Below, one piece after another: positions 1-64,000 of a DNA stretch of 64,000 nucleotides; within the stretch, counting starts at the first letter, position 1; every line of letters starts with the position of its first letter. This stretch comes from Christiangramia crocea. GTDB lineage: Bacteria > Bacteroidota > Bacteroidia > Flavobacteriales > Flavobacteriaceae. The position numbers and the translations under genes were made by a program. The DNA lies in assembly GCF_022410465.1 (NCBI RefSeq), contig NZ_JAJSON010000025.1, forward strand, positions 124,001 to 188,000, written 5' to 3'. Below the pieces are notes generated by a model. That model was not told where the DNA came from. It searched no databases and worked only from the letters and a program-made list of their open reading frames with translations.

Positions 1-35
1 GGATAAGTACTACAAAGACTACTATGATCGCCGGA

Positions 36-3000
36 TTAATTCTCATCTGTACCTTCTTCTTTGTTTTCAGCTTTAATTTCTTCCTCTTTTTTGACTTTTT
101 CCATCACCGCCCTTTCGAACATATTTTTGAATTTGTTGAATTCTTTGGTGAATATCAGTGCTATCCCACTCACAATTAGCTGACCGTCTATTACATTTTC
201 ATACTGACTTCTGCTAAAGCCTTTAATACGCCACACGCCCTCTTCGTCAAGAAGATAGGATATGCTAACATTACCAATCACAGGACTTGTTTCCTGCCCA
301 GGCTGATTTCCCCCCTGAATATCCAGTTCGCTACCTACTTCCACAATAAGCCGGTCTTCCAGAAATGCCTTCTGAGCACTGATATCAAGCTGGGTTCTGT
401 CCTGCGGACTTTCTCCCTGATAATCTGTAAAGCTATCCACCTGAAAGTTCAGTTGAAGTCCGCTTTCCCCCAGTATCCTGCTGGAAAGCATATTCAGCTG
501 GTCAGATAACGCATCATTCAGATTATCCCTGGCAACGGCTAAAGTACCACCGCTGCTTCCGTCACTCCCTGAACCAGGAAAGAATCTATTGAGCACCAGA
601 AGCGAAAAGACCTGTTTGTTGAGTTCCTGTTCCTGATTATTTAACTGTTGTACTACTCCATAAACCTGACCGCCTATAGCTCCCTGCTCTTCTTCAGGCA
701 TATCCAGGCTAAAGGTGATCTCAGGCTCCATTAGCTCTCCATCTATATTCAGATATACATAAAATGGCAATTCCTGCCGGTAACGCTGGGTTGTTGAGGG
801 ATCTGTTGCCGATAGCCGCGAAGCCATCAAAGAGGAAGCTGATGTCTCCACACTATAAACAGCTCTCACATCGAGTTGTGCCTCAAAAGGATCTCCGGCC
901 CAGGAAACCCTGCTGCCATCAGCTATATCGAATCTTCTTTTCACTAGGTTATACAGACTCATTTCGTAATAACCATCATTGATCTCATAAATTCCTGTCA
1001 AAGCAAGCCTTCCATTTGGATACATATTAAAAATAAGGTCTCCCTCTCCCTGAACCTGGAATTTATCCCCGGTTTCCTGATTGATAATCATATTGAAAGT
1101 CGCTCCTTCGTCAATATTTATCCTGGAATAAATGTCATAACCCGAGACCACATACGACTCTTCCTCGGTTTGGGTGAGTATATCATCAGGATCCTCTTTA
1201 TTTACAAAGATTACGATACCATCCCGTTCTTTCATTTGTAATTCAGTTTCCGGCACTACATAGGTGAAATTAGTGCTTTCCTTCACATCTAGATCCATGT
1301 TTATCACGGGTAAATTCAGGTCTCCGGTGACCTGGGCATCCACATCTACCACGGCATCTCCATAGAAAAGGTCATTATCCTCTTCGGTTGAATTAAGTAA
1401 GCGGAAGTCCTGAGCCTGGAGGTCAAGATCAAAACCAGGGTTTAAAAAATTCTCAGTGATAATTTTACCATTCATAACAAACGAATTCTGGTTGTTGTCA
1501 TTGATATTAAAATCATCAAAATAGACAGCCTGGTTATCCAGTCTTAGTTCTTCATCTGGCAAAATAAAAGGAGCATTCAGGAAAGCAACATTAAAGCCTG
1601 CATTATTGAATTTGAGGCTACCTTCATATTGTGGTTCGGCAAAAGTGCCATTGAGTGTGAAATTACCGGAAAAACTTCCGCTTCCATTCTTTATTTCTCC
1701 GAGAGAAAAACCTTCCAGAGCGGTCATTCTCACCTCGTTCAGGTCCAGGTTCATGTCAATCCTTGCCGAAGTTTCATCGGCTACATAAGAACCTGTAAGA
1801 TCAAGATCTATCTCTCCTCCTTTTAAGGCCATTTCAAAATCATAATTGCTGAAACCTGTGGAATTCCCCTTCAGGCTTAGGGTATTCAGATCTACATCCA
1901 TCACTCCAAACTGATTGATCTGCATATCGGCCAGTATGCCAGTCTTTCCGAATGGCTCTTCATAAATGAAGCTACCATTAAGCTGCCCTTTGGCAAGCTG
2001 ATTCTCGGGATTTAGGTAGTTTAGCAAAGGGGCCAGTTTAAAATTACTGAAAGCAAGGCTTATATGCTCCTTTTCCACACCCGGTTCATTATTGCCAATC
2101 TGCATTTCCTGTTCATTTCTGTAAAGCTTGAAATCTTTAAACTGCAGGTATTCCTTTGCATAGCTTATCTGATTGGAAGCAGCAATATTCCATGGGTTTC
2201 GATTAAGAATAAGGTTCTGAGGATTTATATGGAACTTCAGGGTATCTCCCTGAAAATTAAGTTCAGAATTTACATGAACCAGACTGTCCTGCTCGTAAAT
2301 AGATCTAAAATCCAGGTTTAGCTTGCGGTCTAAAACCTTTCCATCTATTATGGTCCTTTTAATGGCTAGCGGCCCTGCATTCAATTCATTAAAGGCAAAT
2401 TCAAAGTTCAGATCGTCAGGATCAGACTGCATATTCAGCGTTAAGGAATCGATCGCACTGCTATAATAATTAATGAAAGGAATTGATATTGAGGCATCCA
2501 GTTGGCGGTCCTTCTCACGAAAATCTACCTGTATGTCCACACTGTCCAGTTCCTCAAGGTTCACCAGAAATACTTCATTAAGAATCGGCGCCTGGTTTAT
2601 TTTAGCATCCAGTTTGAGATTAACGGGTCTGGTAATGGAATCTTCCGAATAATTTTCAGTGATATAACGTTTAAAATGGCGGTTGATAGCGGCTGTAAAA
2701 GCAACAGGATCGGCATTGGACTGCAGATCCAGGTCTATCACCCTGTTGTCTACCTGAACTGAAGTAGAGTCTGGCCTTACATAGGCTGAAGCTTCAAAAC
2801 TTCCCAGCAGGTAGGTATTGTTATTATAAACGGCCACACCATCTATAATTTCGGCCTGAGCTTCATATTTATTCGCATCTCCTTCAAACCATCCTTCCAG
2901 GACAAAACCTGTCTTTATACTTTTTTGGGTAATCCCCAGTGCTCCTAGATTGGCACCATCTAAATATAATGTGAGGTCTATCCTGGGAGATACACTATCT

Positions 3001-5033
3001 AAAGCAACCTGAGTTTGAGCTTCCATCTCCAGGTTGGCATCCTGATAAAAAAGGTTAACGGGCCCCTGCCCATTTTCTAATTTCCCGTTAATTTCTATAC
3101 CTCTGAATTCATAATCTTTGTAGGTAAAGGATGAAATTATGGATTCAAGATTTGCATCCAGATCGTTCATCGAATTTCCTCCTCCCGATACATCTAATTC
3201 TAACTGCAAGTCGCCCAGGGCTTCATTTTGAAGCAGTTTTCCGAGGGCAATACTATCACCCATGATCTCAGCATCAAACACAATCTCTTCTCCTACCTCA
3301 AAGTTACCATCAATGTCCAGGCTGCCTTCAGAAGTTTTCAGAACTGAATTAGTTTCAATTTTGCTTGGGCTACCCGCAAAACTCCCCGATAAATTAATTC
3401 TTTCCGGAAGCTTTATCCCAAGGTCCTCTTCTTTAATAAACATTACAAGGTCTCCCCTTACTGTACTGAGGTTTGCATTGGGCAGACTAAAATAAAGATT
3501 ATCCGGATCCTGCAGGTTATCCACCGTTCCGGTTCCTGAAAGGCTGGTGTTTTTCCATCTTAAATTAAAGCTGGTGAGTTTTAAATTATTTAATTTTCCC
3601 GATGCGGCAAGACTACCTCTAACCCGTTCAGTGGCCAGTGATTGTATGTATTCATTATTTCTAAGATCGGGCTGAAATCTAAAAATATCACCTGTATTCA
3701 GGATAAAATCACTGAAATTGGCCTGAAGGTTTCCGGTCCCAGGTTGTTCAAGGAACTCGTCAAAACTGGAATAATTGATAATCACTTCACCTGCTATAGA
3801 ATTGTTATTAGCTGCCAGGTTAAGATTTCTGAATTCCATTTTCTCATTACTAACCACAGCGCTGATATTGAACCTGTTTACATCGATCCCCGACCCTTCT
3901 TTGAATTCTAATTTCTGTATGTTGGCAGTGGCCTTTTCCTTCTCATAGTTAAGATCTTCAGCCATCAGATAGAGGCTGTCCAGTTTAATGGCATTGGGAT
4001 CAAATACCCCATCTTTTACGCCTGCATTGTTCAGGGAATAAAAGAAGTTGTTATTCTGAAAATCGACATTGGCTACATTTATTTTCCATTCAGGCCATAC
4101 AAAACCTGAAGGAGAAGCCGGTTGGTCAGAAACTGAAGCTTTTTCCAGCATTTTCAGGACTACAACAGAATTTGACAGCTGTATGCTTTTTCCTGAAATT
4201 TCCTGTTCCTTCAGATCAATTCCTGAGCCTGCCAGCTGAAGTTCATCAATATAGACATCGGTAAGAAGTGAATCGGGAACGCTCTTATAAAACAATTTAA
4301 CATCGCTGAGGCTTAGATCTTCAATACTAATTACAGGATCTGCGGCAGGTTCTTCATCGCTTTCCGGAAAAGCTTTTGTCTGATTATAATATATTTCAGC
4401 ATTATCCAGATTAACCTCTTCCGCTCTGTATACCATATTCTGGAGATTGGTCTGCTTAAGATTGAGTTTCAGATGTTCAAATTTAAATTTCGAATCTATG
4501 CCTGAGACACCATCTCGGTAATCAATATCAAAATCCTTTAGATCCAGTTCGCCAATTTTGATATCCATTGGTTTTGAAGTACTGTCTGCCGGAGCGGTCT
4601 GTGTGGAATCACCAGCAAAAGCTTTCATGAGGACCTCATAATTGAATCCGCTAACAGAATCTTTCCGGATAATATTTGCTTTTAGATTTGTTGCATCCAG
4701 GTCGTTCAGGGAAAAACCATCACCCTTTATCAAGGGCCAAAGTCCAATATTTGCAGAAAGACTTTCAGAAAAAATTATGGTATCACCGGCAGAATCTTCT
4801 ATATGCAGCCCATCAATCTGAATATCCCCATTGAATTCAATAAAGATCCTTTCAAGATTTATCTCTACTCCGGATTTCTTTTCAATAGAATTAATGAATT
4901 GATCTTTAATGATATTCTGACCCCAGGGACTTCTAACAAACAGGATCACAATTAATAGAAACACAAATAGGCCAAGGAAGATTTTTCCCAGTAATTTCAA
5001 GATCTTAAACACCTGTTTTCTAGATTTAGCCAA
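36..5033 (-). CDS. tamB: TamB-like translocation and assembly module protein
   Basis: This 1665-residue protein has an N-terminal membrane anchor (about residues 11-33, rich in L, I, V, F), then a long series of beta-rich AsmA-like repeats, and ends in a DUF490/TamB C-terminal domain (about 1200-1620). TamB spans the periplasm and acts with an Omp85 partner in outer-membrane protein assembly and/or lipid transport. The length is normal for Bacteroidota TamB. The start is a TTG at 5033, directly preceded by an in-frame TGA, so no earlier start is possible. A TAACTTTG promoter element lies about 22 bases upstream. The neighbour on the other side is a divergent OmpA lipoprotein. Family assignment is firm; the exact client is not visible. 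Confidence 0.93.
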   Translation of the reverse strand: MAKSRKQVFKILKLLGKIFLGLFVFLLIVILFVRSPWGQNIIKDQFINSIEKKSGVEINLERIFIEFNGDIQIDGLHIEDSAGDTIIFSESLSANIGLWPLIKGDGFSLNDLDATNLKANIIRKDSVSGFNYEVLMKAFAGDSTQTAPADSTSKPMDIKIGELDLKDFDIDYRDGVSGIDSKFKFEHLKLNLKQTNLQNMVYRAEEVNLDNAEIYYNQTKAFPESDEEPAADPVISIEDLSLSDVKLFYKSVPDSLLTDVYIDELQLAGSGIDLKEQEISGKSIQLSNSVVVLKMLEKASVSDQPASPSGFVWPEWKINVANVDFQNNNFFYSLNNAGVKDGVFDPNAIKLDSLYLMAEDLNYEKEKATANIQKLEFKEGSGIDVNRFNISAVVSNEKMEFRNLNLAANNNSIAGEVIINYSSFDEFLEQPGTGNLQANFSDFILNTGDIFRFQPDLRNNEYIQSLATERVRGSLAASGKLNNLKLTSFNLRWKNTSLSGTGTVDNLQDPDNLYFSLPNANLSTVRGDLVMFIKEEDLGIKLPERINLSGSFAGSPSKIETNSVLKTSEGSLDIDGNFEVGEEIVFDAEIMGDSIALGKLLQNEALGDLQLELDVSGGGNSMNDLDANLESIISSFTYKDYEFRGIEINGKLENGQGPVNLFYQDANLEMEAQTQVALDSVSPRIDLTLYLDGANLGALGITQKSIKTGFVLEGWFEGDANKYEAQAEIIDGVAVYNNNTYLLGSFEASAYVRPDSTSVQVDNRVIDLDLQSNADPVAFTAAINRHFKRYITENYSEDSITRPVNLKLDAKINQAPILNEVFLVNLEELDSVDIQVDFREKDRQLDASISIPFINYYSSAIDSLTLNMQSDPDDLNFEFAFNELNAGPLAIKRTIIDGKVLDRKLNLDFRSIYEQDSLVHVNSELNFQGDTLKFHINPQNLILNRNPWNIAASNQISYAKEYLQFKDFKLYRNEQEMQIGNNEPGVEKEHISLAFSNFKLAPLLNYLNPENQLAKGQLNGSFIYEEPFGKTGILADMQINQFGVMDVDLNTLSLKGNSTGFSNYDFEMALKGGEIDLDLTGSYVADETSARIDMNLDLNEVRMTALEGFSLGEIKNGSGSFSGNFTLNGTFAEPQYEGSLKFNNAGFNVAFLNAPFILPDEELRLDNQAVYFDDFNINDNNQNSFVMNGKIITENFLNPGFDLDLQAQDFRLLNSTEEDNDLFYGDAVVDVDAQVTGDLNLPVINMDLDVKESTNFTYVVPETELQMKERDGIVIFVNKEDPDDILTQTEEESYVVSGYDIYSRINIDEGATFNMIINQETGDKFQVQGEGDLIFNMYPNGRLALTGIYEINDGYYEMSLYNLVKRRFDIADGSRVSWAGDPFEAQLDVRAVYSVETSASSLMASRLSATDPSTTQRYRQELPFYVYLNIDGELMEPEITFSLDMPEEEQGAIGGQVYGVVQQLNNQEQELNKQVFSLLVLNRFFPGSGSDGSSGGTLAVARDNLNDALSDQLNMLSSRILGESGLQLNFQVDSFTDYQGESPQDRTQLDISAQKAFLEDRLIVEVGSELDIQGGNQPGQETSPVIGNVSISYLLDEEGVWRIKGFSRSQYENVIDGQLIVSGIALIFTKEFNKFKNMFERAVMEKVKKEEEIKAENKEEGTDEN

Positions 5034-5453
5034 TCAGTTGAGTTTAGTAATTCTCAAAGTTATCGTTTCGGGAAGATATAGTTAAAAGATGAAAACTTAA
5101 TTTCTGGTAAACTTGTGTTAAAATCCTTAGAATAACAGGGAAACTTGGCAGTTTCGAGGAAAAAAATTTATTGAATTGTGGAGAAATTTTACACATTTTA
5201 TGGAGATTTCCACAGTTTTTAGACTCCATGGTTAAATGGATAATTAGTAGTTCAGGATTAATTTTAACATCACTGCATAAAAAACCAAAAAACGCTTCAA
5301 AGGGTTATATATCAACCAACCATGACAGTCCTTGGTATATAAAATCACTTTCAAAAACAAGCTGATATTACCAGATTATTCTTACATGGCATTATTGTAG
5401 CACTTCTTAATATGATTTGAAAACTAAATAATTCAACAATTAAAAATCTATTT
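5034..5453. promoter_or_regulatory. Divergent intergenic region tamB / ompA-like
   Basis: This 420-base AT-rich gap separates two divergent genes. On the minus strand the sequence TAACTTTG (5062 to 5055) matches the Bacteroidota -7 element and would serve tamB with a very short leader. A small inverted repeat TGTGGA...TCCACA lies at 5177-5214 and could be an operator. Short ORFs here on either strand have no recognisable similarity, and I do not call them. The OmpA promoter was not clearly identifiable. Confidence 0.45.
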
Positions 5454-6299
5454 ATGAAAAGAGTAATAACCGTAACAGTATTGGCTGCGACAATGTTAAC
5501 TTCCTGTGTTTCCAAGAAGAAATATGTTGCACTTGAAAGTGAACTGAACGATACTAAGAGTACATTACAGAAAACACGCGTTGAAAAAGAGGAAATCGAA
5601 GAAAAGTATGCCCGTATCGAAGAAAGAGTGGCAGATTACAACGCAAAAATCAATTCTCTTAGAACGGAGAATGAAAGCATGATGGAACTGAACGACCTAA
5701 CGGTAATGTCTAAGAAGACCAAAGACAGAATGCGGAACACCATCGCAAAGATAGATCCTGAGAAAGTAAAAGGAGCTGAAACCCTTGAGGATTCTATTAA
5801 TCTCGCTGTTTCATATAACTTGAAACAGAATATTTCTGAAGGCGCAGATGAAGATGATATTGACATCAGCGTTGATGAAACTGTTGTTATGATCAACGTT
5901 TCAGATAAGCTTCTATTTGGAAGTGGTAGCTCAAGAGTGAGTAATAAAGCTCAGCCGCTACTTAAAAAACTTGCTGAAGTGATCAACAGCGAGCCAGCTA
6001 TGGAAGTAATGATCGAGGGTCACACCGATGACCGTACCATAGTTAAGGATTCCTACCTTAAAGATAACTGGGATCTTAGTGTTAGAAGAGCTACCTCTAT
6101 TGTTAGACTTCTACAGGATAAATATGAAGTAGATCCTTCAAAACTTATCGCTGCAGGAAGAAGCAGTTATCAGCCACTCGTTGATAATACAAATAAAGAG
6201 AATATGGCGAAAAATCGTAGAACCAGGATTGTGATAATTCCTAATCTTGATAAGTTCTTCGCTATGCTTGAATCTGATCCGGCAGTAGCCAAGAATTAA
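5454..6299 (+). CDS. OmpA-family lipoprotein
   Basis: A 281-residue envelope protein with a lipoprotein signal: a short hydrophobic stretch ending in LTSC, with the lipidated cysteine at residue 18. Residues 22-110 are a charged, heptad-like coiled coil. Residues about 145-265 form an OmpA/MotB peptidoglycan-binding domain, with LLFGSGSS, EGHTDD, NWDLSVRRA and NRRTRI motifs. It probably links the outer membrane to peptidoglycan. It is followed by a strong terminator, so it is likely monocistronic. This is a common Flavobacteriaceae protein; calling it Pal would be an over-reach, because the coiled coil makes it longer. Confidence 0.9.
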   Translation: MKRVITVTVLAATMLTSCVSKKKYVALESELNDTKSTLQKTRVEKEEIEEKYARIEERVADYNAKINSLRTENESMMELNDLTVMSKKTKDRMRNTIAKIDPEKVKGAETLEDSINLAVSYNLKQNISEGADEDDIDISVDETVVMINVSDKLLFGSGSSRVSNKAQPLLKKLAEVINSEPAMEVMIEGHTDDRTIVKDSYLKDNWDLSVRRATSIVRLLQDKYEVDPSKLIAAGRSSYQPLVDNTNKENMAKNRRTRIVIIPNLDKFFAMLESDPAVAKN

Positions 6300-6320
6300 G
6301 ATTATAGCATATATTATTTA

Positions 6321-6352
6321 AAAAAAGGGAAGCTAAACGCTTTCCTTTTTTT
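6321..6352 (+). terminator. Rho-independent terminator after OmpA lipoprotein
   Basis: An 11-bp stem (arms 6323-6333 and 6339-6349, one G-U pair) with a 5-base loop, an A-run before it and a T-run after it, 24 bases downstream of the stop codon. Confidence 0.8.
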
Positions 6353-6442
6353 ATTGGCCATCTTTAACTCGATTTTAACCTCTATAAATATTGAATAAGG
6401 ACTCTATTGGTTAACTTATTCGTGAATGATAAATCAAGAGTT

Positions 6443-6769
6443 ATGAAGAAAGAAGTGAACAGACCTGAGGAAGAGAAAAAGAAAGGAAAACCGGAAGACC
6501 TTCCATACAATCCTGAGGTAACTAAAGAGGACAAACAGGCATTGAATGAAAAAGGAAAAAGCATGAACAAGGGGCAGGATAAAGCGCTTGATCGTGAAGA
6601 ACCTGTAGATTTCTCTGCGGAAGAATTGGATGTTCCGGGCAGCAATAATGAAGAATCGAACAATGAGGGACAGATTCCCGATGAGCAGAATTGGCAATAT
6701 AATAAGAAGGGTTCCCGCCCGGACAGGCAAAAGGCAAAGGAACACCCGAATTCTGATGAAGATTTATAA
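6443..6769 (+). CDS. Small highly charged hypothetical protein
   Basis: A 108-residue, very hydrophilic protein rich in K, E, D, N and P, without hydrophobic segments or cysteines; it is probably intrinsically disordered and cytoplasmic. An in-frame TTG exists at 6407, but the ATG at 6443, followed by MKKEVNRPEEEK, is the more natural start. A complementary ORF on the minus strand is judged a shadow, because this strand has the low-complexity charged composition seen in small flavobacterial proteins. It converges with gntP, 50 bases away. Function unknown. Confidence 0.6.
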   Translation: MKKEVNRPEEEKKKGKPEDLPYNPEVTKEDKQALNEKGKSMNKGQDKALDREEPVDFSAEELDVPGSNNEESNNEGQIPDEQNWQYNKKGSRPDRQKAKEHPNSDEDL

Positions 6770-6819
6770 ATCTGGAATTTTATCTGCATACCCCCCCATC
6801 CCATGGTGGAGTTTTTCAT

Positions 6820-8166
6820 TTAAATCAAATACCAAAGTAGAAGACTCACCATAAGGCCAACGAGGGCGATCAAAGAGGTCATCACCGTCCATGAACCAAA
6901 GGTTTGTTTTTCAGAAAGCCCCAGATACTGGCCCACAAGCCAGAATCCGCTGTCGTTCACATGGGAAAAACTGGAAGCACCTGCAGCAATAGCTATAACA
7001 ATAAGGGAAATATGGGGCATGGAATAAGAAGCCCCGGCTATGACCGGTGCTGTAATTCCGGCAGCTGTAATCATGGCTACAGTAGCAGATCCCTGTAATA
7101 CCCTGATCAAAAGAGCCACTATGAAACCAAAAAGAATGGGATTGAACATAGTATTATTCAAACTGCCGGCTATCATTTCCCCTGCTCCCGTGACTATAAG
7201 GATCTGTTTAAAAGCCCCGCCGGCACCGGTAAGCAGAATAATGATCCCGGCCGCCTGAAAGGATGACGTTGCCACTTTTAGAAGAAATTCCTTTCCCATT
7301 CCTCTTCTAATCCCTATGAAATACCAGGCCAGTAGATTGGCAATGATCAGTGCGGTGAAAGGATGGCCCAGTAAACTAATTGTATAGACTATACCTGAAG
7401 GTATTTTACTTTGTTCAAAAAACGGACTATTGATAAGCGTACTCAGAACTATAAGCACTATGGGTACAAAAATTATGAGAAGTATTAAGCCAGCTGATGG
7501 CGGATTCTCAATATTTTCTTCTTCAGGTTCGGTGAAATGCCCTGCTTCAACATATATCCTTTTAGAAATATACCTGGCAAAAATAGGCCCTCCAATGATC
7601 GCTGCAGGTAGACCCGCCAGAAAACCAAACAATATAACCCAACCCAGGTCGGCTCCAAGAATATCTGCAACCGCTATCGGGCCGGGCGTCGGTGGGATAA
7701 ATGCATGGGTAATGGCCAGGCCGGCAAGTAAAGGCAATGCATATAAAAGTAGTGATTTCCCGGTTTTCTTACTTAAGGCATAGGTAACTGGTACCAGGAT
7801 AATAAAGGCAACGTCAAAAAACACAGGGATTGCAACGGCAAATCCTGTAAGCATCATTGCCCAGGGAGCTCTTTTCTCACCTGTTTTTGCAAGGATAGTT
7901 GATGCAAGTTTCCGGGCGCTTCCAGATTGTTCCAGTATGCCTCCAAAAAGAGCCCCGAGTCCTACTACCGTTGCCACAAACCCCAGAGTACTTCCCATCC
8001 CTTCCTTCATTGTTTCCATTATCTCTAATGCGGGAAGGCCAGCCAGCAATCCTACCACAATACAAACGATAAGCAGGGCAAGAAAAGCCTGGATCTTTAG
8101 TTTTAAAATCAAAAATAGCAACAAGGCAATTCCGGCAAGAACAGCTAATAATAAAGGAATTTCCAT
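6820..8166 (-). CDS. gntP: GntP-family gluconate:H+ symporter
   Basis: A 448-residue polytopic membrane protein with about 12-14 hydrophobic segments and the GntP hallmarks: an N-terminal LLAVLAGIALLL helix, FGGILEQSG, FFDVAFIILVP and FIPPTPGPIAVADILGADLG. It imports gluconate or a related aldonate. Its ATG overlaps the stop codon of the upstream kinase-dehydrogenase gene by one base (TAATG), indicating translational coupling. Together the operon would import gluconate, phosphorylate it and oxidise it to ribulose 5-phosphate. Substrate is inferred from family and context. Confidence 0.93.
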   Translation of the reverse strand: MEIPLLLAVLAGIALLLFLILKLKIQAFLALLIVCIVVGLLAGLPALEIMETMKEGMGSTLGFVATVVGLGALFGGILEQSGSARKLASTILAKTGEKRAPWAMMLTGFAVAIPVFFDVAFIILVPVTYALSKKTGKSLLLYALPLLAGLAITHAFIPPTPGPIAVADILGADLGWVILFGFLAGLPAAIIGGPIFARYISKRIYVEAGHFTEPEEENIENPPSAGLILLIIFVPIVLIVLSTLINSPFFEQSKIPSGIVYTISLLGHPFTALIIANLLAWYFIGIRRGMGKEFLLKVATSSFQAAGIIILLTGAGGAFKQILIVTGAGEMIAGSLNNTMFNPILFGFIVALLIRVLQGSATVAMITAAGITAPVIAGASYSMPHISLIVIAIAAGASSFSHVNDSGFWLVGQYLGLSEKQTFGSWTVMTSLIALVGLMVSLLLWYLI

Positions 8167-10064
8167 TAATTAGTATTTTTCCACAGACTGTGATAAAACT
8201 CACCTCGGGGCCTGTCTGTACGTTCATAAGTATGAGCCCCAAAGTAATCTCTCTGAGCCTGTATCATATTTGCAGATGATTGCGCTGAAGAAAAGTTATT
8301 CAGATAATTAACTGCAGCTGAGCTCACCGGCATGGGACAATCCATTATGATCGCTTTAGAAACAACTTCAGAAAGTGATTCCTTATGTGATTTGATTTCT
8401 TTAATTATTTCAGGATTCATCAAAATATGGTCAGCCGGATTTCCTTTTAATATCTCCACAAGCCTTTCCATAAAACTTGACCGGATGATACAGCCATTGG
8501 TCCAGATTCTTGCAATCTCAGAAAGATTGAGGTTCCATTTGTATTCCATTGATGCATGATGTAAAAGATCAAAACCTGTGGCATGGTTTATTATCTGTGC
8601 AGCTTTAAAGGCATCGAAAAGATATTCTTTTACAGAATCATCAGCCTTTATCCCTTTCTTAACTTTATAATTCTTTTCTGCAATGCCCCTTCTTTCTTTG
8701 TTGGCTGATATATTTCGTGCCATTACCGCAGCCGTTATGGTATCCAGTGAAATTCCCAGTTCGAGAGCTGCCTGGGTAGACCAGCCACCGGTACCCTTCT
8801 GTCCTGCCACATCCAGGATCATATCCAGAATAAGCTCTCCACTTTCTTTTTTTTGCAAAATCTCCCCAGATATTTCAAGAAGGTAACTCTTAAGTTCTTT
8901 ATTCCATTTTATGAAAATATCAGAAATTTCAGCAGGGCTAAGTTTCAGGTAGAACCTCATAAAATGGTAGAATTCAGAAATTAGCTGCATCTCACCATAT
9001 TCAATACCGTTATGAAGCATTTTTACAAAGTGCCCTGAACCTTCAGGACCTATGTAACTGCAACACGGCCTGCCATCTTTATCCCTTGCGGCTATAAGGT
9101 TTAAAATAATTTCCACCCTTTGGTAGGCTTTCCTGGAACCGCCGGGCATAATAGAAGGTCCTTTTCTGGCACCTTCTTCCCCTCCGGATATTCCGGTCCC
9201 CAGATAAAGTACTTTCTTCTTTCTTAATTCACGTATCCTTCTTTCGGTATCCATATAATGAGAATTGCCTGCATCTATTAGCAGATCATCCTCTTCGAGT
9301 AGTGGAACCAGTTCATTTATAACGGAATCCACTGCCTTCCCGGCTTTTACCATAAGAAGGATGTTTCTTGGTTTGGGCAAATTCTCAACAAAAGCCTGCA
9401 GGTCATTAAACCATGGAAAATCATAATTAGAACTATGCTCTTCATAAAAGTCCCTGGCTATTCCTTCTTCCTCTCCGGCTATTTCACGGTTAAATACAGA
9501 CACTCGAACTCCATTTTCAGCCATATTAAGGGCCAGGCTTTTACCCATAACCCCTAAACCTATAATTCCCATTTCAGGTTTATCTATTTTCTCCATTAAA
9601 TCCATGAGTGTTTGTTCCAGGGATGCATTTACTTTTAAGTGTATCCCATATTCTGGCGGTTCGAGGATATCGAACTGGGACCTGAGCATTTCTGGTTTAA
9701 AGAAATGATTTTTTCGGGTCCTCATTCTTTCCTCAATCAATTCAAAAGTTTCGTAAAGATAGATCCACTCAATATTTGCTTGGGCTAGATCCTGAATGAA
9801 TTTCCTGTATTTTTCCTTTAATGCCGAGCAGGCGAAAACCCCTCCCTTCCTTTGAGAATCTTCCCGGATCTTATTCGCAATATTTTTAAGCCACCCTTTT
9901 CGATCTTCATCATTAAGCGGTATTCCGCTCTTCATTTTAAGGATATTTTCTTTTGTATGGAAATCGTCACCGTCATAGAATGGGAGATTGAGCCTTGAAG
10001 CCAAAGCAATGCCCAGACTTGTCTTTCCTACTCCGGAGACTCCCATTAAAATATAAATCTGCAT
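8166..10064 (-). CDS. gntK-gnd: Bifunctional gluconokinase / 6-phosphogluconate dehydrogenase fusion
   Basis: One 632-residue polypeptide carries two enzymes. Residues 1-160 are a GntK-type gluconokinase with P-loop GVSGVGKT (8-15) and the FYDGDDFH substrate motif. Residues about 165-632 are a complete decarboxylating 6-phosphogluconate dehydrogenase: Rossmann GLGVMG (169-174), IDAGNSH, GTGISGGEEGARKGPS, catalytic KMLHNGIEYG, GTGGWS and a C-terminal AQRDYFGAHTYER. It should convert gluconate to ribulose 5-phosphate, ATP- and NAD(P)+-dependent, without releasing 6-phosphogluconate far from the second site. ATG at 10064 is preferred over the adjacent TTG. It lies between doxX-like and gntP in one operon. 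There is no frameshift or stop at the junction. Confidence 0.95.
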   Translation of the reverse strand: MQIYILMGVSGVGKTSLGIALASRLNLPFYDGDDFHTKENILKMKSGIPLNDEDRKGWLKNIANKIREDSQRKGGVFACSALKEKYRKFIQDLAQANIEWIYLYETFELIEERMRTRKNHFFKPEMLRSQFDILEPPEYGIHLKVNASLEQTLMDLMEKIDKPEMGIIGLGVMGKSLALNMAENGVRVSVFNREIAGEEEGIARDFYEEHSSNYDFPWFNDLQAFVENLPKPRNILLMVKAGKAVDSVINELVPLLEEDDLLIDAGNSHYMDTERRIRELRKKKVLYLGTGISGGEEGARKGPSIMPGGSRKAYQRVEIILNLIAARDKDGRPCCSYIGPEGSGHFVKMLHNGIEYGEMQLISEFYHFMRFYLKLSPAEISDIFIKWNKELKSYLLEISGEILQKKESGELILDMILDVAGQKGTGGWSTQAALELGISLDTITAAVMARNISANKERRGIAEKNYKVKKGIKADDSVKEYLFDAFKAAQIINHATGFDLLHHASMEYKWNLNLSEIARIWTNGCIIRSSFMERLVEILKGNPADHILMNPEIIKEIKSHKESLSEVVSKAIIMDCPMPVSSAAVNYLNNFSSAQSSANMIQAQRDYFGAHTYERTDRPRGEFYHSLWKNTN

Positions 10065-10070
10065 CAATAG

Positions 10071-10490
10071 TTATTTTTTCCTTTTACTCAGGAAAAAGTC
10101 CAGAGAGTACTTTCCAGGCCCTGAAAACAGAAGAAGGATAAATCCAAACATATAAAGCAAGGGTAATTCCTGCTTTGCAAATCCGTCTGGAATATGGACC
10201 ACCAGGGCAGCAACTCCCATAGTAATAATCAGAGGGATAGCTGCAATTCTGGTAAGGAACCCGAAAATTATTAGGACCGAACAAAAGAATTCGGCAAAAA
10301 CCGCAAAGGTAAAAGTAAAGGTTTCCCCAAAACCTAATGGGTCACCAAATGTTATCTCCTCTGTACCAAAGAACCTTGTGAATTTAGGAAATCCGTGAGT
10401 AAGCATCAGACCTGCAATTGCAATCCTGAATATTAACAATCCAAAATCCAGGCCTCGAAGATCAAGATTAGTTGTGTAAGTGTTTTTCAT
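10071..10490 (-). CDS. DoxX-family membrane protein
   Basis: A 139-residue protein with four hydrophobic segments. It has DoxX features: LLIFRIAIAGLMLTHG near the N-terminus, FAEFFCSVLIIFGFLTR in the middle and a PLLYMFGFILLLFSGPG segment followed by a short basic tail. Its stop lies only six bases before the kinase-dehydrogenase start, so it is the first gene of the gluconate operon. DoxX proteins are linked to quinone or redox and thiol-stress functions in other bacteria; a role in gluconate metabolism is not known. The operon link is seen in the sequence; the function is inferred from family only. Confidence 0.85.
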   Translation of the reverse strand: MKNTYTTNLDLRGLDFGLLIFRIAIAGLMLTHGFPKFTRFFGTEEITFGDPLGFGETFTFTFAVFAEFFCSVLIIFGFLTRIAAIPLIITMGVAALVVHIPDGFAKQELPLLYMFGFILLLFSGPGKYSLDFFLSKRKK

Positions 10491-10519
10491 AATTGAATTA
10501 TTTAAGAATTAAAAGATAG

Positions 10520-10726
10520 AAAAGATTTCTGAATGATGACAATGGATATTTCAATTACCTAGGATTAAGGTCCGGAAACTATATTGCTGAAGTTGATAAA
10601 TCACAGTTGGAAACCCTTAACTTTCAGGTAACACCTTCCAGGACAGGTTTTGAGATTTGCATGAGTGAGTATGGTGATATTGTGGGTGATCTTGGATTTA
10701 CTCTGGAAGCATTAAGTGAAGAATAG
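10520..10726 (+). pseudogene. Orphan C-terminal fragment of a beta-rich surface protein
   Basis: In this 240-base gap, one plus-strand frame stays open for 68 codons from just after a TAG (10517-10519) to a TAG at 10724-10726, with no upstream start codon. The translation reads like a protein C-terminus, including the stretches NGYFNYLGLRSGNYIAEVD and PSRTGFEI. This resembles the last carboxypeptidase-regulatory-like or Ig-like (GLR-x-G-x-Y) repeat of large secreted or usher-like proteins. It looks like the 3' relic of a gene whose body was deleted. Identity of the parent protein is inference. Confidence 0.55.
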
Positions 10727-10728
10727 GA

Positions 10729-11229
10729 TTAATAGGTTATTTTCAGAATTTTTAAACGCCGGGTCTCGTTTCCTAAATTTAATTCGGCAACTTCACCGGT
10801 TTTTTTACCTGTAATAGCCCTGGCTACCGGTGCCACAAAAGCTATCTTCTTCATTTTAATATCGGCTTCATCCACCCCAACGATCTGAAATTCCTGTATC
10901 TGTCCAGAATCTAAATTTTTTAGCTGAACTTTAGCTCCAAACCTAACTTCATCTTCAGGCTGATCCTCAGGTTTTAATAGCCGGGCTGTATTTAACCTTT
11001 CGGTTAGTAAATTTATCTTGCCATCTATCAAAACCTGTGTTCTTCTCTTTTCTGTATCATTTTCTGCCTGGATATTCATACGTTCTGATTCCAGCTGTGA
11101 CAATTCATCCCTGAGCATTTCCAGCCCACCAGGGGTCACGTAATTAGTGACACCTGGCGGCAAAGCCGCTCTTGGTGGTATCATGGGTGGCTCTTCCTGA
11201 TCGCCTTCCTTTACAAATCCTCTGCTCAT
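10729..11229 (-). CDS. GreA/GreB-family transcription elongation factor
   Basis: A 166-residue protein. Its N-terminal extension contains PPRAALPPGVTNYVTPGG, as in the GreB-like factors of Bacteroidota. It is followed by an antiparallel coiled coil (about 35-85, where the acidic tip would enter the RNA polymerase secondary channel) and a C-terminal FKBP-like domain (about 90-165) with VAPVARAITGKKTGEV. It would rescue backtracked RNA polymerase by stimulating transcript cleavage. It is a single gene, and its stop lies right after the upstream gene remnant on the other strand. Whether it is a true cleavage factor or a Gre-like regulator cannot be decided here. Confidence 0.88.
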   Translation of the reverse strand: MSRGFVKEGDQEEPPMIPPRAALPPGVTNYVTPGGLEMLRDELSQLESERMNIQAENDTEKRRTQVLIDGKINLLTERLNTARLLKPEDQPEDEVRFGAKVQLKNLDSGQIQEFQIVGVDEADIKMKKIAFVAPVARAITGKKTGEVAELNLGNETRRLKILKITY

Positions 11230-11365
11230 AATTTGCAGTTTAATGAGTAATCTAAGAAATTTAATAGAAATTGTTGAAACAACTGTTTACCTAACATCAT
11301 AAATATTTCTGAAAGCCTATTACGCTGTATGGCAAAGAACTATTTTTAGTAGTTTAATATTAATT

Positions 11366-13177
11366 ATGAGCCTGGAGATAATCATATTGTTCACGATAAT
11401 TGTGGTGGTGATCTTCCTTTTTTCACTGGAAGTATTTCCGGTAGATAAGATCGCCTTCTTCATTATGGTCGGTCTTTTGGTCACAAATCTGGTTAGTCCG
11501 GAGGAAGCTATATCTGGCTTTTCAAGCCCTGCAACCATTACCGTTCTTGCGCTTATGATCATTGCCATTGGTCTTGAGGACAACGGCGTTATAGACTGGC
11601 TTACAAGCGGATTAAAGAAACTCAAAGGATTACCCCTGTTCTTAATGGTTCCGGTATTTATGTTCATTGCAGGAGGTATTTCGGCTTTTATTAATACCAC
11701 GGCGGTTGTCCTGGTATTTGTAAAGATTATCAATGAATTATCGGTGCGATATGATATTCCAAATTCCAGGCTTCTGCTTCCAATTTCTTATGCCGGGATC
11801 ATTGGTGGCAGTTGTACTTTGATGGGGACTTCTACCAACCTTATCGTTAATGCGGAGTCGGTGAAAAGAGGGGTTGAACGTTTTGAATTCTTTGAATTCA
11901 CATGGTTCGGGGTGATATTCCTGGCAATCACTATAATTATTGTAAGCTTCATGGTTAAAGTACTCCCCAGAAGCAAAAAGACTGATCTGGCCAAAGATTA
12001 TGATCTGGATGAATTTATTACTAAAGGAATTATCTCAAAAGGCTCGAACCTGATCGATAAAAATCTGGAAGAAGTATTCGGACAAAAAGAAGAGGAAATA
12101 GAGGTACTAAGGCTAAAAAGAAACGCGGTTATCAATGACCATCCTGGAAAATATACCACATTAAAAGAAGGTGACCAGTTGCTTTTAAGATGTAGTATGG
12201 AGCAACTTATCAAATTAAAGGAGTCTGAAGACCTTACCATAATCAAAGACTCAGACTATGAAGTAACTGCACCCGTCGATGATGAAGCAGAAAACATTGA
12301 AGAGAACATTCAGGTGGTGGAAATCCTTATGCTTCCTAATTCACCTTTAATAGGTAAAAGCATCAAGACTGTAGGCTGGTATGATCTGCACGGCGCAGTG
12401 CCCTTAGCGATAAGAAAAAGAAGAAGTTTCCGAAATCCCGGAAGGAGGATTTTCAACAGGAAGTCTGATGAGATAGAACTTAGGGTTGGGGACCGGTTAC
12501 TTGTTGAAGCAACTGAAAATGCTATGGAACAGTTAAAGAAAATGGATAGTATCAGTATTTTACAGGAGCATCAGGATATTGACGTTTCAACTAAATTAAA
12601 GAGAAACCTATCTTTTGGGATATTGCTGGTAGTTATAGCCCTTTCAGCTTTTTCAATATTTCCAATCCTAAAAAGCGCATTGATAGGATGTTTTTTAATG
12701 ATCTTTTTAAAGTGTATAGATCTGGGCAAAATCTATTCACAGGTAAACTGGCAGATAATATTCCTTCTTGCCGGTATGATTCCCCTTGGGGTTGCAATGA
12801 ACAATACGGGAGCCGATCAATGGTTGTCTGAAAACCTATTGAGACTATTCGATGATAAGTCAGATTTCATCATTATCGGTCTGCTTTTCTTTGTGACCAT
12901 GTTTTTAAGCGGATTCGTTTCAAACAATGCAACAGCGATAATTATTACACCTATCGCCATCACGATAGCAGCGAATTTGAAAATGGATCCTAAACCCTTC
13001 ATCCTGGCTGTTCTTTTTGCCTCGAATTTTAGTTTTTTTACTCCTATAGGCTACCAGACCAATACCATTATTTACGGAATGGGGATTTACCGGTTCAAAC
13101 ATTTCTTTATCATTGGCGGTGTTCTTTCCATTGCATTGTGGATCACGGCGACCATTCTGCTTTCAGGACAGTTATAA
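11366..13177 (+). CDS. SLC13-type anion transporter with two RCK_C (TrkA_C) domains
   Basis: A 603-residue membrane protein with two transmembrane halves (about 1-190 and 400-603). Between them lie two cytosolic RCK_C/TrkA_C modules (about 210-290 and 300-390; the motifs GDQLLLRCS and VGDRLLVEAT mark their ends). The helix-hairpin motifs SFINTTAVVLVF and FVSNNATAIIITP are the SLC13/DASS sodium-binding SNT-type clamps. Family members with inserted TrkA_C modules carry sulfate, dicarboxylates or similar anions. Substrate cannot be read from the sequence. It is followed 24 bases later by a glycosyltransferase on the same strand. Confidence 0.9.
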   Translation: MSLEIIILFTIIVVVIFLFSLEVFPVDKIAFFIMVGLLVTNLVSPEEAISGFSSPATITVLALMIIAIGLEDNGVIDWLTSGLKKLKGLPLFLMVPVFMFIAGGISAFINTTAVVLVFVKIINELSVRYDIPNSRLLLPISYAGIIGGSCTLMGTSTNLIVNAESVKRGVERFEFFEFTWFGVIFLAITIIIVSFMVKVLPRSKKTDLAKDYDLDEFITKGIISKGSNLIDKNLEEVFGQKEEEIEVLRLKRNAVINDHPGKYTTLKEGDQLLLRCSMEQLIKLKESEDLTIIKDSDYEVTAPVDDEAENIEENIQVVEILMLPNSPLIGKSIKTVGWYDLHGAVPLAIRKRRSFRNPGRRIFNRKSDEIELRVGDRLLVEATENAMEQLKKMDSISILQEHQDIDVSTKLKRNLSFGILLVVIALSAFSIFPILKSALIGCFLMIFLKCIDLGKIYSQVNWQIIFLLAGMIPLGVAMNNTGADQWLSENLLRLFDDKSDFIIIGLLFFVTMFLSGFVSNNATAIIITPIAITIAANLKMDPKPFILAVLFASNFSFFTPIGYQTNTIIYGMGIYRFKHFFIIGGVLSIALWITATILLSGQL

Positions 13178-13201
13178 AATGGTATTTTTGAAAAAAATTC
13201 C

Positions 13202-14440
13202 ATGTCAAAAGTCCTTGTTATCGGTTATGTTTGGCCTGAGCCCACTTCTTCGGCCGCAGGTAGCCGTATGATGCAACTGCTTAATTTTTTGAGCAAAGAA
13301 GACCATGAGGTTCTGTTTTGTACTACCGCAAGAAACACCGGAAATATGGCCGATCTTGATTCGCTTGGAATCAATACTAAAAGAATAAAGCTAAACGATC
13401 CGGAAGTTGATGATCTTTTGGAGGAATTTAAGCCGGACATTGTTCTTTTCGACAGATTTATGATGGAAGAGCAGTTCGGCTGGAGGGTGGATAAAATATG
13501 TCCACAGGCCATCAAAATACTGGATACTGAAGATCTTCATTTTCTCCGGCAGGCTCGCGAAAGGGCTTTCAAAAAGAATGAAAAGGCAGAGGACCTATAC
13601 TTTGATTCAGATCTTACTAAAAGAGAAATCTCGGCGATCTATCGTTGCGATTTAAGCCTTATTATTTCAGAAGCAGAAATGCAGTTGCTGTTTTCCGAGT
13701 TCAGACTTCCCAAAGAAATTCTGCTTTATCTCCCTTATTTGCTAGAAATGATTTCGGAAAATAAACTCCGAAACTTTCCTTCTTTTGAGGAGCGTAAGGA
13801 TTTTATAAGTATCGGGAATTTTTTACACGAGCCTAACTGGAATGCCGTACTATATTTAAAGGAAAAGATATGGCCGCAAATCCGGAAGAAATTGCCGGAA
13901 GCGAATATACAGATCTACGGAGCATATGCTTCAGAAAAGGTCTTTAATCTGCATGATGAGAAGACAGGTTTTATAGTAAATGGCCGGGCCGGAGATTCTT
14001 CAGAAGCCATGCGAAATGCACGCATCTGCCTTGCTCCTATCAGGTTTGGTGCAGGATTAAAAGGCAAGCTAATCGAAGCTATGCAAAATGGGACTCCGTC
14101 CATTACGACAAACATTGGTGCTGAAGGTATAAATTCTGAATTACCGTGGAACGGTTTTATAACAGACTCTGAAAATGAATTTATTACCAAAGCAATTGAG
14201 CTTTATTCTGACCAAAACCTGTGGAACCAAAAACAGATCGCCGGAGTTGAGATCATCAATACACGTTTCTGCAAAGAGGAATTTCAAAGTAATTTAAAGA
14301 GTCGGCTGGAGGAGATAAAGGTCAATATTTCAGCTCATAGGCACATGAATTTTACGGGTGAAATGCTTAAGTATCATTTGCATAAAAGCACCTATTACAT
14401 GTCAAGGTTCATCGAAGAAAAGAACAGGAATAAAAATTAA
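13202..14440 (+). CDS. Glycosyltransferase, GT-B fold (GT4-like)
   Basis: A 412-residue protein with an N-terminal GT4 acceptor domain (VLVIGYVWPEPTSSAAGSR) and a C-terminal donor domain (about 195-370) containing APIRFGAGLKGKLIEAMQNG, the nucleotide-sugar-binding region, then TNIGAEGI. It probably acts at the cytoplasmic face in surface glycan synthesis. A TATTTTTG element (13183-13190) lies just ahead of the ATG, so it may have its own promoter in addition to read-through from the transporter. No other glycan genes adjoin it, so donor and acceptor are unknown. Confidence 0.85.
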   Translation: MSKVLVIGYVWPEPTSSAAGSRMMQLLNFLSKEDHEVLFCTTARNTGNMADLDSLGINTKRIKLNDPEVDDLLEEFKPDIVLFDRFMMEEQFGWRVDKICPQAIKILDTEDLHFLRQARERAFKKNEKAEDLYFDSDLTKREISAIYRCDLSLIISEAEMQLLFSEFRLPKEILLYLPYLLEMISENKLRNFPSFEERKDFISIGNFLHEPNWNAVLYLKEKIWPQIRKKLPEANIQIYGAYASEKVFNLHDEKTGFIVNGRAGDSSEAMRNARICLAPIRFGAGLKGKLIEAMQNGTPSITTNIGAEGINSELPWNGFITDSENEFITKAIELYSDQNLWNQKQIAGVEIINTRFCKEEFQSNLKSRLEEIKVNISAHRHMNFTGEMLKYHLHKSTYYMSRFIEEKNRNKN

Positions 14441-14476
14441 AAAACCGCCGGAAGCCTGAGCTTTCCGACGGTTTTC
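14441..14476. terminator. Bidirectional terminator between glycosyltransferase and lysC
   Basis: A GC-rich hairpin (about ACCGCCGGAAGC paired with GCTTTCCGACGGT, one bulge) is flanked by an A-run on the left and a T-run on the right. It sits between convergent genes, so it can end transcripts from both sides. Confidence 0.75.
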
Positions 14477-14516
14477 ACTACACAAAAAACAGTTTAACTA
14501 AATTTTACACAAACCA

Positions 14517-15851
14517 CTAAACTGATTTAACCAAATTATTTTCAAATAGCTTTTCATTCAGTTTCTTTAACACCTCTATCTTATGCCGGGTGTCCACCAG
14601 CAGCGAGATATTGTTACTGCTTCCGCCATAAGAGATCATCCTTACCGGAACATCCTGTAAGATCTCGAATAATCTGGATGTGCCTTTATCTTCAATAAGG
14701 CTTTCTCCCACCACACAAATAATACTGTGACTGGAGTCAACACTTATTTCGCCATACTGTTCAAGTTCAGAGATGATCAGATCAAGATTCCTTATGTCGT
14801 CTATAGTCAAAGAAATAGCAATCTCTGAAGTGGTGATCATATCAATGGCCGTTTCATATTTATCAAAGACCTCAAAGATCTTTTTCAGGAAACCGTGTGC
14901 CATCAGCATCCGGTTGGATTTGATCTTTATAGCGGTAATATCATCTTTGGCTGAAATTGCCTTAAGCCCCTTTCTTTCTGCAATGGCACTTATACAGGTG
15001 CCCTGAGCCTCCGGGGTAAAAGTATTCTTCAGGTATACCGGGATATTTTTACCAATTACCGGTGAAATGGTCTGCGGATGCAAAATTTTTGCCCCAAAGT
15101 ATGCAAGCTCTGCAGCCTCTTCAAAACTTAACTGAGCTACGGCATGCGTATTCTCTACAAATCGTGGATCATTATTATGCAGCCCGCTAATATCGGTCCA
15201 TATCTGAATTTCTGAAGCTCTTATCGCCGCTCCTAAGATAGTGGCGGTATAATCGCTCCCGCCTCTTTTTAGAGTGCTTACATTATTATTCCTGTCAAGA
15301 CGAACAAAACCCTGAGTAATAAAAATGTCATTCTCTTCAGAAGTTTTAAGGATGTCGTTTAAAAGTTCTCCCACATAACCGGTATCCGGATTTTCCAGGT
15401 TTGAGATATGCATAAAATCCCTGGCATCTAGCAAAGTGTTCCCGATATTCTGTTCTTTTAGATAAGAACTAAAAATAAAGGTCAGAAGACTTTCACCTGT
15501 AGTGAGGATTCTGGCCTCCAGGTCTTCACTCCATTTCTCGCTGCATCCAGACTGTAGTATCTCCAGTTGTGCTGATATAACCGATTTAACATCTTCGTTA
15601 ACTGAAGGGTCTTCTATAAGCTCATCAATCAATCCGAAATGTTTCTCGCGTAAATTCCGGATACTTTCGAATATATTATTCACATTCCCATTCTTAACAC
15701 CGGCAGAAATCTCAACCAGCTGATTTGTAACACCAGACATCGCTGAGAGAACCAGCAGCTTAGATCCGGGCCTTGAAGAAATAATATTTTTTACGTTTCT
15801 GATACTTGCAGCAGATCCTACAGAAGTACCACCAAATTTTAATACTTTCAT
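14517..15851 (-). CDS. lysC: Aspartokinase (monofunctional)
   Basis: A 444-residue enzyme starting with the aspartokinase signature KFGGTSVGSA. The catalytic domain (1-280) includes FITQGFV, TLKRGGSDYTAT and ELAYFGAKILHP. The C-terminal 150 residues hold two ACT domains, the usual allosteric site for lysine or threonine. It phosphorylates L-aspartate at the entry of lysine, threonine, methionine and diaminopimelate synthesis. It is divergent from a gene for a free-standing ACT-domain protein, which may share its regulation. No fused homoserine dehydrogenase is present. Confidence 0.95.
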   Translation of the reverse strand: MKVLKFGGTSVGSAASIRNVKNIISSRPGSKLLVLSAMSGVTNQLVEISAGVKNGNVNNIFESIRNLREKHFGLIDELIEDPSVNEDVKSVISAQLEILQSGCSEKWSEDLEARILTTGESLLTFIFSSYLKEQNIGNTLLDARDFMHISNLENPDTGYVGELLNDILKTSEENDIFITQGFVRLDRNNNVSTLKRGGSDYTATILGAAIRASEIQIWTDISGLHNNDPRFVENTHAVAQLSFEEAAELAYFGAKILHPQTISPVIGKNIPVYLKNTFTPEAQGTCISAIAERKGLKAISAKDDITAIKIKSNRMLMAHGFLKKIFEVFDKYETAIDMITTSEIAISLTIDDIRNLDLIISELEQYGEISVDSSHSIICVVGESLIEDKGTSRLFEILQDVPVRMISYGGSSNNISLLVDTRHKIEVLKKLNEKLFENNLVKSV

Positions 15852-15920
15852 AACCAGTAAATTCCGGGTGCATAGGTATTATGAAAAAGGAATGAGGCAA
15901 AAATTATATCACATTTTATA

Positions 15921-15928
15921 TACATTTG
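15921..15928 (+). promoter_or_regulatory. -7 promoter element for the ACT-domain gene
   Basis: TACATTTG is an exact match to the Bacteroidota TAnnTTTG element, 24 bases upstream of the ATG. No good -33 TTTG is visible at the expected distance. Confidence 0.5.
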
Positions 15929-15951
15929 CACAAAATGTTTAATAATTAACA

Positions 15952-16596
15952 ATGAAGACGATCACCACCTGCGTACATGACATTATAAGACATCAACCAT
16001 TCCTGGACGATGCAATAGCCAGAGACATAGTAAACTTTAGTGGTCTGGCGGCAGATATTCAGCCCCAGGTCGAAAAGGAAATGAGAAAACCAGTAAAACA
16101 GGGAAGCATCATTATGGCCCTGAGGAGGTACGCGCCAAGTAGAACTAAGATCAATATGCGCAGTCTCAGGGAAATGGGAGATATCATCGTTAGATCCGGG
16201 ATCACCGAGTATACCTTTCTAAACTCAAAAACCATCATATCCAATAAGGCACGTCTTCTGGAAGCGGTTAAAGACCAGACAGGAGTCTACCTTAATTATT
16301 CAAGTAATTACCAGGAAAGCAATATTCTCGTCTCCTCCACCCTAACCGATCTGGTGGAAAAATGTTTCAGAAATGAGGTACGTGTATCAGTAAAGGACGA
16401 GCTTTCTTCAATTACCATTGCACTGCCGCAAAATAGCTCGCAAACTGTAGGACTGTATTTTTATATATTTAAGTTATTGGCCTATGAAGGTATACCCATA
16501 TTCGAAATGATCTCGACTTCCAATTATTTTGCTCTTTTCCTTGAAAAGGAATACGTAAACAAAGCCTTTTTGCTTATGAATGAGATAAAGCAATAA
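15952..16596 (+). CDS. Free-standing ACT-domain protein next to aspartokinase
   Basis: A 214-residue soluble protein. The N-terminal 100 residues (IVNFSGLAADIQPQVEKEM, ALRRYAP) resemble a helical DNA- or partner-binding segment but are not recognised. Residues about 125-214 have the pattern of aspartokinase-type ACT domains: SITIALPQNSSQTVGLYFYI, then LLAYEGIPIFEMISTSNYFALFLE. It is divergent from lysC with only 100 bases between them. The likely role is amino-acid sensing connected with the aspartate pathway, either as a regulatory subunit or as a regulator. It lacks all kinase motifs, so it is not an enzyme. Role is inference. Confidence 0.65.
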   Translation: MKTITTCVHDIIRHQPFLDDAIARDIVNFSGLAADIQPQVEKEMRKPVKQGSIIMALRRYAPSRTKINMRSLREMGDIIVRSGITEYTFLNSKTIISNKARLLEAVKDQTGVYLNYSSNYQESNILVSSTLTDLVEKCFRNEVRVSVKDELSSITIALPQNSSQTVGLYFYIFKLLAYEGIPIFEMISTSNYFALFLEKEYVNKAFLLMNEIKQ

Positions 16597-16597
16597 T

Positions 16598-16750
16598 TCA
16601 CCAGTATTCGAAGTATACACCGGTCATGGCTACCACAGTAAGCAGGATGATAATCACTATTGCTATATAAACTGTGCTGTCTTTACCCTTTTTAAATGGT
16701 CGGAGAATTTCGCCCTGAGGTCCTTTCTCCTCTTTTTCTCTTTTTACCAT
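16598..16750 (-). CDS. Small single-pass membrane protein
   Basis: A 50-residue ORF starting MVKREKEEKGPQGEIL, with a charged N-terminus, one hydrophobic helix (about residues 27-45, STVYIAIVIIILLTVVAM) and a short aromatic tail ending FEYW. ATG at 16748-16750, TGA at 16598-16600. It converges with the ACT gene with one base between stop codons. The textbook topology (cytosolic basic segment, then a clean helix) suggests it is real, but there is no known family I can name. Confidence 0.6.
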   Translation of the reverse strand: MVKREKEEKGPQGEILRPFKKGKDSTVYIAIVIIILLTVVAMTGVYFEYW

Positions 16751-17016
16751 AAATATAGTTAGTTTGGAAAGCGGGATCCAATATACTAAAAATCAACAAT
16801 CTAACCTTATAGCACTTTAAGTTTTCCTAAAAGGGTATTGAATTAGTTAATAATCTGTTTTTATTTAGCCAAGCATCACAGAGTTAAGAATATCATCAGA
16901 GCTCTGTTCGCAGGATTAGGAGCTAAAAAACCGGGTGGAGGATTCGGTGTATAAGAATTATAGTAATGTTTATAATACTATGGATCCTTTTTCTAAGCTA
17001 TCTGGAACCAGGATAA
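16751..17016. other. Intergenic region with a short coding-like relic
   Basis: A start-less frame 16847-16954 (+) ends in a protein-like C-terminus, RVKNIIRALFAGLGAKKPG, then GGFGV and TAA. It resembles the tail of short flavobacterial membrane proteins that continue after a GAKK-x-GGG motif, here cut short. It may be a gene remnant. Nothing else is recognisable in the gap. Confidence 0.3.
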
Positions 17017-18087
17017 TTATTTATAATCTTCAATTAATGTACTCCATTCCATGGTCTTTAATGTTTTTACCAGGATAGGATCTATTTTCTTAAGAAGCTC
17101 TGAATCTTTTGGAAAGGCATAACTGTAATAATCCTTTTTAAGACTCTGACCTAGAACTTCAAGATCATCAGACAAATTCTGTCTTTGAATTTCATATTTT
17201 AAGATGGGTTCATCATATACCAAAAGAGCGGTTTCTTCCTTAAGTAGGGCCTCTATTCCAGCAGGACCGTTCTTCACCAGTTTAGTTTCAATATTATAGA
17301 GATCCAGCAATTCCTGGGAACTGGAACTGCTAACGGTAGTTACATCAAACCTTTCAAGATCCTGTATACTTGTGATCTCATCGTTGATGCTTTTTACAGT
17401 AAGGGAAGAAGCGATCCCTGCCGTAAAACTTGAAATAATGATCACCGCCATAAACATCCATATAATACCAATGATACGTCCACCGGTAGTCCTTGGTGAC
17501 TTATCTCCATAACCTACCGTTGTCATGGTTACAGCACTCCACCAAAACCCCTGCATTACACCTTTAAATTTTCCGCCAAATTCCTCACGGTTCTTTTTCC
17601 TTTCAAATAGCCAGATCAAAAATCCGAATATAAATATTACAAATAATAGCAGGAAAACCACCGAAAAGAAATCCCAGCTGAAAAAATTCTTAAGATGCTT
17701 TAGAAGGTTTGATTCCTTTCTTTTCGCAACACTGGTATGTGAAATGAAATAAGGCTGGGAGAAATCCATCCTTTTCATTCGCTGATCTGTAACTGTAATA
17801 GGATTCACACTCAAATCAACTTCTCCTGTTTCCAGTGCGGTCAATAAACTTTGAAGATCTTCATATTCCTTAAATTCATATTCTGCCTGCAGCTGTTCAT
17901 TTACAAGTTTCCATGATGCTATACTCAATCCGGAATACCCATTCGCCTGTTTTTCGACAAATGGAGGAGTTTCGGTAATCCCAATAATTAGTTTGTCATC
18001 TTGTGGCAAAGTATCATTTTGAGAAAGTCCGGTAATAGAAATCAGTAATGCTAGTATGAAAAAAAGAATATTCCTATTCAGTATCAT
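17017..18087 (-). CDS. Prokaryotic ionotropic glutamate receptor (GluR0-type ligand-gated K+ channel)
   Basis: A 356-residue protein. Residues 1-22 are a signal peptide. The ligand-binding lobe S1 is at about 32-125, with the receptor-type anion-binding arginine (R103) in ITVTDQRMKRMDFSQPY. TM1 is 141-161; the pore loop has the potassium filter TVGYGD (190-195); TM2 is 203-226, followed by SSFTAGIASSLTV, the counterpart of the eukaryotic SYTANLAAF gate. Lobe S2 is at about 235-350, with an acidic residue in LLVYDEP. The topology matches GluR0 of Synechocystis: amino-acid binding outside opens a K+ pore. It is a single gene. The ligand is not determinable from sequence. Confidence 0.92.
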   Translation of the reverse strand: MILNRNILFFILALLISITGLSQNDTLPQDDKLIIGITETPPFVEKQANGYSGLSIASWKLVNEQLQAEYEFKEYEDLQSLLTALETGEVDLSVNPITVTDQRMKRMDFSQPYFISHTSVAKRKESNLLKHLKNFFSWDFFSVVFLLLFVIFIFGFLIWLFERKKNREEFGGKFKGVMQGFWWSAVTMTTVGYGDKSPRTTGGRIIGIIWMFMAVIIISSFTAGIASSLTVKSINDEITSIQDLERFDVTTVSSSSSQELLDLYNIETKLVKNGPAGIEALLKEETALLVYDEPILKYEIQRQNLSDDLEVLGQSLKKDYYSYAFPKDSELLKKIDPILVKTLKTMEWSTLIEDYK

Positions 18088-18141
18088 TGGCAGGGAATTA
18101 TATTAAGCTTAAAAATTAAACATATTGTTTATAAACTAAAA

Positions 18142-18600
18142 TCAGTTTTGTGTGGTGTCTTTTTTAAAGATATAAGCCATATTGATCTTTTTTCTACCAA
18201 ATTTCCGTGCTTTTTTAACATCTTCGCCCATATAGATATCTATCTTGTTTCGCCAGCGATAATGCATCTTATCCTTAACCAGGTAAATACTATCAAAACC
18301 CTCAATTTTCACCTGGGAATTATGATCCAGGCCCATCCTTAAAAGATCCCGGGAAACAGCTATAGCACGCATCCCAGGCTTAAGAGTATCACCCCAGGCG
18401 GTGATACTCGGATCTCCTTCAGTTTGATAATGGGTCGAATTATAAGCTGTAGCCGTCACACAGATGGTATCCCAGTCGACCTCAGGTTCAGACCTGTTTA
18501 TTCTTTTACAAGCCGGAAAAATGCTTAAAAAAAGTAGGACAGTCGGTAACTTAAAGAAATAACTGTTCCGGTGATTTCGCAATTTCAGGCATACGCGCAT
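18142..18600 (-). CDS. 3D-domain lipoprotein
   Basis: A 152-residue protein. A hydrophobic N-terminal segment ends in SIFPAC, a probable lipobox with the cysteine at about residue 31. Residues about 45-140 form a 3D (Asp-Asp-Asp) domain like the catalytic barrel of MltA and resuscitation-promoting proteins, with VTATAYNSTHYQT, TAWGDTLKPGMRAIAVSRDL and KIDIYMGEDVKKARKFG. Such domains bind or cleave peptidoglycan. It lies seven bases... or fewer from the downstream end of the oxidoreductase gene (stop at 18607), so co-transcription is likely. The 3D aspartates appear present; activity is inferred. Confidence 0.8.
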   Translation of the reverse strand: MRVCLKLRNHRNSYFFKLPTVLLFLSIFPACKRINRSEPEVDWDTICVTATAYNSTHYQTEGDPSITAWGDTLKPGMRAIAVSRDLLRMGLDHNSQVKIEGFDSIYLVKDKMHYRWRNKIDIYMGEDVKKARKFGRKKINMAYIFKKDTTQN

Positions 18601-18606
18601 ACAAGA

Positions 18607-20073
18607 TTATAATGTGAATCCTTCAGGATATTCTCTCTTTACAAACTGGTTTGCTTCATCAAAATTGGTGACCCTCATATTTTCAGCATCCCAGAGCATT
18701 TTTATATCTCTCCCCGGATAATAGATTTGTTTTTCTCCTTCTTCATTCATCCTGCTCTTTTGAATATCATATCCTCTTATGGCAAGATTTGCGATCAGAA
18801 GAGTTTCGGTAAGTGGTCCGGCAATTTCAAAGGGTGAACTCAACTTCTTATTACCATAACCTGCAATTGCTCCTTCTACCCATTGAGCATAATGTCCATC
18901 AGCACCTCCCGGCACCCGCTCATATTTCTGAGGCACATTTACTTCATCGGTTTTTGAAGTTGGCAGTAATCTTGGGTTGGCTCCATAAGTACTACACATC
19001 ATTTTTCCTTTGGAACCTATGATAAGAGCTCCGTTTCCACCATCTCCAAAGGTTTCATCGGCACCAAGCTCTTCAGGACGCATTGGTTTAATTCCTCCAT
19101 CCATCCAGTGAAGAGTAATGTCTTTAGAATTTTCCTCCATACCATCAAACTTCATGATAACGTGACTCGAAGGTGGACAACTTTCTGGAAAATAACCTCT
19201 GCGGAATTCATCAACATAAACACTTCCCACACTGCATTCTACTTCTTTTGGGTATTTAAGGCCAAGCACACTAAAAGGAGGTTCTATTAAATGACACCCC
19301 ATATCTCCCAGGGCTCCTGTGCCATAATCCCACCAACCGCGCCAGTTAAAGGGCACCAGTCCGTCTACATATTCCTTATAAGGTGCTGTTCCCAGCCATA
19401 ATTTCCAGTCAAGTTCCGAAGGTACGGGAGAAGAGGACTTTGGCCATGGAATACCCTGTGGCCATACAGGCCTGTTGGTCCAAACATAAACTTCTTCAAC
19501 TTCACCTATAAGTCCGGCATCATACCATTCCTTCATTTTTCTAACTCCGTCACCAGAAGCTCCCTGGTTTCCCATTTGGGTAACTACTTTAAACTTTTCG
19601 GCTGCTTCGGTTAGTTTACGTGCTTCGTAAATATCGTGTGTAAGAGGTTTTTGTACATATACATGCTTACCATGTTCCATAGCGGCCATTGTTTGCACAG
19701 CATGATTATGATCTGGTGTGGAAATGGATACCGCATCGAAATTATTGGATTCTTTCTCTATCATTTCCCGGTAATCCTTATAATATTTGGCTTTTGGGAA
19801 GTTCTTTCTGGAAGTTGCGGCACGGCGGTCATCAACGTCACATAAAAAGGCAATCTCAGCCTTACCACTTTCATAAAAACTCTGCAGGTCACTCTGACCC
19901 TTTCCTCCCACTCCAATTCCGGCAATTAGAAGTTTATCACTGGGAGCAATAAATCCAGGTCCTCCAAGAACGTGGCGCGGTACAATCATAAATGCTCCGC
20001 CTACTAATGCTGATTTTTTGATAAAGTCCCGACGGGAGTCCTGTGCTGAATTCTTAATAGTGGTTTTTTTCAT
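18607..20073 (-). CDS. Tat-exported Gfo/Idh/MocA-family oxidoreductase
   Basis: A 488-residue protein with a twin-arginine signal (SRRDFIKKSALVGGAFMIVP), so it folds in the cytoplasm and is exported to the periplasm with its cofactor. A Rossmann domain (LLIAGIGVGGKGQSD, CDVDD, STPDHNHAV, GKHVYVQKPLTHD) is followed by the C-terminal alpha/beta sheet domain with WGTGALGDMGCHLIEPP-like sequence (here DYGTGALGDMGCHLIEPP). This family of exported members acts on sugars or sugar derivatives with NAD(P). The substrate is unknown; no polysaccharide-utilisation genes adjoin it. Residues 18-30 are typical of Bacteroidota members. Confidence 0.88.
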   Translation of the reverse strand: MKKTTIKNSAQDSRRDFIKKSALVGGAFMIVPRHVLGGPGFIAPSDKLLIAGIGVGGKGQSDLQSFYESGKAEIAFLCDVDDRRAATSRKNFPKAKYYKDYREMIEKESNNFDAVSISTPDHNHAVQTMAAMEHGKHVYVQKPLTHDIYEARKLTEAAEKFKVVTQMGNQGASGDGVRKMKEWYDAGLIGEVEEVYVWTNRPVWPQGIPWPKSSSPVPSELDWKLWLGTAPYKEYVDGLVPFNWRGWWDYGTGALGDMGCHLIEPPFSVLGLKYPKEVECSVGSVYVDEFRRGYFPESCPPSSHVIMKFDGMEENSKDITLHWMDGGIKPMRPEELGADETFGDGGNGALIIGSKGKMMCSTYGANPRLLPTSKTDEVNVPQKYERVPGGADGHYAQWVEGAIAGYGNKKLSSPFEIAGPLTETLLIANLAIRGYDIQKSRMNEEGEKQIYYPGRDIKMLWDAENMRVTNFDEANQFVKREYPEGFTL

Positions 20074-20171
20074 GGGTAATTTGAATTGTTTTTTTGAGAC
20101 AATAAATAATATTGTCCCAATTTAAATAAAATATGACAAAATGTATCATAATCGGTTAATCTGTCGTGTTA

Positions 20172-20202
20172 TTTGTGTTTCGGCAGGATACTTGTACATT
20201 TG
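20172..20202 (+). promoter_or_regulatory. Promoter of the SlyD-like isomerase gene
   Basis: TTTG at 20172-20175 and TACATTTG at 20195-20202, separated by 19 bases, match both the -33 and -7 elements of Bacteroidota primary-sigma promoters. This is the clearest promoter in the window. It predicts a start of transcription near 20209 and a leader of about 50 bases. Confidence 0.75.
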
Positions 20203-20261
20203 CAGCTTTAAATGGCTGAAAATGAATTTACAGCCCAAATTTTAATAGAAAATATATTTTT

Positions 20262-20693
20262 ATGAGTCAAGTAAAGCAAAATGACACCGTTAAGGTACAC
20301 TACACTGGTAAGCTAGAAGACGGCCAGGTTTTCGATAGTTCAGTGCAACGAGGAGAGCCAATAGAGTTCACTCTTGGTCAGGGTCAGCTTATTCCAGGTT
20401 TTGAGCAAGGCCTTATCGATATGGAAGTGAATGAGAAAAAGACTATCAACATACCAAAAGATGAAGCATACGGAGACCCTAAACCTGAACTAATCCAGGA
20501 AGTTGAAAAGAATCAGTTACCAGAAGAGCTAAAACCTGAAGTTGGAATGCCACTTGTTTCTAAAGGACCTGATGGTCGTGAGATCAACCTTGTGGTAAGT
20601 GAAGTTAAGGATGACAGTATTGTAGTAGATGCCAACCATCCGCTTGCAGGAAAAGATCTTATTTTTGATCTTGAAGTAGTTGAGATCAAGTAA
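20262..20693 (+). CDS. FKBP-type peptidyl-prolyl cis-trans isomerase, SlyD-like
   Basis: A 143-residue cytoplasmic protein. An FKBP core (VKVHYTGKLEDGQVFDSS, FTLGQGQLIPGFEQGL) is interrupted by an IF (insert-in-flap) chaperone domain at about 70-125, then closed by HPLAGKDLIFDLEVVEI. This is the SlyD architecture: prolyl isomerase plus holdase activity. The histidine- and cysteine-rich nickel-binding tail of E. coli SlyD is absent, so a metallochaperone role is unlikely. It has its own strong promoter and terminator. Confidence 0.93.
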   Translation: MSQVKQNDTVKVHYTGKLEDGQVFDSSVQRGEPIEFTLGQGQLIPGFEQGLIDMEVNEKKTINIPKDEAYGDPKPELIQEVEKNQLPEELKPEVGMPLVSKGPDGREINLVVSEVKDDSIVVDANHPLAGKDLIFDLEVVEIK

Positions 20694-20720
20694 TTTCAAT
20701 TATATACCATTCATGAAAGG

Positions 20721-20747
20721 CCCGGGGTAATTGCTCCGGGTTTTTTT
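20721..20747 (+). terminator. Rho-independent terminator after the SlyD-like gene
   Basis: A 7-bp GC-rich stem (CCCGGGG with CTCCGGG, one G-U pair), a 6-base loop and seven T residues, 28 bases after the stop. Confidence 0.85.
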
Positions 20748-20844
20748 ATGGACAAAAAACAGATTTTTGGTTAAGATTTTTATAATTCTTTTCTCTTTAT
20801 TAACTGCCTTAGTAACTTAGGGAGCAATCATTAAAATTTAAATT

Positions 20845-21255
20845 ATGAAAAGAAAAGGATCAGCTATCTGGAATGGATCATTAAAAGAAGGAAATGGCAC
20901 TGTAAGTCTTGAAAGTGGTGTTCTGAAAGACGCACAATATTCATTTAAATCACGCTTTGAAAGCGGAAAAGGCACCAACCCTGAAGAACTGGTTGGAGCG
21001 GCTCATGCCGGATGCTTTAGTATGCAGCTTTCAGCTTTTTTGGGTGAAGAGGGGTTTGAACCTGATAAAATTGAGACAACCTCAGAAATCACTTTGGAAG
21101 AAGGTGAAATTAAAAGATCTCATCTAATTCTAAGTGCTACGGTTCCGGGAATTGACAAAGATGAATTTGAAAAGCTCGCGAATAAAGCAAAAGAGAAGTG
21201 TCCGATGTCCAAACTACTTAAGGCAGAGATCACACTGGAATATGATCTTAAATAG
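20845..21255 (+). CDS. OsmC-family peroxiredoxin
   Basis: A 136-residue protein of the OsmC/Ohr fold with both redox cysteines: one in [12 protein letters not shown] and one in KCPMSKLL near the C-terminus. The N-terminus [21 protein letters not shown] fits OsmC rather than Ohr. It reduces organic hydroperoxides using the cysteine pair. It is a single gene, converging with the N-formylglutamate amidohydrolase operon across 31 bases containing a short hairpin (AAAGCCTCATTTCTGAGGCTTT). Confidence 0.92.
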
Positions 21256-21278
21256 AGAATGATCTTTTTACCTAATAT

Positions 21279-21304
21279 TTAAAGCCTCATTTCTGAGGCT
21301 TTTT
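21279..21304. terminator. Bidirectional terminator between osmC and the ligase operon
   Basis: AAAGCCTCA paired with TGAGGCTTT around a 3-4 base loop, with a following T-run on the plus strand. Its right arm overlaps the last codons of the minus-strand gene. Confidence 0.6.
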
Positions 21305-21988
21305 CTTTTCTAATAATTTACCGAGACAATCTGTAACCAATTCCTTAAGCCATCCTTCCATAATATTATTTTTTACCCAGGACTGATTCACCTCCAGCTC
21401 GATACCCAGGTAATTTTCAGTAAAAGATTTTCTAAGAGTGGTTGTAAAACCATCAACCTTTCCTAAATAAGGATAGTTATACCTGAGCCTCAGGTCCGGT
21501 CTTTGACTTTTCATCAGGGCTCCCCACTCCCGGCAGAATTTCTTTTCATCGTTTCTTCCCGGGTCGTATAACAGGCCTATATCACAGTTTCGTTTTACAC
21601 CTTTCAAGACCGGTGTAAAAGAATGAACAGATATATGAATTAATTTTTCTCCGGAATCTATATGGTTTTTGATCTTCTCCTGAACTATCTGACGGTATGG
21701 ATGGTAAAATGACTTCAAAATCTCTTCCTTATCTTCTTTTTCAAGTACCGATGAAAAACGCGAAAACAAATTCCTGTTTTTTACCGATCTGTTCGTTTCC
21801 ACTAATAAGCGTCCTACAACCTGTGCCTGACTGAAATCTGCAATTGCTTCCAACTCTTCATAAAGGTCAAAGGCACCCGGGTCATAAGCTTCATGGGTTT
21901 GCAAAATTTCAGGTTCTTTCCTGAATAATTGCCGGTATTTCGATGGAATATCGGATACGGCGTGTTCACAGGTCAATACAAGTTTCAT
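21287..21988 (-). CDS. N-formylglutamate amidohydrolase-family protein
   Basis: A 233-residue protein of the HutG-type metallo-amidohydrolase family. It starts MKLVLTCEHAVSDIP, a zinc-binding motif, and continues with DPGAFDL, ETNRSVKNRNLFS, HISVHSFTP and a terminal LGIELEVNQ. The ATG at 21988 overlaps the TGA of the upstream ligase gene (ATGA), so translation is coupled; a start at 22018 is possible but less likely. No other histidine-degradation genes are present, so the true substrate is more likely a product or intermediate of the neighbouring ligases than formylglutamate. That is inference from the operon. Confidence 0.88.
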   Translation of the reverse strand: MKLVLTCEHAVSDIPSKYRQLFRKEPEILQTHEAYDPGAFDLYEELEAIADFSQAQVVGRLLVETNRSVKNRNLFSRFSSVLEKEDKEEILKSFYHPYRQIVQEKIKNHIDSGEKLIHISVHSFTPVLKGVKRNCDIGLLYDPGRNDEKKFCREWGALMKSQRPDLRLRYNYPYLGKVDGFTTTLRKSFTENYLGIELEVNQSWVKNNIMEGWLKELVTDCLGKLLEKKKPQK

Positions 21989-23205
21989 GGTCTGAACATC
22001 CTGTTTTCCTGAAGACAATCCCCTAACCTTGAATAAACTTTAATGATATTTTCACTGGAGAAATCATTTCTTAAAGCTTTAAGTATCCTTGTAGAAAGAC
22101 TTCCATTCTGTAGAATGAATTCAATATGCTTCCTGTGGTTTTCACATAGGTTCCCTCCTACAAAATGATAAAGTTTCTTCCAGATTGTTTTAACGTCACT
22201 CTCTTTCCCCAGATCGAATATGGCCAAATAGGTTTTGTTAGTGACCAGGGTGTTTTCGGCATCCTTTATCACTTCATCAAAGATCTCGAAAAGTTCATCT
22301 TCATGCCATTTCTTCTGATCTTCGAGGGAAACAAGCTCCTCTCCAACAAATAATTTCAGTACTTCAATTATGAAGGCTGCAATAGCCACATCTGCTGAAG
22401 GGTTTTCCTGAACATCTATAACCCGGATTTCAATAGCATTCCTGTCGAACCTGGAAATAGCTCCTCTCGAATTCAGAAAATGATGATCGAGTAAATTATC
22501 AGTATCAAAAGGTTTTATAGCCGCAGTTATCGGCTCAAAAATTGTCTTGTAATAATCTGCCTTTTTAAAGACCTTTTCGGGAATTACCTTACCGGTCATC
22601 TGCGGTATCTCCTTCTGATTGGTTTTATAGAAATGCATTCGGGTATCTTTATAACCAGTAAATTTTCCATCCAATACAGGAGAACTTGCAGCAAGTCCCG
22701 GAATTATAGGCAAAATAACGCGAACTACAGCGTGTAGCTTTTCAAATTCAGCATCATCATAAAACGGAAGGTTTATATGCATGCTCTGTACATTGCTCCA
22801 GCCATGCCCGTTGCAGTCAAATATCCTGTTATACAGGGCATATATCTTGCTATAATCATGTTTCCATAACTGAGTTTCAGTATTTGGATCCATAAGAGGA
22901 TGTGAAGCCCCCGGAAGTAAATATGTATCGGAATCCTCTAAAAGGTCGTTTATTTCTTTAACATTTTCCGCAAATAAAAGATCCAGGTTTTCCAGATCTT
23001 TTGTAGGCCCGTTGGTCTTGATCTCCACAACATGCCCTACCAGCTCATTGCTCCATTCTATTCTGCCGTTTTCCACATCAGAAGTAAGGGAGCCATTCTT
23101 CTTGGTTAGCAATTTATCTACTATAGGATTCACTTTAAAATCAGCCCTGCGAACAAGCATATATTCAAGTTCAATCCCATAAACCTCAAAAAGATGATAT
23201 GCCAT
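21985..23205 (-). CDS. Glutamate-cysteine ligase-like (GCS2) carboxylate-amine ligase
   Basis: A 406-residue protein of the GCS2/YbdK superfamily. It has the metal- and ATP-binding start VYGIELEYMLV and, further on, HVVEIKTNGP, VQSMHINLPF, HHFLNSRGAISRFDRNAIEIRVIDVQENPSADVA. It should form an amide bond between a carboxylate (glutamate-like) and an amine. It sits one base after the RimK-like gene and overlaps the amidohydrolase gene by four bases. Real substrates are unknown. It is longer than YbdK and lacks the glutathione partner gshB, so glutathione synthesis is not supported. Confidence 0.88.
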   Translation of the reverse strand: MAYHLFEVYGIELEYMLVRRADFKVNPIVDKLLTKKNGSLTSDVENGRIEWSNELVGHVVEIKTNGPTKDLENLDLLFAENVKEINDLLEDSDTYLLPGASHPLMDPNTETQLWKHDYSKIYALYNRIFDCNGHGWSNVQSMHINLPFYDDAEFEKLHAVVRVILPIIPGLAASSPVLDGKFTGYKDTRMHFYKTNQKEIPQMTGKVIPEKVFKKADYYKTIFEPITAAIKPFDTDNLLDHHFLNSRGAISRFDRNAIEIRVIDVQENPSADVAIAAFIIEVLKLFVGEELVSLEDQKKWHEDELFEIFDEVIKDAENTLVTNKTYLAIFDLGKESDVKTIWKKLYHFVGGNLCENHRKHIEFILQNGSLSTRILKALRNDFSSENIIKVYSRLGDCLQENRMFRP

Positions 23206-23206
23206 A

Positions 23207-24658
23207 TTATTTGTTTTCGAGTCTGTTCTTTAAAGCTTTTAGTATATCTGTATACACCTTATCTCCGTAATAGGCATCTTCCACCCCTGCATCGATATTC
23301 GGATTGTCATTGATCTCTATTACCAGTGCTTTGCCGTTCACTTCCTTTATATCTACCCCATACAGACCTTTCCCCATTAATTTTACAGCCTTCACCGCAT
23401 TCTTTATGATCTCCGCCGGAACTTCTTCGATAGGCCAACAATCTGCATTTCCATCCTGGTCGTCTTTCTTTTTGGCATTCCAGTTATAGATCTGCCAGTG
23501 CCCCTTGGCCATATAATAACGGCAGGCATAAAATGGTTTACCGTCCAGCACCCCTATTCTCCAGTCATATTCTGAAGGAGAAAATTCCTGGGCGATCACC
23601 AGTTCAGATTTTTTGAGCATGGCAGTTACCATTTCATGGTATTCTTCCACGGTCATGGCTTTCTTAACCCCAAAAGAAAATGTGGAATCTGGTGATTTAA
23701 GTACTACCGGAACTCCTATTTTTTCCAGGACCAGGTTCTTATTATCCTTATGTACTATCACGGTCTTTGGAGTGGGAATACCGGCATTTTCCATGGCTTC
23801 AGCCATAAAAACCTTATTACAGCATTTCAGGATTGCATCCGGGTAGTCCACTATAGCTATATCTTCCTGCTGGGCTTTCCTGGCAAAAGCATAAGCCTCA
23901 TTATTAACCTCGGTACTTTGTCTTATCAGTAAAGCATCAAAAGCAGAAAGTCTGGAAAGTTCCTTTGGCGAGATCACCTCGGTATAAAATCCCATTTTCT
24001 CAGCCAGTTCTGTAAATTTCTTAAGTGCTTTTGCATTACTGGGAGGCGCTACATCCTGGGCTTGTACCAGAATAGCCAGGTCGTATTCAAAAGGATTTGC
24101 CCTCGGAGTGTCATATCTTTTTTTGGCAAAGTACTGTTCGGCGAAGAGAAGCATACTTTCTGTATGTTCTTCGGGGATCTCCGCTTCTGATATTGCCTTT
24201 ATGTTTCGTATGTTCCAGCGGGTAGTGAAATTGAATCTCACTCTTAGAAATGGGATCTGGAAATGCCTGAAGAACATTGCACTAAGCTCTTTATACTTTG
24301 CTGCCACATTCTGCCCGAAATAGATACTTAAAGTAAACTCCTGGGATTTTATATTTTTCAGTGACTGCTGAATGAGATCATCAAAATCCTCTGAAACTAT
24401 TTTAACCAGCTTTGGCTCCCCCATATCAACTATATTCTTAACGGTAGGAATTGCCATATGTCCCCGGGCTTCAGCAAGGAGCGAGACATAATAACCTTTA
24501 GACTGGTATGAATAGTCCTTACAGAGATTGAAAATCCTGGCTTTCTTAAGTTTTGAATATTCAGGATTGGTTAGGTAATCCCTGGATGAAATAACCTTTA
24601 CATGTTCAGGGGAGATCGTCCAGGTCTCGGGATTGTTTACAACTATATATTTATTCAT
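23207..24658 (-). CDS. RLAN-RimK-like ATP-grasp peptide ligase
   Basis: A 483-residue protein. Residues about 1-150 resemble the RLAN domain (RimK-like ATP-grasp N-terminal); residues about 190-483 are a RimK-like ATP-grasp domain with VVLKSPDSTFSFGVKKA, VIAQEFSPSEYDWRIGVLDGKP, KGLYGVDIKEVNGKALVIEINDNPNID. The last motif carries the metal-binding E-x-N. It should activate a carboxylate as acyl-phosphate and join an amino acid, often glutamate. ATG at 24658 is preferred over an in-frame TTG at 24682, which lies inside the likely promoter. It is first gene of a three-gene operon. Such neighbourhoods have been predicted to make unknown peptides. Confidence 0.88.
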   Translation of the reverse strand: MNKYIVVNNPETWTISPEHVKVISSRDYLTNPEYSKLKKARIFNLCKDYSYQSKGYYVSLLAEARGHMAIPTVKNIVDMGEPKLVKIVSEDFDDLIQQSLKNIKSQEFTLSIYFGQNVAAKYKELSAMFFRHFQIPFLRVRFNFTTRWNIRNIKAISEAEIPEEHTESMLLFAEQYFAKKRYDTPRANPFEYDLAILVQAQDVAPPSNAKALKKFTELAEKMGFYTEVISPKELSRLSAFDALLIRQSTEVNNEAYAFARKAQQEDIAIVDYPDAILKCCNKVFMAEAMENAGIPTPKTVIVHKDNKNLVLEKIGVPVVLKSPDSTFSFGVKKAMTVEEYHEMVTAMLKKSELVIAQEFSPSEYDWRIGVLDGKPFYACRYYMAKGHWQIYNWNAKKKDDQDGNADCWPIEEVPAEIIKNAVKAVKLMGKGLYGVDIKEVNGKALVIEINDNPNIDAGVEDAYYGDKVYTDILKALKNRLENK

Positions 24659-24679
24659 TAATGAATGAAAAATTTTATT

Positions 24680-24687
24680 CAAATGTA
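24680..24687 (-). promoter_or_regulatory. -7 promoter element for the RimK-like operon
   Basis: TACATTTG on the minus strand matches TAnnTTTG and predicts a leader of about 15 bases before the ATG at 24658. A second TAAATTTG is at 24766 to 24759, farther up. The -33 element is poor. Confidence 0.5.
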
Positions 24688-24776
24688 GATTAAAAACCGG
24701 TCAGAAATTAAAATTTAAGTTCAGCATAATAATAATTCTTAAATTCAGTGCTTCAAATCAAATTTACAGTAATATT

Positions 24777-26063
24777 ATGCACATTAGAATCATCGGAACA
24801 CTTCTCTTTTTTAGCTCATTTATGGCAAATTCACAGGACACAGATCAGAAAATCATAGAAAAAGCAAAAGGCATCCATGAAAAAGTGATCACTATAGATA
24901 CTCATAATGATATCAATGTAAAGAATTTTACCAGTAACAAAAACTATACGATGGATCTCGGCACCCAGGTAAATCTTCCAAAAATGGAAGCCGGGGGTCT
25001 GGATGTAAGCTGGCTTATAGTCTATACGGGACAGGGAGAGCTAAATGAAGATGGATATGCCGCTGCTTATGAGAATGCCATTCAGAAGTTTGAGGCCATT
25101 CACCGTTTAACTGAAGAGATTGCCCCAGATAAGATAGGTCTGGCAACCGATTCTGATGAAGTTAGGAAACTTGTTGCCGAAGGAAAGAAAGTGGCGATGA
25201 TAGGTGTTGAAAATGCATATCCTGTAGCGGAGGATCTCAGCAGGATAAAGGAATTTTACGATCGTGGCGCCCGCTACATGTCATTATCACATAACGGACA
25301 CAGCCAGTTCTGCGACTCAAATACAGGAGAGGAAAACGATGAATGGTTGCATGGCGGATTAAGTGAACTGGGAAAAAAGGCAGTACTTGAAATGAATAAA
25401 TGGGGTATTATGATAGATGTCTCACATCCCAGTAAAGAAGCAATAAAGGAGATGTTCGAGATTTCCAGGGCTCCCTTGATCGCATCCCATTCTTCGGCTC
25501 GCGCTCTTTGTAACCATAGCAGGAATCTTGACGACGAATTGCTGGCACTGTTTAAAAAGCACGGCGGAGTGGTACATACGGTTGCTTTCAGTGCTTATCT
25601 GAATACAGAAAAGCATAATGCTTTTGACACCGCAAGTCAAAAGGTATTTCAGGAAAAAGCCAAAGAGATGAATTTTGAGATCCTTCCCAGAGATAGTGTG
25701 AGAAACCTTGAAGAAGATGCCCGGGAAAAATACTATGAATCCTACAGGACATTAAGACAGTCCTCGGCTCCTGAGATCGAAAAACTCAAAAATGAAATAA
25801 AACCAGTGAATGTTTCAGATTTTGTAGATCATATAGATTATCTGGTGGAAAAGATCGGGATAGATCATGTTGGAATAAGCTCAGATTTTGATGGTGGCGG
25901 CGGAATTGAAGGCTGGGACGATGCTTCCGAAACGCTTAATATTACTATTGAACTTGTGAAAAGAGGTTATTCCGAAGATGAGATAGCGAAACTTTGGGGT
26001 GAAAACCTGCTACGGGTTTTAGATGAAGTTCAGGCAGTGTCAGGAAAAATGCAAAAATCCTGA
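24777..26063 (+). CDS. Secreted membrane dipeptidase (peptidase M19, renal-dipeptidase family)
   Basis: A 428-residue zinc hydrolase with a short signal peptide (about 1-19, ending ANSQ). Metal-binding motifs run in order: TIDTHNDIN (H-x-D), GVENAYP (bridging glutamate), VSHPS and ASHSSARAL, and SSDFDGGGG. It cleaves dipeptides, including D-configured or beta-lactam-like ones, in the periplasm. It is divergent from the RimK-like ligase operon with about 118 bases between starts, so it may share regulation and possibly trim the operon's product. That link is inference. Confidence 0.92.
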   Translation: MHIRIIGTLLFFSSFMANSQDTDQKIIEKAKGIHEKVITIDTHNDINVKNFTSNKNYTMDLGTQVNLPKMEAGGLDVSWLIVYTGQGELNEDGYAAAYENAIQKFEAIHRLTEEIAPDKIGLATDSDEVRKLVAEGKKVAMIGVENAYPVAEDLSRIKEFYDRGARYMSLSHNGHSQFCDSNTGEENDEWLHGGLSELGKKAVLEMNKWGIMIDVSHPSKEAIKEMFEISRAPLIASHSSARALCNHSRNLDDELLALFKKHGGVVHTVAFSAYLNTEKHNAFDTASQKVFQEKAKEMNFEILPRDSVRNLEEDAREKYYESYRTLRQSSAPEIEKLKNEIKPVNVSDFVDHIDYLVEKIGIDHVGISSDFDGGGGIEGWDDASETLNITIELVKRGYSEDEIAKLWGENLLRVLDEVQAVSGKMQKS

Positions 26064-26918
26064 TCATTGTAGTTTGATCTCTTTAATAGTGGGAGCTCCA
26101 AATTTCCCTTCGTTGGAAACAAACAACCTGCCGGAAGGACTAAAACAAATACCTTCCGGTTGAGGGAATTCTGCTGGATCCAGTAAATGGATCTTTTTTA
26201 TTTTACCTGAATTCCTGTTCACAACAAGTATTTTCTGAAACTCTGCATCCAGTATATGAACATCCCCTGTGGATGGCTCGAAACAAAGATCGGAAGGCCT
26301 GATAAGTTTTCTGGGATTACTTGTCCTGAAAACATCAAATTCAGGATCATTGTATTTCACCTTTAATACCGGGTCCATATCAAGGATACCGGTTTCAGGG
26401 TTGAAGGAATAAATGCCTTTATAATCTCCCTGGTTATCAAGGTTCCTGTCCTTTACAGAAATCCACAGGTCACCGGCATCTGAAGCAGCGATACCTTCAA
26501 TATTGTTTCTGTATTCAAATTTTAACTTAACTTCTTCAGAATTTCCTTCGGGCCCATTTATATCCTCTACCCGCAATAACCTACCATTACTTTCTGCTAC
26601 CCAGTAATTATCTTCAAGAAGAGTTATTGCCTCATAATCGCCTCCTGCATCAAATCTATATTGTTTAACAATCCTCGAAGCCTTCAGATCATAAATGAAG
26701 ATTATTCCATCCTCATCCTGAATGCAGGCAATCTTATCTTCTCCTGCCCATTCCATTCCTGAAACTTCCCGCAGTTCACCAGGAAGTTCCCACTCCTCCA
26801 CTATTTCGTAGCTTTTTTCAGCATCACTAAAATCATAATCGTTATTCTCATAGACCGCATAAATAATTCCTGCAAGTATTAATACTGTAACAACTATTCC
26901 TATAGCCCATTTAGTCAT
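26064..26918 (-). CDS. SdiA-regulated family beta-propeller protein
   Basis: A 284-residue protein with an N-terminal membrane anchor (about 5-24, AIGIVVTVLILAGIIYAVY), so it faces the periplasm. The rest is a beta-propeller of the SdiA-regulated family (ELREVSGMEW, DYEAITLLEDNYWVAES, NIEGIAAS, IRPSDLCFEPSTGDVHILD, QPEGICFSPSGRLFVSNEG). Such proteins are similar to NHL or phytase-like propellers; their function is unknown. The stop is adjacent to the dipeptidase stop, so the genes converge without a visible terminator. Confidence 0.85.
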   Translation of the reverse strand: MTKWAIGIVVTVLILAGIIYAVYENNDYDFSDAEKSYEIVEEWELPGELREVSGMEWAGEDKIACIQDEDGIIFIYDLKASRIVKQYRFDAGGDYEAITLLEDNYWVAESNGRLLRVEDINGPEGNSEEVKLKFEYRNNIEGIAASDAGDLWISVKDRNLDNQGDYKGIYSFNPETGILDMDPVLKVKYNDPEFDVFRTSNPRKLIRPSDLCFEPSTGDVHILDAEFQKILVVNRNSGKIKKIHLLDPAEFPQPEGICFSPSGRLFVSNEGKFGAPTIKEIKLQ

Positions 26919-27141
26919 GAAGATCTATTTTGAAAAATAAAATTACAATTATGAGTTGCCTCCTCAAAAAGATTAACAATACTTTGAAGTAACCATGCCT
27001 CTGCTACAAGTGAATGATTTTTAACTAATTGACCCTAAAGTTAAAGTAATGTTAAATCAGTACCTTTTATTACATAGTACTGTAACAGAGTTTTTTTATC
27101 GTCGTCTATTAAGTACAAACAATCATTAAAATATTGAAATT
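26919..27141. promoter_or_regulatory. Upstream region of the peptide array
   Basis: This AT-rich leader ends in the first peptide start. It holds an inverted repeat CAGTAC (27058-27063) and GTACTG (27077-27082) with 13 bases between, followed by a T7 run at 27091-27097; TACCTTTT (27061-27068) is a near match to the -7 element. These could be a promoter or operator with a long leader, or a weak attenuator. No protein gene is seen. Confidence 0.35.
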
Positions 27142-27243
27142 ATGACAACTTTTGTAAGTAACACCAAGAACAGAAAATCTTTTATGAATACCGAAGCTAA
27201 TACACCCCCATTTAGTTTCTCCAGTAGAAGAAGATTCATTTAA
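27142..27243 (+). CDS. Array peptide 1 (33 residues, family A)
   Basis: A 33-residue basic peptide: MTTFVSNTKNRKS, then FMNTEAN, a variable PPFSFSS segment and the end RRRFI. It has no signal peptide, cysteine or membrane helix. The N-terminal 20 residues are nearly identical to those of peptides 2 and 3, and their differences from peptide 2 are mostly silent (four synonymous, two conservative changes), which argues for selection on the protein. Unlike the other four, it lacks the TCATCAATC leader. I know no family for it. Confidence 0.7.
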   Translation: MTTFVSNTKNRKSFMNTEANTPPFSFSSRRRFI

Positions 27244-27273
27244 TCAATCATCAACAATTAAAAATCATCAATC

Positions 27274-27375
27274 ATGACAACTTTAGTTAGTAACACCAAA
27301 AGCAGAAAATCTTTTATGAACACAGAAGCTAATGCATCACAAAACAGCTTCTATGGTAGAAGAAGGTACATTTAA
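27274..27375 (+). CDS. Array peptide 2 (33 residues, family A)
   Basis: A 33-residue paralogue of peptide 1: MTTLVSNTKSRKS, FMNTEAN, variable ASQNSFYG, end RRRYI. The start lies right after the TCATCAATC motif. The reading frame, length and both ends match peptide 1 although third codon positions differ, so the ORF is very probably translated. Function unknown. Confidence 0.75.
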   Translation: MTTLVSNTKSRKSFMNTEANASQNSFYGRRRYI

Positions 27376-27411
27376 ACAAACTTATTCATCAACAATTAAA
27401 ATTCATCAATC

Positions 27412-27507
27412 ATGAGAACTCTAGCAGGTAACACCAAGAACAGAAAGCTTTTTATGAACACAGAAGCTAATGCCGGAAACTCTATTTTCAATAGAAGGAT
27501 TCATTAA
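27412..27507 (+). CDS. Array peptide 3 (31 residues, family A)
   Basis: A 31-residue peptide: MRTLAGNTKNRKL, FMNTEAN, variable AGNSIF, end NRRIH. It is the most divergent member of family A at its carboxy end, and it lost two residues compared with peptides 1 and 2. It is preceded by TCATCAATC. Function unknown. Confidence 0.72.
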   Translation: MRTLAGNTKNRKLFMNTEANAGNSIFNRRIH

Positions 27508-27536
27508 CATGCATTAAATTTTAAATTTCATCAATC

Positions 27537-27671
27537 ATGAGAACTTTAGACAGTATTATCCAGGATTTTGGTTCAAGTAAAGAAGGAGGCTTAACACATA
27601 GAAGGCCATTTTTGAACCTGAAGAACCCAACCATTCATTTGCACTGGTATCATCAAAGACAATTTGCATAA
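27537..27671 (+). CDS. Array peptide 4 (44 residues, family B)
   Basis: A 44-residue peptide: MRTLDSIIQDFGSS, KEGGLTHRRPFLN, a variable segment rich in H and N, WYHQRQFA at the end. It differs from family A by an inserted IIQDF...EG-x-LTH block, but it keeps the shared R-[KR]-x-F-[ML]-N core and an aromatic-basic end. Preceded by TCATCAATC. No known family recognised. Confidence 0.72.
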   Translation: MRTLDSIIQDFGSSKEGGLTHRRPFLNLKNPTIHLHWYHQRQFA

Positions 27672-27708
27672 TTCATCAACATTAATCATCAATCAAAATT
27701 CATCAATC

Positions 27709-27843
27709 ATGACAGCTTTTTCTAATATCATCCAGGATTTTGCCACAGGAAGAGAAGGGAATTTAACTCATCGAAAATCCTTTTTAAACTTTAAAAGTAC
27801 CGCCGGAAGAACGTGCTGGTATTCAAGAAGACGTTACGCATAA
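27709..27843 (+). CDS. Array peptide 5 (44 residues, family B)
   Basis: A 44-residue paralogue of peptide 4: MTAFSNIIQDFATG, REGNLTHRKSFLN, variable FKSTAGRTC, end WYSRRRYA. It has the only cysteine of the five. Compared with peptide 4, at least six codons differ only synonymously (ATT/ATC, GGA/GGG, ACA/ACT, AGA/CGA, TTG/TTA, AAG/AAA). Preceded by TCATCAATC and followed by a strong terminator. Confidence 0.75.
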   Translation: MTAFSNIIQDFATGREGNLTHRKSFLNFKSTAGRTCWYSRRRYA

Positions 27844-27881
27844 TCCAACAAAAATCCCCTCGTATGAAAATTATTTCAACC

Positions 27882-27915
27882 TAGCCGGTGAACCGCAGTT
27901 CACCGGCTATAATTT
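27882..27915 (+). terminator. Terminator of the peptide array
   Basis: A perfect 12-bp stem (arms 27882-27893 and 27898-27909) with a 4-base loop CGCA, followed by TAATTTTT. It ends the array transcript 39 bases after the last stop and separates it from the PBP gene. Confidence 0.85.
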
Positions 27916-27999
27916 TTGGTTAAAAAACATTAAAATAAGCTTAAAATTGAAGGTCCTGCTTTAAACATTTGTTTATTTGCAGCTTTTACCTTCATACAA

Positions 28000-30297
28000 A
28001 TGCTAGAAAAAATAAAACGGCATCCCAAACTCAAATGGGCACTGATAATTCTATTAAGTTTAATTGCCCTTTTCTTTCTATTCTTTGGCAGCATCTATTT
28101 TGGAATGTGGGGCAAGATCCCAACGTCAAAAGAGCTTACTGAACTTAAACAAAACAAAGCCACCCAGGTACTGGCGGCCAATGGCGAACTTATAGGGAAG
28201 TTTTATGTTTACGATAGACAGCCCATAGAATTCTCCCAGCTGCCCCCTTATCTTATAGAAGCTCTTATCGCAACGGAAGATGCAAGATTCTATGAACACG
28301 ATGGTATTGATAACCGCAGTCTATTAAGGGTCTTCTTTAAATCTATTTTACTCCAGGACGAGTCGGCAGGAGGCGGTAGTACCATCACTCTCCAACTGGC
28401 CAAGAATATATATGGCAGGCGGGATTTTGGAATATTCGGGATCGTGATAAACAAGATGCAGGAAGCCATCATCGCTAAGCGCCTGGAGGATATTTATTCC
28501 AAAGATGAAATCATAGAACTCTATTTCAATACCGTCCCTTTCAGTGATAACACCTACGGGATAGAAAGTGCTTCGCTTAAATTCTTCGATAAGAACACCT
28601 CTGAACTGAATCTTGAAGAAGCTGCGGTTCTGGTTGGAATGCTCAAAGCCAGTCATTATTACAATCCCAGAATATTCCCTGAAAGAAGTCGGTTAAGACG
28701 TGATGTAGTGCTTATGCAAATGGCTAAATATGACTATTTAAGCATGGAAGAAGCTGAAGAAGCCAAAATGCAGCCAATGGTTCTGGACTATAAAAGTTAC
28801 AGCCATGATGAAGGGATTGCACCTTATTTCAGGGAACAAGTAAGAAAAAAAGTTAGCAGGGTTCTGGATACCCTGAAGAACAAGGACGGAAAGAAATACA
28901 ACATCTACAGGGATGGTCTCATTGTTCATACTACTCTCAATTATAAGATGCAGCAGCTGGCAGAAGAAGCGATGATAGAGCATATGACCGCATTACAGGA
29001 ACAGCATGAGAACTCCTACGGAAATTATGCCCCATGGATCAGGAATAAAGAAATACTTCAGGATGCGATAAAAAAATCTGACAGATATCAAAAACTACAG
29101 AAAGAAGGGTTGAGTGAGGCTGCGATCATGGAAAAGATGGATCAATCACATCCCACTGAACTATTTAGTTATGATGGCATGGAAACCAAAAATGTGAGTG
29201 CCATAGATAGCATCTCTCATTATCTGAAATTTCTTAATTCAGGATTGCTAGCCGTGGATCCTGGAAATGGAGCTGTTCAGGCATGGGTAGGTGGTGTTGA
29301 TTTCAGGTTCTTTAAATACGATCATGTTGCTCAAAGCAAGAGACAAGTGGGATCTACCTTTAAACCTGTAGTATATGCTGCGGCTCTGGAAAGTGGCATG
29401 GATCCCTGCTCCTATTTCTCGGTGAGAGAAGTGACCTATGAGGATGGCTGGACACCTTCAAATTCCTCTTCTGAAGGTGACGATCCCCATATGAACTATA
29501 ACCTTAAAATGGCCTTAAGCCGTTCCATGAATACTATAGCGGTCAAGGTCCTGATGGAAACTGGCATTGGAAATGTTATCAACCAGGCCAGGAAAATGGG
29601 GATAGAGTCTAATCTTCCCGAAGTCCCATCAATAGCCCTGGGGACTGCCTCTTTAAGCTTAAGCGAACTTACAACAGCATACACCAGTTTTGTGAATAAT
29701 GGGCATTATTCTGAACCTTACTATATAAGCAGGATTGAAGACGGGAATGGTAATCTGCTGGCTGAATTCAAGCCTGAAATCTCCAAATCCAGAGCCTTTT
29801 CAGAAAAGACCCGGAAGATCATGATCAATATGATGCAGGCTACGGTAAATGAAGGAACGGCTGCCAGACTAAGGTACAGATATGGACTTCGTAATGACCT
29901 GGCTGGAAAAACAGGGACCACGCAGGATAATAAGGACGGATGGTTCGTAGGTATGAATCCGGAACTCGTTTGCGTAACCTGGGTGGGAAATGATGATCAC
30001 AGGATAGGTTTCAGGAACACTGCCATAGGTCAGGGCGCTAATTCTGCCCTACCAATATTTGGCGGATTAATGCAGAAGATGAATGCAGATTCTGCCTTTG
30101 ACGAGATCACTGGTTCAAGGTTCACTCCTCTTTCATCTGAAATGGCTGAAATGATGGAGTGCCCGCCACAGGAGAGAGATAACTTCCTGGAACGTCTCTT
30201 TTCCGGAAGCGACCAAAAGAGAGAAAACAAACCCAAAAAGAAGAAAAAGAAAAAAGGTTTCTTTCAGCGTTTATTCGGAAAAAATGATGATAATTAA
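28000..30297 (+). CDS. Class A penicillin-binding protein (PBP1A-type)
   Basis: A 765-residue bifunctional peptidoglycan synthase. One N-terminal membrane helix (about 13-36) precedes the GT51 glycosyltransferase (motifs ATEDARFYEHDGID, GGGSTITLQLAKN, KRLEDIYSKDEIIELYFN). The transpeptidase domain has the serine box GSTFKP (S-x-x-K), RSMN (S-x-N) and KTGTT. The C-terminus is a strongly basic tail of repeated K. It polymerises and cross-links peptidoglycan in the periplasm. This is the PBP1A-like form common in Flavobacteriaceae. The gene stands alone between two terminated units. Confidence 0.96.
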   Translation: MLEKIKRHPKLKWALIILLSLIALFFLFFGSIYFGMWGKIPTSKELTELKQNKATQVLAANGELIGKFYVYDRQPIEFSQLPPYLIEALIATEDARFYEHDGIDNRSLLRVFFKSILLQDESAGGGSTITLQLAKNIYGRRDFGIFGIVINKMQEAIIAKRLEDIYSKDEIIELYFNTVPFSDNTYGIESASLKFFDKNTSELNLEEAAVLVGMLKASHYYNPRIFPERSRLRRDVVLMQMAKYDYLSMEEAEEAKMQPMVLDYKSYSHDEGIAPYFREQVRKKVSRVLDTLKNKDGKKYNIYRDGLIVHTTLNYKMQQLAEEAMIEHMTALQEQHENSYGNYAPWIRNKEILQDAIKKSDRYQKLQKEGLSEAAIMEKMDQSHPTELFSYDGMETKNVSAIDSISHYLKFLNSGLLAVDPGNGAVQAWVGGVDFRFFKYDHVAQSKRQVGSTFKPVVYAAALESGMDPCSYFSVREVTYEDGWTPSNSSSEGDDPHMNYNLKMALSRSMNTIAVKVLMETGIGNVINQARKMGIESNLPEVPSIALGTASLSLSELTTAYTSFVNNGHYSEPYYISRIEDGNGNLLAEFKPEISKSRAFSEKTRKIMINMMQATVNEGTAARLRYRYGLRNDLAGKTGTTQDNKDGWFVGMNPELVCVTWVGNDDHRIGFRNTAIGQGANSALPIFGGLMQKMNADSAFDEITGSRFTPLSSEMAEMMECPPQERDNFLERLFSGSDQKRENKPKKKKKKKGFFQRLFGKNDDN

Positions 30298-30352
30298 AAT
30301 TTGTACATTTTACTTATTTAATAGACTCATAAAAGTGATTTGGTTCTAATAC

Positions 30353-30360
30353 TACATTTG
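30353..30360 (+). promoter_or_regulatory. -7 promoter element before the DUF417-like gene
   Basis: TACATTTG matches TAnnTTTG, 27 bases upstream of the GTG start. Confidence 0.45.
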
Positions 30361-30386
30361 TTTAAAGATATTTTATAAGTGGTCTG

Positions 30387-30881
30387 GTGAATAAAAAATC
30401 AAATTTGTCAAAAATTAAACAACTGGATTTTAAAATTTCCCGTTGGATGTATGTTCATGGGAAACCTATCCTAAGGTATTCCCTGGCACTGATTTTTATA
30501 TGGTTTGGTTTTTTGAAAATCACCGGAGACAGTCCGGCATCTGATGTAGTAGCTGCCACGGTCTTTTGGTTCGACCCGGAGGTTTTCATCCCGGTTCTTG
30601 GTGTTTGGGAAGTGCTTATAGGTATATTCTTATGTTTTAAGAAAACTATAAGGCTGGCAATATTTCTTTTGGTATTTCAAATGCCAGGCACCTTCCTTCC
30701 ACTTATCATACTTCCCGAGGTCTGCTTCACAGAAATTCCTCTTAAATTAAGTATGGAAGGCCAGTATATCCTTAAAAACCTGATAATTATCAGTGCAGCT
30801 ATCGTAGTTGGGGGAAGTATAAGAGAACCCGAATTTGTGGAGAATAATATCAAATCCTCTGATGCTGAACCTGACTCTTAA
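30387..30881 (+). CDS. DUF417/DoxX-like membrane protein
   Basis: A 164-residue protein with four hydrophobic segments: LRYSLALIFIWFGFLKI, VFIPVLGVWEVLIGIFLC, LAIFLLVFQMPGTFLPL and LKNLIIISAAIVV. This matches the DUF417 (YkgB) / DoxX group. The start is GTG at 30387. The role is unknown. Its stop codon and that of the helicase gene overlap by a TTAA on opposite strands, so the two are convergent with no spacer. Confidence 0.75.
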   Translation: MNKKSNLSKIKQLDFKISRWMYVHGKPILRYSLALIFIWFGFLKITGDSPASDVVAATVFWFDPEVFIPVLGVWEVLIGIFLCFKKTIRLAIFLLVFQMPGTFLPLIILPEVCFTEIPLKLSMEGQYILKNLIIISAAIVVGGSIREPEFVENNIKSSDAEPDS

Positions 30882-32392
30882 AATTCCTTATTTATCTGCA
30901 TCCTTAATTTTCTTGAATAATCTTCCTCCAGCCAGTCGCGATAATTCTTTGTGCTCTTACTTATGCAATAAGAATATTGTTTGATCCGGGATGCGATATC
31001 ATCTTTAAGTTCTTTAGCAAGTATCCTGGCATCAAAAACATCTTCACTATTCTCAACGCACATTTTCACATGCTGCTCCAAAGACCATTCTAAAACCGAC
31101 TTGGACCTCAAACCTTTTTTGATAACTTCATCATAAGCCTTTTCAATATTAAAGCTCACCTCTTCGGTATTCGAGAATTTCTCACGAATTTCAGGAGGCA
31201 TTTCATACTGGAACTCTCTTTCGATCTCTTCGTCACTAAGAAGATTCTCAAAGTAGAAATCTGGAGATCTGAATATTTGCTTCCAGTCTACCGGTGTACT
31301 CCAGTGACCAAACCTGGCCAGATTATTACCCAAATCTATCACTGTGAACTCATCCTTATTCTTAAGAACTCTTGATCCACGGCCTATCATCTGGAAATAT
31401 AAGGTAAGGGATTTTGTCGCCCTGTTAAGAATAATGGTGTCTACTGTAGGCTCGTCAAAACCAGTGGTAAGTATACTTACCGAGGTCACGATTGCATCAG
31501 GAGTATGTTTGAACCATTTCAGAATATCTTTTCGTTCCTGTTTACTGGTTGTATTATCAAGATGCCGAATTGGCAAACCGGCATTCTTAAAGGTATAATA
31601 GACCTCTACCGAGGTATTTATACCATTATTGAATATAAGTGTTTTTTTGCCTTTGGATCTTTCATAGTAAGCAGTGAGTAGTTTTTCCTGCATGCTATAA
31701 TTGGAATAAAGCTCTTCCGAAGACTTTACTGTATAATCCCCATTCATCCCAACTTTCAAGGTGGTTAAGCCCACGTTGTAACTATAAATGTTTGCCCTGG
31801 CAAGGAACCCCTTTTCGATAAGAGATTGAATTGAGTCTCCAACAATAAGTTCCCTGTAATTATCTTTCATGGGAAGTTTGATGTTGGAGCTTAGCGGAGT
31901 GGCAGTTACACCAAGAATGAAGCAATTTTCAAAAAACTTGAATAGCTTCCTGAAAGAATTATAATGAGCTTCATCAATAATCACAAGACCTATATCCTTT
32001 ATCTCCAGCTTTTCATCATTAAGCCGGTTATTCAAGGTTTCTACCATAGCGACAAAACACATATAGTCATTCTGGTCTGGAAGTTCCTTCACCTTGCTGT
32101 TTATGATCTTGTTGCGAACCCCAAAACCGGAAAGCATCCTTGAAGTTTGCTTACAAAGTTCAATTCTATGGGTAAGTATAAGAACCTTTTTGTTTGTCCT
32201 TTGAATATATTCCCTGGTAATCTGTGAGAAAATCACAGTCTTACCCCCGCCTGTAGGCAATTGATAGAGAAGATTATACCTTTCAGGATTTTCATCTATG
32301 ACCCCGAATATTTTATTTATATCCTTTTGTTGATAGTCATAAAGTTTCTTGTCTACTTTCTTTTTTTCAATACCAAATGTTTCTACCGCCAT
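30878..32392 (-). CDS. DEAD/DEAH-box superfamily 2 helicase
   Basis: A 504-residue helicase. Motif I PTGGGKT, Ia LTHRIEL, II DEAH, III TATPL, then the second RecA domain with SVSILTTGFDEPTVD and MIGRGSRVL (motif VI). The order and spacing resemble type I restriction-like or SSL2/RadD-like ATPases, and a C-terminal region of about 110 residues is not recognised. Start ATG at 32392 is preferred over an upstream in-frame codon, and it is supported by TATTTTTG at 32425-32418. No methylase, nuclease or specificity gene lies nearby, so a defence role is not supported; DNA repair is more likely. Confidence 0.85.
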   Translation of the reverse strand: MAVETFGIEKKKVDKKLYDYQQKDINKIFGVIDENPERYNLLYQLPTGGGKTVIFSQITREYIQRTNKKVLILTHRIELCKQTSRMLSGFGVRNKIINSKVKELPDQNDYMCFVAMVETLNNRLNDEKLEIKDIGLVIIDEAHYNSFRKLFKFFENCFILGVTATPLSSNIKLPMKDNYRELIVGDSIQSLIEKGFLARANIYSYNVGLTTLKVGMNGDYTVKSSEELYSNYSMQEKLLTAYYERSKGKKTLIFNNGINTSVEVYYTFKNAGLPIRHLDNTTSKQERKDILKWFKHTPDAIVTSVSILTTGFDEPTVDTIILNRATKSLTLYFQMIGRGSRVLKNKDEFTVIDLGNNLARFGHWSTPVDWKQIFRSPDFYFENLLSDEEIEREFQYEMPPEIREKFSNTEEVSFNIEKAYDEVIKKGLRSKSVLEWSLEQHVKMCVENSEDVFDARILAKELKDDIASRIKQYSYCISKSTKNYRDWLEEDYSRKLRMQINKEF

Positions 32393-32417
32393 AAATTCTG
32401 TTAAGTAAGCAATTTTG

Positions 32418-32425
32418 CAAAAATA
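32418..32425 (-). promoter_or_regulatory. -7 promoter element for the helicase gene
   Basis: TATTTTTG on the minus strand, 26 bases before the ATG. Confidence 0.4.
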
Positions 32426-32502
32426 AGGCATTTTTACGCTTTACTCAAAAATTAGGGGAATAATCTCCCCCCTTTAAAAATGCAATTCATTTAAAATTAT
32501 TG

Positions 32503-32510
32503 TAAATTTG
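32503..32510 (+). promoter_or_regulatory. -7 promoter element for the Crp/Fnr gene
   Basis: TAAATTTG matches TAnnTTTG. The predicted leader is about 85-95 bases. Confidence 0.4.
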
Positions 32511-32604
32511 ATATTGCAGAGAAGTCCTCCAAATTGCTTTTAAGCCCTTCATAAAAGCACCTGCATCCCCCCTATAAATTTACTAACTAAAAGATTTTCA
32601 AGAT

Positions 32605-33318
32605 TTGACTTCAGGAAATAATCTATTCGATAAGTATATTTCAACTTTGAGAAGTTGTGAACTGTTTAGTGGGATGACCGATGACCACTGGAGGGAATTA
32701 CTGGTCAATTTTCATGAGGAGAGATGGCCTAAAGAAACATGTATCCTTAATCATCAAAAGTTTTTATTTCATTTCTATATAGTAATTTCTGGTCGCATCA
32801 AGATGTATAATGTTGATGAATTCAGTGAAAAGGAACATACCCTGTTCCTTTTGAAGAAAGCAGACGTATTTGACCTGTTCTGTCTTATGGATGGAACAAA
32901 ACATCATGTTTATTATGAATGTCTTGACAATATCAAGGTTCTGGCAATTCCCATGGATAAACTAAGGTTATGGCTGAATAAAAACCCTGTGCACTATCAA
33001 AACTTTCTTTCCTATGCCGCTAAAATGATGCGGATGCTGGAAAGCAATGTTTCACAATTGATATTTACAGATATTTCCACCAGGCTGTTAAGATTACTTT
33101 TGAACAACGTGAACAATAATTCAAAACAACTGGAACACATCAATGACCTGCCCAATAAAGAACTTGCAAATCTTATTGGATCTACCCGTGCTGTAGTAAA
33201 CCGCCACCTTCAAATACTCAAAAAAAATGGTTCAATTAAAATAGCTAGAAACCAGGTAGAAATAAAAGATATTTCTATTCTATTAAGAGAGCTTGAGAAA
33301 CAAAATAAAAAACTGTAA
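32605..33318 (+). CDS. Crp/Fnr-family transcription regulator
   Basis: A 237-residue protein with a cyclic-nucleotide-binding-like beta roll (about 15-135, lacking the canonical cAMP-phosphate RxSA motif) and a C-terminal winged helix (about 150-230; helix-turn-helix NKELANLIGSTRAVVNRHLQILKKNG). The start is TTG at 32605; no ATG lies near. The FNR iron-sulfur cysteine cluster pattern is not obvious. It probably senses an unknown small molecule or redox state. The gene after it encodes a small secreted protein; co-regulation is possible but unproven. Confidence 0.85.
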   Translation: MTSGNNLFDKYISTLRSCELFSGMTDDHWRELLVNFHEERWPKETCILNHQKFLFHFYIVISGRIKMYNVDEFSEKEHTLFLLKKADVFDLFCLMDGTKHHVYYECLDNIKVLAIPMDKLRLWLNKNPVHYQNFLSYAAKMMRMLESNVSQLIFTDISTRLLRLLLNNVNNNSKQLEHINDLPNKELANLIGSTRAVVNRHLQILKKNGSIKIARNQVEIKDISILLRELEKQNKKL

Positions 33319-33419
33319 AATATTGTATTTGTGCTACTTAAGTAGTTTAATAATCTGAAAATCGTATTTATCTTGCTACCTCATTCAAATAATTTATTCA
33401 TCAATTAAAACTTTACATC

Positions 33420-33983
33420 ATGAAAAAGTTCATCATTTTAATGTTAGTAGCAGTAGGATTTGTTTTAACATCTTACTCACAAAAAGTTATTCAGTTAGAA
33501 GAAGCTGAATTGACATTTGAACCGACCGCTCAGGTAGTCTTTGAAGACTATACCAATGGAATTGTACGAGTAAAAGAAAATTACGCCAAGCAATTCCAGT
33601 CCAATGCCATTAAATTCCTCGTTGAAAACTTTGATATCTATCGTTTCATGCGTGAAGCAGGTGAAAATTTGGATCAGTATGACATTACAGTTAAAAGTAG
33701 TAATGGGGTTCTGTTAGCACAGTACAACAAAGAGGGAAATTTGGTTAGAACATATCAGAAATTTAAAGATATTCCTTTATCACCTGAGATTCGTAACCAG
33801 GTATTCGCCCAGTATGAAGGCTGGACTATGACAAAGAATAAATATATCGCAGCTGGTATGGAAGATGGTATAGACAAGGAGAAATATCTTGTTCACCTAG
33901 AAAGAGGAAAAGACAGGGAAAAATTGAAAATAACTCCTGCTAGAGCCTCCGGTATAGGCGTAGCCACTATTGAGAAGTATTAA
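33420..33983 (+). CDS. Small secreted protein, possibly PepSY/BLIP-like
   Basis: A 187-residue protein with a clean signal peptide (MKKFIILMLVAVGFVLTSYS, cleavage after about residue 20). The mature part is acidic-basic mixed, without cysteines, with alternating beta strands and helices reminiscent of PepSY-like or beta-lactamase-inhibitor-like folds, but this is weak. Its upstream region contains TTCATCAATTAAAA, resembling the leader words of the peptide array. It converges with cysM across a long inverted repeat. Function unknown. Confidence 0.6.
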   Translation: MKKFIILMLVAVGFVLTSYSQKVIQLEEAELTFEPTAQVVFEDYTNGIVRVKENYAKQFQSNAIKFLVENFDIYRFMREAGENLDQYDITVKSSNGVLLAQYNKEGNLVRTYQKFKDIPLSPEIRNQVFAQYEGWTMTKNKYIAAGMEDGIDKEKYLVHLERGKDREKLKITPARASGIGVATIEKY

Positions 33984-33989
33984 AATGAA

Positions 33990-34118
33990 GGCTGTGTGAA
34001 GATTTTAAGCGTCTGTCCTACCTCATAAGACAGTGTTAAAATGTAATAGTAGTTAATAATAATGGTAGATCTCTCAGATCAATAATCACAAAGTTAACGC
34101 TAATATCTTCACACAGCC
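33990..34118. repeat. Long inverted repeat between convergent genes
   Basis: A perfect 14-bp inverted repeat (33990-34003 GGCTGTGTGAAGAT, 34105-34118 its complement) encloses about 100 bases, and near-complementary sequence extends both ways (outward AAAATGA, inward AGCG...CGCT). An internal hairpin CTGTC...GACAG lies at about 34011-34034. The plus strand after the right arm has a T-run. It may be a bidirectional terminator with a structured loop, or a degenerate small element. Confidence 0.55.
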
Positions 34119-34128
34119 CTTCTCATTT

Positions 34129-35013
34129 TTATTCAAACAGGTCTGAAGATAAATACCTGTCTCCTCTATCACATACAATACTTACTACAAGCCCGCTTTC
34201 CAGTTCATTACAAAGTCTCACGGCAGCCACTGCCGCTCCACCACTACTCATCCCGGCAAATATGCCTTCTTCCTCTGCAAGCCTTCTAGTCATAATAACA
34301 GCTTCTTTTTCACTAACTTCAAGGGTTCGGTCTACTTTACGGGGATCAAATATTTTGGGTAGATAAGCTTCCGGCCATTTTCTAATACCCGGAATACGGG
34401 AATCATCTGTTGGCTGAACTCCAACAATCTGTATGTTCTTATTCTTTTCTTTCATATAGGTGCTTGTCCCCATAATGGTTCCGGTAGTACCCATTGAAGA
34501 AACAAAATGAGTTATCTTATGATCTGTATCATTCCAGATCTCTGGACCTGTAGTTTGATAATGGGCTTTCCAGTTATCGTCATTTCCAAACTGATTTAAC
34601 ATAAAATAATCACCAGACTTCATCTTATCTTCAGCATAATCCCTGGAACCTTCAATACCGTCATCTGCACTTGTTAAGATCACTTTGGCTCCATAGGCTT
34701 TCATGGTCTGAACCCTTTCTATAGTAGAATTTTCAGGCATTACAAGTTCAATATCCAATCCAAATATCCCGGCGATCATGGCAAGGGCTATGCCTGTGTT
34801 ACCACTGGTAGCCTCAATGAGTTTGGTATTTTTATCAATATCGCCCCTATCCAGGGCACTCTTTATCATATTATAAGCAGCACGGTCTTTTACGCTCCCA
34901 CCAGGATTCTGGCCTTCCAGTTTAAAATAAAGCTCTACGCCCGGTTTAGTAATTATTCGCTGAGCCTTTACCAAAGGCGTGTTCCCTACTAGATTTAGAA
35001 TAGAATCGTTCAT
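34129..35013 (-). CDS. cysM: Cysteine synthase (CysM-type O-acetylserine sulfhydrylase)
   Basis: A 294-residue PLP enzyme. [20 protein letters not shown] contains the PLP lysine; [22 protein letters not shown] (phosphate-binding loop) and [13 protein letters not shown] are the other cofactor and substrate motifs. It condenses O-acetylserine with sulfide or thiosulfate to form cysteine. The start overlaps the cysE stop by four bases (ATGA). CysM rather than CysK is judged from the short length and the [12 protein letters not shown] form; substrate preference is inferred. Confidence 0.93.
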
Positions 35014-35801
35014 TTATCTGCTGTATTTTTTATGCTAATTTGCGGAGTATGAGAAACCATTGAGTTGGCAGGTACCGATTTTGTTAACCACACATTTCCT
35101 CCAATGATGCTGTTCTCCCCTATTTCAGTTTCTCCCCCCAGAATAGTGGCATTCGCATAGATGGTAACATTTTTCTTGATGGTAGGATGTCGTTTAACAT
35201 TCCTTAGAGTTCGATCAACGGTTAATGCTCCCAGTGTAACCCCCTGATATATCTTCACATTATCCTCTATAACCGCCGTTTCCCCTATTACTACTCCGGT
35301 CGCATGGTCAATAAAGAAAGCATTGCCAATCTTCGCTCCAGGGTTTATATCGGTTCCCGTAAGACTATGAGCACATTCGGTCATTAATCTTGGTACCAGC
35401 GGCAGACCAAATTTATAGAGCTCATGGCTTAATCTATATATCGCAATCGCAAAGAAGCCCGGATAAGACAGATAAACCTCTTCCACAGAGTTTGCTGCAG
35501 GATCATTTCGCGCAATAGCCTGGGCATCCAGATTAAGTTTCTTTAAAATCCCTGGAAGCATTTCCAGATATTCACTCCAGATATCCTTACATGGTGCGCC
35601 GGGTTCCCAGCATACCAGTTTGGCCAGAACTTCAAAATCCATCCCCAATTCCATTAAATAATCCCTTACCGGAGTTTGTTTATCAAACAAGGTATGGAAA
35701 AGCTTATGGGTAAAAGCTTCGGTTTTTTCTTTAACACTTAGATTGAGGTTTGGAAGATTCTTTTGTTCCTCAATCTGGGATATTATTTCTTCAATTTTCA
35801 T
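35010..35801 (-). CDS. cysE: Serine O-acetyltransferase
   Basis: A 263-residue enzyme of the EpsC/CysE type with an N-terminal helical domain and a left-handed beta-helix of hexapeptide repeats ([46 protein letters not shown]). The active-site D-H pair is in FIDHATG. It acetylates serine to O-acetylserine for the coupled cysM. ATG at 35801 is preferred over an in-frame TTG at 35831. A TAAATTTG element at 35826-35819 lies between the two, which supports the shorter start. Confidence 0.92.
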
Positions 35802-35818
35802 AGCTGATAATGTCAAAT

Positions 35819-35826
35819 CAAATTTA
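35819..35826 (-). promoter_or_regulatory. -7 promoter element for cysE-cysM
   Basis: TAAATTTG on the minus strand, 18 bases before the ATG at 35801. Confidence 0.4.
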
Positions 35827-35967
35827 GTCAATTCAAATGAACTCAGAAAGGTATTGAAATAGACATGTAATTAATTATTTATCAGTAACTCTAGTTAAAT
35901 TTTTACTAAGGAAAAAACAACCTGACGTTTCATGAAGTAAATTAGATTGAAAATAAAAGACCATATC

Positions 35968-36054
35968 ATGGCACAGGAAAGAAAAACTCAAAAAGCTTCA
36001 AAGAGCCCGCAAAAGCAGGCTCCCAAGGCAAAACCAAGTAAACCTAAAAAGTAA
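35968..36054 (+). CDS. Lysine-rich miniprotein
   Basis: A 28-residue ORF: MAQERKTQKASKS, PQKQAPKAKPSKPKK. Strongly basic, no hydrophobic residues, so it could bind nucleic acid or be disordered. Start ATG 35968, stop TAA 36052. It is followed by a hairpin terminator (36085-36106). It is short and of low complexity, so a spurious ORF cannot be excluded. Confidence 0.45.
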   Translation: MAQERKTQKASKSPQKQAPKAKPSKPKK

Positions 36055-36084
36055 TTTTTAGTGTAGAGGCTTAGTTTTTTTCAG

Positions 36085-36106
36085 GCCACCTCTAAAGGGT
36101 GGCTTT
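36085..36106 (+). terminator. Hairpin after the lysine-rich miniprotein
   Basis: GCCACC (36085-36090) pairs with GGTGGC (36098-36103), 7-base loop, then TTTAATTTT. It supports a real transcript ending here. Confidence 0.55.
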
Positions 36107-36144
36107 AATTTTGAAGAACTGTGGCAAAAAATCCTGAAAATAAA

Positions 36145-38016
36145 TCAGCGAATTAGAGAAAATGAACCTTTTCTGTCAGGAAACCCCAAGATGCTTATCC
36201 TGTACCAGTAATCGGCTGCCGGTAAGTCTTTACCCCCAAACTGACCCTGCCAGATAAAATCTTCTCCCTTTCCCATTTTAAGCAGTCTTCCATAACGATC
36301 GAATATCTCAATTGAAGAATTTTCAAAATATTCTAAACCTTTTAACCGAAAACTGTCGTTATAACCATCATTATTCGGAGTTATAAATTTAGGAACCACT
36401 ATATGCGGGAATTCTTTTACGACTGTTTTACAGTTTGCCAGATCTTTCATATAAGCTTTGTAAATCCCGCCCGGCAAATATTCAAAAAAATTAGAGGACT
36501 GGTAATTAATCCCATCAACCGAAAATAAAAAGTCTCCCGAAAATTCTGGAACTATGGTAACCGATCCTTCCTCAGAAATGATCTCGGCAATCTCTACGTT
36601 TGGAACATCTTCTACCTCATAGGTTTTTACAGAAGAACAACCACTAGGGTTTGTAATTTCAACTGTAAAAGTTCCGGGAGAACTTACAGTAATACTTTGT
36701 GAAGTCTCTCCTGAATTCCATAAATAATCATTTCCGGCCATACCCGCATCCAAAGTAAGGTTTGAATCAGGGCATATCTGCATAATTTCATCAATTACCT
36801 CTGGCACTGCGTTTATTGTAAGCCGGACAGCTGTCCTGTTACTCCCCGCACAATCAGCATTTAATTTTCTGGCCTCGGCATAATAAGTTCCACTTGTTTC
36901 TGCCAAAAAACTTGGGGATACTTCTGCAAGTAAGTTACCTCCTGTAGGCGCATCATACCAGTAAACACTTTCATCCTGACCTGCCATAACACTTAAAGCA
37001 GGGATCTCCTCATCACTACAAATGCTAATATCCCCATTATTTATAGGAGCTTCCGGAGTTTCTATCACTTCAACCAGAAAAGGTTCTGATGCAGAACTAC
37101 ACTTATTGGAAGAAAGGTTCACTGCATCTTCTGCAACTTTCACTCGAAAATAGGTCGTTGAATTAACAGAGTTCTCCATATAATCTGAAGAATTCGCCCC
37201 CTGAATGTCCTGCCAGATTTCACCATCGAAACTATTTTGCCACTGAAAAAAATGTTGTTGGTATACAGAATTATCAGGTGTAGCCCTTAAAGAAATTTCG
37301 GCAGGAGTGTTTTCTTCACAAATTGTATAGACCCTATCACTTCCCCTGTCGGCAGAGATATCTGTAAGGTCACCGCAGGATCTAAACATAATATCATCAA
37401 TAGCCAGATCGTTACCACAGCCACCTTCACCATTATTAAACATCTTTAAAATCACCGTATCCTGGCCGGGTTCGCTTTGAAAGGTAAGAGCATACTGTTT
37501 CCATGTAGGAGAAGCTGTAGAAGGAATGTCTCCGGTATTACCGGATTTAAGCAGGATAGAATCGGTATTATCCCATATCTCGAATCTCACATTCACGGGA
37601 ATTCCTCCATCCATACATACGGCACTACCCCTGTCGTGGATATTTATCAAAAATGCCGAAAACTCATAGGTGGTATTTTCACATAATCCTGAAATCTCTT
37701 TTCTATAAAACCTACCCGCAGCATAATCGGCATTTACGATTAGCGCCTTGCCATTGGATATGGCAGTGTTGGGTGAGATTTGATGCCATGAATTTAATCC
37801 ATAGCTGAAATCAGCGATAGTATATTGTCCATCATATGGCCCACTTTGCACAAAGCTATAATTGGTAACTCCCGCAGGGAGTTCTTCACCAGGTCCATTT
37901 CCTTCACCAAAATCCTCATGAAATATCGCATCGCCTTTGCTTCCGCTACAAAAGCCAAGCTGAGCCTGTACCTGAAGTACCGCGAAAAGACAAAAAAGTA
38001 GTGTAAAAAATCTCAT
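36145..38016 (-). CDS. Secreted T9SS type B sorting-domain (CHU_C-like) protein
   Basis: A 623-residue secreted protein with signal peptide (about 1-18). The N-terminal half (about 30-210) has a carbohydrate- or ligand-binding jelly-roll look with FYRKEISGLCENTTYEFSAF and CGNDLAIDDIMFRSCG, cysteine-containing. Several Ig-like/SprB-type repeats follow (EAPINNGDISICSD, VIDEIMQICPDSNLTLDAG). The C-terminal ~85 residues are a CHU_C/gliding-motility domain (FITPNNDGYNDSFRLKGLEYF, IEIFDRYGRLLKM), which directs export by the type IX system. Adhesion or surface binding is likely. Not in an obvious operon; the following genes are close (9 bases). Confidence 0.88.
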   Translation of the reverse strand: MRFFTLLFCLFAVLQVQAQLGFCSGSKGDAIFHEDFGEGNGPGEELPAGVTNYSFVQSGPYDGQYTIADFSYGLNSWHQISPNTAISNGKALIVNADYAAGRFYRKEISGLCENTTYEFSAFLINIHDRGSAVCMDGGIPVNVRFEIWDNTDSILLKSGNTGDIPSTASPTWKQYALTFQSEPGQDTVILKMFNNGEGGCGNDLAIDDIMFRSCGDLTDISADRGSDRVYTICEENTPAEISLRATPDNSVYQQHFFQWQNSFDGEIWQDIQGANSSDYMENSVNSTTYFRVKVAEDAVNLSSNKCSSASEPFLVEVIETPEAPINNGDISICSDEEIPALSVMAGQDESVYWYDAPTGGNLLAEVSPSFLAETSGTYYAEARKLNADCAGSNRTAVRLTINAVPEVIDEIMQICPDSNLTLDAGMAGNDYLWNSGETSQSITVSSPGTFTVEITNPSGCSSVKTYEVEDVPNVEIAEIISEEGSVTIVPEFSGDFLFSVDGINYQSSNFFEYLPGGIYKAYMKDLANCKTVVKEFPHIVVPKFITPNNDGYNDSFRLKGLEYFENSSIEIFDRYGRLLKMGKGEDFIWQGQFGGKDLPAADYWYRISILGFPDRKGSFSLIR

Positions 38017-38025
38017 CTTTTAATT

Positions 38026-38538
38026 TTATAAAAAACGATCCATTAGCCTATTGAATTTATAGGAATTAATCCAGTTTTGCTCTTCTGTTTCTTCCGCCAT
38101 TTTTTGAATTCGCTTCAAAAATTCATAAGAGATTCCTTTTTCTGTCACAAAATTTACGGCCTGCTCATAAGATTTGAACATGCTCTTCTGAAATGCTTCA
38201 GTGAGATTCTCTTTATCCCTGGCAAAAGTCTGGGCTATTTCAATATTATAGAACATAACATCAGCCAGGGCATGAGGCTCCATTTCAAGCTTTAAAAAAT
38301 GCTTGATAAGCTTTTGAGCTACCGACCTACGCTTTTTAGGCTTCCGGTTGCCCACGGGGAAATATTCTTTAGAAATTTTGAATTTAGCTTCCTTAACCAG
38401 CTTTTCTTCATTAGGATTGAAAACAAAATTATAATATACCCTAACATCATCAAAGCGCTCATACAAATCAAGGATCTGATCTTCCAGGTCTTCCTTTTTT
38501 AAGGATTTCACATATTTCTTAAAGGCCCGTTTACTCAT
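38026..38538 (-). CDS. DUF6155-family protein
   Basis: A 170-residue, highly charged helical protein (start MSKRAFKKYVKSLKKEDL, motif NFVFNPNEEKLVKEAKFKI). It matches the DUF6155 family as I recall it; function is unknown. Its ATG overlaps the stop of the FUSC-family gene by four bases (ATGA), so they are translationally coupled. It is probably cytoplasmic. Confidence 0.75.
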   Translation of the reverse strand: MSKRAFKKYVKSLKKEDLEDQILDLYERFDDVRVYYNFVFNPNEEKLVKEAKFKISKEYFPVGNRKPKKRRSVAQKLIKHFLKLEMEPHALADVMFYNIEIAQTFARDKENLTEAFQKSMFKSYEQAVNFVTEKGISYEFLKRIQKMAEETEEQNWINSYKFNRLMDRFL

Positions 38539-40781
38539 TTTGATTGGTTTAATTTTTCTACTTTTTCCTGCAGTTTTTCAGAAATATCCAGCAACCATTC
38601 TAACTGACCGGTAATAAGGTGGGCTTCCTGAAGCCGTTGCCTGGTTTCTTTTGCTATATGTTTTTTCCCGGCCTCGATCTCCTTATCCCTTTCCTTCGCC
38701 AGATTATCAAATTTCTTACGAAGCGACTTCCCGGCTTTAGAGATTTCGGTATTCATATCCTTCATCAGCTTTCTTCCCTCCAGAATATTTATTGTGTTTT
38801 TTAGGTTGTTAGAGATCGTTATACTGTAAGTTTCGAAATCTGACGAAGCACTCGTGGTAGGATGTGTCCTGATATAAGTACCCATTGATGCCAAAGCCGA
38901 AAGGAATGTCTGATTTAATTCAACGATCTCGTAGACCAGACCCAGACTTTTTTGACGTGATTTTGGTTCCTGCGTCATCCGCTGGAAAGCACCACTTAAA
39001 TTTCCCATTTCAAGGAATGCCTTTTTCCTGGTTAGTTTATAGGAGACCGGTAGTTTATCCTTCTTATGGTAATACCAGTCTATCTCAGAAAGGTAAGCGA
39101 GGTTCGCCTTCACTGAAGCCCCGATCACATTATTCATATTCTGCAATTCCCATTTAGGCCATAAAATAAAATTACCCAGAGCCGCCAGACCAGCTCCTAC
39201 AAGTGTGTCAAGAATCCGGAATTGGATCACGTCAAGAACATCTGGTCTCAGCAAGGCATATATAAAAATGATACTCAGGGTAATGAAAATGGCCGCAGTG
39301 GTATAATTACGCTGGATCAGAGAAAACGCCAGGGTAAGTGACAGTAGCCCCAGAATACTATAAACTAAGGCATTCTGAGTAATGTAAACGATCGCAATTG
39401 CCAGTGCCCCTCCTATGAGTGTTCCAATAATACGCTTCCTGGTTCTTTCTTTTGTGAGACCATAGTTAGGTCTCATGATCACTACAATAGTAAGCAGAAT
39501 CCAGTAGGAATTTTGTACAGAAAAATAAGAGCCAATCAGATATCCAATCAAAATAACAATCGATAATCTTAAAGAATGCCTGAAAATAGCTGAATCGAAA
39601 TTGAAATTAGTAGCCAGAATCTTAAGACTGTAATCCTGATGAGTTAAAAATCTGCGTACTTCTTTTGTCTTATAGATCAGCTTTTTATTCTCCTCCAGAT
39701 TTCTTAGTATACGATCTATATTGGTTAGCTTTTGCGCCTGTCTTGCCTGATAATCGAATAAATTTCTTAATAAAATCAAGGCCTCCCTTTTTTCCCGGAC
39801 ATCCACATTATCCCGCAGTTCCTGAAATATTTCTTTTGTTGAGTTTAAATAATCAGGAATAAGGTTCTCAGGCAACCTTGTGTTTCTATGAAGGGCAAAT
39901 GCAATATTCTCCAGCTGTTCTGCCATTTTCAGAGTGAAGTGAATAAAAACATCCAGTTCTTCTCTGTTATCCTGAAGAGCCACCTTCATCTTTTCATATT
40001 CAATAGGGTTTGCCATGGCTAGTTCCAGAATATCCACGAGATCTATAAAGATCAAAAGACGCCGCCGTATATAGCCGGAGTTTCCCGAAGACCGTCGTGA
40101 GCTTATCAAAATTTCGCGTAGGCTCTCATGGTGATCATTCAGTTCTCCCTGTTTAATGAGTATTTCCTTCTGAAGCTTTACTATATCCGCATCCTGGTTC
40201 AGTAGCCGGGACCTTAATCTTAAATATTCAGCAGTTAATTCCATAGTTTCAGCGAGCAATTGTTCAGTAGCCCGCTGTGGTCTTATAAAATACCAGATTA
40301 AACTTACTGACAAATACCAGAGTCCGCCAGCCCCGATTAACAATGCTTTTTGCCAGATTTCGATTCCGGTAGAAATATTAGCAAAACTTAAGACTACAGC
40401 TAAGAGTCCCGCAAATGTGACCAAAGAGGCCCTGAAGCCATAAACCGACAAATATGAAACTCCAAACATCATTACCAGTAGCATAGGGATCACCGTCCAG
40501 ATTGTCTTACTCGTATAGCCTGCTATTAAAAAGGAAAGACTTCCCAGTAAAGCCGCGAAAAGAATACCAAAAACCTTATGCTTAAAACTTCCTGAAACAT
40601 CACTGGGAGAAGATAAAAGGCATCCCATGGCCAGACTTATTCCTATTTCCAGTTTTCCGTTTACTGAAAAGACAGCTATAGGCAATACGATAGCAATGGT
40701 TAATACTATGGCTTTTGAAAAGTCGGTGCTTCTCAGGAATTTCCTAAAATCATTCTGGTATTGCCTAAGTTTTCCGGTCAA
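38535..40781 (-). CDS. FUSC-family membrane protein (YccS/YhfK-like)
   Basis: A 748-residue protein with two groups of about six membrane helices: an N-terminal block (about 20-170) and a C-terminal block (about 400-545, VILIGYLIGSYFSVQNSYWILLTIVVIMRPNYG-like sequence), with cytosolic helical stretches between and after. That is the FUSC/aromatic-acid exporter-like architecture (PF12805/PF13515). It probably exports small aromatic or stress-related compounds. Start is TTG at 40781. It is the first gene of a pair with the DUF6155 gene. Confidence 0.85.
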   Translation of the reverse strand: MTGKLRQYQNDFRKFLRSTDFSKAIVLTIAIVLPIAVFSVNGKLEIGISLAMGCLLSSPSDVSGSFKHKVFGILFAALLGSLSFLIAGYTSKTIWTVIPMLLVMMFGVSYLSVYGFRASLVTFAGLLAVVLSFANISTGIEIWQKALLIGAGGLWYLSVSLIWYFIRPQRATEQLLAETMELTAEYLRLRSRLLNQDADIVKLQKEILIKQGELNDHHESLREILISSRRSSGNSGYIRRRLLIFIDLVDILELAMANPIEYEKMKVALQDNREELDVFIHFTLKMAEQLENIAFALHRNTRLPENLIPDYLNSTKEIFQELRDNVDVREKREALILLRNLFDYQARQAQKLTNIDRILRNLEENKKLIYKTKEVRRFLTHQDYSLKILATNFNFDSAIFRHSLRLSIVILIGYLIGSYFSVQNSYWILLTIVVIMRPNYGLTKERTRKRIIGTLIGGALAIAIVYITQNALVYSILGLLSLTLAFSLIQRNYTTAAIFITLSIIFIYALLRPDVLDVIQFRILDTLVGAGLAALGNFILWPKWELQNMNNVIGASVKANLAYLSEIDWYYHKKDKLPVSYKLTRKKAFLEMGNLSGAFQRMTQEPKSRQKSLGLVYEIVELNQTFLSALASMGTYIRTHPTTSASSDFETYSITISNNLKNTINILEGRKLMKDMNTEISKAGKSLRKKFDNLAKERDKEIEAGKKHIAKETRQRLQEAHLITGQLEWLLDISEKLQEKVEKLNQSK

Positions 40782-40927
40782 ATCAGTTCAGTTTAATTCA
40801 TGAAAATAAAGGATTAGCTCCAATAAGCCTTTAGATTTATTCAAATATCAGGATTTAAGGAGAAATTGGCATATGATATTTGTAGAATGGTCTATTCCTG
40901 AGTAATTTCAAAAGAAAATTTAGAAAA

Positions 40928-41923
40928 ATGAATCAGCAGATCGTACTCAAGAACAGACCGGAAGGAAAACCTTCTGAAAATGACTTTGAAATACAGGAAA
41001 TTGAAACCGGAGAAATCAAAGCTGGAGAAATTCTTCTGGAAAGCAAATATATTTCTGTAGACCCCTATTTAAGAGGAAGAATGCGGGACGAGGAGTCTTA
41101 TATTGAACCTTTTAAGCTGGGTAAACCCATTGAATCTATGATTGTTGCCGAAATAGTAGAATCCAAAAATCCCAATTTCTCGATAGGTGAGCATGTTATT
41201 GGAATGTTAGACTGGAAAAAACAACAGATACATACCGGCGAAGACCTTAGAAAACTTGATAAATCCCTTGCTCCCCTTTCGGCCTATCTGGGAGTTCTTG
41301 GCCTTACCGGAGTTACAGCCTTTCTGGCCCTTGATAAAATAGGTAACTTAAAATCAGGGGAAACTCTACTGGTTTCGGGAGCTGCAGGCGCAGTAGGAAG
41401 TATTGCCGGACAGATCGGAAAAATAAAAAACTGCCGGGTTGTAGGAATTGCAGGTTCTGATGAAAAAACAGAACATATTAAGGAAAAGTTCGGTTTCGAT
41501 GCAGGTATCAATTATAAAACCACAGCCAATATTACCAAAGCTATAGAGAATGCTTGTCCTGACGGTGTAGATGTATACTTCGATAATGTGGGTGGAGAAA
41601 TCCTGAATGCAGCACTTCAAAATATAAATAAAGCCGCAAGAATCATCTGTTGTGGTGCTATCTCCATCTATAATTCAACCGAAGTTCCTACCGGCCCCAG
41701 ACCGGAAGGGATCTTAATTAAAAAATCGGCTGTAATGCAGGGTTTTCTGGTTAGAGACCATATTCAGGATTTTCAAAGAGCTATTGAGGGACTGGCAGGT
41801 TGGTTAAAGTCAGGTAAAATAACTTATGATGAAACCATTATTGAAGGTTTCGAGAATACCCCTAAAGCCTTTATACAACTTTTTGAAGGTCGTAATACTG
41901 GCAAGATGCTGGTTAAAATTTAA
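40928..41923 (+). CDS. MDR-family NADP-dependent oxidoreductase (CurA/leukotriene B4 dehydrogenase-like)
   Basis: A 331-residue medium-chain reductase without zinc ligands. N-terminal VDPYLRGRM and the Rossmann LVSGAAGAVGSIAGQIGKI (the SGAAGAVGS motif of the CurA/PTGR group), then GVDVYFDNVGGEILNAAL. It reduces double bonds of alpha,beta-unsaturated carbonyls with NADPH. Single gene with a strong hairpin after it; its substrate is not known. Confidence 0.92.
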   Translation: MNQQIVLKNRPEGKPSENDFEIQEIETGEIKAGEILLESKYISVDPYLRGRMRDEESYIEPFKLGKPIESMIVAEIVESKNPNFSIGEHVIGMLDWKKQQIHTGEDLRKLDKSLAPLSAYLGVLGLTGVTAFLALDKIGNLKSGETLLVSGAAGAVGSIAGQIGKIKNCRVVGIAGSDEKTEHIKEKFGFDAGINYKTTANITKAIENACPDGVDVYFDNVGGEILNAALQNINKAARIICCGAISIYNSTEVPTGPRPEGILIKKSAVMQGFLVRDHIQDFQRAIEGLAGWLKSGKITYDETIIEGFENTPKAFIQLFEGRNTGKMLVKI

Positions 41924-41928
41924 ACAAA

Positions 41929-41957
41929 AAGAGGTCCGGATATTTGCCGGACCTCTT
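41929..41957. terminator. Bidirectional terminator after the MDR gene
   Basis: GAGGTCCGG (41931-41939) pairs perfectly with CCGGACCTC (41947-41955), 7-base loop; A-run on the left and TT on the right. It separates the MDR gene from the converging SDR gene. Confidence 0.75.
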
Positions 41958-42031
41958 AATTGAATTCTATAATACTGATTCTGAAAAATCTTCCGCCTGA
42001 AGGGGTTAAATAATCAGAATTTGAAAGGTAT

Positions 42032-42742
42032 TTACTTCTTTGGTGGCCTGGAAGGTCTCACTTCAATTTTACTTGGTAATGTACGTGGATTCATTTTAAG
42101 AAGATCTCCCACAAGTTCTCCGATATCTTCAATTTGAATCTTCCATGCATCTTCTTCGGAAGGTTCATTATCGTTAAAATAAGTAGCTACGGAACCAGGC
42201 ATAATGGTACTTACCTTCACTCCCTTATCCCTGAGATCAAGCATTACTGCCTGTGTGAAACCGGTTAACCCAAATTTACTGGCATTATAAGCTGCACCCC
42301 CAGCGAAGAAATTTGTTCCTGCCAGACTGGAAATAGTGATGATATATCCTTCAGACTCTTTTAGAGCATCAACACAGGCTTTTATACTGTAAAATACACC
42401 GGTAAGATTGGTGTCTATGGTCTCTTTCCACTGATCTACTGTAAGATCTTCAACAGAACCAAAATTACCAATTCCCGCATTTGCAATAAGTACATCAAGT
42501 CTATTCCATTTATCAAGCAGTTGATTCACCGCTTTTTTCTGACTTTCAAAATTCCTGACATCGGCTTCAAGCCCAATGATCTCTCCATAATTGGAAAGTT
42601 TATCAGCTGCTTTCTCGGCTGCAGAAAGCGATCTGCTGGTCACTGCTACCTTATAGCCCATTTGCAATAAAGTTTTTGCAACGCCGTAACCTATACCTTT
42701 ACTTCCTCCGGTTACGAGAGCCGTCTTATCTTCTTTACTCAT
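42032..42742 (-). CDS. Short-chain dehydrogenase/reductase (SDR)
   Basis: A 236-residue SDR with the cofactor motif TGGSKGIG, IANAG, and the S...Y-x3-K triad (ISSLAG..., AAYNASKFG). It is most like 3-oxoacyl-ACP-reductase-type SDRs; the substrate is unknown. The start is ATG at 42742 (MSKEDKTALVTGG); an upstream in-frame start at 42781 is rejected because it is unrelated to the SDR N-terminus. It has its own promoter region. Confidence 0.9.
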   Translation of the reverse strand: MSKEDKTALVTGGSKGIGYGVAKTLLQMGYKVAVTSRSLSAAEKAADKLSNYGEIIGLEADVRNFESQKKAVNQLLDKWNRLDVLIANAGIGNFGSVEDLTVDQWKETIDTNLTGVFYSIKACVDALKESEGYIITISSLAGTNFFAGGAAYNASKFGLTGFTQAVMLDLRDKGVKVSTIMPGSVATYFNDNEPSEEDAWKIQIEDIGELVGDLLKMNPRTLPSKIEVRPSRPPKK

Positions 42743-42959
42743 AAAATTATTTATTTTGATTCCTAAAGCTACTAAAGCCACTTATAGTCCTGAAATTAAA
42801 AGGTCTAAGATTGTGTTAATTTTAAAGGTTAAATACTTTATAAAACCAGTCAAAAATCTTTTATAGAATCCTAAAAAAACTAACTTTGTCATCGTGAAAA
42901 ATTAAGCTGTTCGTAATTGACTGTGAACATCAATGCTTACCTAATCTAACAGAGATATC

Positions 42960-43340
42960 TTGGAAAATATAAAAACACAGAAGTTATTAAATAAGATACA
43001 GCGTGACCTGATGCGCAATGGTATAATCATCAATACTCTTGTTGAAGATCTTAAGGATCTAAGGAAACTTGTTGTTGAAGAAAATATCCCTCTTCTCGCC
43101 AAAGTGATCAGGTTAACCTATGAACATATTGCGGAAAATGAAGACTTTTTAATTGCCATCCCTGAGGATGAACCATTAGAAGAAGGAGAAGAAGAAAGTG
43201 AGGTTGCTGAGGAAGTTACAGGACAGGAGAGCCTGGAATATATGTTTTCCCTGATGGCCGACCATTCGAATAAACTGAATGAAATGGAGCTTCGGGAGTA
43301 CGTAAAGTCATTAAAAGAGCATGCCGGAGAAGACTATTAA
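42960..43340 (+). CDS. Hypothetical acidic helical protein
   Basis: A 126-residue soluble protein with a helical N-terminal part (KIQRDLMRNGIIINTLVEDLKDL) and an acidic linker (DEPLEEGEEESEVAEEV), then a C-terminal helix. The start is TTG at 42960. Composition and absence of signal suggest a cytoplasmic protein, perhaps a small regulatory adaptor. No family recognised. It is not clearly part of an operon; the next gene (membrane protein) is 75 bases away. Confidence 0.55.
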   Translation: MENIKTQKLLNKIQRDLMRNGIIINTLVEDLKDLRKLVVEENIPLLAKVIRLTYEHIAENEDFLIAIPEDEPLEEGEEESEVAEEVTGQESLEYMFSLMADHSNKLNEMELREYVKSLKEHAGEDY

Positions 43341-43415
43341 TTAAGTCACCTTTGATTTTCTACCCTACTGCAGCCGAAGGACTTCTAAAATTGCCATAAA
43401 AAGAACTTTAAATTA

Positions 43416-44033
43416 ATGAAAGAGAAAGCGAAATCTAAAAAGAAGTCGCGAATCCGCTTGTTGCATCAATATTACCATTATACAGGCTTCTATTCCTTTG
43501 TATGGAAAAGTTTAAAAAAGGCTGTATTACCAATTGTAATCTTTGTTGGAGCATTATGGGCCATAGATCATTATCTTCTTGATATTGAAGAAATGCTCGT
43601 AACCATAACAGAGACCTATGCTCCGTTTGAAGTTCTGGGGATTTTCTTTTTATCTGAATCCCTTCTTGGGCTAGTGCCTCCCGAATTGTTCATAGCATGG
43701 GCAGGAAAGTCGGCAAGTCCTTTTATATATTTAACTCTTTTAGCTACCGCTTCTTATCTGGGTGGTATAGTTTCTTATTTTATGGGAGTTGGTATCACTA
43801 AAATTCCCGCGGTTCACCAGGCCATGGAATTAAAAATGGCCAAACATATTAAGAATACCAGGAAATGGGGCGGTTTCCTTATTGTAGTGGGTGCCTTATT
43901 ACCCATTCCATTTGCAATGACTAGTATTGCAGCAGGCATTATCAGATTTCCTTTTTCCAGCTATCTTATCTTCGGAATGCTTAGATATGCCCGTTTCTAT
44001 CTGTATTCTCTTGTAATTTTTGAAATGGTTTAA
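43416..44033 (+). CDS. DedA/YqaA-type membrane protein (VTT domain)
   Basis: A 205-residue inner-membrane protein with about four to five hydrophobic segments. Motifs SESLLGLVPPELFIAWAGK and GALLPIPFAMTSIAAGIIRFP fit the VTT/SNARE-associated family, YqaA branch. DedA-type proteins are linked to lipid flipping and envelope homeostasis. The N-terminus is basic and cytosolic. It is followed by the DUF1206 and Pmp3-like genes on the same strand, which may form a stress-envelope group. Confidence 0.85.
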   Translation: MKEKAKSKKKSRIRLLHQYYHYTGFYSFVWKSLKKAVLPIVIFVGALWAIDHYLLDIEEMLVTITETYAPFEVLGIFFLSESLLGLVPPELFIAWAGKSASPFIYLTLLATASYLGGIVSYFMGVGITKIPAVHQAMELKMAKHIKNTRKWGGFLIVVGALLPIPFAMTSIAAGIIRFPFSSYLIFGMLRYARFYLYSLVIFEMV

Positions 44034-44133
44034 CTGTTTCTTTCTGATTTTTTTAAACTTTTCATAAGGCTCAAGGTTTAGAGCCGTTTATATTCTATCT
44101 TGGATTGAGTATTGACCAATCAAAATTCCTTGT

Positions 44134-44910
44134 ATGGATTCCAAAATCCAGAAAATGGCCCGTACCGGTTATATCGCGAAGGGAATTGTATATGCTATTA
44201 CCGGTATCCTTTCATTATTGGCTACCCTTAATATGGGTGGTAAGCAGTCAGGAAAAACCGAGGTAATAGAATTTTTACAGAAACAGGCCTTTGGAAATGT
44301 GTTATTGGTACTGTTAGCCGTTGGTTTTCTATGTTATGTAGGTTGGAGATTTGTTCAAACGTTTATGGATCCTGAAAATATTGGTAGTGATGATAAGGGA
44401 ATACTGAACCGAATAGGCTTTTTTATTAGTGGGCTTCTCTATCTTTCCCTTGCCGGTTTTACTATTAAAAAGCTAATCGATGCCGGATCATCGGATGGTG
44501 GTGAAATGACATTTGCAATTCTATCCGGCAAATTCGGAGTGTTCGTCTTTGTTGTTGCAGGACTTTCCTTCGCAGGAAAAAGCATCTACCAGTTCAGAAA
44601 AGCATTTTTAGGAAACTTTCTGAAAAAATTTAACTATAAATCGGTAAAAGACCATACGAGAAGAATCATCATTAAAAACACGGCATACCTTGGCGTTGTT
44701 TCCCGAGGGATTGTTTTTGGTGTACTGGGTTTTATCTTTCTTAAAGCGGCATATTACTCTAATACTACTGAAATTAAAGATACTAATGATGCCTTTTCTT
44801 TTTTAAACCACTCTTATGGCGCGTGGTTATTGGGTATAGTATCTGCCGGATTTATCTGTTATGGCATCTTTATGTTTGCAACGGCCAAATACAGAATTTT
44901 TAACGTTTAA
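44134..44910 (+). CDS. DUF1206 membrane protein
   Basis: A 258-residue protein with six hydrophobic segments in three similar pairs (ARTGYIAKGIVYAITGILSL, LNRIGFFISGLLYLSLAGF and YLGVVSRGIVFGVLGFIFL), the repeat pattern of DUF1206. Function is unknown. It lies 20 bases before the Pmp3-like miniprotein gene and is likely co-transcribed with it; envelope stress is a reasonable guess. Confidence 0.85.
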   Translation: MDSKIQKMARTGYIAKGIVYAITGILSLLATLNMGGKQSGKTEVIEFLQKQAFGNVLLVLLAVGFLCYVGWRFVQTFMDPENIGSDDKGILNRIGFFISGLLYLSLAGFTIKKLIDAGSSDGGEMTFAILSGKFGVFVFVVAGLSFAGKSIYQFRKAFLGNFLKKFNYKSVKDHTRRIIIKNTAYLGVVSRGIVFGVLGFIFLKAAYYSNTTEIKDTNDAFSFLNHSYGAWLLGIVSAGFICYGIFMFATAKYRIFNV

Positions 44911-44930
44911 CTAATTAAAACCAATATATT

Positions 44931-45089
44931 ATGTCTTTATTAACCATTATTTTAAATATCCTTTTACCACCACTGGCCGTATTTCTTAAACATGGCCTTG
45001 GAGTCACTTTTTTAATAAGCCTACTATTAACTGCATTGGGCTGGATACCGGGAGTTATCCATGCTTTCCTTGTAAATGGAACCAGATAA
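44931..45089 (+). CDS. Pmp3/YqaE-family membrane miniprotein
   Basis: A 52-residue protein with two membrane helices. MSLLTIILNILLPPLAVFLK, GLGVTFLISLLLTALGWIPG and VIHAF match the UPF0057/Pmp3 signature (LP-PLAVFL and GW-PG-IHA). Members modulate membrane potential and salt or osmotic stress. ATG 44931, TAA 45087. Confidence 0.88.
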   Translation: MSLLTIILNILLPPLAVFLKHGLGVTFLISLLLTALGWIPGVIHAFLVNGTR

Positions 45090-45099
45090 ACATAATAAA

Positions 45100-45124
45100 A
45101 AAGACCGGATATTTTCCGGTCTTT
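45100..45124. terminator. Bidirectional terminator, pmp3-like / galE
   Basis: AAAGACCGGA (45100-45109) pairs perfectly with TCCGGTCTTT (45115-45124), 5-base loop. A-run before and T-run after. Confidence 0.85.
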
Positions 45125-45151
45125 TTCTTCTTCCTTTACTATTCAGGACTA

Positions 45152-46195
45152 TTAATTATCTTCTTTCTCCTTCTTTTGAACCACCTTTTGCCATTTCCAG
45201 GCACTTTCAAGGGCTTCATCAAGAGACCTGCTGGCTTTCCAGTTAAGTTCCTCATTGGCTTTAGTAGTATCGGCGTAAGCCGCAGTGATATCCCCTTCCC
45301 TTCTTCCTACGATCTTATACGCTAATTTTTCTCCAGCAACCTTTTCAAAAGATTTTATAACCTCAAGAACCGAATTTCCTTTACCGGTCCCTAAATTGAA
45401 AACCTCATAATTCTCTTTTTCCTTTCCTTCCAGAAGCCTTTTCAAAGCATGAACATGAGCTTCTGCAAGATCCATTACATGAATATAATCCCTTATGGCA
45501 GTGCCATCCGGAGTGGGGTAATCATCTCCAAAAACAGATAATTCTTTACGCTTGCCTATTGCCGTTTGCGTAATGAAGGGTACCAGGTTTTGCGGGACTC
45601 CGATTGGCAATTCACCAATTTCAGCCGAAGGATGAGCTCCAATAGGATTAAAATAACGCAGTGAAATAGCCTTAAAGTCAGGTTTTGTCTTGCAGGTATC
45701 TAAAATAATCTCCTCTCCTATCTGTTTAGTGTTTCCATAAGGTGATTCTGCTTTTTTTACAGGCGCATCCTCGGTTATAGGTAATTCATCCGCCTGACCA
45801 TATACCGTACAGGATGAACTGAAAATAAAGCTGGCATAATCTTTTTTGTATAATTCCTGAAGAAGGTATACCAAACTGGAAATATTGTTTTCATAATAAA
45901 GCAAAGGTTTATTCACACTCTCCCCCACGGCTTTAGATGCAGCAAAATGAATAATCCCATCTATATCAGTATATTTTTCAAAGAAATTCTTTACTAAAGA
46001 TTTATCACGTAAATCAATATTATCAAATTGCGGGGTTATCCCTGTAATCTGAGTAATTCCTCCCAGAACATCTAAGGAAGAATTTGACAGATTATCTATA
46101 ATAACAACTTCATATCCATCTTCCTGAAGTGCCACGACAGTGTGTGAACCTATGAAGCCAAGCCCACCTGTTACCAATACTTTTTTCTTGCTCAT
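45152..46195 (-). CDS. galE: UDP-glucose 4-epimerase
   Basis: A 347-residue extended SDR. NAD+-binding GGLGFIGSH, DNLSNSS, IHFAA, and the catalytic S-x-x-CTVYG with YGNTK (Y-x3-K). It interconverts UDP-glucose and UDP-galactose for glycan synthesis and galactose use. Full length. It is a single gene with a hairpin behind it. Confidence 0.95.
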   Translation of the reverse strand: MSKKKVLVTGGLGFIGSHTVVALQEDGYEVVIIDNLSNSSLDVLGGITQITGITPQFDNIDLRDKSLVKNFFEKYTDIDGIIHFAASKAVGESVNKPLLYYENNISSLVYLLQELYKKDYASFIFSSSCTVYGQADELPITEDAPVKKAESPYGNTKQIGEEIILDTCKTKPDFKAISLRYFNPIGAHPSAEIGELPIGVPQNLVPFITQTAIGKRKELSVFGDDYPTPDGTAIRDYIHVMDLAEAHVHALKRLLEGKEKENYEVFNLGTGKGNSVLEVIKSFEKVAGEKLAYKIVGRREGDITAAYADTTKANEELNWKASRSLDEALESAWKWQKVVQKKEKEDN

Positions 46196-46310
46196 GATTT
46201 AATTTTTCAATCGCAAATTAATGAAAAAGGACCGATCCGGAAATTTTTATTAACGTATTTTTTACGTTTATTCAAATCCTAACTACTGTATGTCAAGTCG
46301 GTTTAATCAT

Positions 46311-46318
46311 TATCTTTG
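46311..46318 (+). promoter_or_regulatory. -7 promoter element for DUF3817-mscS
   Basis: TATCTTTG matches TAnnTTTG, 20 bases upstream of the ATG at 46338. Confidence 0.45.
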
Positions 46319-46337
46319 AAGCAGATTTTTTTATATC

Positions 46338-46622
46338 ATGCGAATAACAAAAAGCAAACGTTTCTTTAAGTGGATCAGCCTTTTGGAAGGCTTATCCTTT
46401 CTACTATTATTATTCATCGCAATGCCGTTGAAGTATCTCTTTGAAATGCCCGAAATGGTTTCCCATGTGGGAATGGCTCATGGCGTACTTTTCATTGCGT
46501 ATATTGGAATGGCTGCTATATTGATAAGGCCAATGGAATGGAATTTAAAACAGACAGCCATAATAATGGGCTGCTCGCTGATTCCTTTTGGCCCCTTTTA
46601 TGTTGAAAAGAAATATCTTTAA
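46338..46622 (+). CDS. DUF3817 membrane protein
   Basis: A 94-residue protein with three hydrophobic segments and the DUF3817 words LEGLSFLLLL, MVSHVGMAHGVLF and the C-terminal PFGPFYVEKK. Such proteins occur next to many transport genes; function unknown. It is immediately followed (3 bases) by the MscS-type channel gene, so the two are co-transcribed. Confidence 0.85.
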   Translation: MRITKSKRFFKWISLLEGLSFLLLLFIAMPLKYLFEMPEMVSHVGMAHGVLFIAYIGMAAILIRPMEWNLKQTAIIMGCSLIPFGPFYVEKKYL

Positions 46623-46625
46623 TAC

Positions 46626-47924
46626 ATGAATATTGAAGAAGGATTAACAGACCTTATCTGTTTTTTTGAAGAATTCTTTATAGCCCACGGAATGAACGAG
46701 GAGCTGGCGGTGTACCTGAATCTCCTTATAAATCTGGTGGCACTTACCCTTATCGTTATTGGTCTTAATTACCTAATTAAGAACTTCATTATAGAGGCTT
46801 TTAAGGCCTTCACCAATAAGACTAAAACTACCCTGGATGATTTTCTGATAAAGAGTAATTTTCCGCGATATGTCGGGCGGTTTTTACCCTTGTTCGTAGT
46901 CTATAAAACCTTCCCCTTAATTTTCACCGATTTTCCGGAAGTACTGACTATTTTTTATAAACTCGTTGATATCTATGTAATTATCCTAATTGTCTGGATT
47001 TGCAGAAGTGTATTACGTTCTACCAGGAATTACCTTAAGACCAGAGAAGAGTTTAATGATAAACCCTTGGAAAGTTTCAGTCAGATCATCATGATCTTTA
47101 TCTGGCTCATTGGCTTCATGTTCATATTTTCCCGGCTCTTTGATAGATCTGTACTGGGTTTTGCAATTTCCCTGGGTGCTGCTTCCGCAGTGATCTTATT
47201 GATTTTTAAAGACACCATCCTTGGTTTAGTGGCTTCTATCCAGGTTTCAGTGAACGACATCGTACGCATTGGAGACTGGATAACCTTTGAAAAATACGGG
47301 GCAGATGGTACGGTGACCGAGATCAACCTTGCCACCGTAAAAGTTCAGAATTGGGATAACACTTATACCACCATCCCTACTTATAGTTTAATTTCAGATT
47401 CTTTTCAGAACTGGCGGGGAATGCAGGAGTCTCCAGGAAGGCGTATCAAACGTTCAATCTTTATTAAACAGAACTCCGTAAGGTTCCTGAACAATGAGGA
47501 TATTGAAAGGTTCAAAAGAATACGACTTATTGACTCCTACCTGGAAAATCGCCAGACAGAAATTGAAAAATTCAATGAAAGTAACAATGTAGATAAGACG
47601 CTCTTGATCAATGGCCGTAATCAAACAAATCTAGGAGTCTTTAGAAAATATATTGATTCCTATTTGCAGGAGCATTCCGCTATACACAAAGAAATGTATC
47701 TTATCGTAAGGCATCTGGCCCCTACTGTAAACGGGATCCCATTAGAGATACTCTGCTTCAGCCGGGATAAGCGCTGGGAAAATTTTGAATACATTTCAGC
47801 TGATATTTTTGACCATGTTATAGCAGCTGTACCTTATTTTGATCTTAAACTATTTGAATCTCCTTCAGGAGATGATGTTCGTAGTTTTCTTGAGAATATA
47901 GAGGAAGACTCTAAAAACACCTAA
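46626..47924 (+). CDS. Mechanosensitive channel (MscS family, YbdG-like)
   Basis: A 432-residue channel with several membrane helices, the pore helix and beta domain GAASAVILLIFKDTILGLVA then VSVNDIVRIGDWITFEKYGADGTVTEINLATVKVQNWDN. The C-terminal cytosolic part (about 280-432) is of YbdG type. It opens under membrane tension to release osmolytes. It is in an operon with DUF3817 and the EEP-family gene that follows after 12 bases. Confidence 0.93.
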   Translation: MNIEEGLTDLICFFEEFFIAHGMNEELAVYLNLLINLVALTLIVIGLNYLIKNFIIEAFKAFTNKTKTTLDDFLIKSNFPRYVGRFLPLFVVYKTFPLIFTDFPEVLTIFYKLVDIYVIILIVWICRSVLRSTRNYLKTREEFNDKPLESFSQIIMIFIWLIGFMFIFSRLFDRSVLGFAISLGAASAVILLIFKDTILGLVASIQVSVNDIVRIGDWITFEKYGADGTVTEINLATVKVQNWDNTYTTIPTYSLISDSFQNWRGMQESPGRRIKRSIFIKQNSVRFLNNEDIERFKRIRLIDSYLENRQTEIEKFNESNNVDKTLLINGRNQTNLGVFRKYIDSYLQEHSAIHKEMYLIVRHLAPTVNGIPLEILCFSRDKRWENFEYISADIFDHVIAAVPYFDLKLFESPSGDDVRSFLENIEEDSKNT

Positions 47925-47936
47925 TTCAATCAAACT

Positions 47937-49028
47937 ATGAGCTTAAAAGCATTTCTTCAGGGCTTCGGTATTCTTGCTGTGGTAATCACTTTAGTGCCAC
48001 TCATCGCTGCAGACTTTTGGTGGATCAGGATCTTTGACTATCCGCATATAGAACTCACTTTACTTACCCTTACCGCTATTGCCGCTTATTTCATCAGGTT
48101 CGAGATAAAGAACTGGCGGGACTATGCTTTTATGACGGTATTGCTGGCTTGTTTTGTCTATCAGTTTGCAAAATTATTCCCTTACACTCCTTTCTCGCCT
48201 CTGGAGGTAAATGAACCCACAGCCGAGGTAGATACCTCAACTGCTTTTAAGGTAGTTACTTTAAACGTGCTTCAGAAAAATGAAATAAGCGATTCTCTTA
48301 TAGCGGAAATGAAAAGAGTTCAGCCTGATATTGCCGTTTTTACTGAAACCAATTCACGCTGGAAAAATACTATTAGTAAAGGGATTGGGAATGAGTACCC
48401 TTATAAGGTGGAAGTACCTCTGCCAAATACTTATGGAATGTTATTATACTCAAAATTTGAACTTATAAATCCTGAGGTGAAATTCCTTGTAGATGATAGT
48501 ATTCCCTCAATACATTCTGAAATTCAATTAAGTTCCGGAGATAAGATACAACTACATGCGATCCATCCTACTCCACCCATGCCTCAGCATAATCCTTCTT
48601 CTTCAGACAGGGATGCTGAGATGATGAAAGTTGCCCTTGAAGCGAGGGATTCAAAACTCCCTGTACTTGTAATTGGTGACTTTAATGATGTACCATGGTC
48701 ACAGACCGTAAGCTTATTCAAGAATGTTGGAGAACTCCTGGATGTGAGAACAGGCCGAAGTTTTTATAACACTTTTGATGCAGGAAGCTCCATTATGAGA
48801 TGGCCACTTGACCATATTTTTGTTAGTGAGGAATTTCGCGTGAAAAAGATTGCTGCAGGGCCTAATATCGAATCTGATCATTTTCATTTTTATGCTGAAC
48901 TTTTTCTTCAACCAGAATTAGCCGGAGAACAAAAACCTGATCCTGCTACCGAAGAGCAGTTAAAAAAAGCAAGGAAGCAAATAGACAAGGAACAGGAAGA
49001 AGACGCTGAGAAAGGTCAGAATCATTAA
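47937..49028 (+). CDS. Membrane-anchored endonuclease/exonuclease/phosphatase-family protein
   Basis: A 363-residue protein. Three N-terminal helices (about 5-85) anchor it; the EEP domain (about 105-325) has TLNVLQ, TETNS, HAIHPTP, GDFNDVPWS and a final SDHFHFYAE, the metal and catalytic residues of the family. It probably cleaves phosphodiesters of a lipid or nucleotide outside the cytoplasm. The highly charged tail (KARKQIDKEQEEDAEKG) is not seen in most. Last gene of the DUF3817-mscS operon. Confidence 0.87.
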   Translation: MSLKAFLQGFGILAVVITLVPLIAADFWWIRIFDYPHIELTLLTLTAIAAYFIRFEIKNWRDYAFMTVLLACFVYQFAKLFPYTPFSPLEVNEPTAEVDTSTAFKVVTLNVLQKNEISDSLIAEMKRVQPDIAVFTETNSRWKNTISKGIGNEYPYKVEVPLPNTYGMLLYSKFELINPEVKFLVDDSIPSIHSEIQLSSGDKIQLHAIHPTPPMPQHNPSSSDRDAEMMKVALEARDSKLPVLVIGDFNDVPWSQTVSLFKNVGELLDVRTGRSFYNTFDAGSSIMRWPLDHIFVSEEFRVKKIAAGPNIESDHFHFYAELFLQPELAGEQKPDPATEEQLKKARKQIDKEQEEDAEKGQNH

Positions 49029-49295
49029 AATTTCTCAAGTACCGGTCTACTTGTTGGTCTTTTATGAATTCAAGACTGGTTCACGTTAGTTTTCAGGTTT
49101 CAAGTACATATTACCCTTACGAACCTATATTATCTCCTGTCTTTTAATCCTGACTCACATTTCAAGTTGAGAAGCAATATCAGCTTAACCAGATAATCCT
49201 AAATTTCCGATTTAATTTTAACGATGTCAAAAAAAAAATCCCTGAGAAAGAAATTTTCAATCTCAGGGATTATTATCCATTAACAAATAGTACTT
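49029..49295. other. Intergenic region with terminator
   Basis: This 267-base gap has no ORF that I can support. It ends in a hairpin (49237-49271) whose minus-strand T-run serves the haloperoxidase gene. Confidence 0.5.
49231..49271 (-). terminator. Terminator of the haloperoxidase gene
   Basis: AATCCCTGAGA (49237-49247) pairs perfectly with TCTCAGGGATT (49261-49271), 13-base loop; on the minus strand it is followed by a run of T (the A8 at 49231-49238). Confidence 0.8.
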
Positions 49296-50798
49296 CTATT
49301 TACTTGTCGAATTTCCTGATGTTTCGCCAATCAATTCGAGGTATCTTTTATAATTATACTGTGCAATTCTACGTCCCAGTTTTAAACCTTCAATATTATC
49401 AGCCTGGATATGATAGCCTCCCATAACTCTTGAAATTCCGGCCATTTCTCCCGTCTTGGTAAAGGTCGGAAATTTCAATACTACTTCTTCATCTACATTA
49501 TCAGGTTCAGTAAGAGCTCCTGGAATTCTTTTTACTTCCTCACCAAATTCATCATCTCCGGTAAATAACCTCAAGGCTTCTGCACATCCTCCGCTTATCG
49601 TACTATGTCCTGAAACGTAACTTGGAAATGGAGGACAAAGAAAATTATCGGGGGAGTAAGGTCGCCATTCACTTCCTTTCATTTCAGTCATACCAACTCC
49701 CGGGCCACCCCAGCCTTTTATCATTTTATCTCCATAATATTCGTGAACTAATGCAAATGGTCTTGCAAAATCATAGAACATTTTAGAGTCCCAGCATGCA
49801 ATAAAACCGTCCATAGCCACAGATTGAACATAAAAATACATTTTCACGTCTTCATCAAGGGTATGATTATCTCTTCTTGATACATCCTGTGAAAATTTAA
49901 GCCAGTGGCCTGCCTGCTGAACAGATTTTGGACCATCCCTCATAAATTCAACTAAAGCTTTATTCTCGGGAGTTAAATTAGCCTGTAAATCAACAACTTG
50001 TTTAACTTCTTCAGCGAGTTGATCAGATCCCATCTTAGGTGGAGGACCTGGGCGAAATTGATCAGCCTTTTTCAGAAGTAAAGGCTCTACATTTTGCCAG
50101 TATGGAGTTAAACAGCCGGGATCAAATTTTTCTCCTTCCTGATTAATGAAATATTTAGGCTGCCAGCGATTAATATCCACATTTTCATCAATATCATTTA
50201 CAGGTTGATAGTGAGTATAATCGTAATATGGGACACCATTAGATCCTTCTACTTCTCCATACTGATTGGAACCATCATTCCTACGCTGATTTATAACCAT
50301 CTTTGCGGCTAAATTGCCAATTCCTGCAGGAGTATTTTTATCTAAAGAATGATCATCCGGATCCAAACCAAGATCTATCATTTTTTTTCTGAACATGGTA
50401 CTGTCTGAATAATAATATTCATTTAAAGCTCTGTAAGCCGCATAACTAACGGCTATCTCCTTATTGGTGAGAGTTCTTTCACTAGCAGGCCGACGTTCAA
50501 CATCATTTAAATAAACCGGACTTGCTTTATCATCGTAGCGGGTCCATGCGTCGTACATAGAAGTGAAAATCAAACCCAGAAATCTCGAGGTAATAGTTGG
50601 TCTTGGATTATATCTATCGGTGTCGTAAGCAGTTCCTTCCAATGCAAGATAGGCCCATTGATAGGCAATATTATCGCTGCCCATCGGCTCCGTTAAATTT
50701 TTATCGTCAAATTCCTTTATAGCAGATTCTTGTGCATTACTTTTGACGTTAGCCAGCATTAAAAAGAAAATGGATAAGCAAAATAATTTAAATTTCAT
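49296..50798 (-). CDS. Vanadium-dependent haloperoxidase
   Basis: A 500-residue secreted enzyme with signal peptide (about 1-22). Vanadate-binding motifs are present in order: K and R-P in DSKMFYDFARP, the PSYVSGHST phosphate-type loop, and SRVMGGYHIQADN with the vanadium-bound histidine. It oxidises halides with H2O2 in the periplasm or outside. Zobellia-type bacterial enzymes prefer iodide; preference here cannot be read. It is a single gene, convergent with nothing and transcribed away from the LytTR regulator that starts 110 bases upstream. Confidence 0.92.
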   Translation of the reverse strand: MKFKLFCLSIFFLMLANVKSNAQESAIKEFDDKNLTEPMGSDNIAYQWAYLALEGTAYDTDRYNPRPTITSRFLGLIFTSMYDAWTRYDDKASPVYLNDVERRPASERTLTNKEIAVSYAAYRALNEYYYSDSTMFRKKMIDLGLDPDDHSLDKNTPAGIGNLAAKMVINQRRNDGSNQYGEVEGSNGVPYYDYTHYQPVNDIDENVDINRWQPKYFINQEGEKFDPGCLTPYWQNVEPLLLKKADQFRPGPPPKMGSDQLAEEVKQVVDLQANLTPENKALVEFMRDGPKSVQQAGHWLKFSQDVSRRDNHTLDEDVKMYFYVQSVAMDGFIACWDSKMFYDFARPFALVHEYYGDKMIKGWGGPGVGMTEMKGSEWRPYSPDNFLCPPFPSYVSGHSTISGGCAEALRLFTGDDEFGEEVKRIPGALTEPDNVDEEVVLKFPTFTKTGEMAGISRVMGGYHIQADNIEGLKLGRRIAQYNYKRYLELIGETSGNSTSK

Positions 50799-50907
50799 AT
50801 GGTTTGATTTTGTTTATTCAATACTATCGATTTAAAAAGTTAAAAAACTATTAATTTTACGAATTGAGTATATTGGTTGACGAAAACATAGTCCTATTTG
50901 ATAAGTT

Positions 50908-51591
50908 ATGAAGTGCCTCATTGTAGATGATGATCCCTTAATATGCGATTTGCTCGAACATTTTTGCAATAAAGTAGAGCAGATAGAAAGTGTAACTACC
51001 GCCAGTAGTGGTTTTGAGACCATCAATCTATTAAATAGTACTCATTTTGATCTTATTTTCCTGGACTACGATTTACCCGATATAAACGGGAAGGATATTC
51101 TGAATGTTCTTAATCCTGATACCTCGGTAATCATGGTGACATCCAATAAAGATTTTGGTTCTGATTCGTATAACTATGAACAGGTTATTGATTTTTTGGT
51201 TAAACCAGTTGATTTTGCTCGTTTCTATAAAGGTTTCCAGAAAGCACTTGTCCTCAGAGAAAAAGAAAATACTATTCAAAAAAGCCGGATTTTTGTAAAA
51301 GACGGCAGTAAACTGGTAAAAATAAATCTTGAGGAAGTGCGATATTTAAAATCTGAAGGGAATTATATCTCCTTAGTTCTTAAGGATAAAAAGATATTAA
51401 CTCTTATGACTTTAAAGGAACTGGAGCCAAAACTGCCCAATTATTTTCAGAAAGTGCATCGTTCCTATATGGTTAATTTGAACAAAATTGATTTTATAGA
51501 TAATGACGGACTGGAAATCGAGAAAAAACATATTCCGGTAAGTAAGAGCTATGAAAAAGAACTTCTTAAGAAGATAGAACTTTTAAATTAA
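50908..51591 (+). CDS. LytTR-family response regulator
   Basis: A 227-residue regulator. REC domain (1-115) with acidic pocket DDD (7-9), phospho-acceptor D53 and the lysine in FLVKPVD; LytTR DNA-binding domain (about 130-227). It binds short direct repeats upstream of target genes. It is divergent from the haloperoxidase gene (110 bases) and convergent with, and overlapping by 26 bases, the histidine-kinase gene; partner kinase is uncertain. Confidence 0.93.
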   Translation: MKCLIVDDDPLICDLLEHFCNKVEQIESVTTASSGFETINLLNSTHFDLIFLDYDLPDINGKDILNVLNPDTSVIMVTSNKDFGSDSYNYEQVIDFLVKPVDFARFYKGFQKALVLREKENTIQKSRIFVKDGSKLVKINLEEVRYLKSEGNYISLVLKDKKILTLMTLKELEPKLPNYFQKVHRSYMVNLNKIDFIDNDGLEIEKKHIPVSKSYEKELLKKIELLN

Positions 51592-54211
51592 AATTCCTTT
51601 CATTTCTAAAGCAACACATATAAAAAGCAAAAAGTGAACGGATACCTTTGAGCTTTTTCTGATTCAAATTTGAAATATTCACTGGCAACAACTTCTCAAG
51701 CTCCATTAATTTCAAGTTGTTTACATGGGTAATTAACTTGTGATTTATTGCCTTCCACTCTTTCTGATCCTGTTTTTCATGCGCATTAAAAATTCTATCC
51801 AGGTAGGTTATAAATTCATCATGAAGAAGATTCAGCACTTTATTTACTTTTTCACGGTCATTGTCATAATTTGAATAAAGGTTGGCGAAATCCGGTTTTT
51901 TATATTCATTCTCTGCCAATACCTGATAAACATAATCTTTAAAAAAATCTATATCATATGGCTTCTGAAAATAAACTAACTGGTCAAAATAAAATTCTCC
52001 AGGTTCAAGAGCAGAGGTAATAATTATCGGACATTTCAATTTCCCTGAATCATACCACTGCACTATTTGAGTTTTCAGGTTTTCTTCTTTTAGCATTAAA
52101 TCACTAATCAAAAGATCTGGTGATTCATTATCTAAAAACCTCAGGACTTCCTTTTTCGAAGCTAACTGAATTAAATTGATGTCCTCATTATCTAATAAAT
52201 GTTTTACCATTTCAATGGTTGGCAGATCATCTTCTATATAAAGAATGTTATAAGATTTATTCAAATTCGGGATTATTTGATCGTCTTCGCTCTCTTCCTT
52301 AAGCACATGATGGTCAGGGCTGGCTTCAATCGGAATTTTGAGGAAAAACTCAGATCCAACACCTTTCTCAGATTTTGCCTTTATCTCGCCTCCAAAAAGT
52401 CCGGTAAGTTGTCTAACAATTGAAAGTCCGAGTCCATACCCCTCATTTCTAAAAGAGAAATCTTCATTTTCCCTAAAAAACCTATCGTTAATTCTATGAA
52501 TATTTTCCTCTTCTATACCAACGCCTGTATCTTTGATTCTAATCTGAAGATAAATTTTTTCTTCTTTTTCAATTTTTTCTGCATACAGGCTTATCCCGCC
52601 TTTTCTGGTATACTTGATTGAATTCACTACCAGGTTAGTCACAATCTGGGACAACCGTAAAGGATCTGTATTAAAGCGTACATTCTTTAATTCTTCACTT
52701 ATATTCAAATTAAACTTCAAACCTTTTTTAGCTGCCTCGAACTGATAGTTAGAATAAATATCATGAAGTAATTTTGAGATATCAACGGGCTGATATGCAA
52801 TTTGAAGTCTTCCTTCCACAAGCTTCTGGTGATCAAGAACGTCATATACCAGCCCCGCAAGGTTATTAGCACTCTTTTCAAGGGCTTTTATAATAGGGAG
52901 CTGTGATTGGGAAGGTTTTTGTTTATAAAGGATCTGAGTAAGGCCCAGAATAGTGTTGAGCGGAGTTCTCATTTCATGACTCATATTTTGCAGAAACTCA
53001 TCTCTCTGTTCTTTCGCCTGTTTCTCCTTTTTAAGTGAAAGATTAAGCTCCTTCACATTCTTATCTATCCTCTTTTTCATTTTGGTAAAAGCGCTGGCCA
53101 GAACGCCAATTTCATCCTTCCTGTTCAAAGGCAGTACGATATCTGTATCAATACCTTTGTCATAATTGCTAATAGCGCTTGTGATCTGCTGGATTTTTCT
53201 GGAAAAAAAACTGGTGAATATGAGCGAAATAATAAGAGAAAAAAGACATACTACAAACAGGGTGCGCAAGCTGTAAGATCTCACCATGAGTGCACTTTTC
53301 ATTAGTGCCTCCTGTTCTATGGCAGAAACAAGGTATATTTTTCTACTGCCGTTAAAATATTCAAGTTCCTTTATGAACGAGAGGAAGGTTTTATCATTTT
53401 TATGAAAGGATTCAAATTGTTGATCATGAGTATAAATCTCTTGATCTTTCATGTCAATATCTGAAAAGAAATTAGCAATATTCCCTTTTTGACTTGCGAA
53501 TTGTACTGTTTTATCGGGAGAATATAAGTATTCTCCATTGGCATCAATAAGGTAGAATTCTGAATTATTACCGGAAATTTGTTCGAAATCCTCATATAGC
53601 TTACTCATCTCCACATTTATCACCAGGACTCCCAGGATTTGTTCCTCATTATTAAAAATGGGACTTGCAGCCCTTAATGTAGGAGTGAATGGCTCACTTA
53701 TAACCCCATATTCTTCATTAAGATTAATTTGAGAGAAATAATATTCACCGGGGCCTAATTCCAGGGTTTTTTGAAAATATTCCCTGTCTCCTTTTTCCTG
53801 AAGGCTGTCAGATTTATATATGCCATTCTCCTTCCTTTCGTATCGGACAATTTCCTTACCATTTTCTTCTACCCCTATCCATCTTATCTGGAAATACGAA
53901 GGTTTATTCTGAAGAGTAATATAGAACAATTCATTAACTGCAACCCGGGAATCGTCAGAGGGATCTTCTACGAATTCCTTCAAAGTAGGACTGTTAGCAA
54001 TTACTGCAATGTCATTAGAAACTTCACCCAGTAAAGAATAAAAGGATTGTTCTGCCATTTCAGAAGCATGCCTTATCCTATCCCTGGAATAATCTACAAT
54101 TACGCCCGAAGCCTTATTAAAGACAATGTAACCGGAAAGCAGAATGGAGAAAATGATAAGAGCCGTAAAGAATAAAGCGAAACGGGTTATTATGGAGTGT
54201 CTAAATTTCAA
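51566..54211 (-). CDS. Hybrid sensor histidine kinase with dCache and REC domains
   Basis: An 881-residue protein. TM1 (about 10-30), an extracytoplasmic dCache-type sensor (about 35-310), TM2 (about 318-338), HAMP (about 340-390), HisKA with H in SHEMRTPLN, HATPase (NSIKYTR, DTGVGI, GYGLGLSIV) and a REC domain with D in ISDLML and K in FQKPYD. The tail (about 785-881) is helical and may be an HPt-like segment. It starts at TTG 54211. It overlaps the LytTR gene tail-to-tail by 26 bases. Ligand unknown. Confidence 0.92.
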   Translation of the reverse strand: MKFRHSIITRFALFFTALIIFSILLSGYIVFNKASGVIVDYSRDRIRHASEMAEQSFYSLLGEVSNDIAVIANSPTLKEFVEDPSDDSRVAVNELFYITLQNKPSYFQIRWIGVEENGKEIVRYERKENGIYKSDSLQEKGDREYFQKTLELGPGEYYFSQINLNEEYGVISEPFTPTLRAASPIFNNEEQILGVLVINVEMSKLYEDFEQISGNNSEFYLIDANGEYLYSPDKTVQFASQKGNIANFFSDIDMKDQEIYTHDQQFESFHKNDKTFLSFIKELEYFNGSRKIYLVSAIEQEALMKSALMVRSYSLRTLFVVCLFSLIISLIFTSFFSRKIQQITSAISNYDKGIDTDIVLPLNRKDEIGVLASAFTKMKKRIDKNVKELNLSLKKEKQAKEQRDEFLQNMSHEMRTPLNTILGLTQILYKQKPSQSQLPIIKALEKSANNLAGLVYDVLDHQKLVEGRLQIAYQPVDISKLLHDIYSNYQFEAAKKGLKFNLNISEELKNVRFNTDPLRLSQIVTNLVVNSIKYTRKGGISLYAEKIEKEEKIYLQIRIKDTGVGIEEENIHRINDRFFRENEDFSFRNEGYGLGLSIVRQLTGLFGGEIKAKSEKGVGSEFFLKIPIEASPDHHVLKEESEDDQIIPNLNKSYNILYIEDDLPTIEMVKHLLDNEDINLIQLASKKEVLRFLDNESPDLLISDLMLKEENLKTQIVQWYDSGKLKCPIIITSALEPGEFYFDQLVYFQKPYDIDFFKDYVYQVLAENEYKKPDFANLYSNYDNDREKVNKVLNLLHDEFITYLDRIFNAHEKQDQKEWKAINHKLITHVNNLKLMELEKLLPVNISNLNQKKLKGIRSLFAFYMCCFRNERNFNLKVLSS

Positions 54212-54310
54212 CTTTGGCTTATATGGTATATTCCGCCAATTTAAGAATTATAAAGAATCTGGAAGCAAAGCAAAGGGAAGAAGACCAGATCACCAGTAAA
54301 GGTGAAAAAT

Positions 54311-54697
54311 TTATTTCAATCTGTCCTTCACGAATTCAACCTTTTTTTTCCCATGGGGCCTGGGTTTTCCATTTTCATCCAGAGCCACCATAACGATCCT
54401 TTCTATAGTTATTATACTTTCTCTTGTCATTTTATTTCTCACCTCACATTTCAATGTGAGAGAAGCAGTACCAAACTTAACCACTTCAATTCCAATTTCC
54501 ACGATGTCGCCCTGATGAGCTGAACTTTTGAAATCAATCTCACTCATATATTTTGTGACTGTCTTGGGATTCTCCAGCTGAACAATACTATATAAAGCAC
54601 ATTCTTCATCTATCCATTCAAGAAGCCGGCCTCCAAACAAGGTTCCATTCGGGTTAAGGTCTTCAGGTTTTATCCATTTTCTGGTGTGAAATCTCAT
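54311..54697 (-). CDS. Acyl-CoA thioesterase (hotdog fold)
   Basis: A 128-residue hotdog protein with NPNGTLFGGRLLEWIDEECAL and the HQGDIVEIGIEV strand; it hydrolyses acyl-CoA thioesters. The YciA/acyl-CoA hydrolase pattern (N-x-GTLFGG) is clear. Single gene. Confidence 0.9.
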   Translation of the reverse strand: MRFHTRKWIKPEDLNPNGTLFGGRLLEWIDEECALYSIVQLENPKTVTKYMSEIDFKSSAHQGDIVEIGIEVVKFGTASLTLKCEVRNKMTRESIITIERIVMVALDENGKPRPHGKKKVEFVKDRLK

Positions 54698-54828
54698 TTT
54701 TTATTTTTAAAATTAAAGAGAAAAACTGAGGAATTAAAGGGCTTATCATAGATTTATCAGATTCTGAAAAAGACAATTAAAATCTGGTGATTTAAAAACT
54801 GATAAATGAATTTTTAGGAATCCGGAAA

Positions 54829-55248
54829 TTATAAAAACTGCTGAGCTACGTTGATGATCTCATCATGATCAAAAGCCAGGTCCATATTGTGTAATTCTTC
54901 AATCGCAAACCACCTGGCATCTTTAGCGTCATCTGCCGGTGTTAATTCTTCCTCACAGAAAATACGGCTTAGAAAGGCGATGGAAATAGTATGTCCTCTT
55001 GGATCCCGGCCAGGTTTACCAAAGGCCTGTACTTGTTGCATTGCTTCTATTTTTACACCCGTCTCTTCTTTAAGCTCACGTTTAGCCGCGGTTTCAAGGT
55101 CTTCCCCTTCCTCTACAAAACCACCCGGCAAAGCCCATTGTTCTTTAAAAGGATCCTTTTTCCTTTGAATTAATAAGACTTTAAACCGGTTATTTGTTTT
55201 ACAAAAAATTACACTATCTACAGTTACTGCTATATTTTTTTCTGCCAT
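54829..55248 (-). CDS. NUDIX hydrolase
   Basis: A 139-residue enzyme with the complete NUDIX box in GGFVEEGEDLETAAKREL then KEETGV. It hydrolyses a nucleoside diphosphate linked to another group; it resembles the ADP-ribose/NrtR-type group, but no DNA-binding extension is present. It starts one base after the DUF72 stop (TGA-A-ATG), so it is the second gene of a pair. Confidence 0.9.
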   Translation of the reverse strand: MAEKNIAVTVDSVIFCKTNNRFKVLLIQRKKDPFKEQWALPGGFVEEGEDLETAAKRELKEETGVKIEAMQQVQAFGKPGRDPRGHTISIAFLSRIFCEEELTPADDAKDARWFAIEELHNMDLAFDHDEIINVAQQFL

Positions 55249-55249
55249 T

Positions 55250-56122
55250 TCAATTCAATGTTTTTGGAATTATTAAATCGGTATTAAACCTTTTATTGAA
55301 CTTTTCAATAAAATACGCCGAAAGAAGCGGTGAGGCTTCTTCAACATTTTGATGTACAAAGAAATATACGTTTTTTAATCCTAATTTATGCCATTCTTGC
55401 AGACGATCTAACCAATCACCCAGTCTGGTATAATCACTTTCATCATTAGCGCCGTTATACCGAATAAAAGCTGAATCTGTAGTGAGCCTCATATGCAATA
55501 GATCCCGCCTGCCTGCCGAATCGGTAATGATATGAGTAATATTATATTTCTTCATAAGTTCATTTAATTCGTCTGCCGCACTATCATCCTTATACCAGTC
55601 TTTATGCCTGAATTCCGCAGACAATGGGATCTCCTGGGGCCAGTGTTTGAAGAATGTCTCTACCCTGTCCATATTTTTTGGTCCAAAATCATCTCTTAGC
55701 TGAAGATAGCTCATTCCAAGTTTCTCTTTTAGCGGCAGTAAGTTTGTGACAAAATCATCGGTTAATCTTTCCGTTTCATTAAGTCTTTTAATGTGGCTGA
55801 TTATCCTTGGTACCTTTGGGAAGAATTTGAAATCACCTTTAGCCCTTTCTTCCCATTTAGCGAACTGTTCAGAAGGAAACATCCTGTAAAAGGATGCATT
55901 AAATTCTATTGAATTGAACTGGGTTGAATAATACTGAAGTTCATCTTTTGTGCCGCGTGGGTAAAAGTTCTTAAGATCGGTCCTGTTCCACTTGGCGCAA
56001 CCAACCCTAACATCATTAAACACAGACTTTTTAAATTGTTTCAAAACCTCTTTGGTCTGTTCTTGTGTAATCGGTAAAGTGAAATCTATATCGCCGGGAT
56101 TAGCTACTTTTCCAAATTTCAT
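55250..56122 (-). CDS. DUF72-family TIM-barrel protein
   Basis: A 290-residue protein of the YecE/DUF72 family: VGCAKWNRTDLKNFYP, QFNSIEFNASFYR, FFPKVPRIISHIKRL, LQLRDDFG, and YVHFF-type end (here NVYFFVHQNV). Function is unknown; it is a TIM barrel possibly linked to metal or nucleic-acid chemistry. Start ATG at 56122 is preferred over the TTG at 56131. First gene of the DUF72-NUDIX pair. Confidence 0.88.
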   Translation of the reverse strand: MKFGKVANPGDIDFTLPITQEQTKEVLKQFKKSVFNDVRVGCAKWNRTDLKNFYPRGTKDELQYYSTQFNSIEFNASFYRMFPSEQFAKWEERAKGDFKFFPKVPRIISHIKRLNETERLTDDFVTNLLPLKEKLGMSYLQLRDDFGPKNMDRVETFFKHWPQEIPLSAEFRHKDWYKDDSAADELNELMKKYNITHIITDSAGRRDLLHMRLTTDSAFIRYNGANDESDYTRLGDWLDRLQEWHKLGLKNVYFFVHQNVEEASPLLSAYFIEKFNKRFNTDLIIPKTLN

Positions 56123-56219
56123 AAATTCCAAAAATTATCTGTTACAAATTTGAAGTTATGACTACTAATAGTTCAAGGTAAAAATTTTACCTAACTATAA
56201 ACTTTAAAAACTACAGAAA

Positions 56220-56984
56220 ATGAAAATCTTTAAAACATTTTTCCTTTTACTTTTCATCTGTTCAGGTTTAAATGCTCAAACAGCTGATGAAATTATTCAG
56301 AGTTATTTTGATAACACAGGAGGATATGAGAACTGGGGTAACCTGGAAGGGGTTAAAATGACAGGAGTTGCTAAAACACAGGGAATGGATATTCCGGTTG
56401 AGATTTATCAGCTTGAAGGTGGAGAACAATTAATCAAGATTGATGTTCAGGGACAACAGTTAACACAACTTGCTTTTGATGGAGAAACCGCATGGACTAC
56501 TAATTTTATGACCATGAAGCCGGAGAAAAGTGATAGTGAAACCACAGAAAACATAAAAAGACAGTCTAAGGATTTTCCTTCACCATTTTATAATTATAAA
56601 GAAAAAGGTTACGAGGTTGAAATGATGGGAACAGAAACCATGGAAGGAACTGAAGTATATAAAATTAAATTAACTCAGCAACCGGTTTTGGTGAATGGAA
56701 AGGAAGAACCTAACGTTACTTATTACTTTTTTGATACCGAAAACAATGTGATTATTGCTTCTGAAAGTGAAATTAAAATGGGACCTATGAAGGGACAAAC
56801 TAATAAATCTACCCTAAGTGGATACCAGGAAGTAGATGGCCTTTATTTCCCATTTGATCTAACAATGATGGGTAGTTCCATAAGTATCGAAGAAATTCAG
56901 TTGAATCCTGAAATTGATGATGATATGTTTGAATTTCCTGAGGTTGAAGATGAGAAAGAAGCAGATGACCAAAATAAGAACTAA
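56220..56984 (+). CDS. LolA-like outer-membrane lipoprotein-sorting protein
   Basis: A 254-residue secreted protein with signal peptide (about 1-19). The mature part has a LolA/LolB-type beta fold: DEIIQSYFDNTGGYENW, YEVEMMGTETMEGTEVYKIKL, STLSGYQEVDGLYFPF. It may carry lipid or lipoproteins, or be a related binding protein. The tail is acidic. It is followed 62 bases later by the VPS10-like gene on the same strand. Confidence 0.75.
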   Translation: MKIFKTFFLLLFICSGLNAQTADEIIQSYFDNTGGYENWGNLEGVKMTGVAKTQGMDIPVEIYQLEGGEQLIKIDVQGQQLTQLAFDGETAWTTNFMTMKPEKSDSETTENIKRQSKDFPSPFYNYKEKGYEVEMMGTETMEGTEVYKIKLTQQPVLVNGKEEPNVTYYFFDTENNVIIASESEIKMGPMKGQTNKSTLSGYQEVDGLYFPFDLTMMGSSISIEEIQLNPEIDDDMFEFPEVEDEKEADDQNKN

Positions 56985-57046
56985 TAAGTAAGCAATAAAT
57001 CAAAATCCTTTCGCTAACCGGAAGGATTTTTTTAATACCAACTAAA

Positions 57047-60000
57047 ATGAAACAGATTTTATTGTTTTTAGTGCTTTTCTCAGTGATTACTCAGGCTCAG
57101 GAAAGCAATCAAATTATCGGAAAAGAGATTTTTGGAGATATAGAAGCTCGACAAATTGGACCGGCTGTGATGAGTGGCCGAATAACTGACATTGAAAACC
57201 ATCCGACTAATAAAAATATTATTTACGTAGGCGCTGCCGGTGGTGGAGTTTGGAAATCCCAGGACGGAGGCGTGACTTTTAACTCTATTTTTGATGATCA
57301 TGCGCAATCAATTGGCGCTATTGAAATAGATCCAAATAACCCGGATAAGATCATTTGGGTTGGAACCGGAGAAACCTGGACAAGAAATTCAGTCTCTATT
57401 GGAGACGGGCTTTATAGATCAACTGATGGAGGTACCAACTGGACTAAGGTTGGATTTGAAGAAAGTGAACGAATAGCAGCCATTCAGGTAAACCCTGAGA
57501 ATTCAGATGAAGTATATGTCGCCTCTCTGGGTCCTCTCTGGGGGGACGGTGATCAAAGAGGTATCTATAAGACTACAGATGGAGGTGAAAACTGGGAAAA
57601 GCTGCTGTATATTGATGAAACTACCGGTGCCAGTGAACTTGTAATGCATCCGGAAAATCCGGAAATCATGTACGCAGCATTCTGGCAGTTCCGAAGAACT
57701 CCGTGGAGCTTTAGTTCAGGAGGACCCAATAGCGGTCTTTATAAGACTACAGATGGAGGTGAAAACTGGGAAAAAATCCACAAGGGTTTTCCCGAAGGTG
57801 ATCTGGGTAGAATTGCAGTTGCCATTGCTCCCAGTAATCCTGAGATCGTATACGCGGTATTGGAGACAGAAGATAAGAACAAAAGCGGTCTTTGGAAATC
57901 CACTGATGGAGGTAAGAACTGGGAGCATTTGAATAATGATTTCGGACTTACGGTTAGACCTTTTTATTTTTCAAGAATTACTGTAGATCCAAGGAATCCG
58001 GATATTGTAGTAAAAGGTGGATTGAACGGTTCTATATCCCGTGATGGAGGTAAGACCTTCAAAAACCTTGGATATATGCACAGTGATATCCACGATATCA
58101 CATTTCATAACAATGATTCTGATATCATGTATGCCGCTACAGATGGCGGACTATACCGTAGCTGGAATGGCGGTACTACCTTCGAAATCGTGGAAGACCT
58201 GCCGGTATCTCAGTTTTATCATGTGAGCGTGGATAATGACGAACCTTATAATGTCTATGGTGGACTCCAGGATAACAACTCCTGGTACGGACCTTCCTCA
58301 GCTCCTGGCGGGATTAAAGCAAAAAACTGGAATCCCATTGGTGCAGGTGATGGTTTCAGAGTTTTAAAACACCCAACAAAGAATATCATCTATTCTGAAA
58401 TGCAGGGTGCTGATAATGTATGGCGTTACCATGTTGAAAGCAATCGTGTAAAAACCATTCAGCCTTTACCACAGGATAGTAAAACAGAATTAAGATTCAA
58501 CTGGAATGCACCTATTGCCATTAGTGATCATGCACCGGACAGACTATATATAGGAAGTCAGTTTCTACATAAGTCTGAAGATATGGGAGATACCTGGGAA
58601 ATTATTTCTCCAGATCTAACTACAAATGATCCGGCTAAGCAGGATCAGTCAAAATCTGGCGGCTTATCTATGGATAATTCCGGAGCTGAAAATCATACCA
58701 CTATTTTCAGTATTGCTGAATCACCTCTTGATCAAAATATTATCTGGGTAGGTACAGATGACGGAAATATTCAACTTACCACAGATGGAGGAAAAAGCTG
58801 GAATAATAAGATAAAGAATCTTCAGGGCGTCCCTGCTAATAGCTGGGTTTATCATATTGAGGCCAGTAGCCATGATAAGGCCACAGCTTATGTAGTTATT
58901 GAAGATCATAGCCGTGGAAATATGAAACCTTATGTATATAAAACCACTGATTATGGTAATAGCTGGACATCACTGGTTACCGATAATATTGAAGGATTTG
59001 CGAGAAATATCCAGGAAGATTTTGTTAATCCCGATCTGCTATTTTTAGGTACTGAATTTGGATTATATATATCTATAAATGGCGGAAAAAACTGGGCGAA
59101 ATTTGAAAATAATATGCCAGCTGTTGCAGTTCATTATATGGATATTCAGAAAAGAGAGAATGATCTGGTAATGGGTACTCATGGTCGCGGTATTATAATT
59201 ATTGATGACATTACGCCATTACGGGAGCTTTCTCCTGAAATTCTGGAAAAGGATGTTCACTTTTTTGAAACAGAACCTACAGTTATGGTGGAAGAAAGTG
59301 GTTTCTCTTCAAGTTTTGGCACCGAAACACAATTTGCAGGACCCAATCCCAGTAAAGCTCTAAAGATTCCGTATTACCTCAAAAAGAGACATACCTTTGG
59401 TAAAATGACTATGGAAGTTCAGGATATGGAAGGTAATACTATTGCCGAACTTGCTCCAGGAAAATCAAAGGGGATCAATATCGTAACATGGAATTACACC
59501 TTGAATGTTCCAAAAATGGCTAAAGGAAAGACCCTTGATTTTGGTGGTTTTACCGCGCCTAGAGTGAAAGCCGGAAAATACAAAATCGTGCTTACAAAAG
59601 GTAAGGAAAGCTATTCAACCATTGTAGAGTTAAAATATGATGATAAAGCCATGGTAACGGCTGCAGAAAGAGCTGAGCAGGAAGATTATACAATGAGATT
59701 GTATAACATGATCGAAGATCTTGCCTATCTTGTTTATCAGGTGGACGAAAAGATCGGGCTGGCCCGGCAAGTTCTTGAAGATTACCCAAAGGCTGAAAAA
59801 GTTGCCAAAAGCTATCTCTCAGAGTTAGAAGCCTTAAAAAAAGATCTTGTAATTACTACCGGGGATAATTATGTAGCTTCTGCTGACCCTGAATTAAGGG
59901 AAAAAATGGCTGAATTATACAGTAATATTGCGAGCAATTATGGAAAGGTTGGAGTTTCGAGAAAAGCTAGCTATGATGTTATAGAATCTGAATTTAATAA

Positions 60001-60121
60001 GGCCCTGGAGCGTTTTGAAGAAATTGAGAAAAAAGAAGGTGAAAAGCTTTCTAAATTTATAAAACAGAATAATATTGAACCCAAAGAATTACAATCTAAA
60101 GAAGAATTCTTAGAGGATTAA
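57047..60121 (+). CDS. Secreted VPS10/sortilin-like BNR-repeat protein
   Basis: A 1024-residue secreted protein with signal peptide (about 1-17). It is built of beta-propeller BNR/Asp-box repeats (S-x-DGG-x-x-W, such as RSTDGGTNW, KTTDGGENW, LTTDGGKSW) over about 25-720, then a region of beta sheet (about 735-860) and a helical charged tail. It resembles the VPS10/sortilin glycosyl-hydrolase-like proteins common in Bacteroidota. Two 35-base stretches encoding the KTTDGGENW repeat are identical (57566-57600, 57740-57774). Substrate unknown. Confidence 0.88.
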   Translation: MKQILLFLVLFSVITQAQESNQIIGKEIFGDIEARQIGPAVMSGRITDIENHPTNKNIIYVGAAGGGVWKSQDGGVTFNSIFDDHAQSIGAIEIDPNNPDKIIWVGTGETWTRNSVSIGDGLYRSTDGGTNWTKVGFEESERIAAIQVNPENSDEVYVASLGPLWGDGDQRGIYKTTDGGENWEKLLYIDETTGASELVMHPENPEIMYAAFWQFRRTPWSFSSGGPNSGLYKTTDGGENWEKIHKGFPEGDLGRIAVAIAPSNPEIVYAVLETEDKNKSGLWKSTDGGKNWEHLNNDFGLTVRPFYFSRITVDPRNPDIVVKGGLNGSISRDGGKTFKNLGYMHSDIHDITFHNNDSDIMYAATDGGLYRSWNGGTTFEIVEDLPVSQFYHVSVDNDEPYNVYGGLQDNNSWYGPSSAPGGIKAKNWNPIGAGDGFRVLKHPTKNIIYSEMQGADNVWRYHVESNRVKTIQPLPQDSKTELRFNWNAPIAISDHAPDRLYIGSQFLHKSEDMGDTWEIISPDLTTNDPAKQDQSKSGGLSMDNSGAENHTTIFSIAESPLDQNIIWVGTDDGNIQLTTDGGKSWNNKIKNLQGVPANSWVYHIEASSHDKATAYVVIEDHSRGNMKPYVYKTTDYGNSWTSLVTDNIEGFARNIQEDFVNPDLLFLGTEFGLYISINGGKNWAKFENNMPAVAVHYMDIQKRENDLVMGTHGRGIIIIDDITPLRELSPEILEKDVHFFETEPTVMVEESGFSSSFGTETQFAGPNPSKALKIPYYLKKRHTFGKMTMEVQDMEGNTIAELAPGKSKGINIVTWNYTLNVPKMAKGKTLDFGGFTAPRVKAGKYKIVLTKGKESYSTIVELKYDDKAMVTAAERAEQEDYTMRLYNMIEDLAYLVYQVDEKIGLARQVLEDYPKAEKVAKSYLSELEALKKDLVITTGDNYVASADPELREKMAELYSNIASNYGKVGVSRKASYDVIESEFNKALERFEEIEKKEGEKLSKFIKQNNIEPKELQSKEEFLED

Positions 60122-60138
60122 TTCCGGAAATAGAAATA

Positions 60139-60172
60139 AAAAAAGCCGTGTCTTCACACGGCTTTTTTTTAT
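60139..60172. terminator. Bidirectional terminator after the BNR protein
   Basis: AAAAAGCCGTG pairs with CACGGCTTTTT around TCTTCA, flanked by A- and T-runs. It lies between convergent genes; its right arm reaches the end of the aldehyde dehydrogenase gene. Confidence 0.85.
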
Positions 60173-61521
60173 TTAATATATACAGTCTTTTTATTTACAA
60201 ATTCCCTTATCCCGTCTTCAGAAAGTTCCCTGCCATATCCGGAAATTTTTGTACCTCCAAAAGGAAGCCGCGGGTCACTTTTCACAAGCTCATTGACAAA
60301 AACGGCACCATCTTCAAACTCGGGAACCAGTTTTTCGGCAAAGTCCATGTCTTCTGTAAAAATAGAGACACCCAATCCGAATTTAGATAAATTTACAAGG
60401 TCTACGGCCTCCTGATTCTTCTTAAAAGTAGTTACTCCAATTGCGGGTCCAAAGGTTTCTTCAGTGAACATTTTCATATCCGGTGTTACTCCGGTGAGAA
60501 CGGTAGGCTCCAGATAGGCACGGTCTCTTTTTCCTCCAAGAATGATCTTCGCACCTTCCTTTACTGAGTCCTGAATCTGTTTTTCGAGATCCTCAGCCAG
60601 ATCTTCACGGGCCAGAGTTCCTATAAAAGTATCTTCATCAAGAGGATCTCCACTTTTGAGCTCTCTTACCTGCCTTACGAATTCTTCCATAAAATCATCT
60701 GCAATACTCTCATGAAGTATGAGTCTTTTCCCAGCAATACAACTCTGCCCAGTATTTTGAAACCTGGCCATTACACAGGTCCTAACGCTTTCTTCAATAT
60801 TAGCATCCTTAAACACTACAAGGGCGTTACTACCACCAAGTTCCAGTACCGACTTTTTGATCTCGTCTCCCGCAGTCGAGGCAACGGCAGCACCCGCCGG
60901 TTTACTTCCTGTGAGCGTCACTGCCTTCACTCTTTCATCACGAATAACACCCTCTATCTTACTGCTTCCCAGGACCAGATTCTGGAAACATCCATCAGGA
61001 AAACCTGCATTCTCAAAGACTTTCTGAATATTATTTGCAGATCTCATCACATTGCTGGCATGTTTTAGCACACCTATATTCCCTGCCATAAGAGCCGGAG
61101 CAGCAAATCTGAATACCTGCCAGAATGGATAATTCCAGGGCATTACTGCCAGTACCACTCCAATAGGCTCATAACTCACATAACTCTTAGCTGCATCGGT
61201 TTTAATCTTTTTGGAGGATAAATGTTTTTCTGCATTTTCTGCATAATATTCACATACCCAGGCACATTTTTCAATCTCCGAAATAGCCTGCTTAATAGGT
61301 TTTCCCATTTCCAGACTAATATCCCTGGCATATCCTTCCTTGTTCTTTTTCAGTTCGGCGGCCGCCTTTAGCATAAGTTCTGACCGTTCGTCAAAAGAGG
61401 TTCTTTTCCATTTCTTAAAACGCTTATCGGCCTTTTCCAATGCCTCATCTATTTCAGGTTTGGTCAATTCCTTGAATTTTTCAAGTACTTCACCCGTGTA
61501 CGGATTTTTGGATTCAATCAT
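60169..61521 (-). CDS. gabD: NAD(P)+-dependent succinate-semialdehyde dehydrogenase-like aldehyde dehydrogenase
   Basis: A 450-residue ALDH. VMPWNYPFWQVFRFAAPALMAGN, LTGSKPAGAAVASTAG, catalytic E in LELGGSNALVV and catalytic C in FQNTGQSCIAGKRL. The last motif and length fit the short GabD/YneI-type SSADH. It oxidises succinate semialdehyde or a similar aldehyde. ATG at 61521 is chosen over a TTG at 61527. Single gene; no GABA genes near, so substrate is inferred. Confidence 0.87.
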   Translation of the reverse strand: MIESKNPYTGEVLEKFKELTKPEIDEALEKADKRFKKWKRTSFDERSELMLKAAAELKKNKEGYARDISLEMGKPIKQAISEIEKCAWVCEYYAENAEKHLSSKKIKTDAAKSYVSYEPIGVVLAVMPWNYPFWQVFRFAAPALMAGNIGVLKHASNVMRSANNIQKVFENAGFPDGCFQNLVLGSSKIEGVIRDERVKAVTLTGSKPAGAAVASTAGDEIKKSVLELGGSNALVVFKDANIEESVRTCVMARFQNTGQSCIAGKRLILHESIADDFMEEFVRQVRELKSGDPLDEDTFIGTLAREDLAEDLEKQIQDSVKEGAKIILGGKRDRAYLEPTVLTGVTPDMKMFTEETFGPAIGVTTFKKNQEAVDLVNLSKFGLGVSIFTEDMDFAEKLVPEFEDGAVFVNELVKSDPRLPFGGTKISGYGRELSEDGIREFVNKKTVYIK

Positions 61522-61691
61522 AATCAAAAAAATCTTTAGCTTTTCTTTTAAATATAATAAGATGAAAAGTAGGATTACGGCCGATTAAGACATATTTAAC
61601 TTGGTGAATGTTTATAACCGGTTTACAAGTATGAAAACGGCATAGTAAATGCAGTTCTTTAAATAGTTATATTTAAGAAACTTTACTTGCC

Positions 61692-62099
61692 ATGAATCCG
61701 AGAGATATTAACCTAATGGAACTCAGACCTGAGATTCCTTCAGCAAGGATTACAGAAAACATGAGTTCAGATGAGAGGTTTCAGAATGAAACGCTTCGAC
61801 CTGTAGCGAAACTACAGGATGATTTACTGGTGGCAGCTTTCCGGAATTATATCACCAAGCATAAAAATGCATTTTATGATCTTGATCTGGAGAAAAGGTT
61901 ACTGTATATTGAAAATGCCATTCAAAAGGATATCAAATTCAGAAACAGTCTTAAGGGAATGATCATCGGGCAGTTTACCCTTCAGGAGTATGAAACCTAT
62001 ATCCGGAATTCTTCAGCCCTGAATAAACGAATGATGAATATTGTAAAAGAAAGGCTTCAGGCCAATATTCAGCTTTTAGAACGCGACCTGGCGTACTAA
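61692..62099 (+). CDS. Conserved helical hypothetical protein
   Basis: A 135-residue soluble, mostly helical, charged protein: MNPRDINLMELRPEIPSAR, then a helical rest rich in E, R and K with LEKRLLYIENAIQKD and ALNKRMMNIVKERL. No recognised domain; proteins of this kind are sometimes labelled glyoxalase in databases by mistake, but no VOC motif is seen here. It overlaps the converging DUF3307 gene by 24 bases. Confidence 0.6.
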   Translation: MNPRDINLMELRPEIPSARITENMSSDERFQNETLRPVAKLQDDLLVAAFRNYITKHKNAFYDLDLEKRLLYIENAIQKDIKFRNSLKGMIIGQFTLQEYETYIRNSSALNKRMMNIVKERLQANIQLLERDLAY

Positions 62100-62807
62100 A
62101 AAACCTATCAGGATAGTAATGGTAAAGCTCATAAGGGTTCCTATGAGCACGTACTCGGTTTGCTTTCTGGCACCAGTTTCAGATTTATCGCTGAAACGCA
62201 GAATTGATTTTGCTGCGATCAAAAACCCTATTGCCGAAAAATTGAGGGTAAGTATAAAGGTTAGAACTAAAACCCTTTCAAAAATTCCAATATATCTGCC
62301 GGCAGCATCCAGACTGTTTCGCCTAAGATCATCTTCTACTTCGTTTTGCCATCTCTGGGTTGCTTTCCCTATAAGGAAACCGGCAGGAAAAATTATAACC
62401 AGATAACCTATGAGTATTGCCATTATGGTTTCCGAACTTAGCAGATCAGATAGATATGGGATTATACTCTGAAAATTAGATGTGATCCAGAGCCAGGCCA
62501 GGACTATCGCAAAGAGATGCAGAATCTGGTCTGATAAAAATATTTTCAGACTGTCCCGGTGGAACTGTAGTTTCCATAGGTCAGTAAAAAAGTGCGTGAA
62601 GCTTATAAAAACAGCCACATACCAGTACTCTATCCTCATCAGGAAAATAAGGGTAAGCACCCCGGCAATTATCGCATGCAGGTAAAGGAATTTAGATTTT
62701 GCTTTATGTCTTCGCTTGTGCTGAACCCATCTGGTAGGCTGTATCACAAAATCAGTGATCACATGGGCAAGCAATAATTGTAAGAGAATGAGTATACTAT
62801 TTTCCAT
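62076..62807 (-). CDS. DUF3307 membrane protein
   Basis: A 243-residue protein with about five to six hydrophobic segments, including the DUF3307 start ILILLQLLLAHVITDFVIQP and HAIIAGVLTLIFL, FTHFFTDLWKL. ATG at 62807 overlaps the end of the SatD gene by 11 bases; ATG at 62822 is also possible and would give five extra residues. SatD and DUF3307 genes are paired in many Bacteroidota. Function unknown. Confidence 0.85.
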   Translation of the reverse strand: MENSILILLQLLLAHVITDFVIQPTRWVQHKRRHKAKSKFLYLHAIIAGVLTLIFLMRIEYWYVAVFISFTHFFTDLWKLQFHRDSLKIFLSDQILHLFAIVLAWLWITSNFQSIIPYLSDLLSSETIMAILIGYLVIIFPAGFLIGKATQRWQNEVEDDLRRNSLDAAGRYIGIFERVLVLTFILTLNFSAIGFLIAAKSILRFSDKSETGARKQTEYVLIGTLMSFTITILIGFLVRQVAF

Positions 62808-63468
62808 TAGAGAAATGTTCATTTATTACGTTCCTATAACGCTGTAACAAAACGTCGATTGCATCCCACCCCGCCGCTTTTTTTCTCTGGTTGACGGCAG
62901 ACTGACTAATCCCCAGTTCAGTAGCAATTTCAGTTTCCTTGAATCCTTTCAAAAGATAATAAATTACTTCGGCAGATGCAGTACTCCATTTATCAGATAT
63001 AGTATCAAAAAGTAAAAATGAGGTATCAAACTCTTCATTTATATTATCTGAAGGAGTCTTAAGCTTTAATTTGCGATTTTCTTTTTTGATTTCATCCAGG
63101 GTTCTCCCTGAAAACTGAAAAGCCTGACCATTGGATTCCAGAATTGAATCCCTTTGAAAGTCGTAGGTGCCAATACCAATTGCCAGTCTTAGATCGGCCA
63201 CCCGTTTAAAGGCCTTATTGCTTTCACTATCATTAAGGTGCAGCCTGTTAATCGCCGTCTTTATTCGCAATGCAAAAAGCAGCGCTTCTTCAGGAGAATA
63301 AACTATCCCCTGAAAACTATCTCCCCTGTAGATCTTGAACTCAGAGTTGGGTTTAGTGAGCCGTTCCAGCTCCCTGAATTCCTTATTTAGGGTAGTAATG
63401 GTTTTCTCCAGCAATTCCTTTGGATAACTGGAAGAAGACAATAGATCGGCTGAAATAACTGCTATCAT
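62797..63468 (-). CDS. SatD-family protein with C-terminal HTH
   Basis: A 223-residue protein of the SatD family. Start MIAVISADLLSSSSYP; middle FKIYRGDSFQGIVYSPEEAL and RLAIGIGTYDFQ. The last 60 residues include a helix-turn-helix (ETEIATELGISQSAVNQRKKAAGWD) of the sigma-70 region 4/LuxR-like type, so the protein is probably a DNA-binding regulator. It is coupled to the DUF3307 gene. Its own promoter has palindromic CTTATAAG sites (63497-63520), suggesting autoregulation. Confidence 0.85.
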   Translation of the reverse strand: MIAVISADLLSSSSYPKELLEKTITTLNKEFRELERLTKPNSEFKIYRGDSFQGIVYSPEEALLFALRIKTAINRLHLNDSESNKAFKRVADLRLAIGIGTYDFQRDSILESNGQAFQFSGRTLDEIKKENRKLKLKTPSDNINEEFDTSFLLFDTISDKWSTASAEVIYYLLKGFKETEIATELGISQSAVNQRKKAAGWDAIDVLLQRYRNVINEHFSNGK

Positions 63469-63496
63469 ACTTCAAATATACAAAAATAAGTTTAAA

Positions 63497-63560
63497 ACCT
63501 TATAAGTATACCTTATAAGTCTTAAGGCTTATTTAATATAAATATAAGCTTATAACCTTA
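63497..63560. promoter_or_regulatory. Palindrome-rich satD upstream region
   Basis: ACCTTATAAGT occurs at 63497-63507 and again at 63510-63520; each contains the palindrome CTTATAAG. Further related words follow (CTTAAGGCTTATTTA and AAGCTTATAACCTTATTTA, up to 63563). The spacing of 13 bases between the two copies suits two sites on nearly one helix turn. This would be a good operator for an HTH protein such as SatD. It lies between satD and the divergent partial gene. Confidence 0.55.
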
Positions 63561-63650
63561 TTTAAAGTTTTCATATTAAATATTTCCTAAATCTTAGCTA
63601 AGCCGATAAAGCTTATTTAATTTTAGAATTCTAATGAGAAAAATTAAAAA

Positions 63651-64000
63651 ATGGTAGCTAATAAAGAAGAATTATTTTTCAAATGTCTGGATGTGGTGAA
63701 CAGGCAGATTGATAAATATCAAAATGAAATGGATCAGATAAAGGAATCCATGGAGAATAATGATGCTCATACAGATTATGACGAAGATGATAGTAAAGGC
63801 CAACTCCTTGGAGATTTTGAAAAATATGCCGAATATCTGGATAACTCCAGGAAAATGAAGGAGAAGTTAAGCCGAATAGATCAAAAGCATTACAGTGAGC
63901 AGATCGATTTTGGAAGCATTGTGGAAACTTCTGAAAATTATTATTTCATTTCAGTTGCCGTGGGCAAGATTGTCTTAGATGAAGGCAGTACTGTATTTGC
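63651..64000 (+). CDS. Partial hypothetical protein, possibly Gre-like C-terminal
   Basis: The ORF starts at ATG 63651 (MVANKEELFFKCLDVV) and is open to the window edge (116 codons seen). The start region is helical and charged (MDQIKESMENND, DEDDSKGQLLGDFEKYAEYL), then FGSIVETSENYYFISVAVG and LDEGSTVFA look like the beginning of a GreA/GreB FKBP-like C-terminal domain. It could be a short elongation-factor-like protein. It is divergent from satD and shares its palindromic promoter region. Truncated by the window. Confidence 0.6.
   Translation, partial: MVANKEELFFKCLDVVNRQIDKYQNEMDQIKESMENNDAHTDYDEDDSKGQLLGDFEKYAEYLDNSRKMKEKLSRIDQKHYSEQIDFGSIVETSENYYFISVAVGKIVLDEGSTVF

Follow-up and report, generated by a model that had tools for sequence, protein, structure and literature searches.

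Tandem arrays of small basic peptide genes behind a probable ECF-type promoter in the Flavobacteriaceae

Analysis of five short tandem genes in Christiangramia crocea, which lay in the window (the whole stretch of DNA analysed, 64,000 nucleotides), revealed that they belonged to a gene set found in 115 of the 236 sampled genera of the Flavobacteriaceae, yet the set matched no curated model and no paper on it was found. Judged from sequence, the set could well be a dosage array of intracellular cationic mini-proteins that is driven by an ECF sigma factor and used in stress; we consider the case for this reading to be about evenly balanced.

The peptide genes of the window and their surroundings

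Reading of the open reading frames and alignment placed the peptide genes A1 (27142..27243, 33 aa), A2 (27274..27375, 33 aa), A3 (27412..27507, 31 aa), B1 (27537..27671, 44 aa), and B2 (27709..27843, 44 aa; also identified by the genus search) in a row on the + strand, as the original prediction had stated. The spacers given by these coordinates were 30, 36, 29, and 37 nt, consistent with the predicted range of 29-37 nt. The predicted shared core was present in all five peptides (RKSFMN in A1 and A2, RKLFMN in A3, RRPFLN in B1, and RKSFLN in B2), and their C-terminal ends were RRFI, RRYI, RRIH, RQFA, and RRYA, respectively, also as described. The array was flanked on one side by a 284-aa gene on the opposite strand (26064-26918), which had no Pfam match at 1e-5 and which we take to resemble an SdiA-regulated/phytase-like protein, and on the other side by the gene of a bifunctional penicillin-binding protein with transglycosylase and transpeptidase domains (PBP1A, 28000-30297). 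A strong intrinsic terminator on the + strand (27882..27919), composed of a 12-pair stem at 27882-27909 followed by TAATTTTTGG, separated the array from PBP1A, and the region 27850-27925 showed a fold z of -4.86. The proposed transcription unit of the window ended at this terminator and contained no immunity, transporter, or other further gene. The five frames may well be read as this one unit, from the ECF sigma promoter described below to the terminator before pbp1A. Upstream, beyond the 284-aa gene, an M19 membrane dipeptidase gene was observed at 24777-26063; relatives of it, recognised by eye, also adjoined the arrays in L046, L061, and L067, and this neighbourhood is probably an old synteny.

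The arrangement of the terminator bears on the idea that the frames encode leader peptides, with attenuation, or stalling of the ribosome at their Arg-rich ends, controlling the gene that follows (pbp1A). Tandem Arg codons near the stop are compatible with this idea, and at two other loci an ORF was found 16 nt (L267) and 42 nt (L263) before a permease or ABC gene. However, in the window the last copy was followed by the terminator and then by some 80-90 nt before pbp1A, the downstream genes differed between genera, and attenuation needs no tandem copies. A role as leader peptides is decidedly unlikely.

The ORFs are protein-coding genes under protein-level selection. The Ka/Ks comparison was run as pN/pS, and the in-frame values were clearly below 1 (0.37-0.47) in four sets of related peptides with 28, 26, 69, and 63 copies. 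The pooled pN/pS of the A type was 0.37 for 28 copies, with pN lower than pS in 373 of 378 pairs, and that of the B type was 0.43 for 26 copies, with pN lower than pS in all 220 equal-length pairs, the B-type copies from the second locus described below being included. These values bore out the earlier observation that the changes between copies were mostly silent. When the same DNA was read in the wrong frames, the ratios were 1.31 and 0.55 for the A type and 0.96 and 1.03 for the B type; the low value in one wrong frame is a caveat for the A type. Searches with the peptides also returned homologues in related genomes that kept the frame. Because of the in-frame pN/pS and the fixed place of the array in the genus, the ORFs behave as genes, and the peptides are almost certainly made as proteins. 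The frame statistics and the folds led us to reject a noncoding repeat.

A different possibility is an array of regulatory RNAs, in which the units would function as small RNAs, with ORFs that would be incidental or secondary. The units are repeated and have their own promoter and terminator, and the portion of PMC9723704 used here places the F. psychrophilum sRNA Rfp11 under an ECF-type promoter. Selection, however, acts on the protein frame, and no fold beyond chance was detected in the five array units (z from -1.08 to +0.75, with the final two units cut short). In addition, the peptide lengths were kept (69 of 83 motif hits had 28 aa and 63 of 66 had 37 aa) while the spacers between ORFs of related arrays varied, with quartiles of 37 to 58 nt. 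Protein-coding genes are therefore preferred, and an RNA array appears quite improbable.

Within the genus, peptide B2 matched 23 of 24 genomes, and the single miss was a genome that was 67% complete. At all 21 same-genus locus-1 places that were read, the same two genes flanked the array; genomes G003 and G012, in which only another locus was read, are outside the 21. The copy number varied from one to four for the A type, with none recognised in L020 and L023, and from one to three for the B type.

A second locus was observed in the four genomes of the genus in which it was read, namely in the own genome (L005:6765-7380; contig C29, about 61764-62380) and in L025, L026, and L039. It contained one or two B-type peptides of 45 aa and a third conserved peptide (..QxPRxMxxG..RLAETVxIR). 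Its neighbours were an M3 oligopeptidase gene (assigned by Pfam, in L005 only) and, on the other side, an AraC-like gene in L005 and L039 or, judged by eye, a flavodoxin-like gene in L025 and L026. Upstream of this locus, all four genomes had a palindrome resembling AAAGGGGATTATTCCCCTTT (by eye in L005), and no match to AAAGGGGATTATTCCCCTTT was found in the window. Behind the third peptide (L005:7215-7380 and the corresponding positions in L025, L026, and L039) lay a strongly structured RNA with a z of -5.30 in L005, the arms of which changed together in the four sequences when compared by eye. Its invariant CATTCATCAATCA, which was unpaired in the L005 fold, resembled the letters before the start codons of the peptides. 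This RNA had no Rfam match at the cut-off and may be a decoy or regulatory RNA.

The promoter and its link to peptide arrays

ECF promoters generally contain an AAC motif in the -35 element and CGT in the -10 element. Upstream of the array, a -35 element of the ECF-sigma type, TGTAAC, was located at 27081..27086 on the + strand from its spacing and from alignment over related loci, and a -10 element, CGTCTA, was located by alignment at 27103..27108 on the same strand. The combined TGTAAC-N16-CGTC at 27081-27106 thus showed the AAC, the CGTC, and the distance of about 16-17 bp by which ECF promoters are recognised; the near-invariant form of the promoter before the array was ATAGTACTGTAAC-N16-CGTCT. 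In the portion of PMC9723704 used here, a CGT box at -10 marks the sigma-ECF promoters of Flavobacterium psychrophilum. Since the elements and their spacing match those of ECF sigma promoters, the array is very probably under ECF-type control. Just upstream of the -35 element lay an imperfect inverted repeat, TACCTTT-TATTA-CATAGTA (27061..27079, + strand). An alignment of 79 promoters from named genomes showed it to be conserved, with the consensus TACTWTG-N5-CATAGTA. In the window, only four of the seven positions of the left half agree with the complement of the right half. The repeat is a putative binding site of a dimeric regulator.

The promoter was found at 21 of 21 genus loci, at 15 of them by the first pattern (L024 with a 17-bp spacer) and at the other six as variants, five with CGTCTTTTA and one (L020) with CCGTAAC. 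In the own genome the 35-bp promoter had a single site at three or fewer mismatches, and the backwards control had two. The core TGTAAC-N17-GTCTA had a second own-genome site, before an unrelated protease-like gene, so that the claim of a single target is limited to the long promoter. The peptide types of the window were found in only two genera besides its own across 249 family genomes (236 genera), the B type matching three genomes and the A type two, with the own genome included. The loci in these two other genera, L045 and L046, also carried the upstream DNA of the window, as TACATAGTACTGTAAC, 16 bases, and CGTCTATTA (AGTCTATTA in L046). Both window neighbours were kept in L045, and L046, at a contig end, adjoined an M19-dipeptidase-like gene.

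The exact promoter with CGTCTATTA was present in 20 of the 249 family genomes (20 of the 236 genera, own included), and the control gave 0. Of the 22 promoter places that were read, all except L055 and L063 had arrays whose short basic peptides differed widely in sequence. A scan with the promoter alone returned at least 117 loci, 80 of which were shown with names; among the matches listed, these 80 were labelled Flavobacteriaceae, Flavobacteriia, Flavobacteriales, 'Bacteroidetes bacterium', or by genus names that we take to be those of Flavobacteriaceae genera. An array of one to five small basic peptides followed the promoter at 108 of 112 evaluable loci among the matches listed (at least 117), L089, L090, L117, L160, and L183 having been left out for too little sequence; with a slightly different cut the result was 106 of 110 promoters, again among the matches listed. 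The same motifs were found in 4 of 427 stretches elsewhere in those loci and in 1 of 110 Markov-shuffled controls, and these controls guard in part against the fact that the family motif patterns were written after part of the same loci had been viewed. The spacer to CGTCT was exactly 16 in 117 of 117 loci among the matches listed, with 15-18 allowed. Within a sample of the phylum, the promoter with CGTCT occurred in 4 of 395 genomes, that is, in 4 of the 41 of Flavobacteriaceae and in 0 of the 354 outside. The promoter is thus a simple handle, by which most arrays are found without knowledge of the peptides.

The four loci without an array among the matches listed were L102, L105, L148, and L186, and in L102 the promoter stood before nothing recognised. 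In L055, L063, L105, L148, and L186, the promoter was observed before a protein of 151-188 aa (187-188 aa in L055 and L063) that replaced the peptide array. This protein had a signal-like, secreted-looking start (MKTT/MKTI..KYLLTFLLSxLFT..).

The link was also followed from the peptides to the promoter. The 28-aa profile matched 89 of the 249 family genomes (86 of 236 genera) and the 37-aa profile 30 (29 genera); the 115 genera given above are the union of the peptide families, and three genera were in both large sets. Of the best 60 loci by peptide score, 59 were readable, and GTAAC-N16-CGTC was found upstream in 51 of them (control, 2 of 144). The full promoter was present at 41 of these 59 loci and the core was absent at eight, L236 being scored as a miss though its promoter was visible at the same place read as L271. 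The two search directions are not fully independent, because the loci from which the peptide profiles were made had been found with the promoter, and 11 of the 60 came from genomes already matched by the exact promoter. The peptide-to-promoter link is a strong check, short of an independent one.

The arrays are usually, though not always, controlled by the core. Three further loci of genome G028 (L259-L261) kept TGTAAC-N16-CGTC...GTATAA and carried TGTTAAC-type repeats instead of the TACTWTG/CATAGTA element, and the upstream element therefore looks like an exchangeable operator. In 20 hand-picked secondary regions, a peptide was recognised by motif in 19 (not in L272), the core pattern with a 15-18 spacer was present in seven, and L276 had TGTAGC in a variant of the core. 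Where single peptides lacked the core, they were located inside transporter operons (L263 and L267) or elsewhere. A link of the arrays to an adjoining sigma gene was considered and rejected, since four ECF queries found ECF genes near only 4 of the 80 named loci and 2 of the 37 others, or 6 of 117 among the matches listed (L103, L135, L138, L152, L164, and L170). ECF-like genes were also found near four secondary loci (L265, L266, L268, and L269).

Peptide families and their common design

The array peptides were mostly of 28, 33, or 37 aa, often followed by one of 44 aa, and commonly had the C-terminal end aromatic-xx-basic-R-[RN]-[FY]. The consensus was MRTLNxNQ...KSxxWNxKRRYR for the 28-aa family, ..TPTESR..SFFSxFKxSKRVRWAExRNYxx for the 37-aa family, ..RKSFMNTEAN..RRRF. 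for window A, and ..HRRPFLN..WYNRRxxA for window B. Among the motif hits, the C-terminal signature was present in 123 of 125 of the 28-aa type, 80 of 92 of the 37-aa type, 9 of 19 of the A/B type, and none of the 9 of the GFGW type; the part of A and B that varied least was the central core. An ORF of 40-50 aa directly followed 43 of the 70 arrays of the 28-aa family and was exactly 44 aa long in 28 of these, and the best-defined group of this 44-aa last peptide ended in ..WKGxKRYAH. The order in the window was parallel, with the 44-aa B after A. Another type of peptide, of about 37-42 aa and with a G-x-GW motif, was observed, often as the first gene, in L082, L088, L124, L153, L154, and others.

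A and B were homologous, with 94.7% (E 5.7e-8) in hhalign. The original prediction had missed this homology, and likewise the terminator, the ECF-type promoter, and the much larger set of arrays. The profile of A matched that of the 28-aa family at 91.8%, and by this chain of matches A, B, and the 28-aa type are assigned to one superfamily. Weaker matches were obtained for B with the 28-aa family (15.2%), for the 44-aa last peptide with B (31.4%), and for the 37-aa family with A (19.7%) and with the 28-aa family (3.1%). The 37-aa and 44-aa types would join by their design and promoter, short of proof. AlphaFold models were poor, with mean pLDDT of 61 and 66 and short helices only.

None of the five window peptides had a match at the curated cut-offs of Pfam and NCBIfam, so the statement that no family could be named held good. 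Seven related peptides and the third peptide of the second locus gave only weak noise in Pfam/NCBIfam, the best Rfam score in the array was 19.4 bits against a cut-off of 100 and not believable, and the literature searches found nothing on these peptides. The tandem mini-gene set is apparently undescribed and matches no curated protein model tried. The idea of a ribosomal protein was rejected, as no PDB chain was found for two peptide profiles and the two matches of the 37-aa profile, both cytokine receptor chains (E 0.016 and 0.031), were taken as chance.

Of 291 peptides from the at least 117 promoter loci, 277 had a net charge of +4 or more, and the median was +6; part of this charge follows from the K/R that the motif patterns require. 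Hydropathy was the sole criterion for signal peptides, and a hydrophobic stretch (15-residue mean hydropathy above 1.6) was present in 1 of the 291 related-array peptides. Among the 28 commonest flanking clusters of the 80 listed loci, named by eye, were ExbD-like (14), EamA-like (9), and MFS-like (6) genes, with no export, immunity, or modification gene more frequent than these, and the commonest cluster of any kind flanked 22 of the 80. The original interpretation therefore stood in part: an expanded basic-peptide family with selection at the protein level was upheld, whereas neither secretion nor modification found support, since hydrophobic stretches were nearly absent and, judged by eye, no export, immunity, or modification gene was kept beside most arrays.

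The same data weigh on three further explanations. Secreted antimicrobial peptides of the leaderless bacteriocin type would be released to kill competitors. Many antimicrobial peptides are cationic and carry W/F and Arg close to the C terminus, and the array peptides have this composition; their divergence between genera and the position of two single-copy genes (L263 and L267) next to ABC transporter genes also agree with this role. However, 290 of the 291 related peptides had no hydrophobic stretch, and no transporter or immunity gene was kept beside most arrays at the 80 listed loci when genes were named by eye, which makes such a function unlikely. RiPP precursors for a modified natural product would likewise be short, multi-copy peptides with a conserved motif, but here no separate leader and core were found, the constant positions being central and C-terminal, and no modification enzyme was recognised by eye in the 28 commonest flanking clusters, so that this origin is hardly probable at all. 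Tandem small ORFs in close copies could also be type I toxin-like peptides or phage or plasmid cargo. Against this, the peptides were not hydrophobic, 22 members of the 28-aa family had no PHROG match and six peptides no PADLOC match, the window array had no plasmid or phage DNA match, the promoter occurred in 0 viral contigs, and the array has a fixed chromosomal place in the genus; toxins or cargo are very unlikely. A phage or plasmid origin as such was rejected after the PHROG, viral-contig, and plasmid/phage DNA searches had all given no support.

Proposed function and comparison with known systems

In the preferred reading of an ECF-driven dosage array, stress would free one ECF sigma factor, with which RNA polymerase would read the array, and a dimeric regulator would probably bind just upstream of the -35 element. 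The tandem close copies would act as a dose multiplier and produce a burst of mini-proteins. Strongly basic and without a membrane-spanning stretch, the peptides would stay in the cell, and they might equally be or not be intracellular stress effectors. Our guess is that they would bind a polyanion, either the inner membrane face or RNA (of the ribosome or another kind). Their basic-aromatic parts would make the contact, namely the aromatic-xx-basic-Arg-[Arg/Asn]-aromatic motif at the C terminus and, in the window types, also the central R-x-F-[LM]-N core. The ribosome or RNA as the target is rather doubtful when taken singly, and the membrane face is doubtful to the same degree. A wider reading, which is tentative, is a family-wide micro-regulon in which one ECF sigma factor would have as its sole strong target in each genome an array of stress effectors of a new class, binding the ribosome or the inner membrane face via the basic-aromatic end. 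The promoter would then be kept more strictly than the proteins, so that the peptide sequence would drift with charge, length, and end held. The sigma factor and its target, once found, would open the stress response of a large bacterial family.

ECF regulons and small proteins made under stress are known; a family-wide, promoter-linked dosage array is new as far as our searches reach. In E. coli, YcgZ/YmgABC are very short, non-secreted stress proteins that are encoded side by side under one stress regulator. The array peptides, likened to them by description only, are also very short, with side-by-side genes and proposed stress control. To our knowledge, small proteins of the YcgZ/YmgABC type are neither tandem close copies nor ECF-driven. 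The array peptides resemble cationic antimicrobial peptides in being small and basic with Arg/Trp near the end, but differ from them in that no hydrophobic leader or kept immunity gene was seen and in their purifying selection and single promoter type. Among promoters, the SM6 sigma-ECF motif of F. psychrophilum is like the array promoter in its CGT box in the -10 element and its assignment to an ECF sigma factor, in the portion of PMC9723704 used here. The SM6 targets in the selection given in Table 2 of that paper, as distinct from the full list in its Table S2, comprise T9SS, Band-7, rhamnose, and other genes, an ECF/anti-sigma operon, and the sRNA Rfp11, and include no peptide array. Compared with SM6 as given there (PMC9723704), the array promoter is distinguished by its extra conserved 19-bp upstream element and by its one own-genome site.
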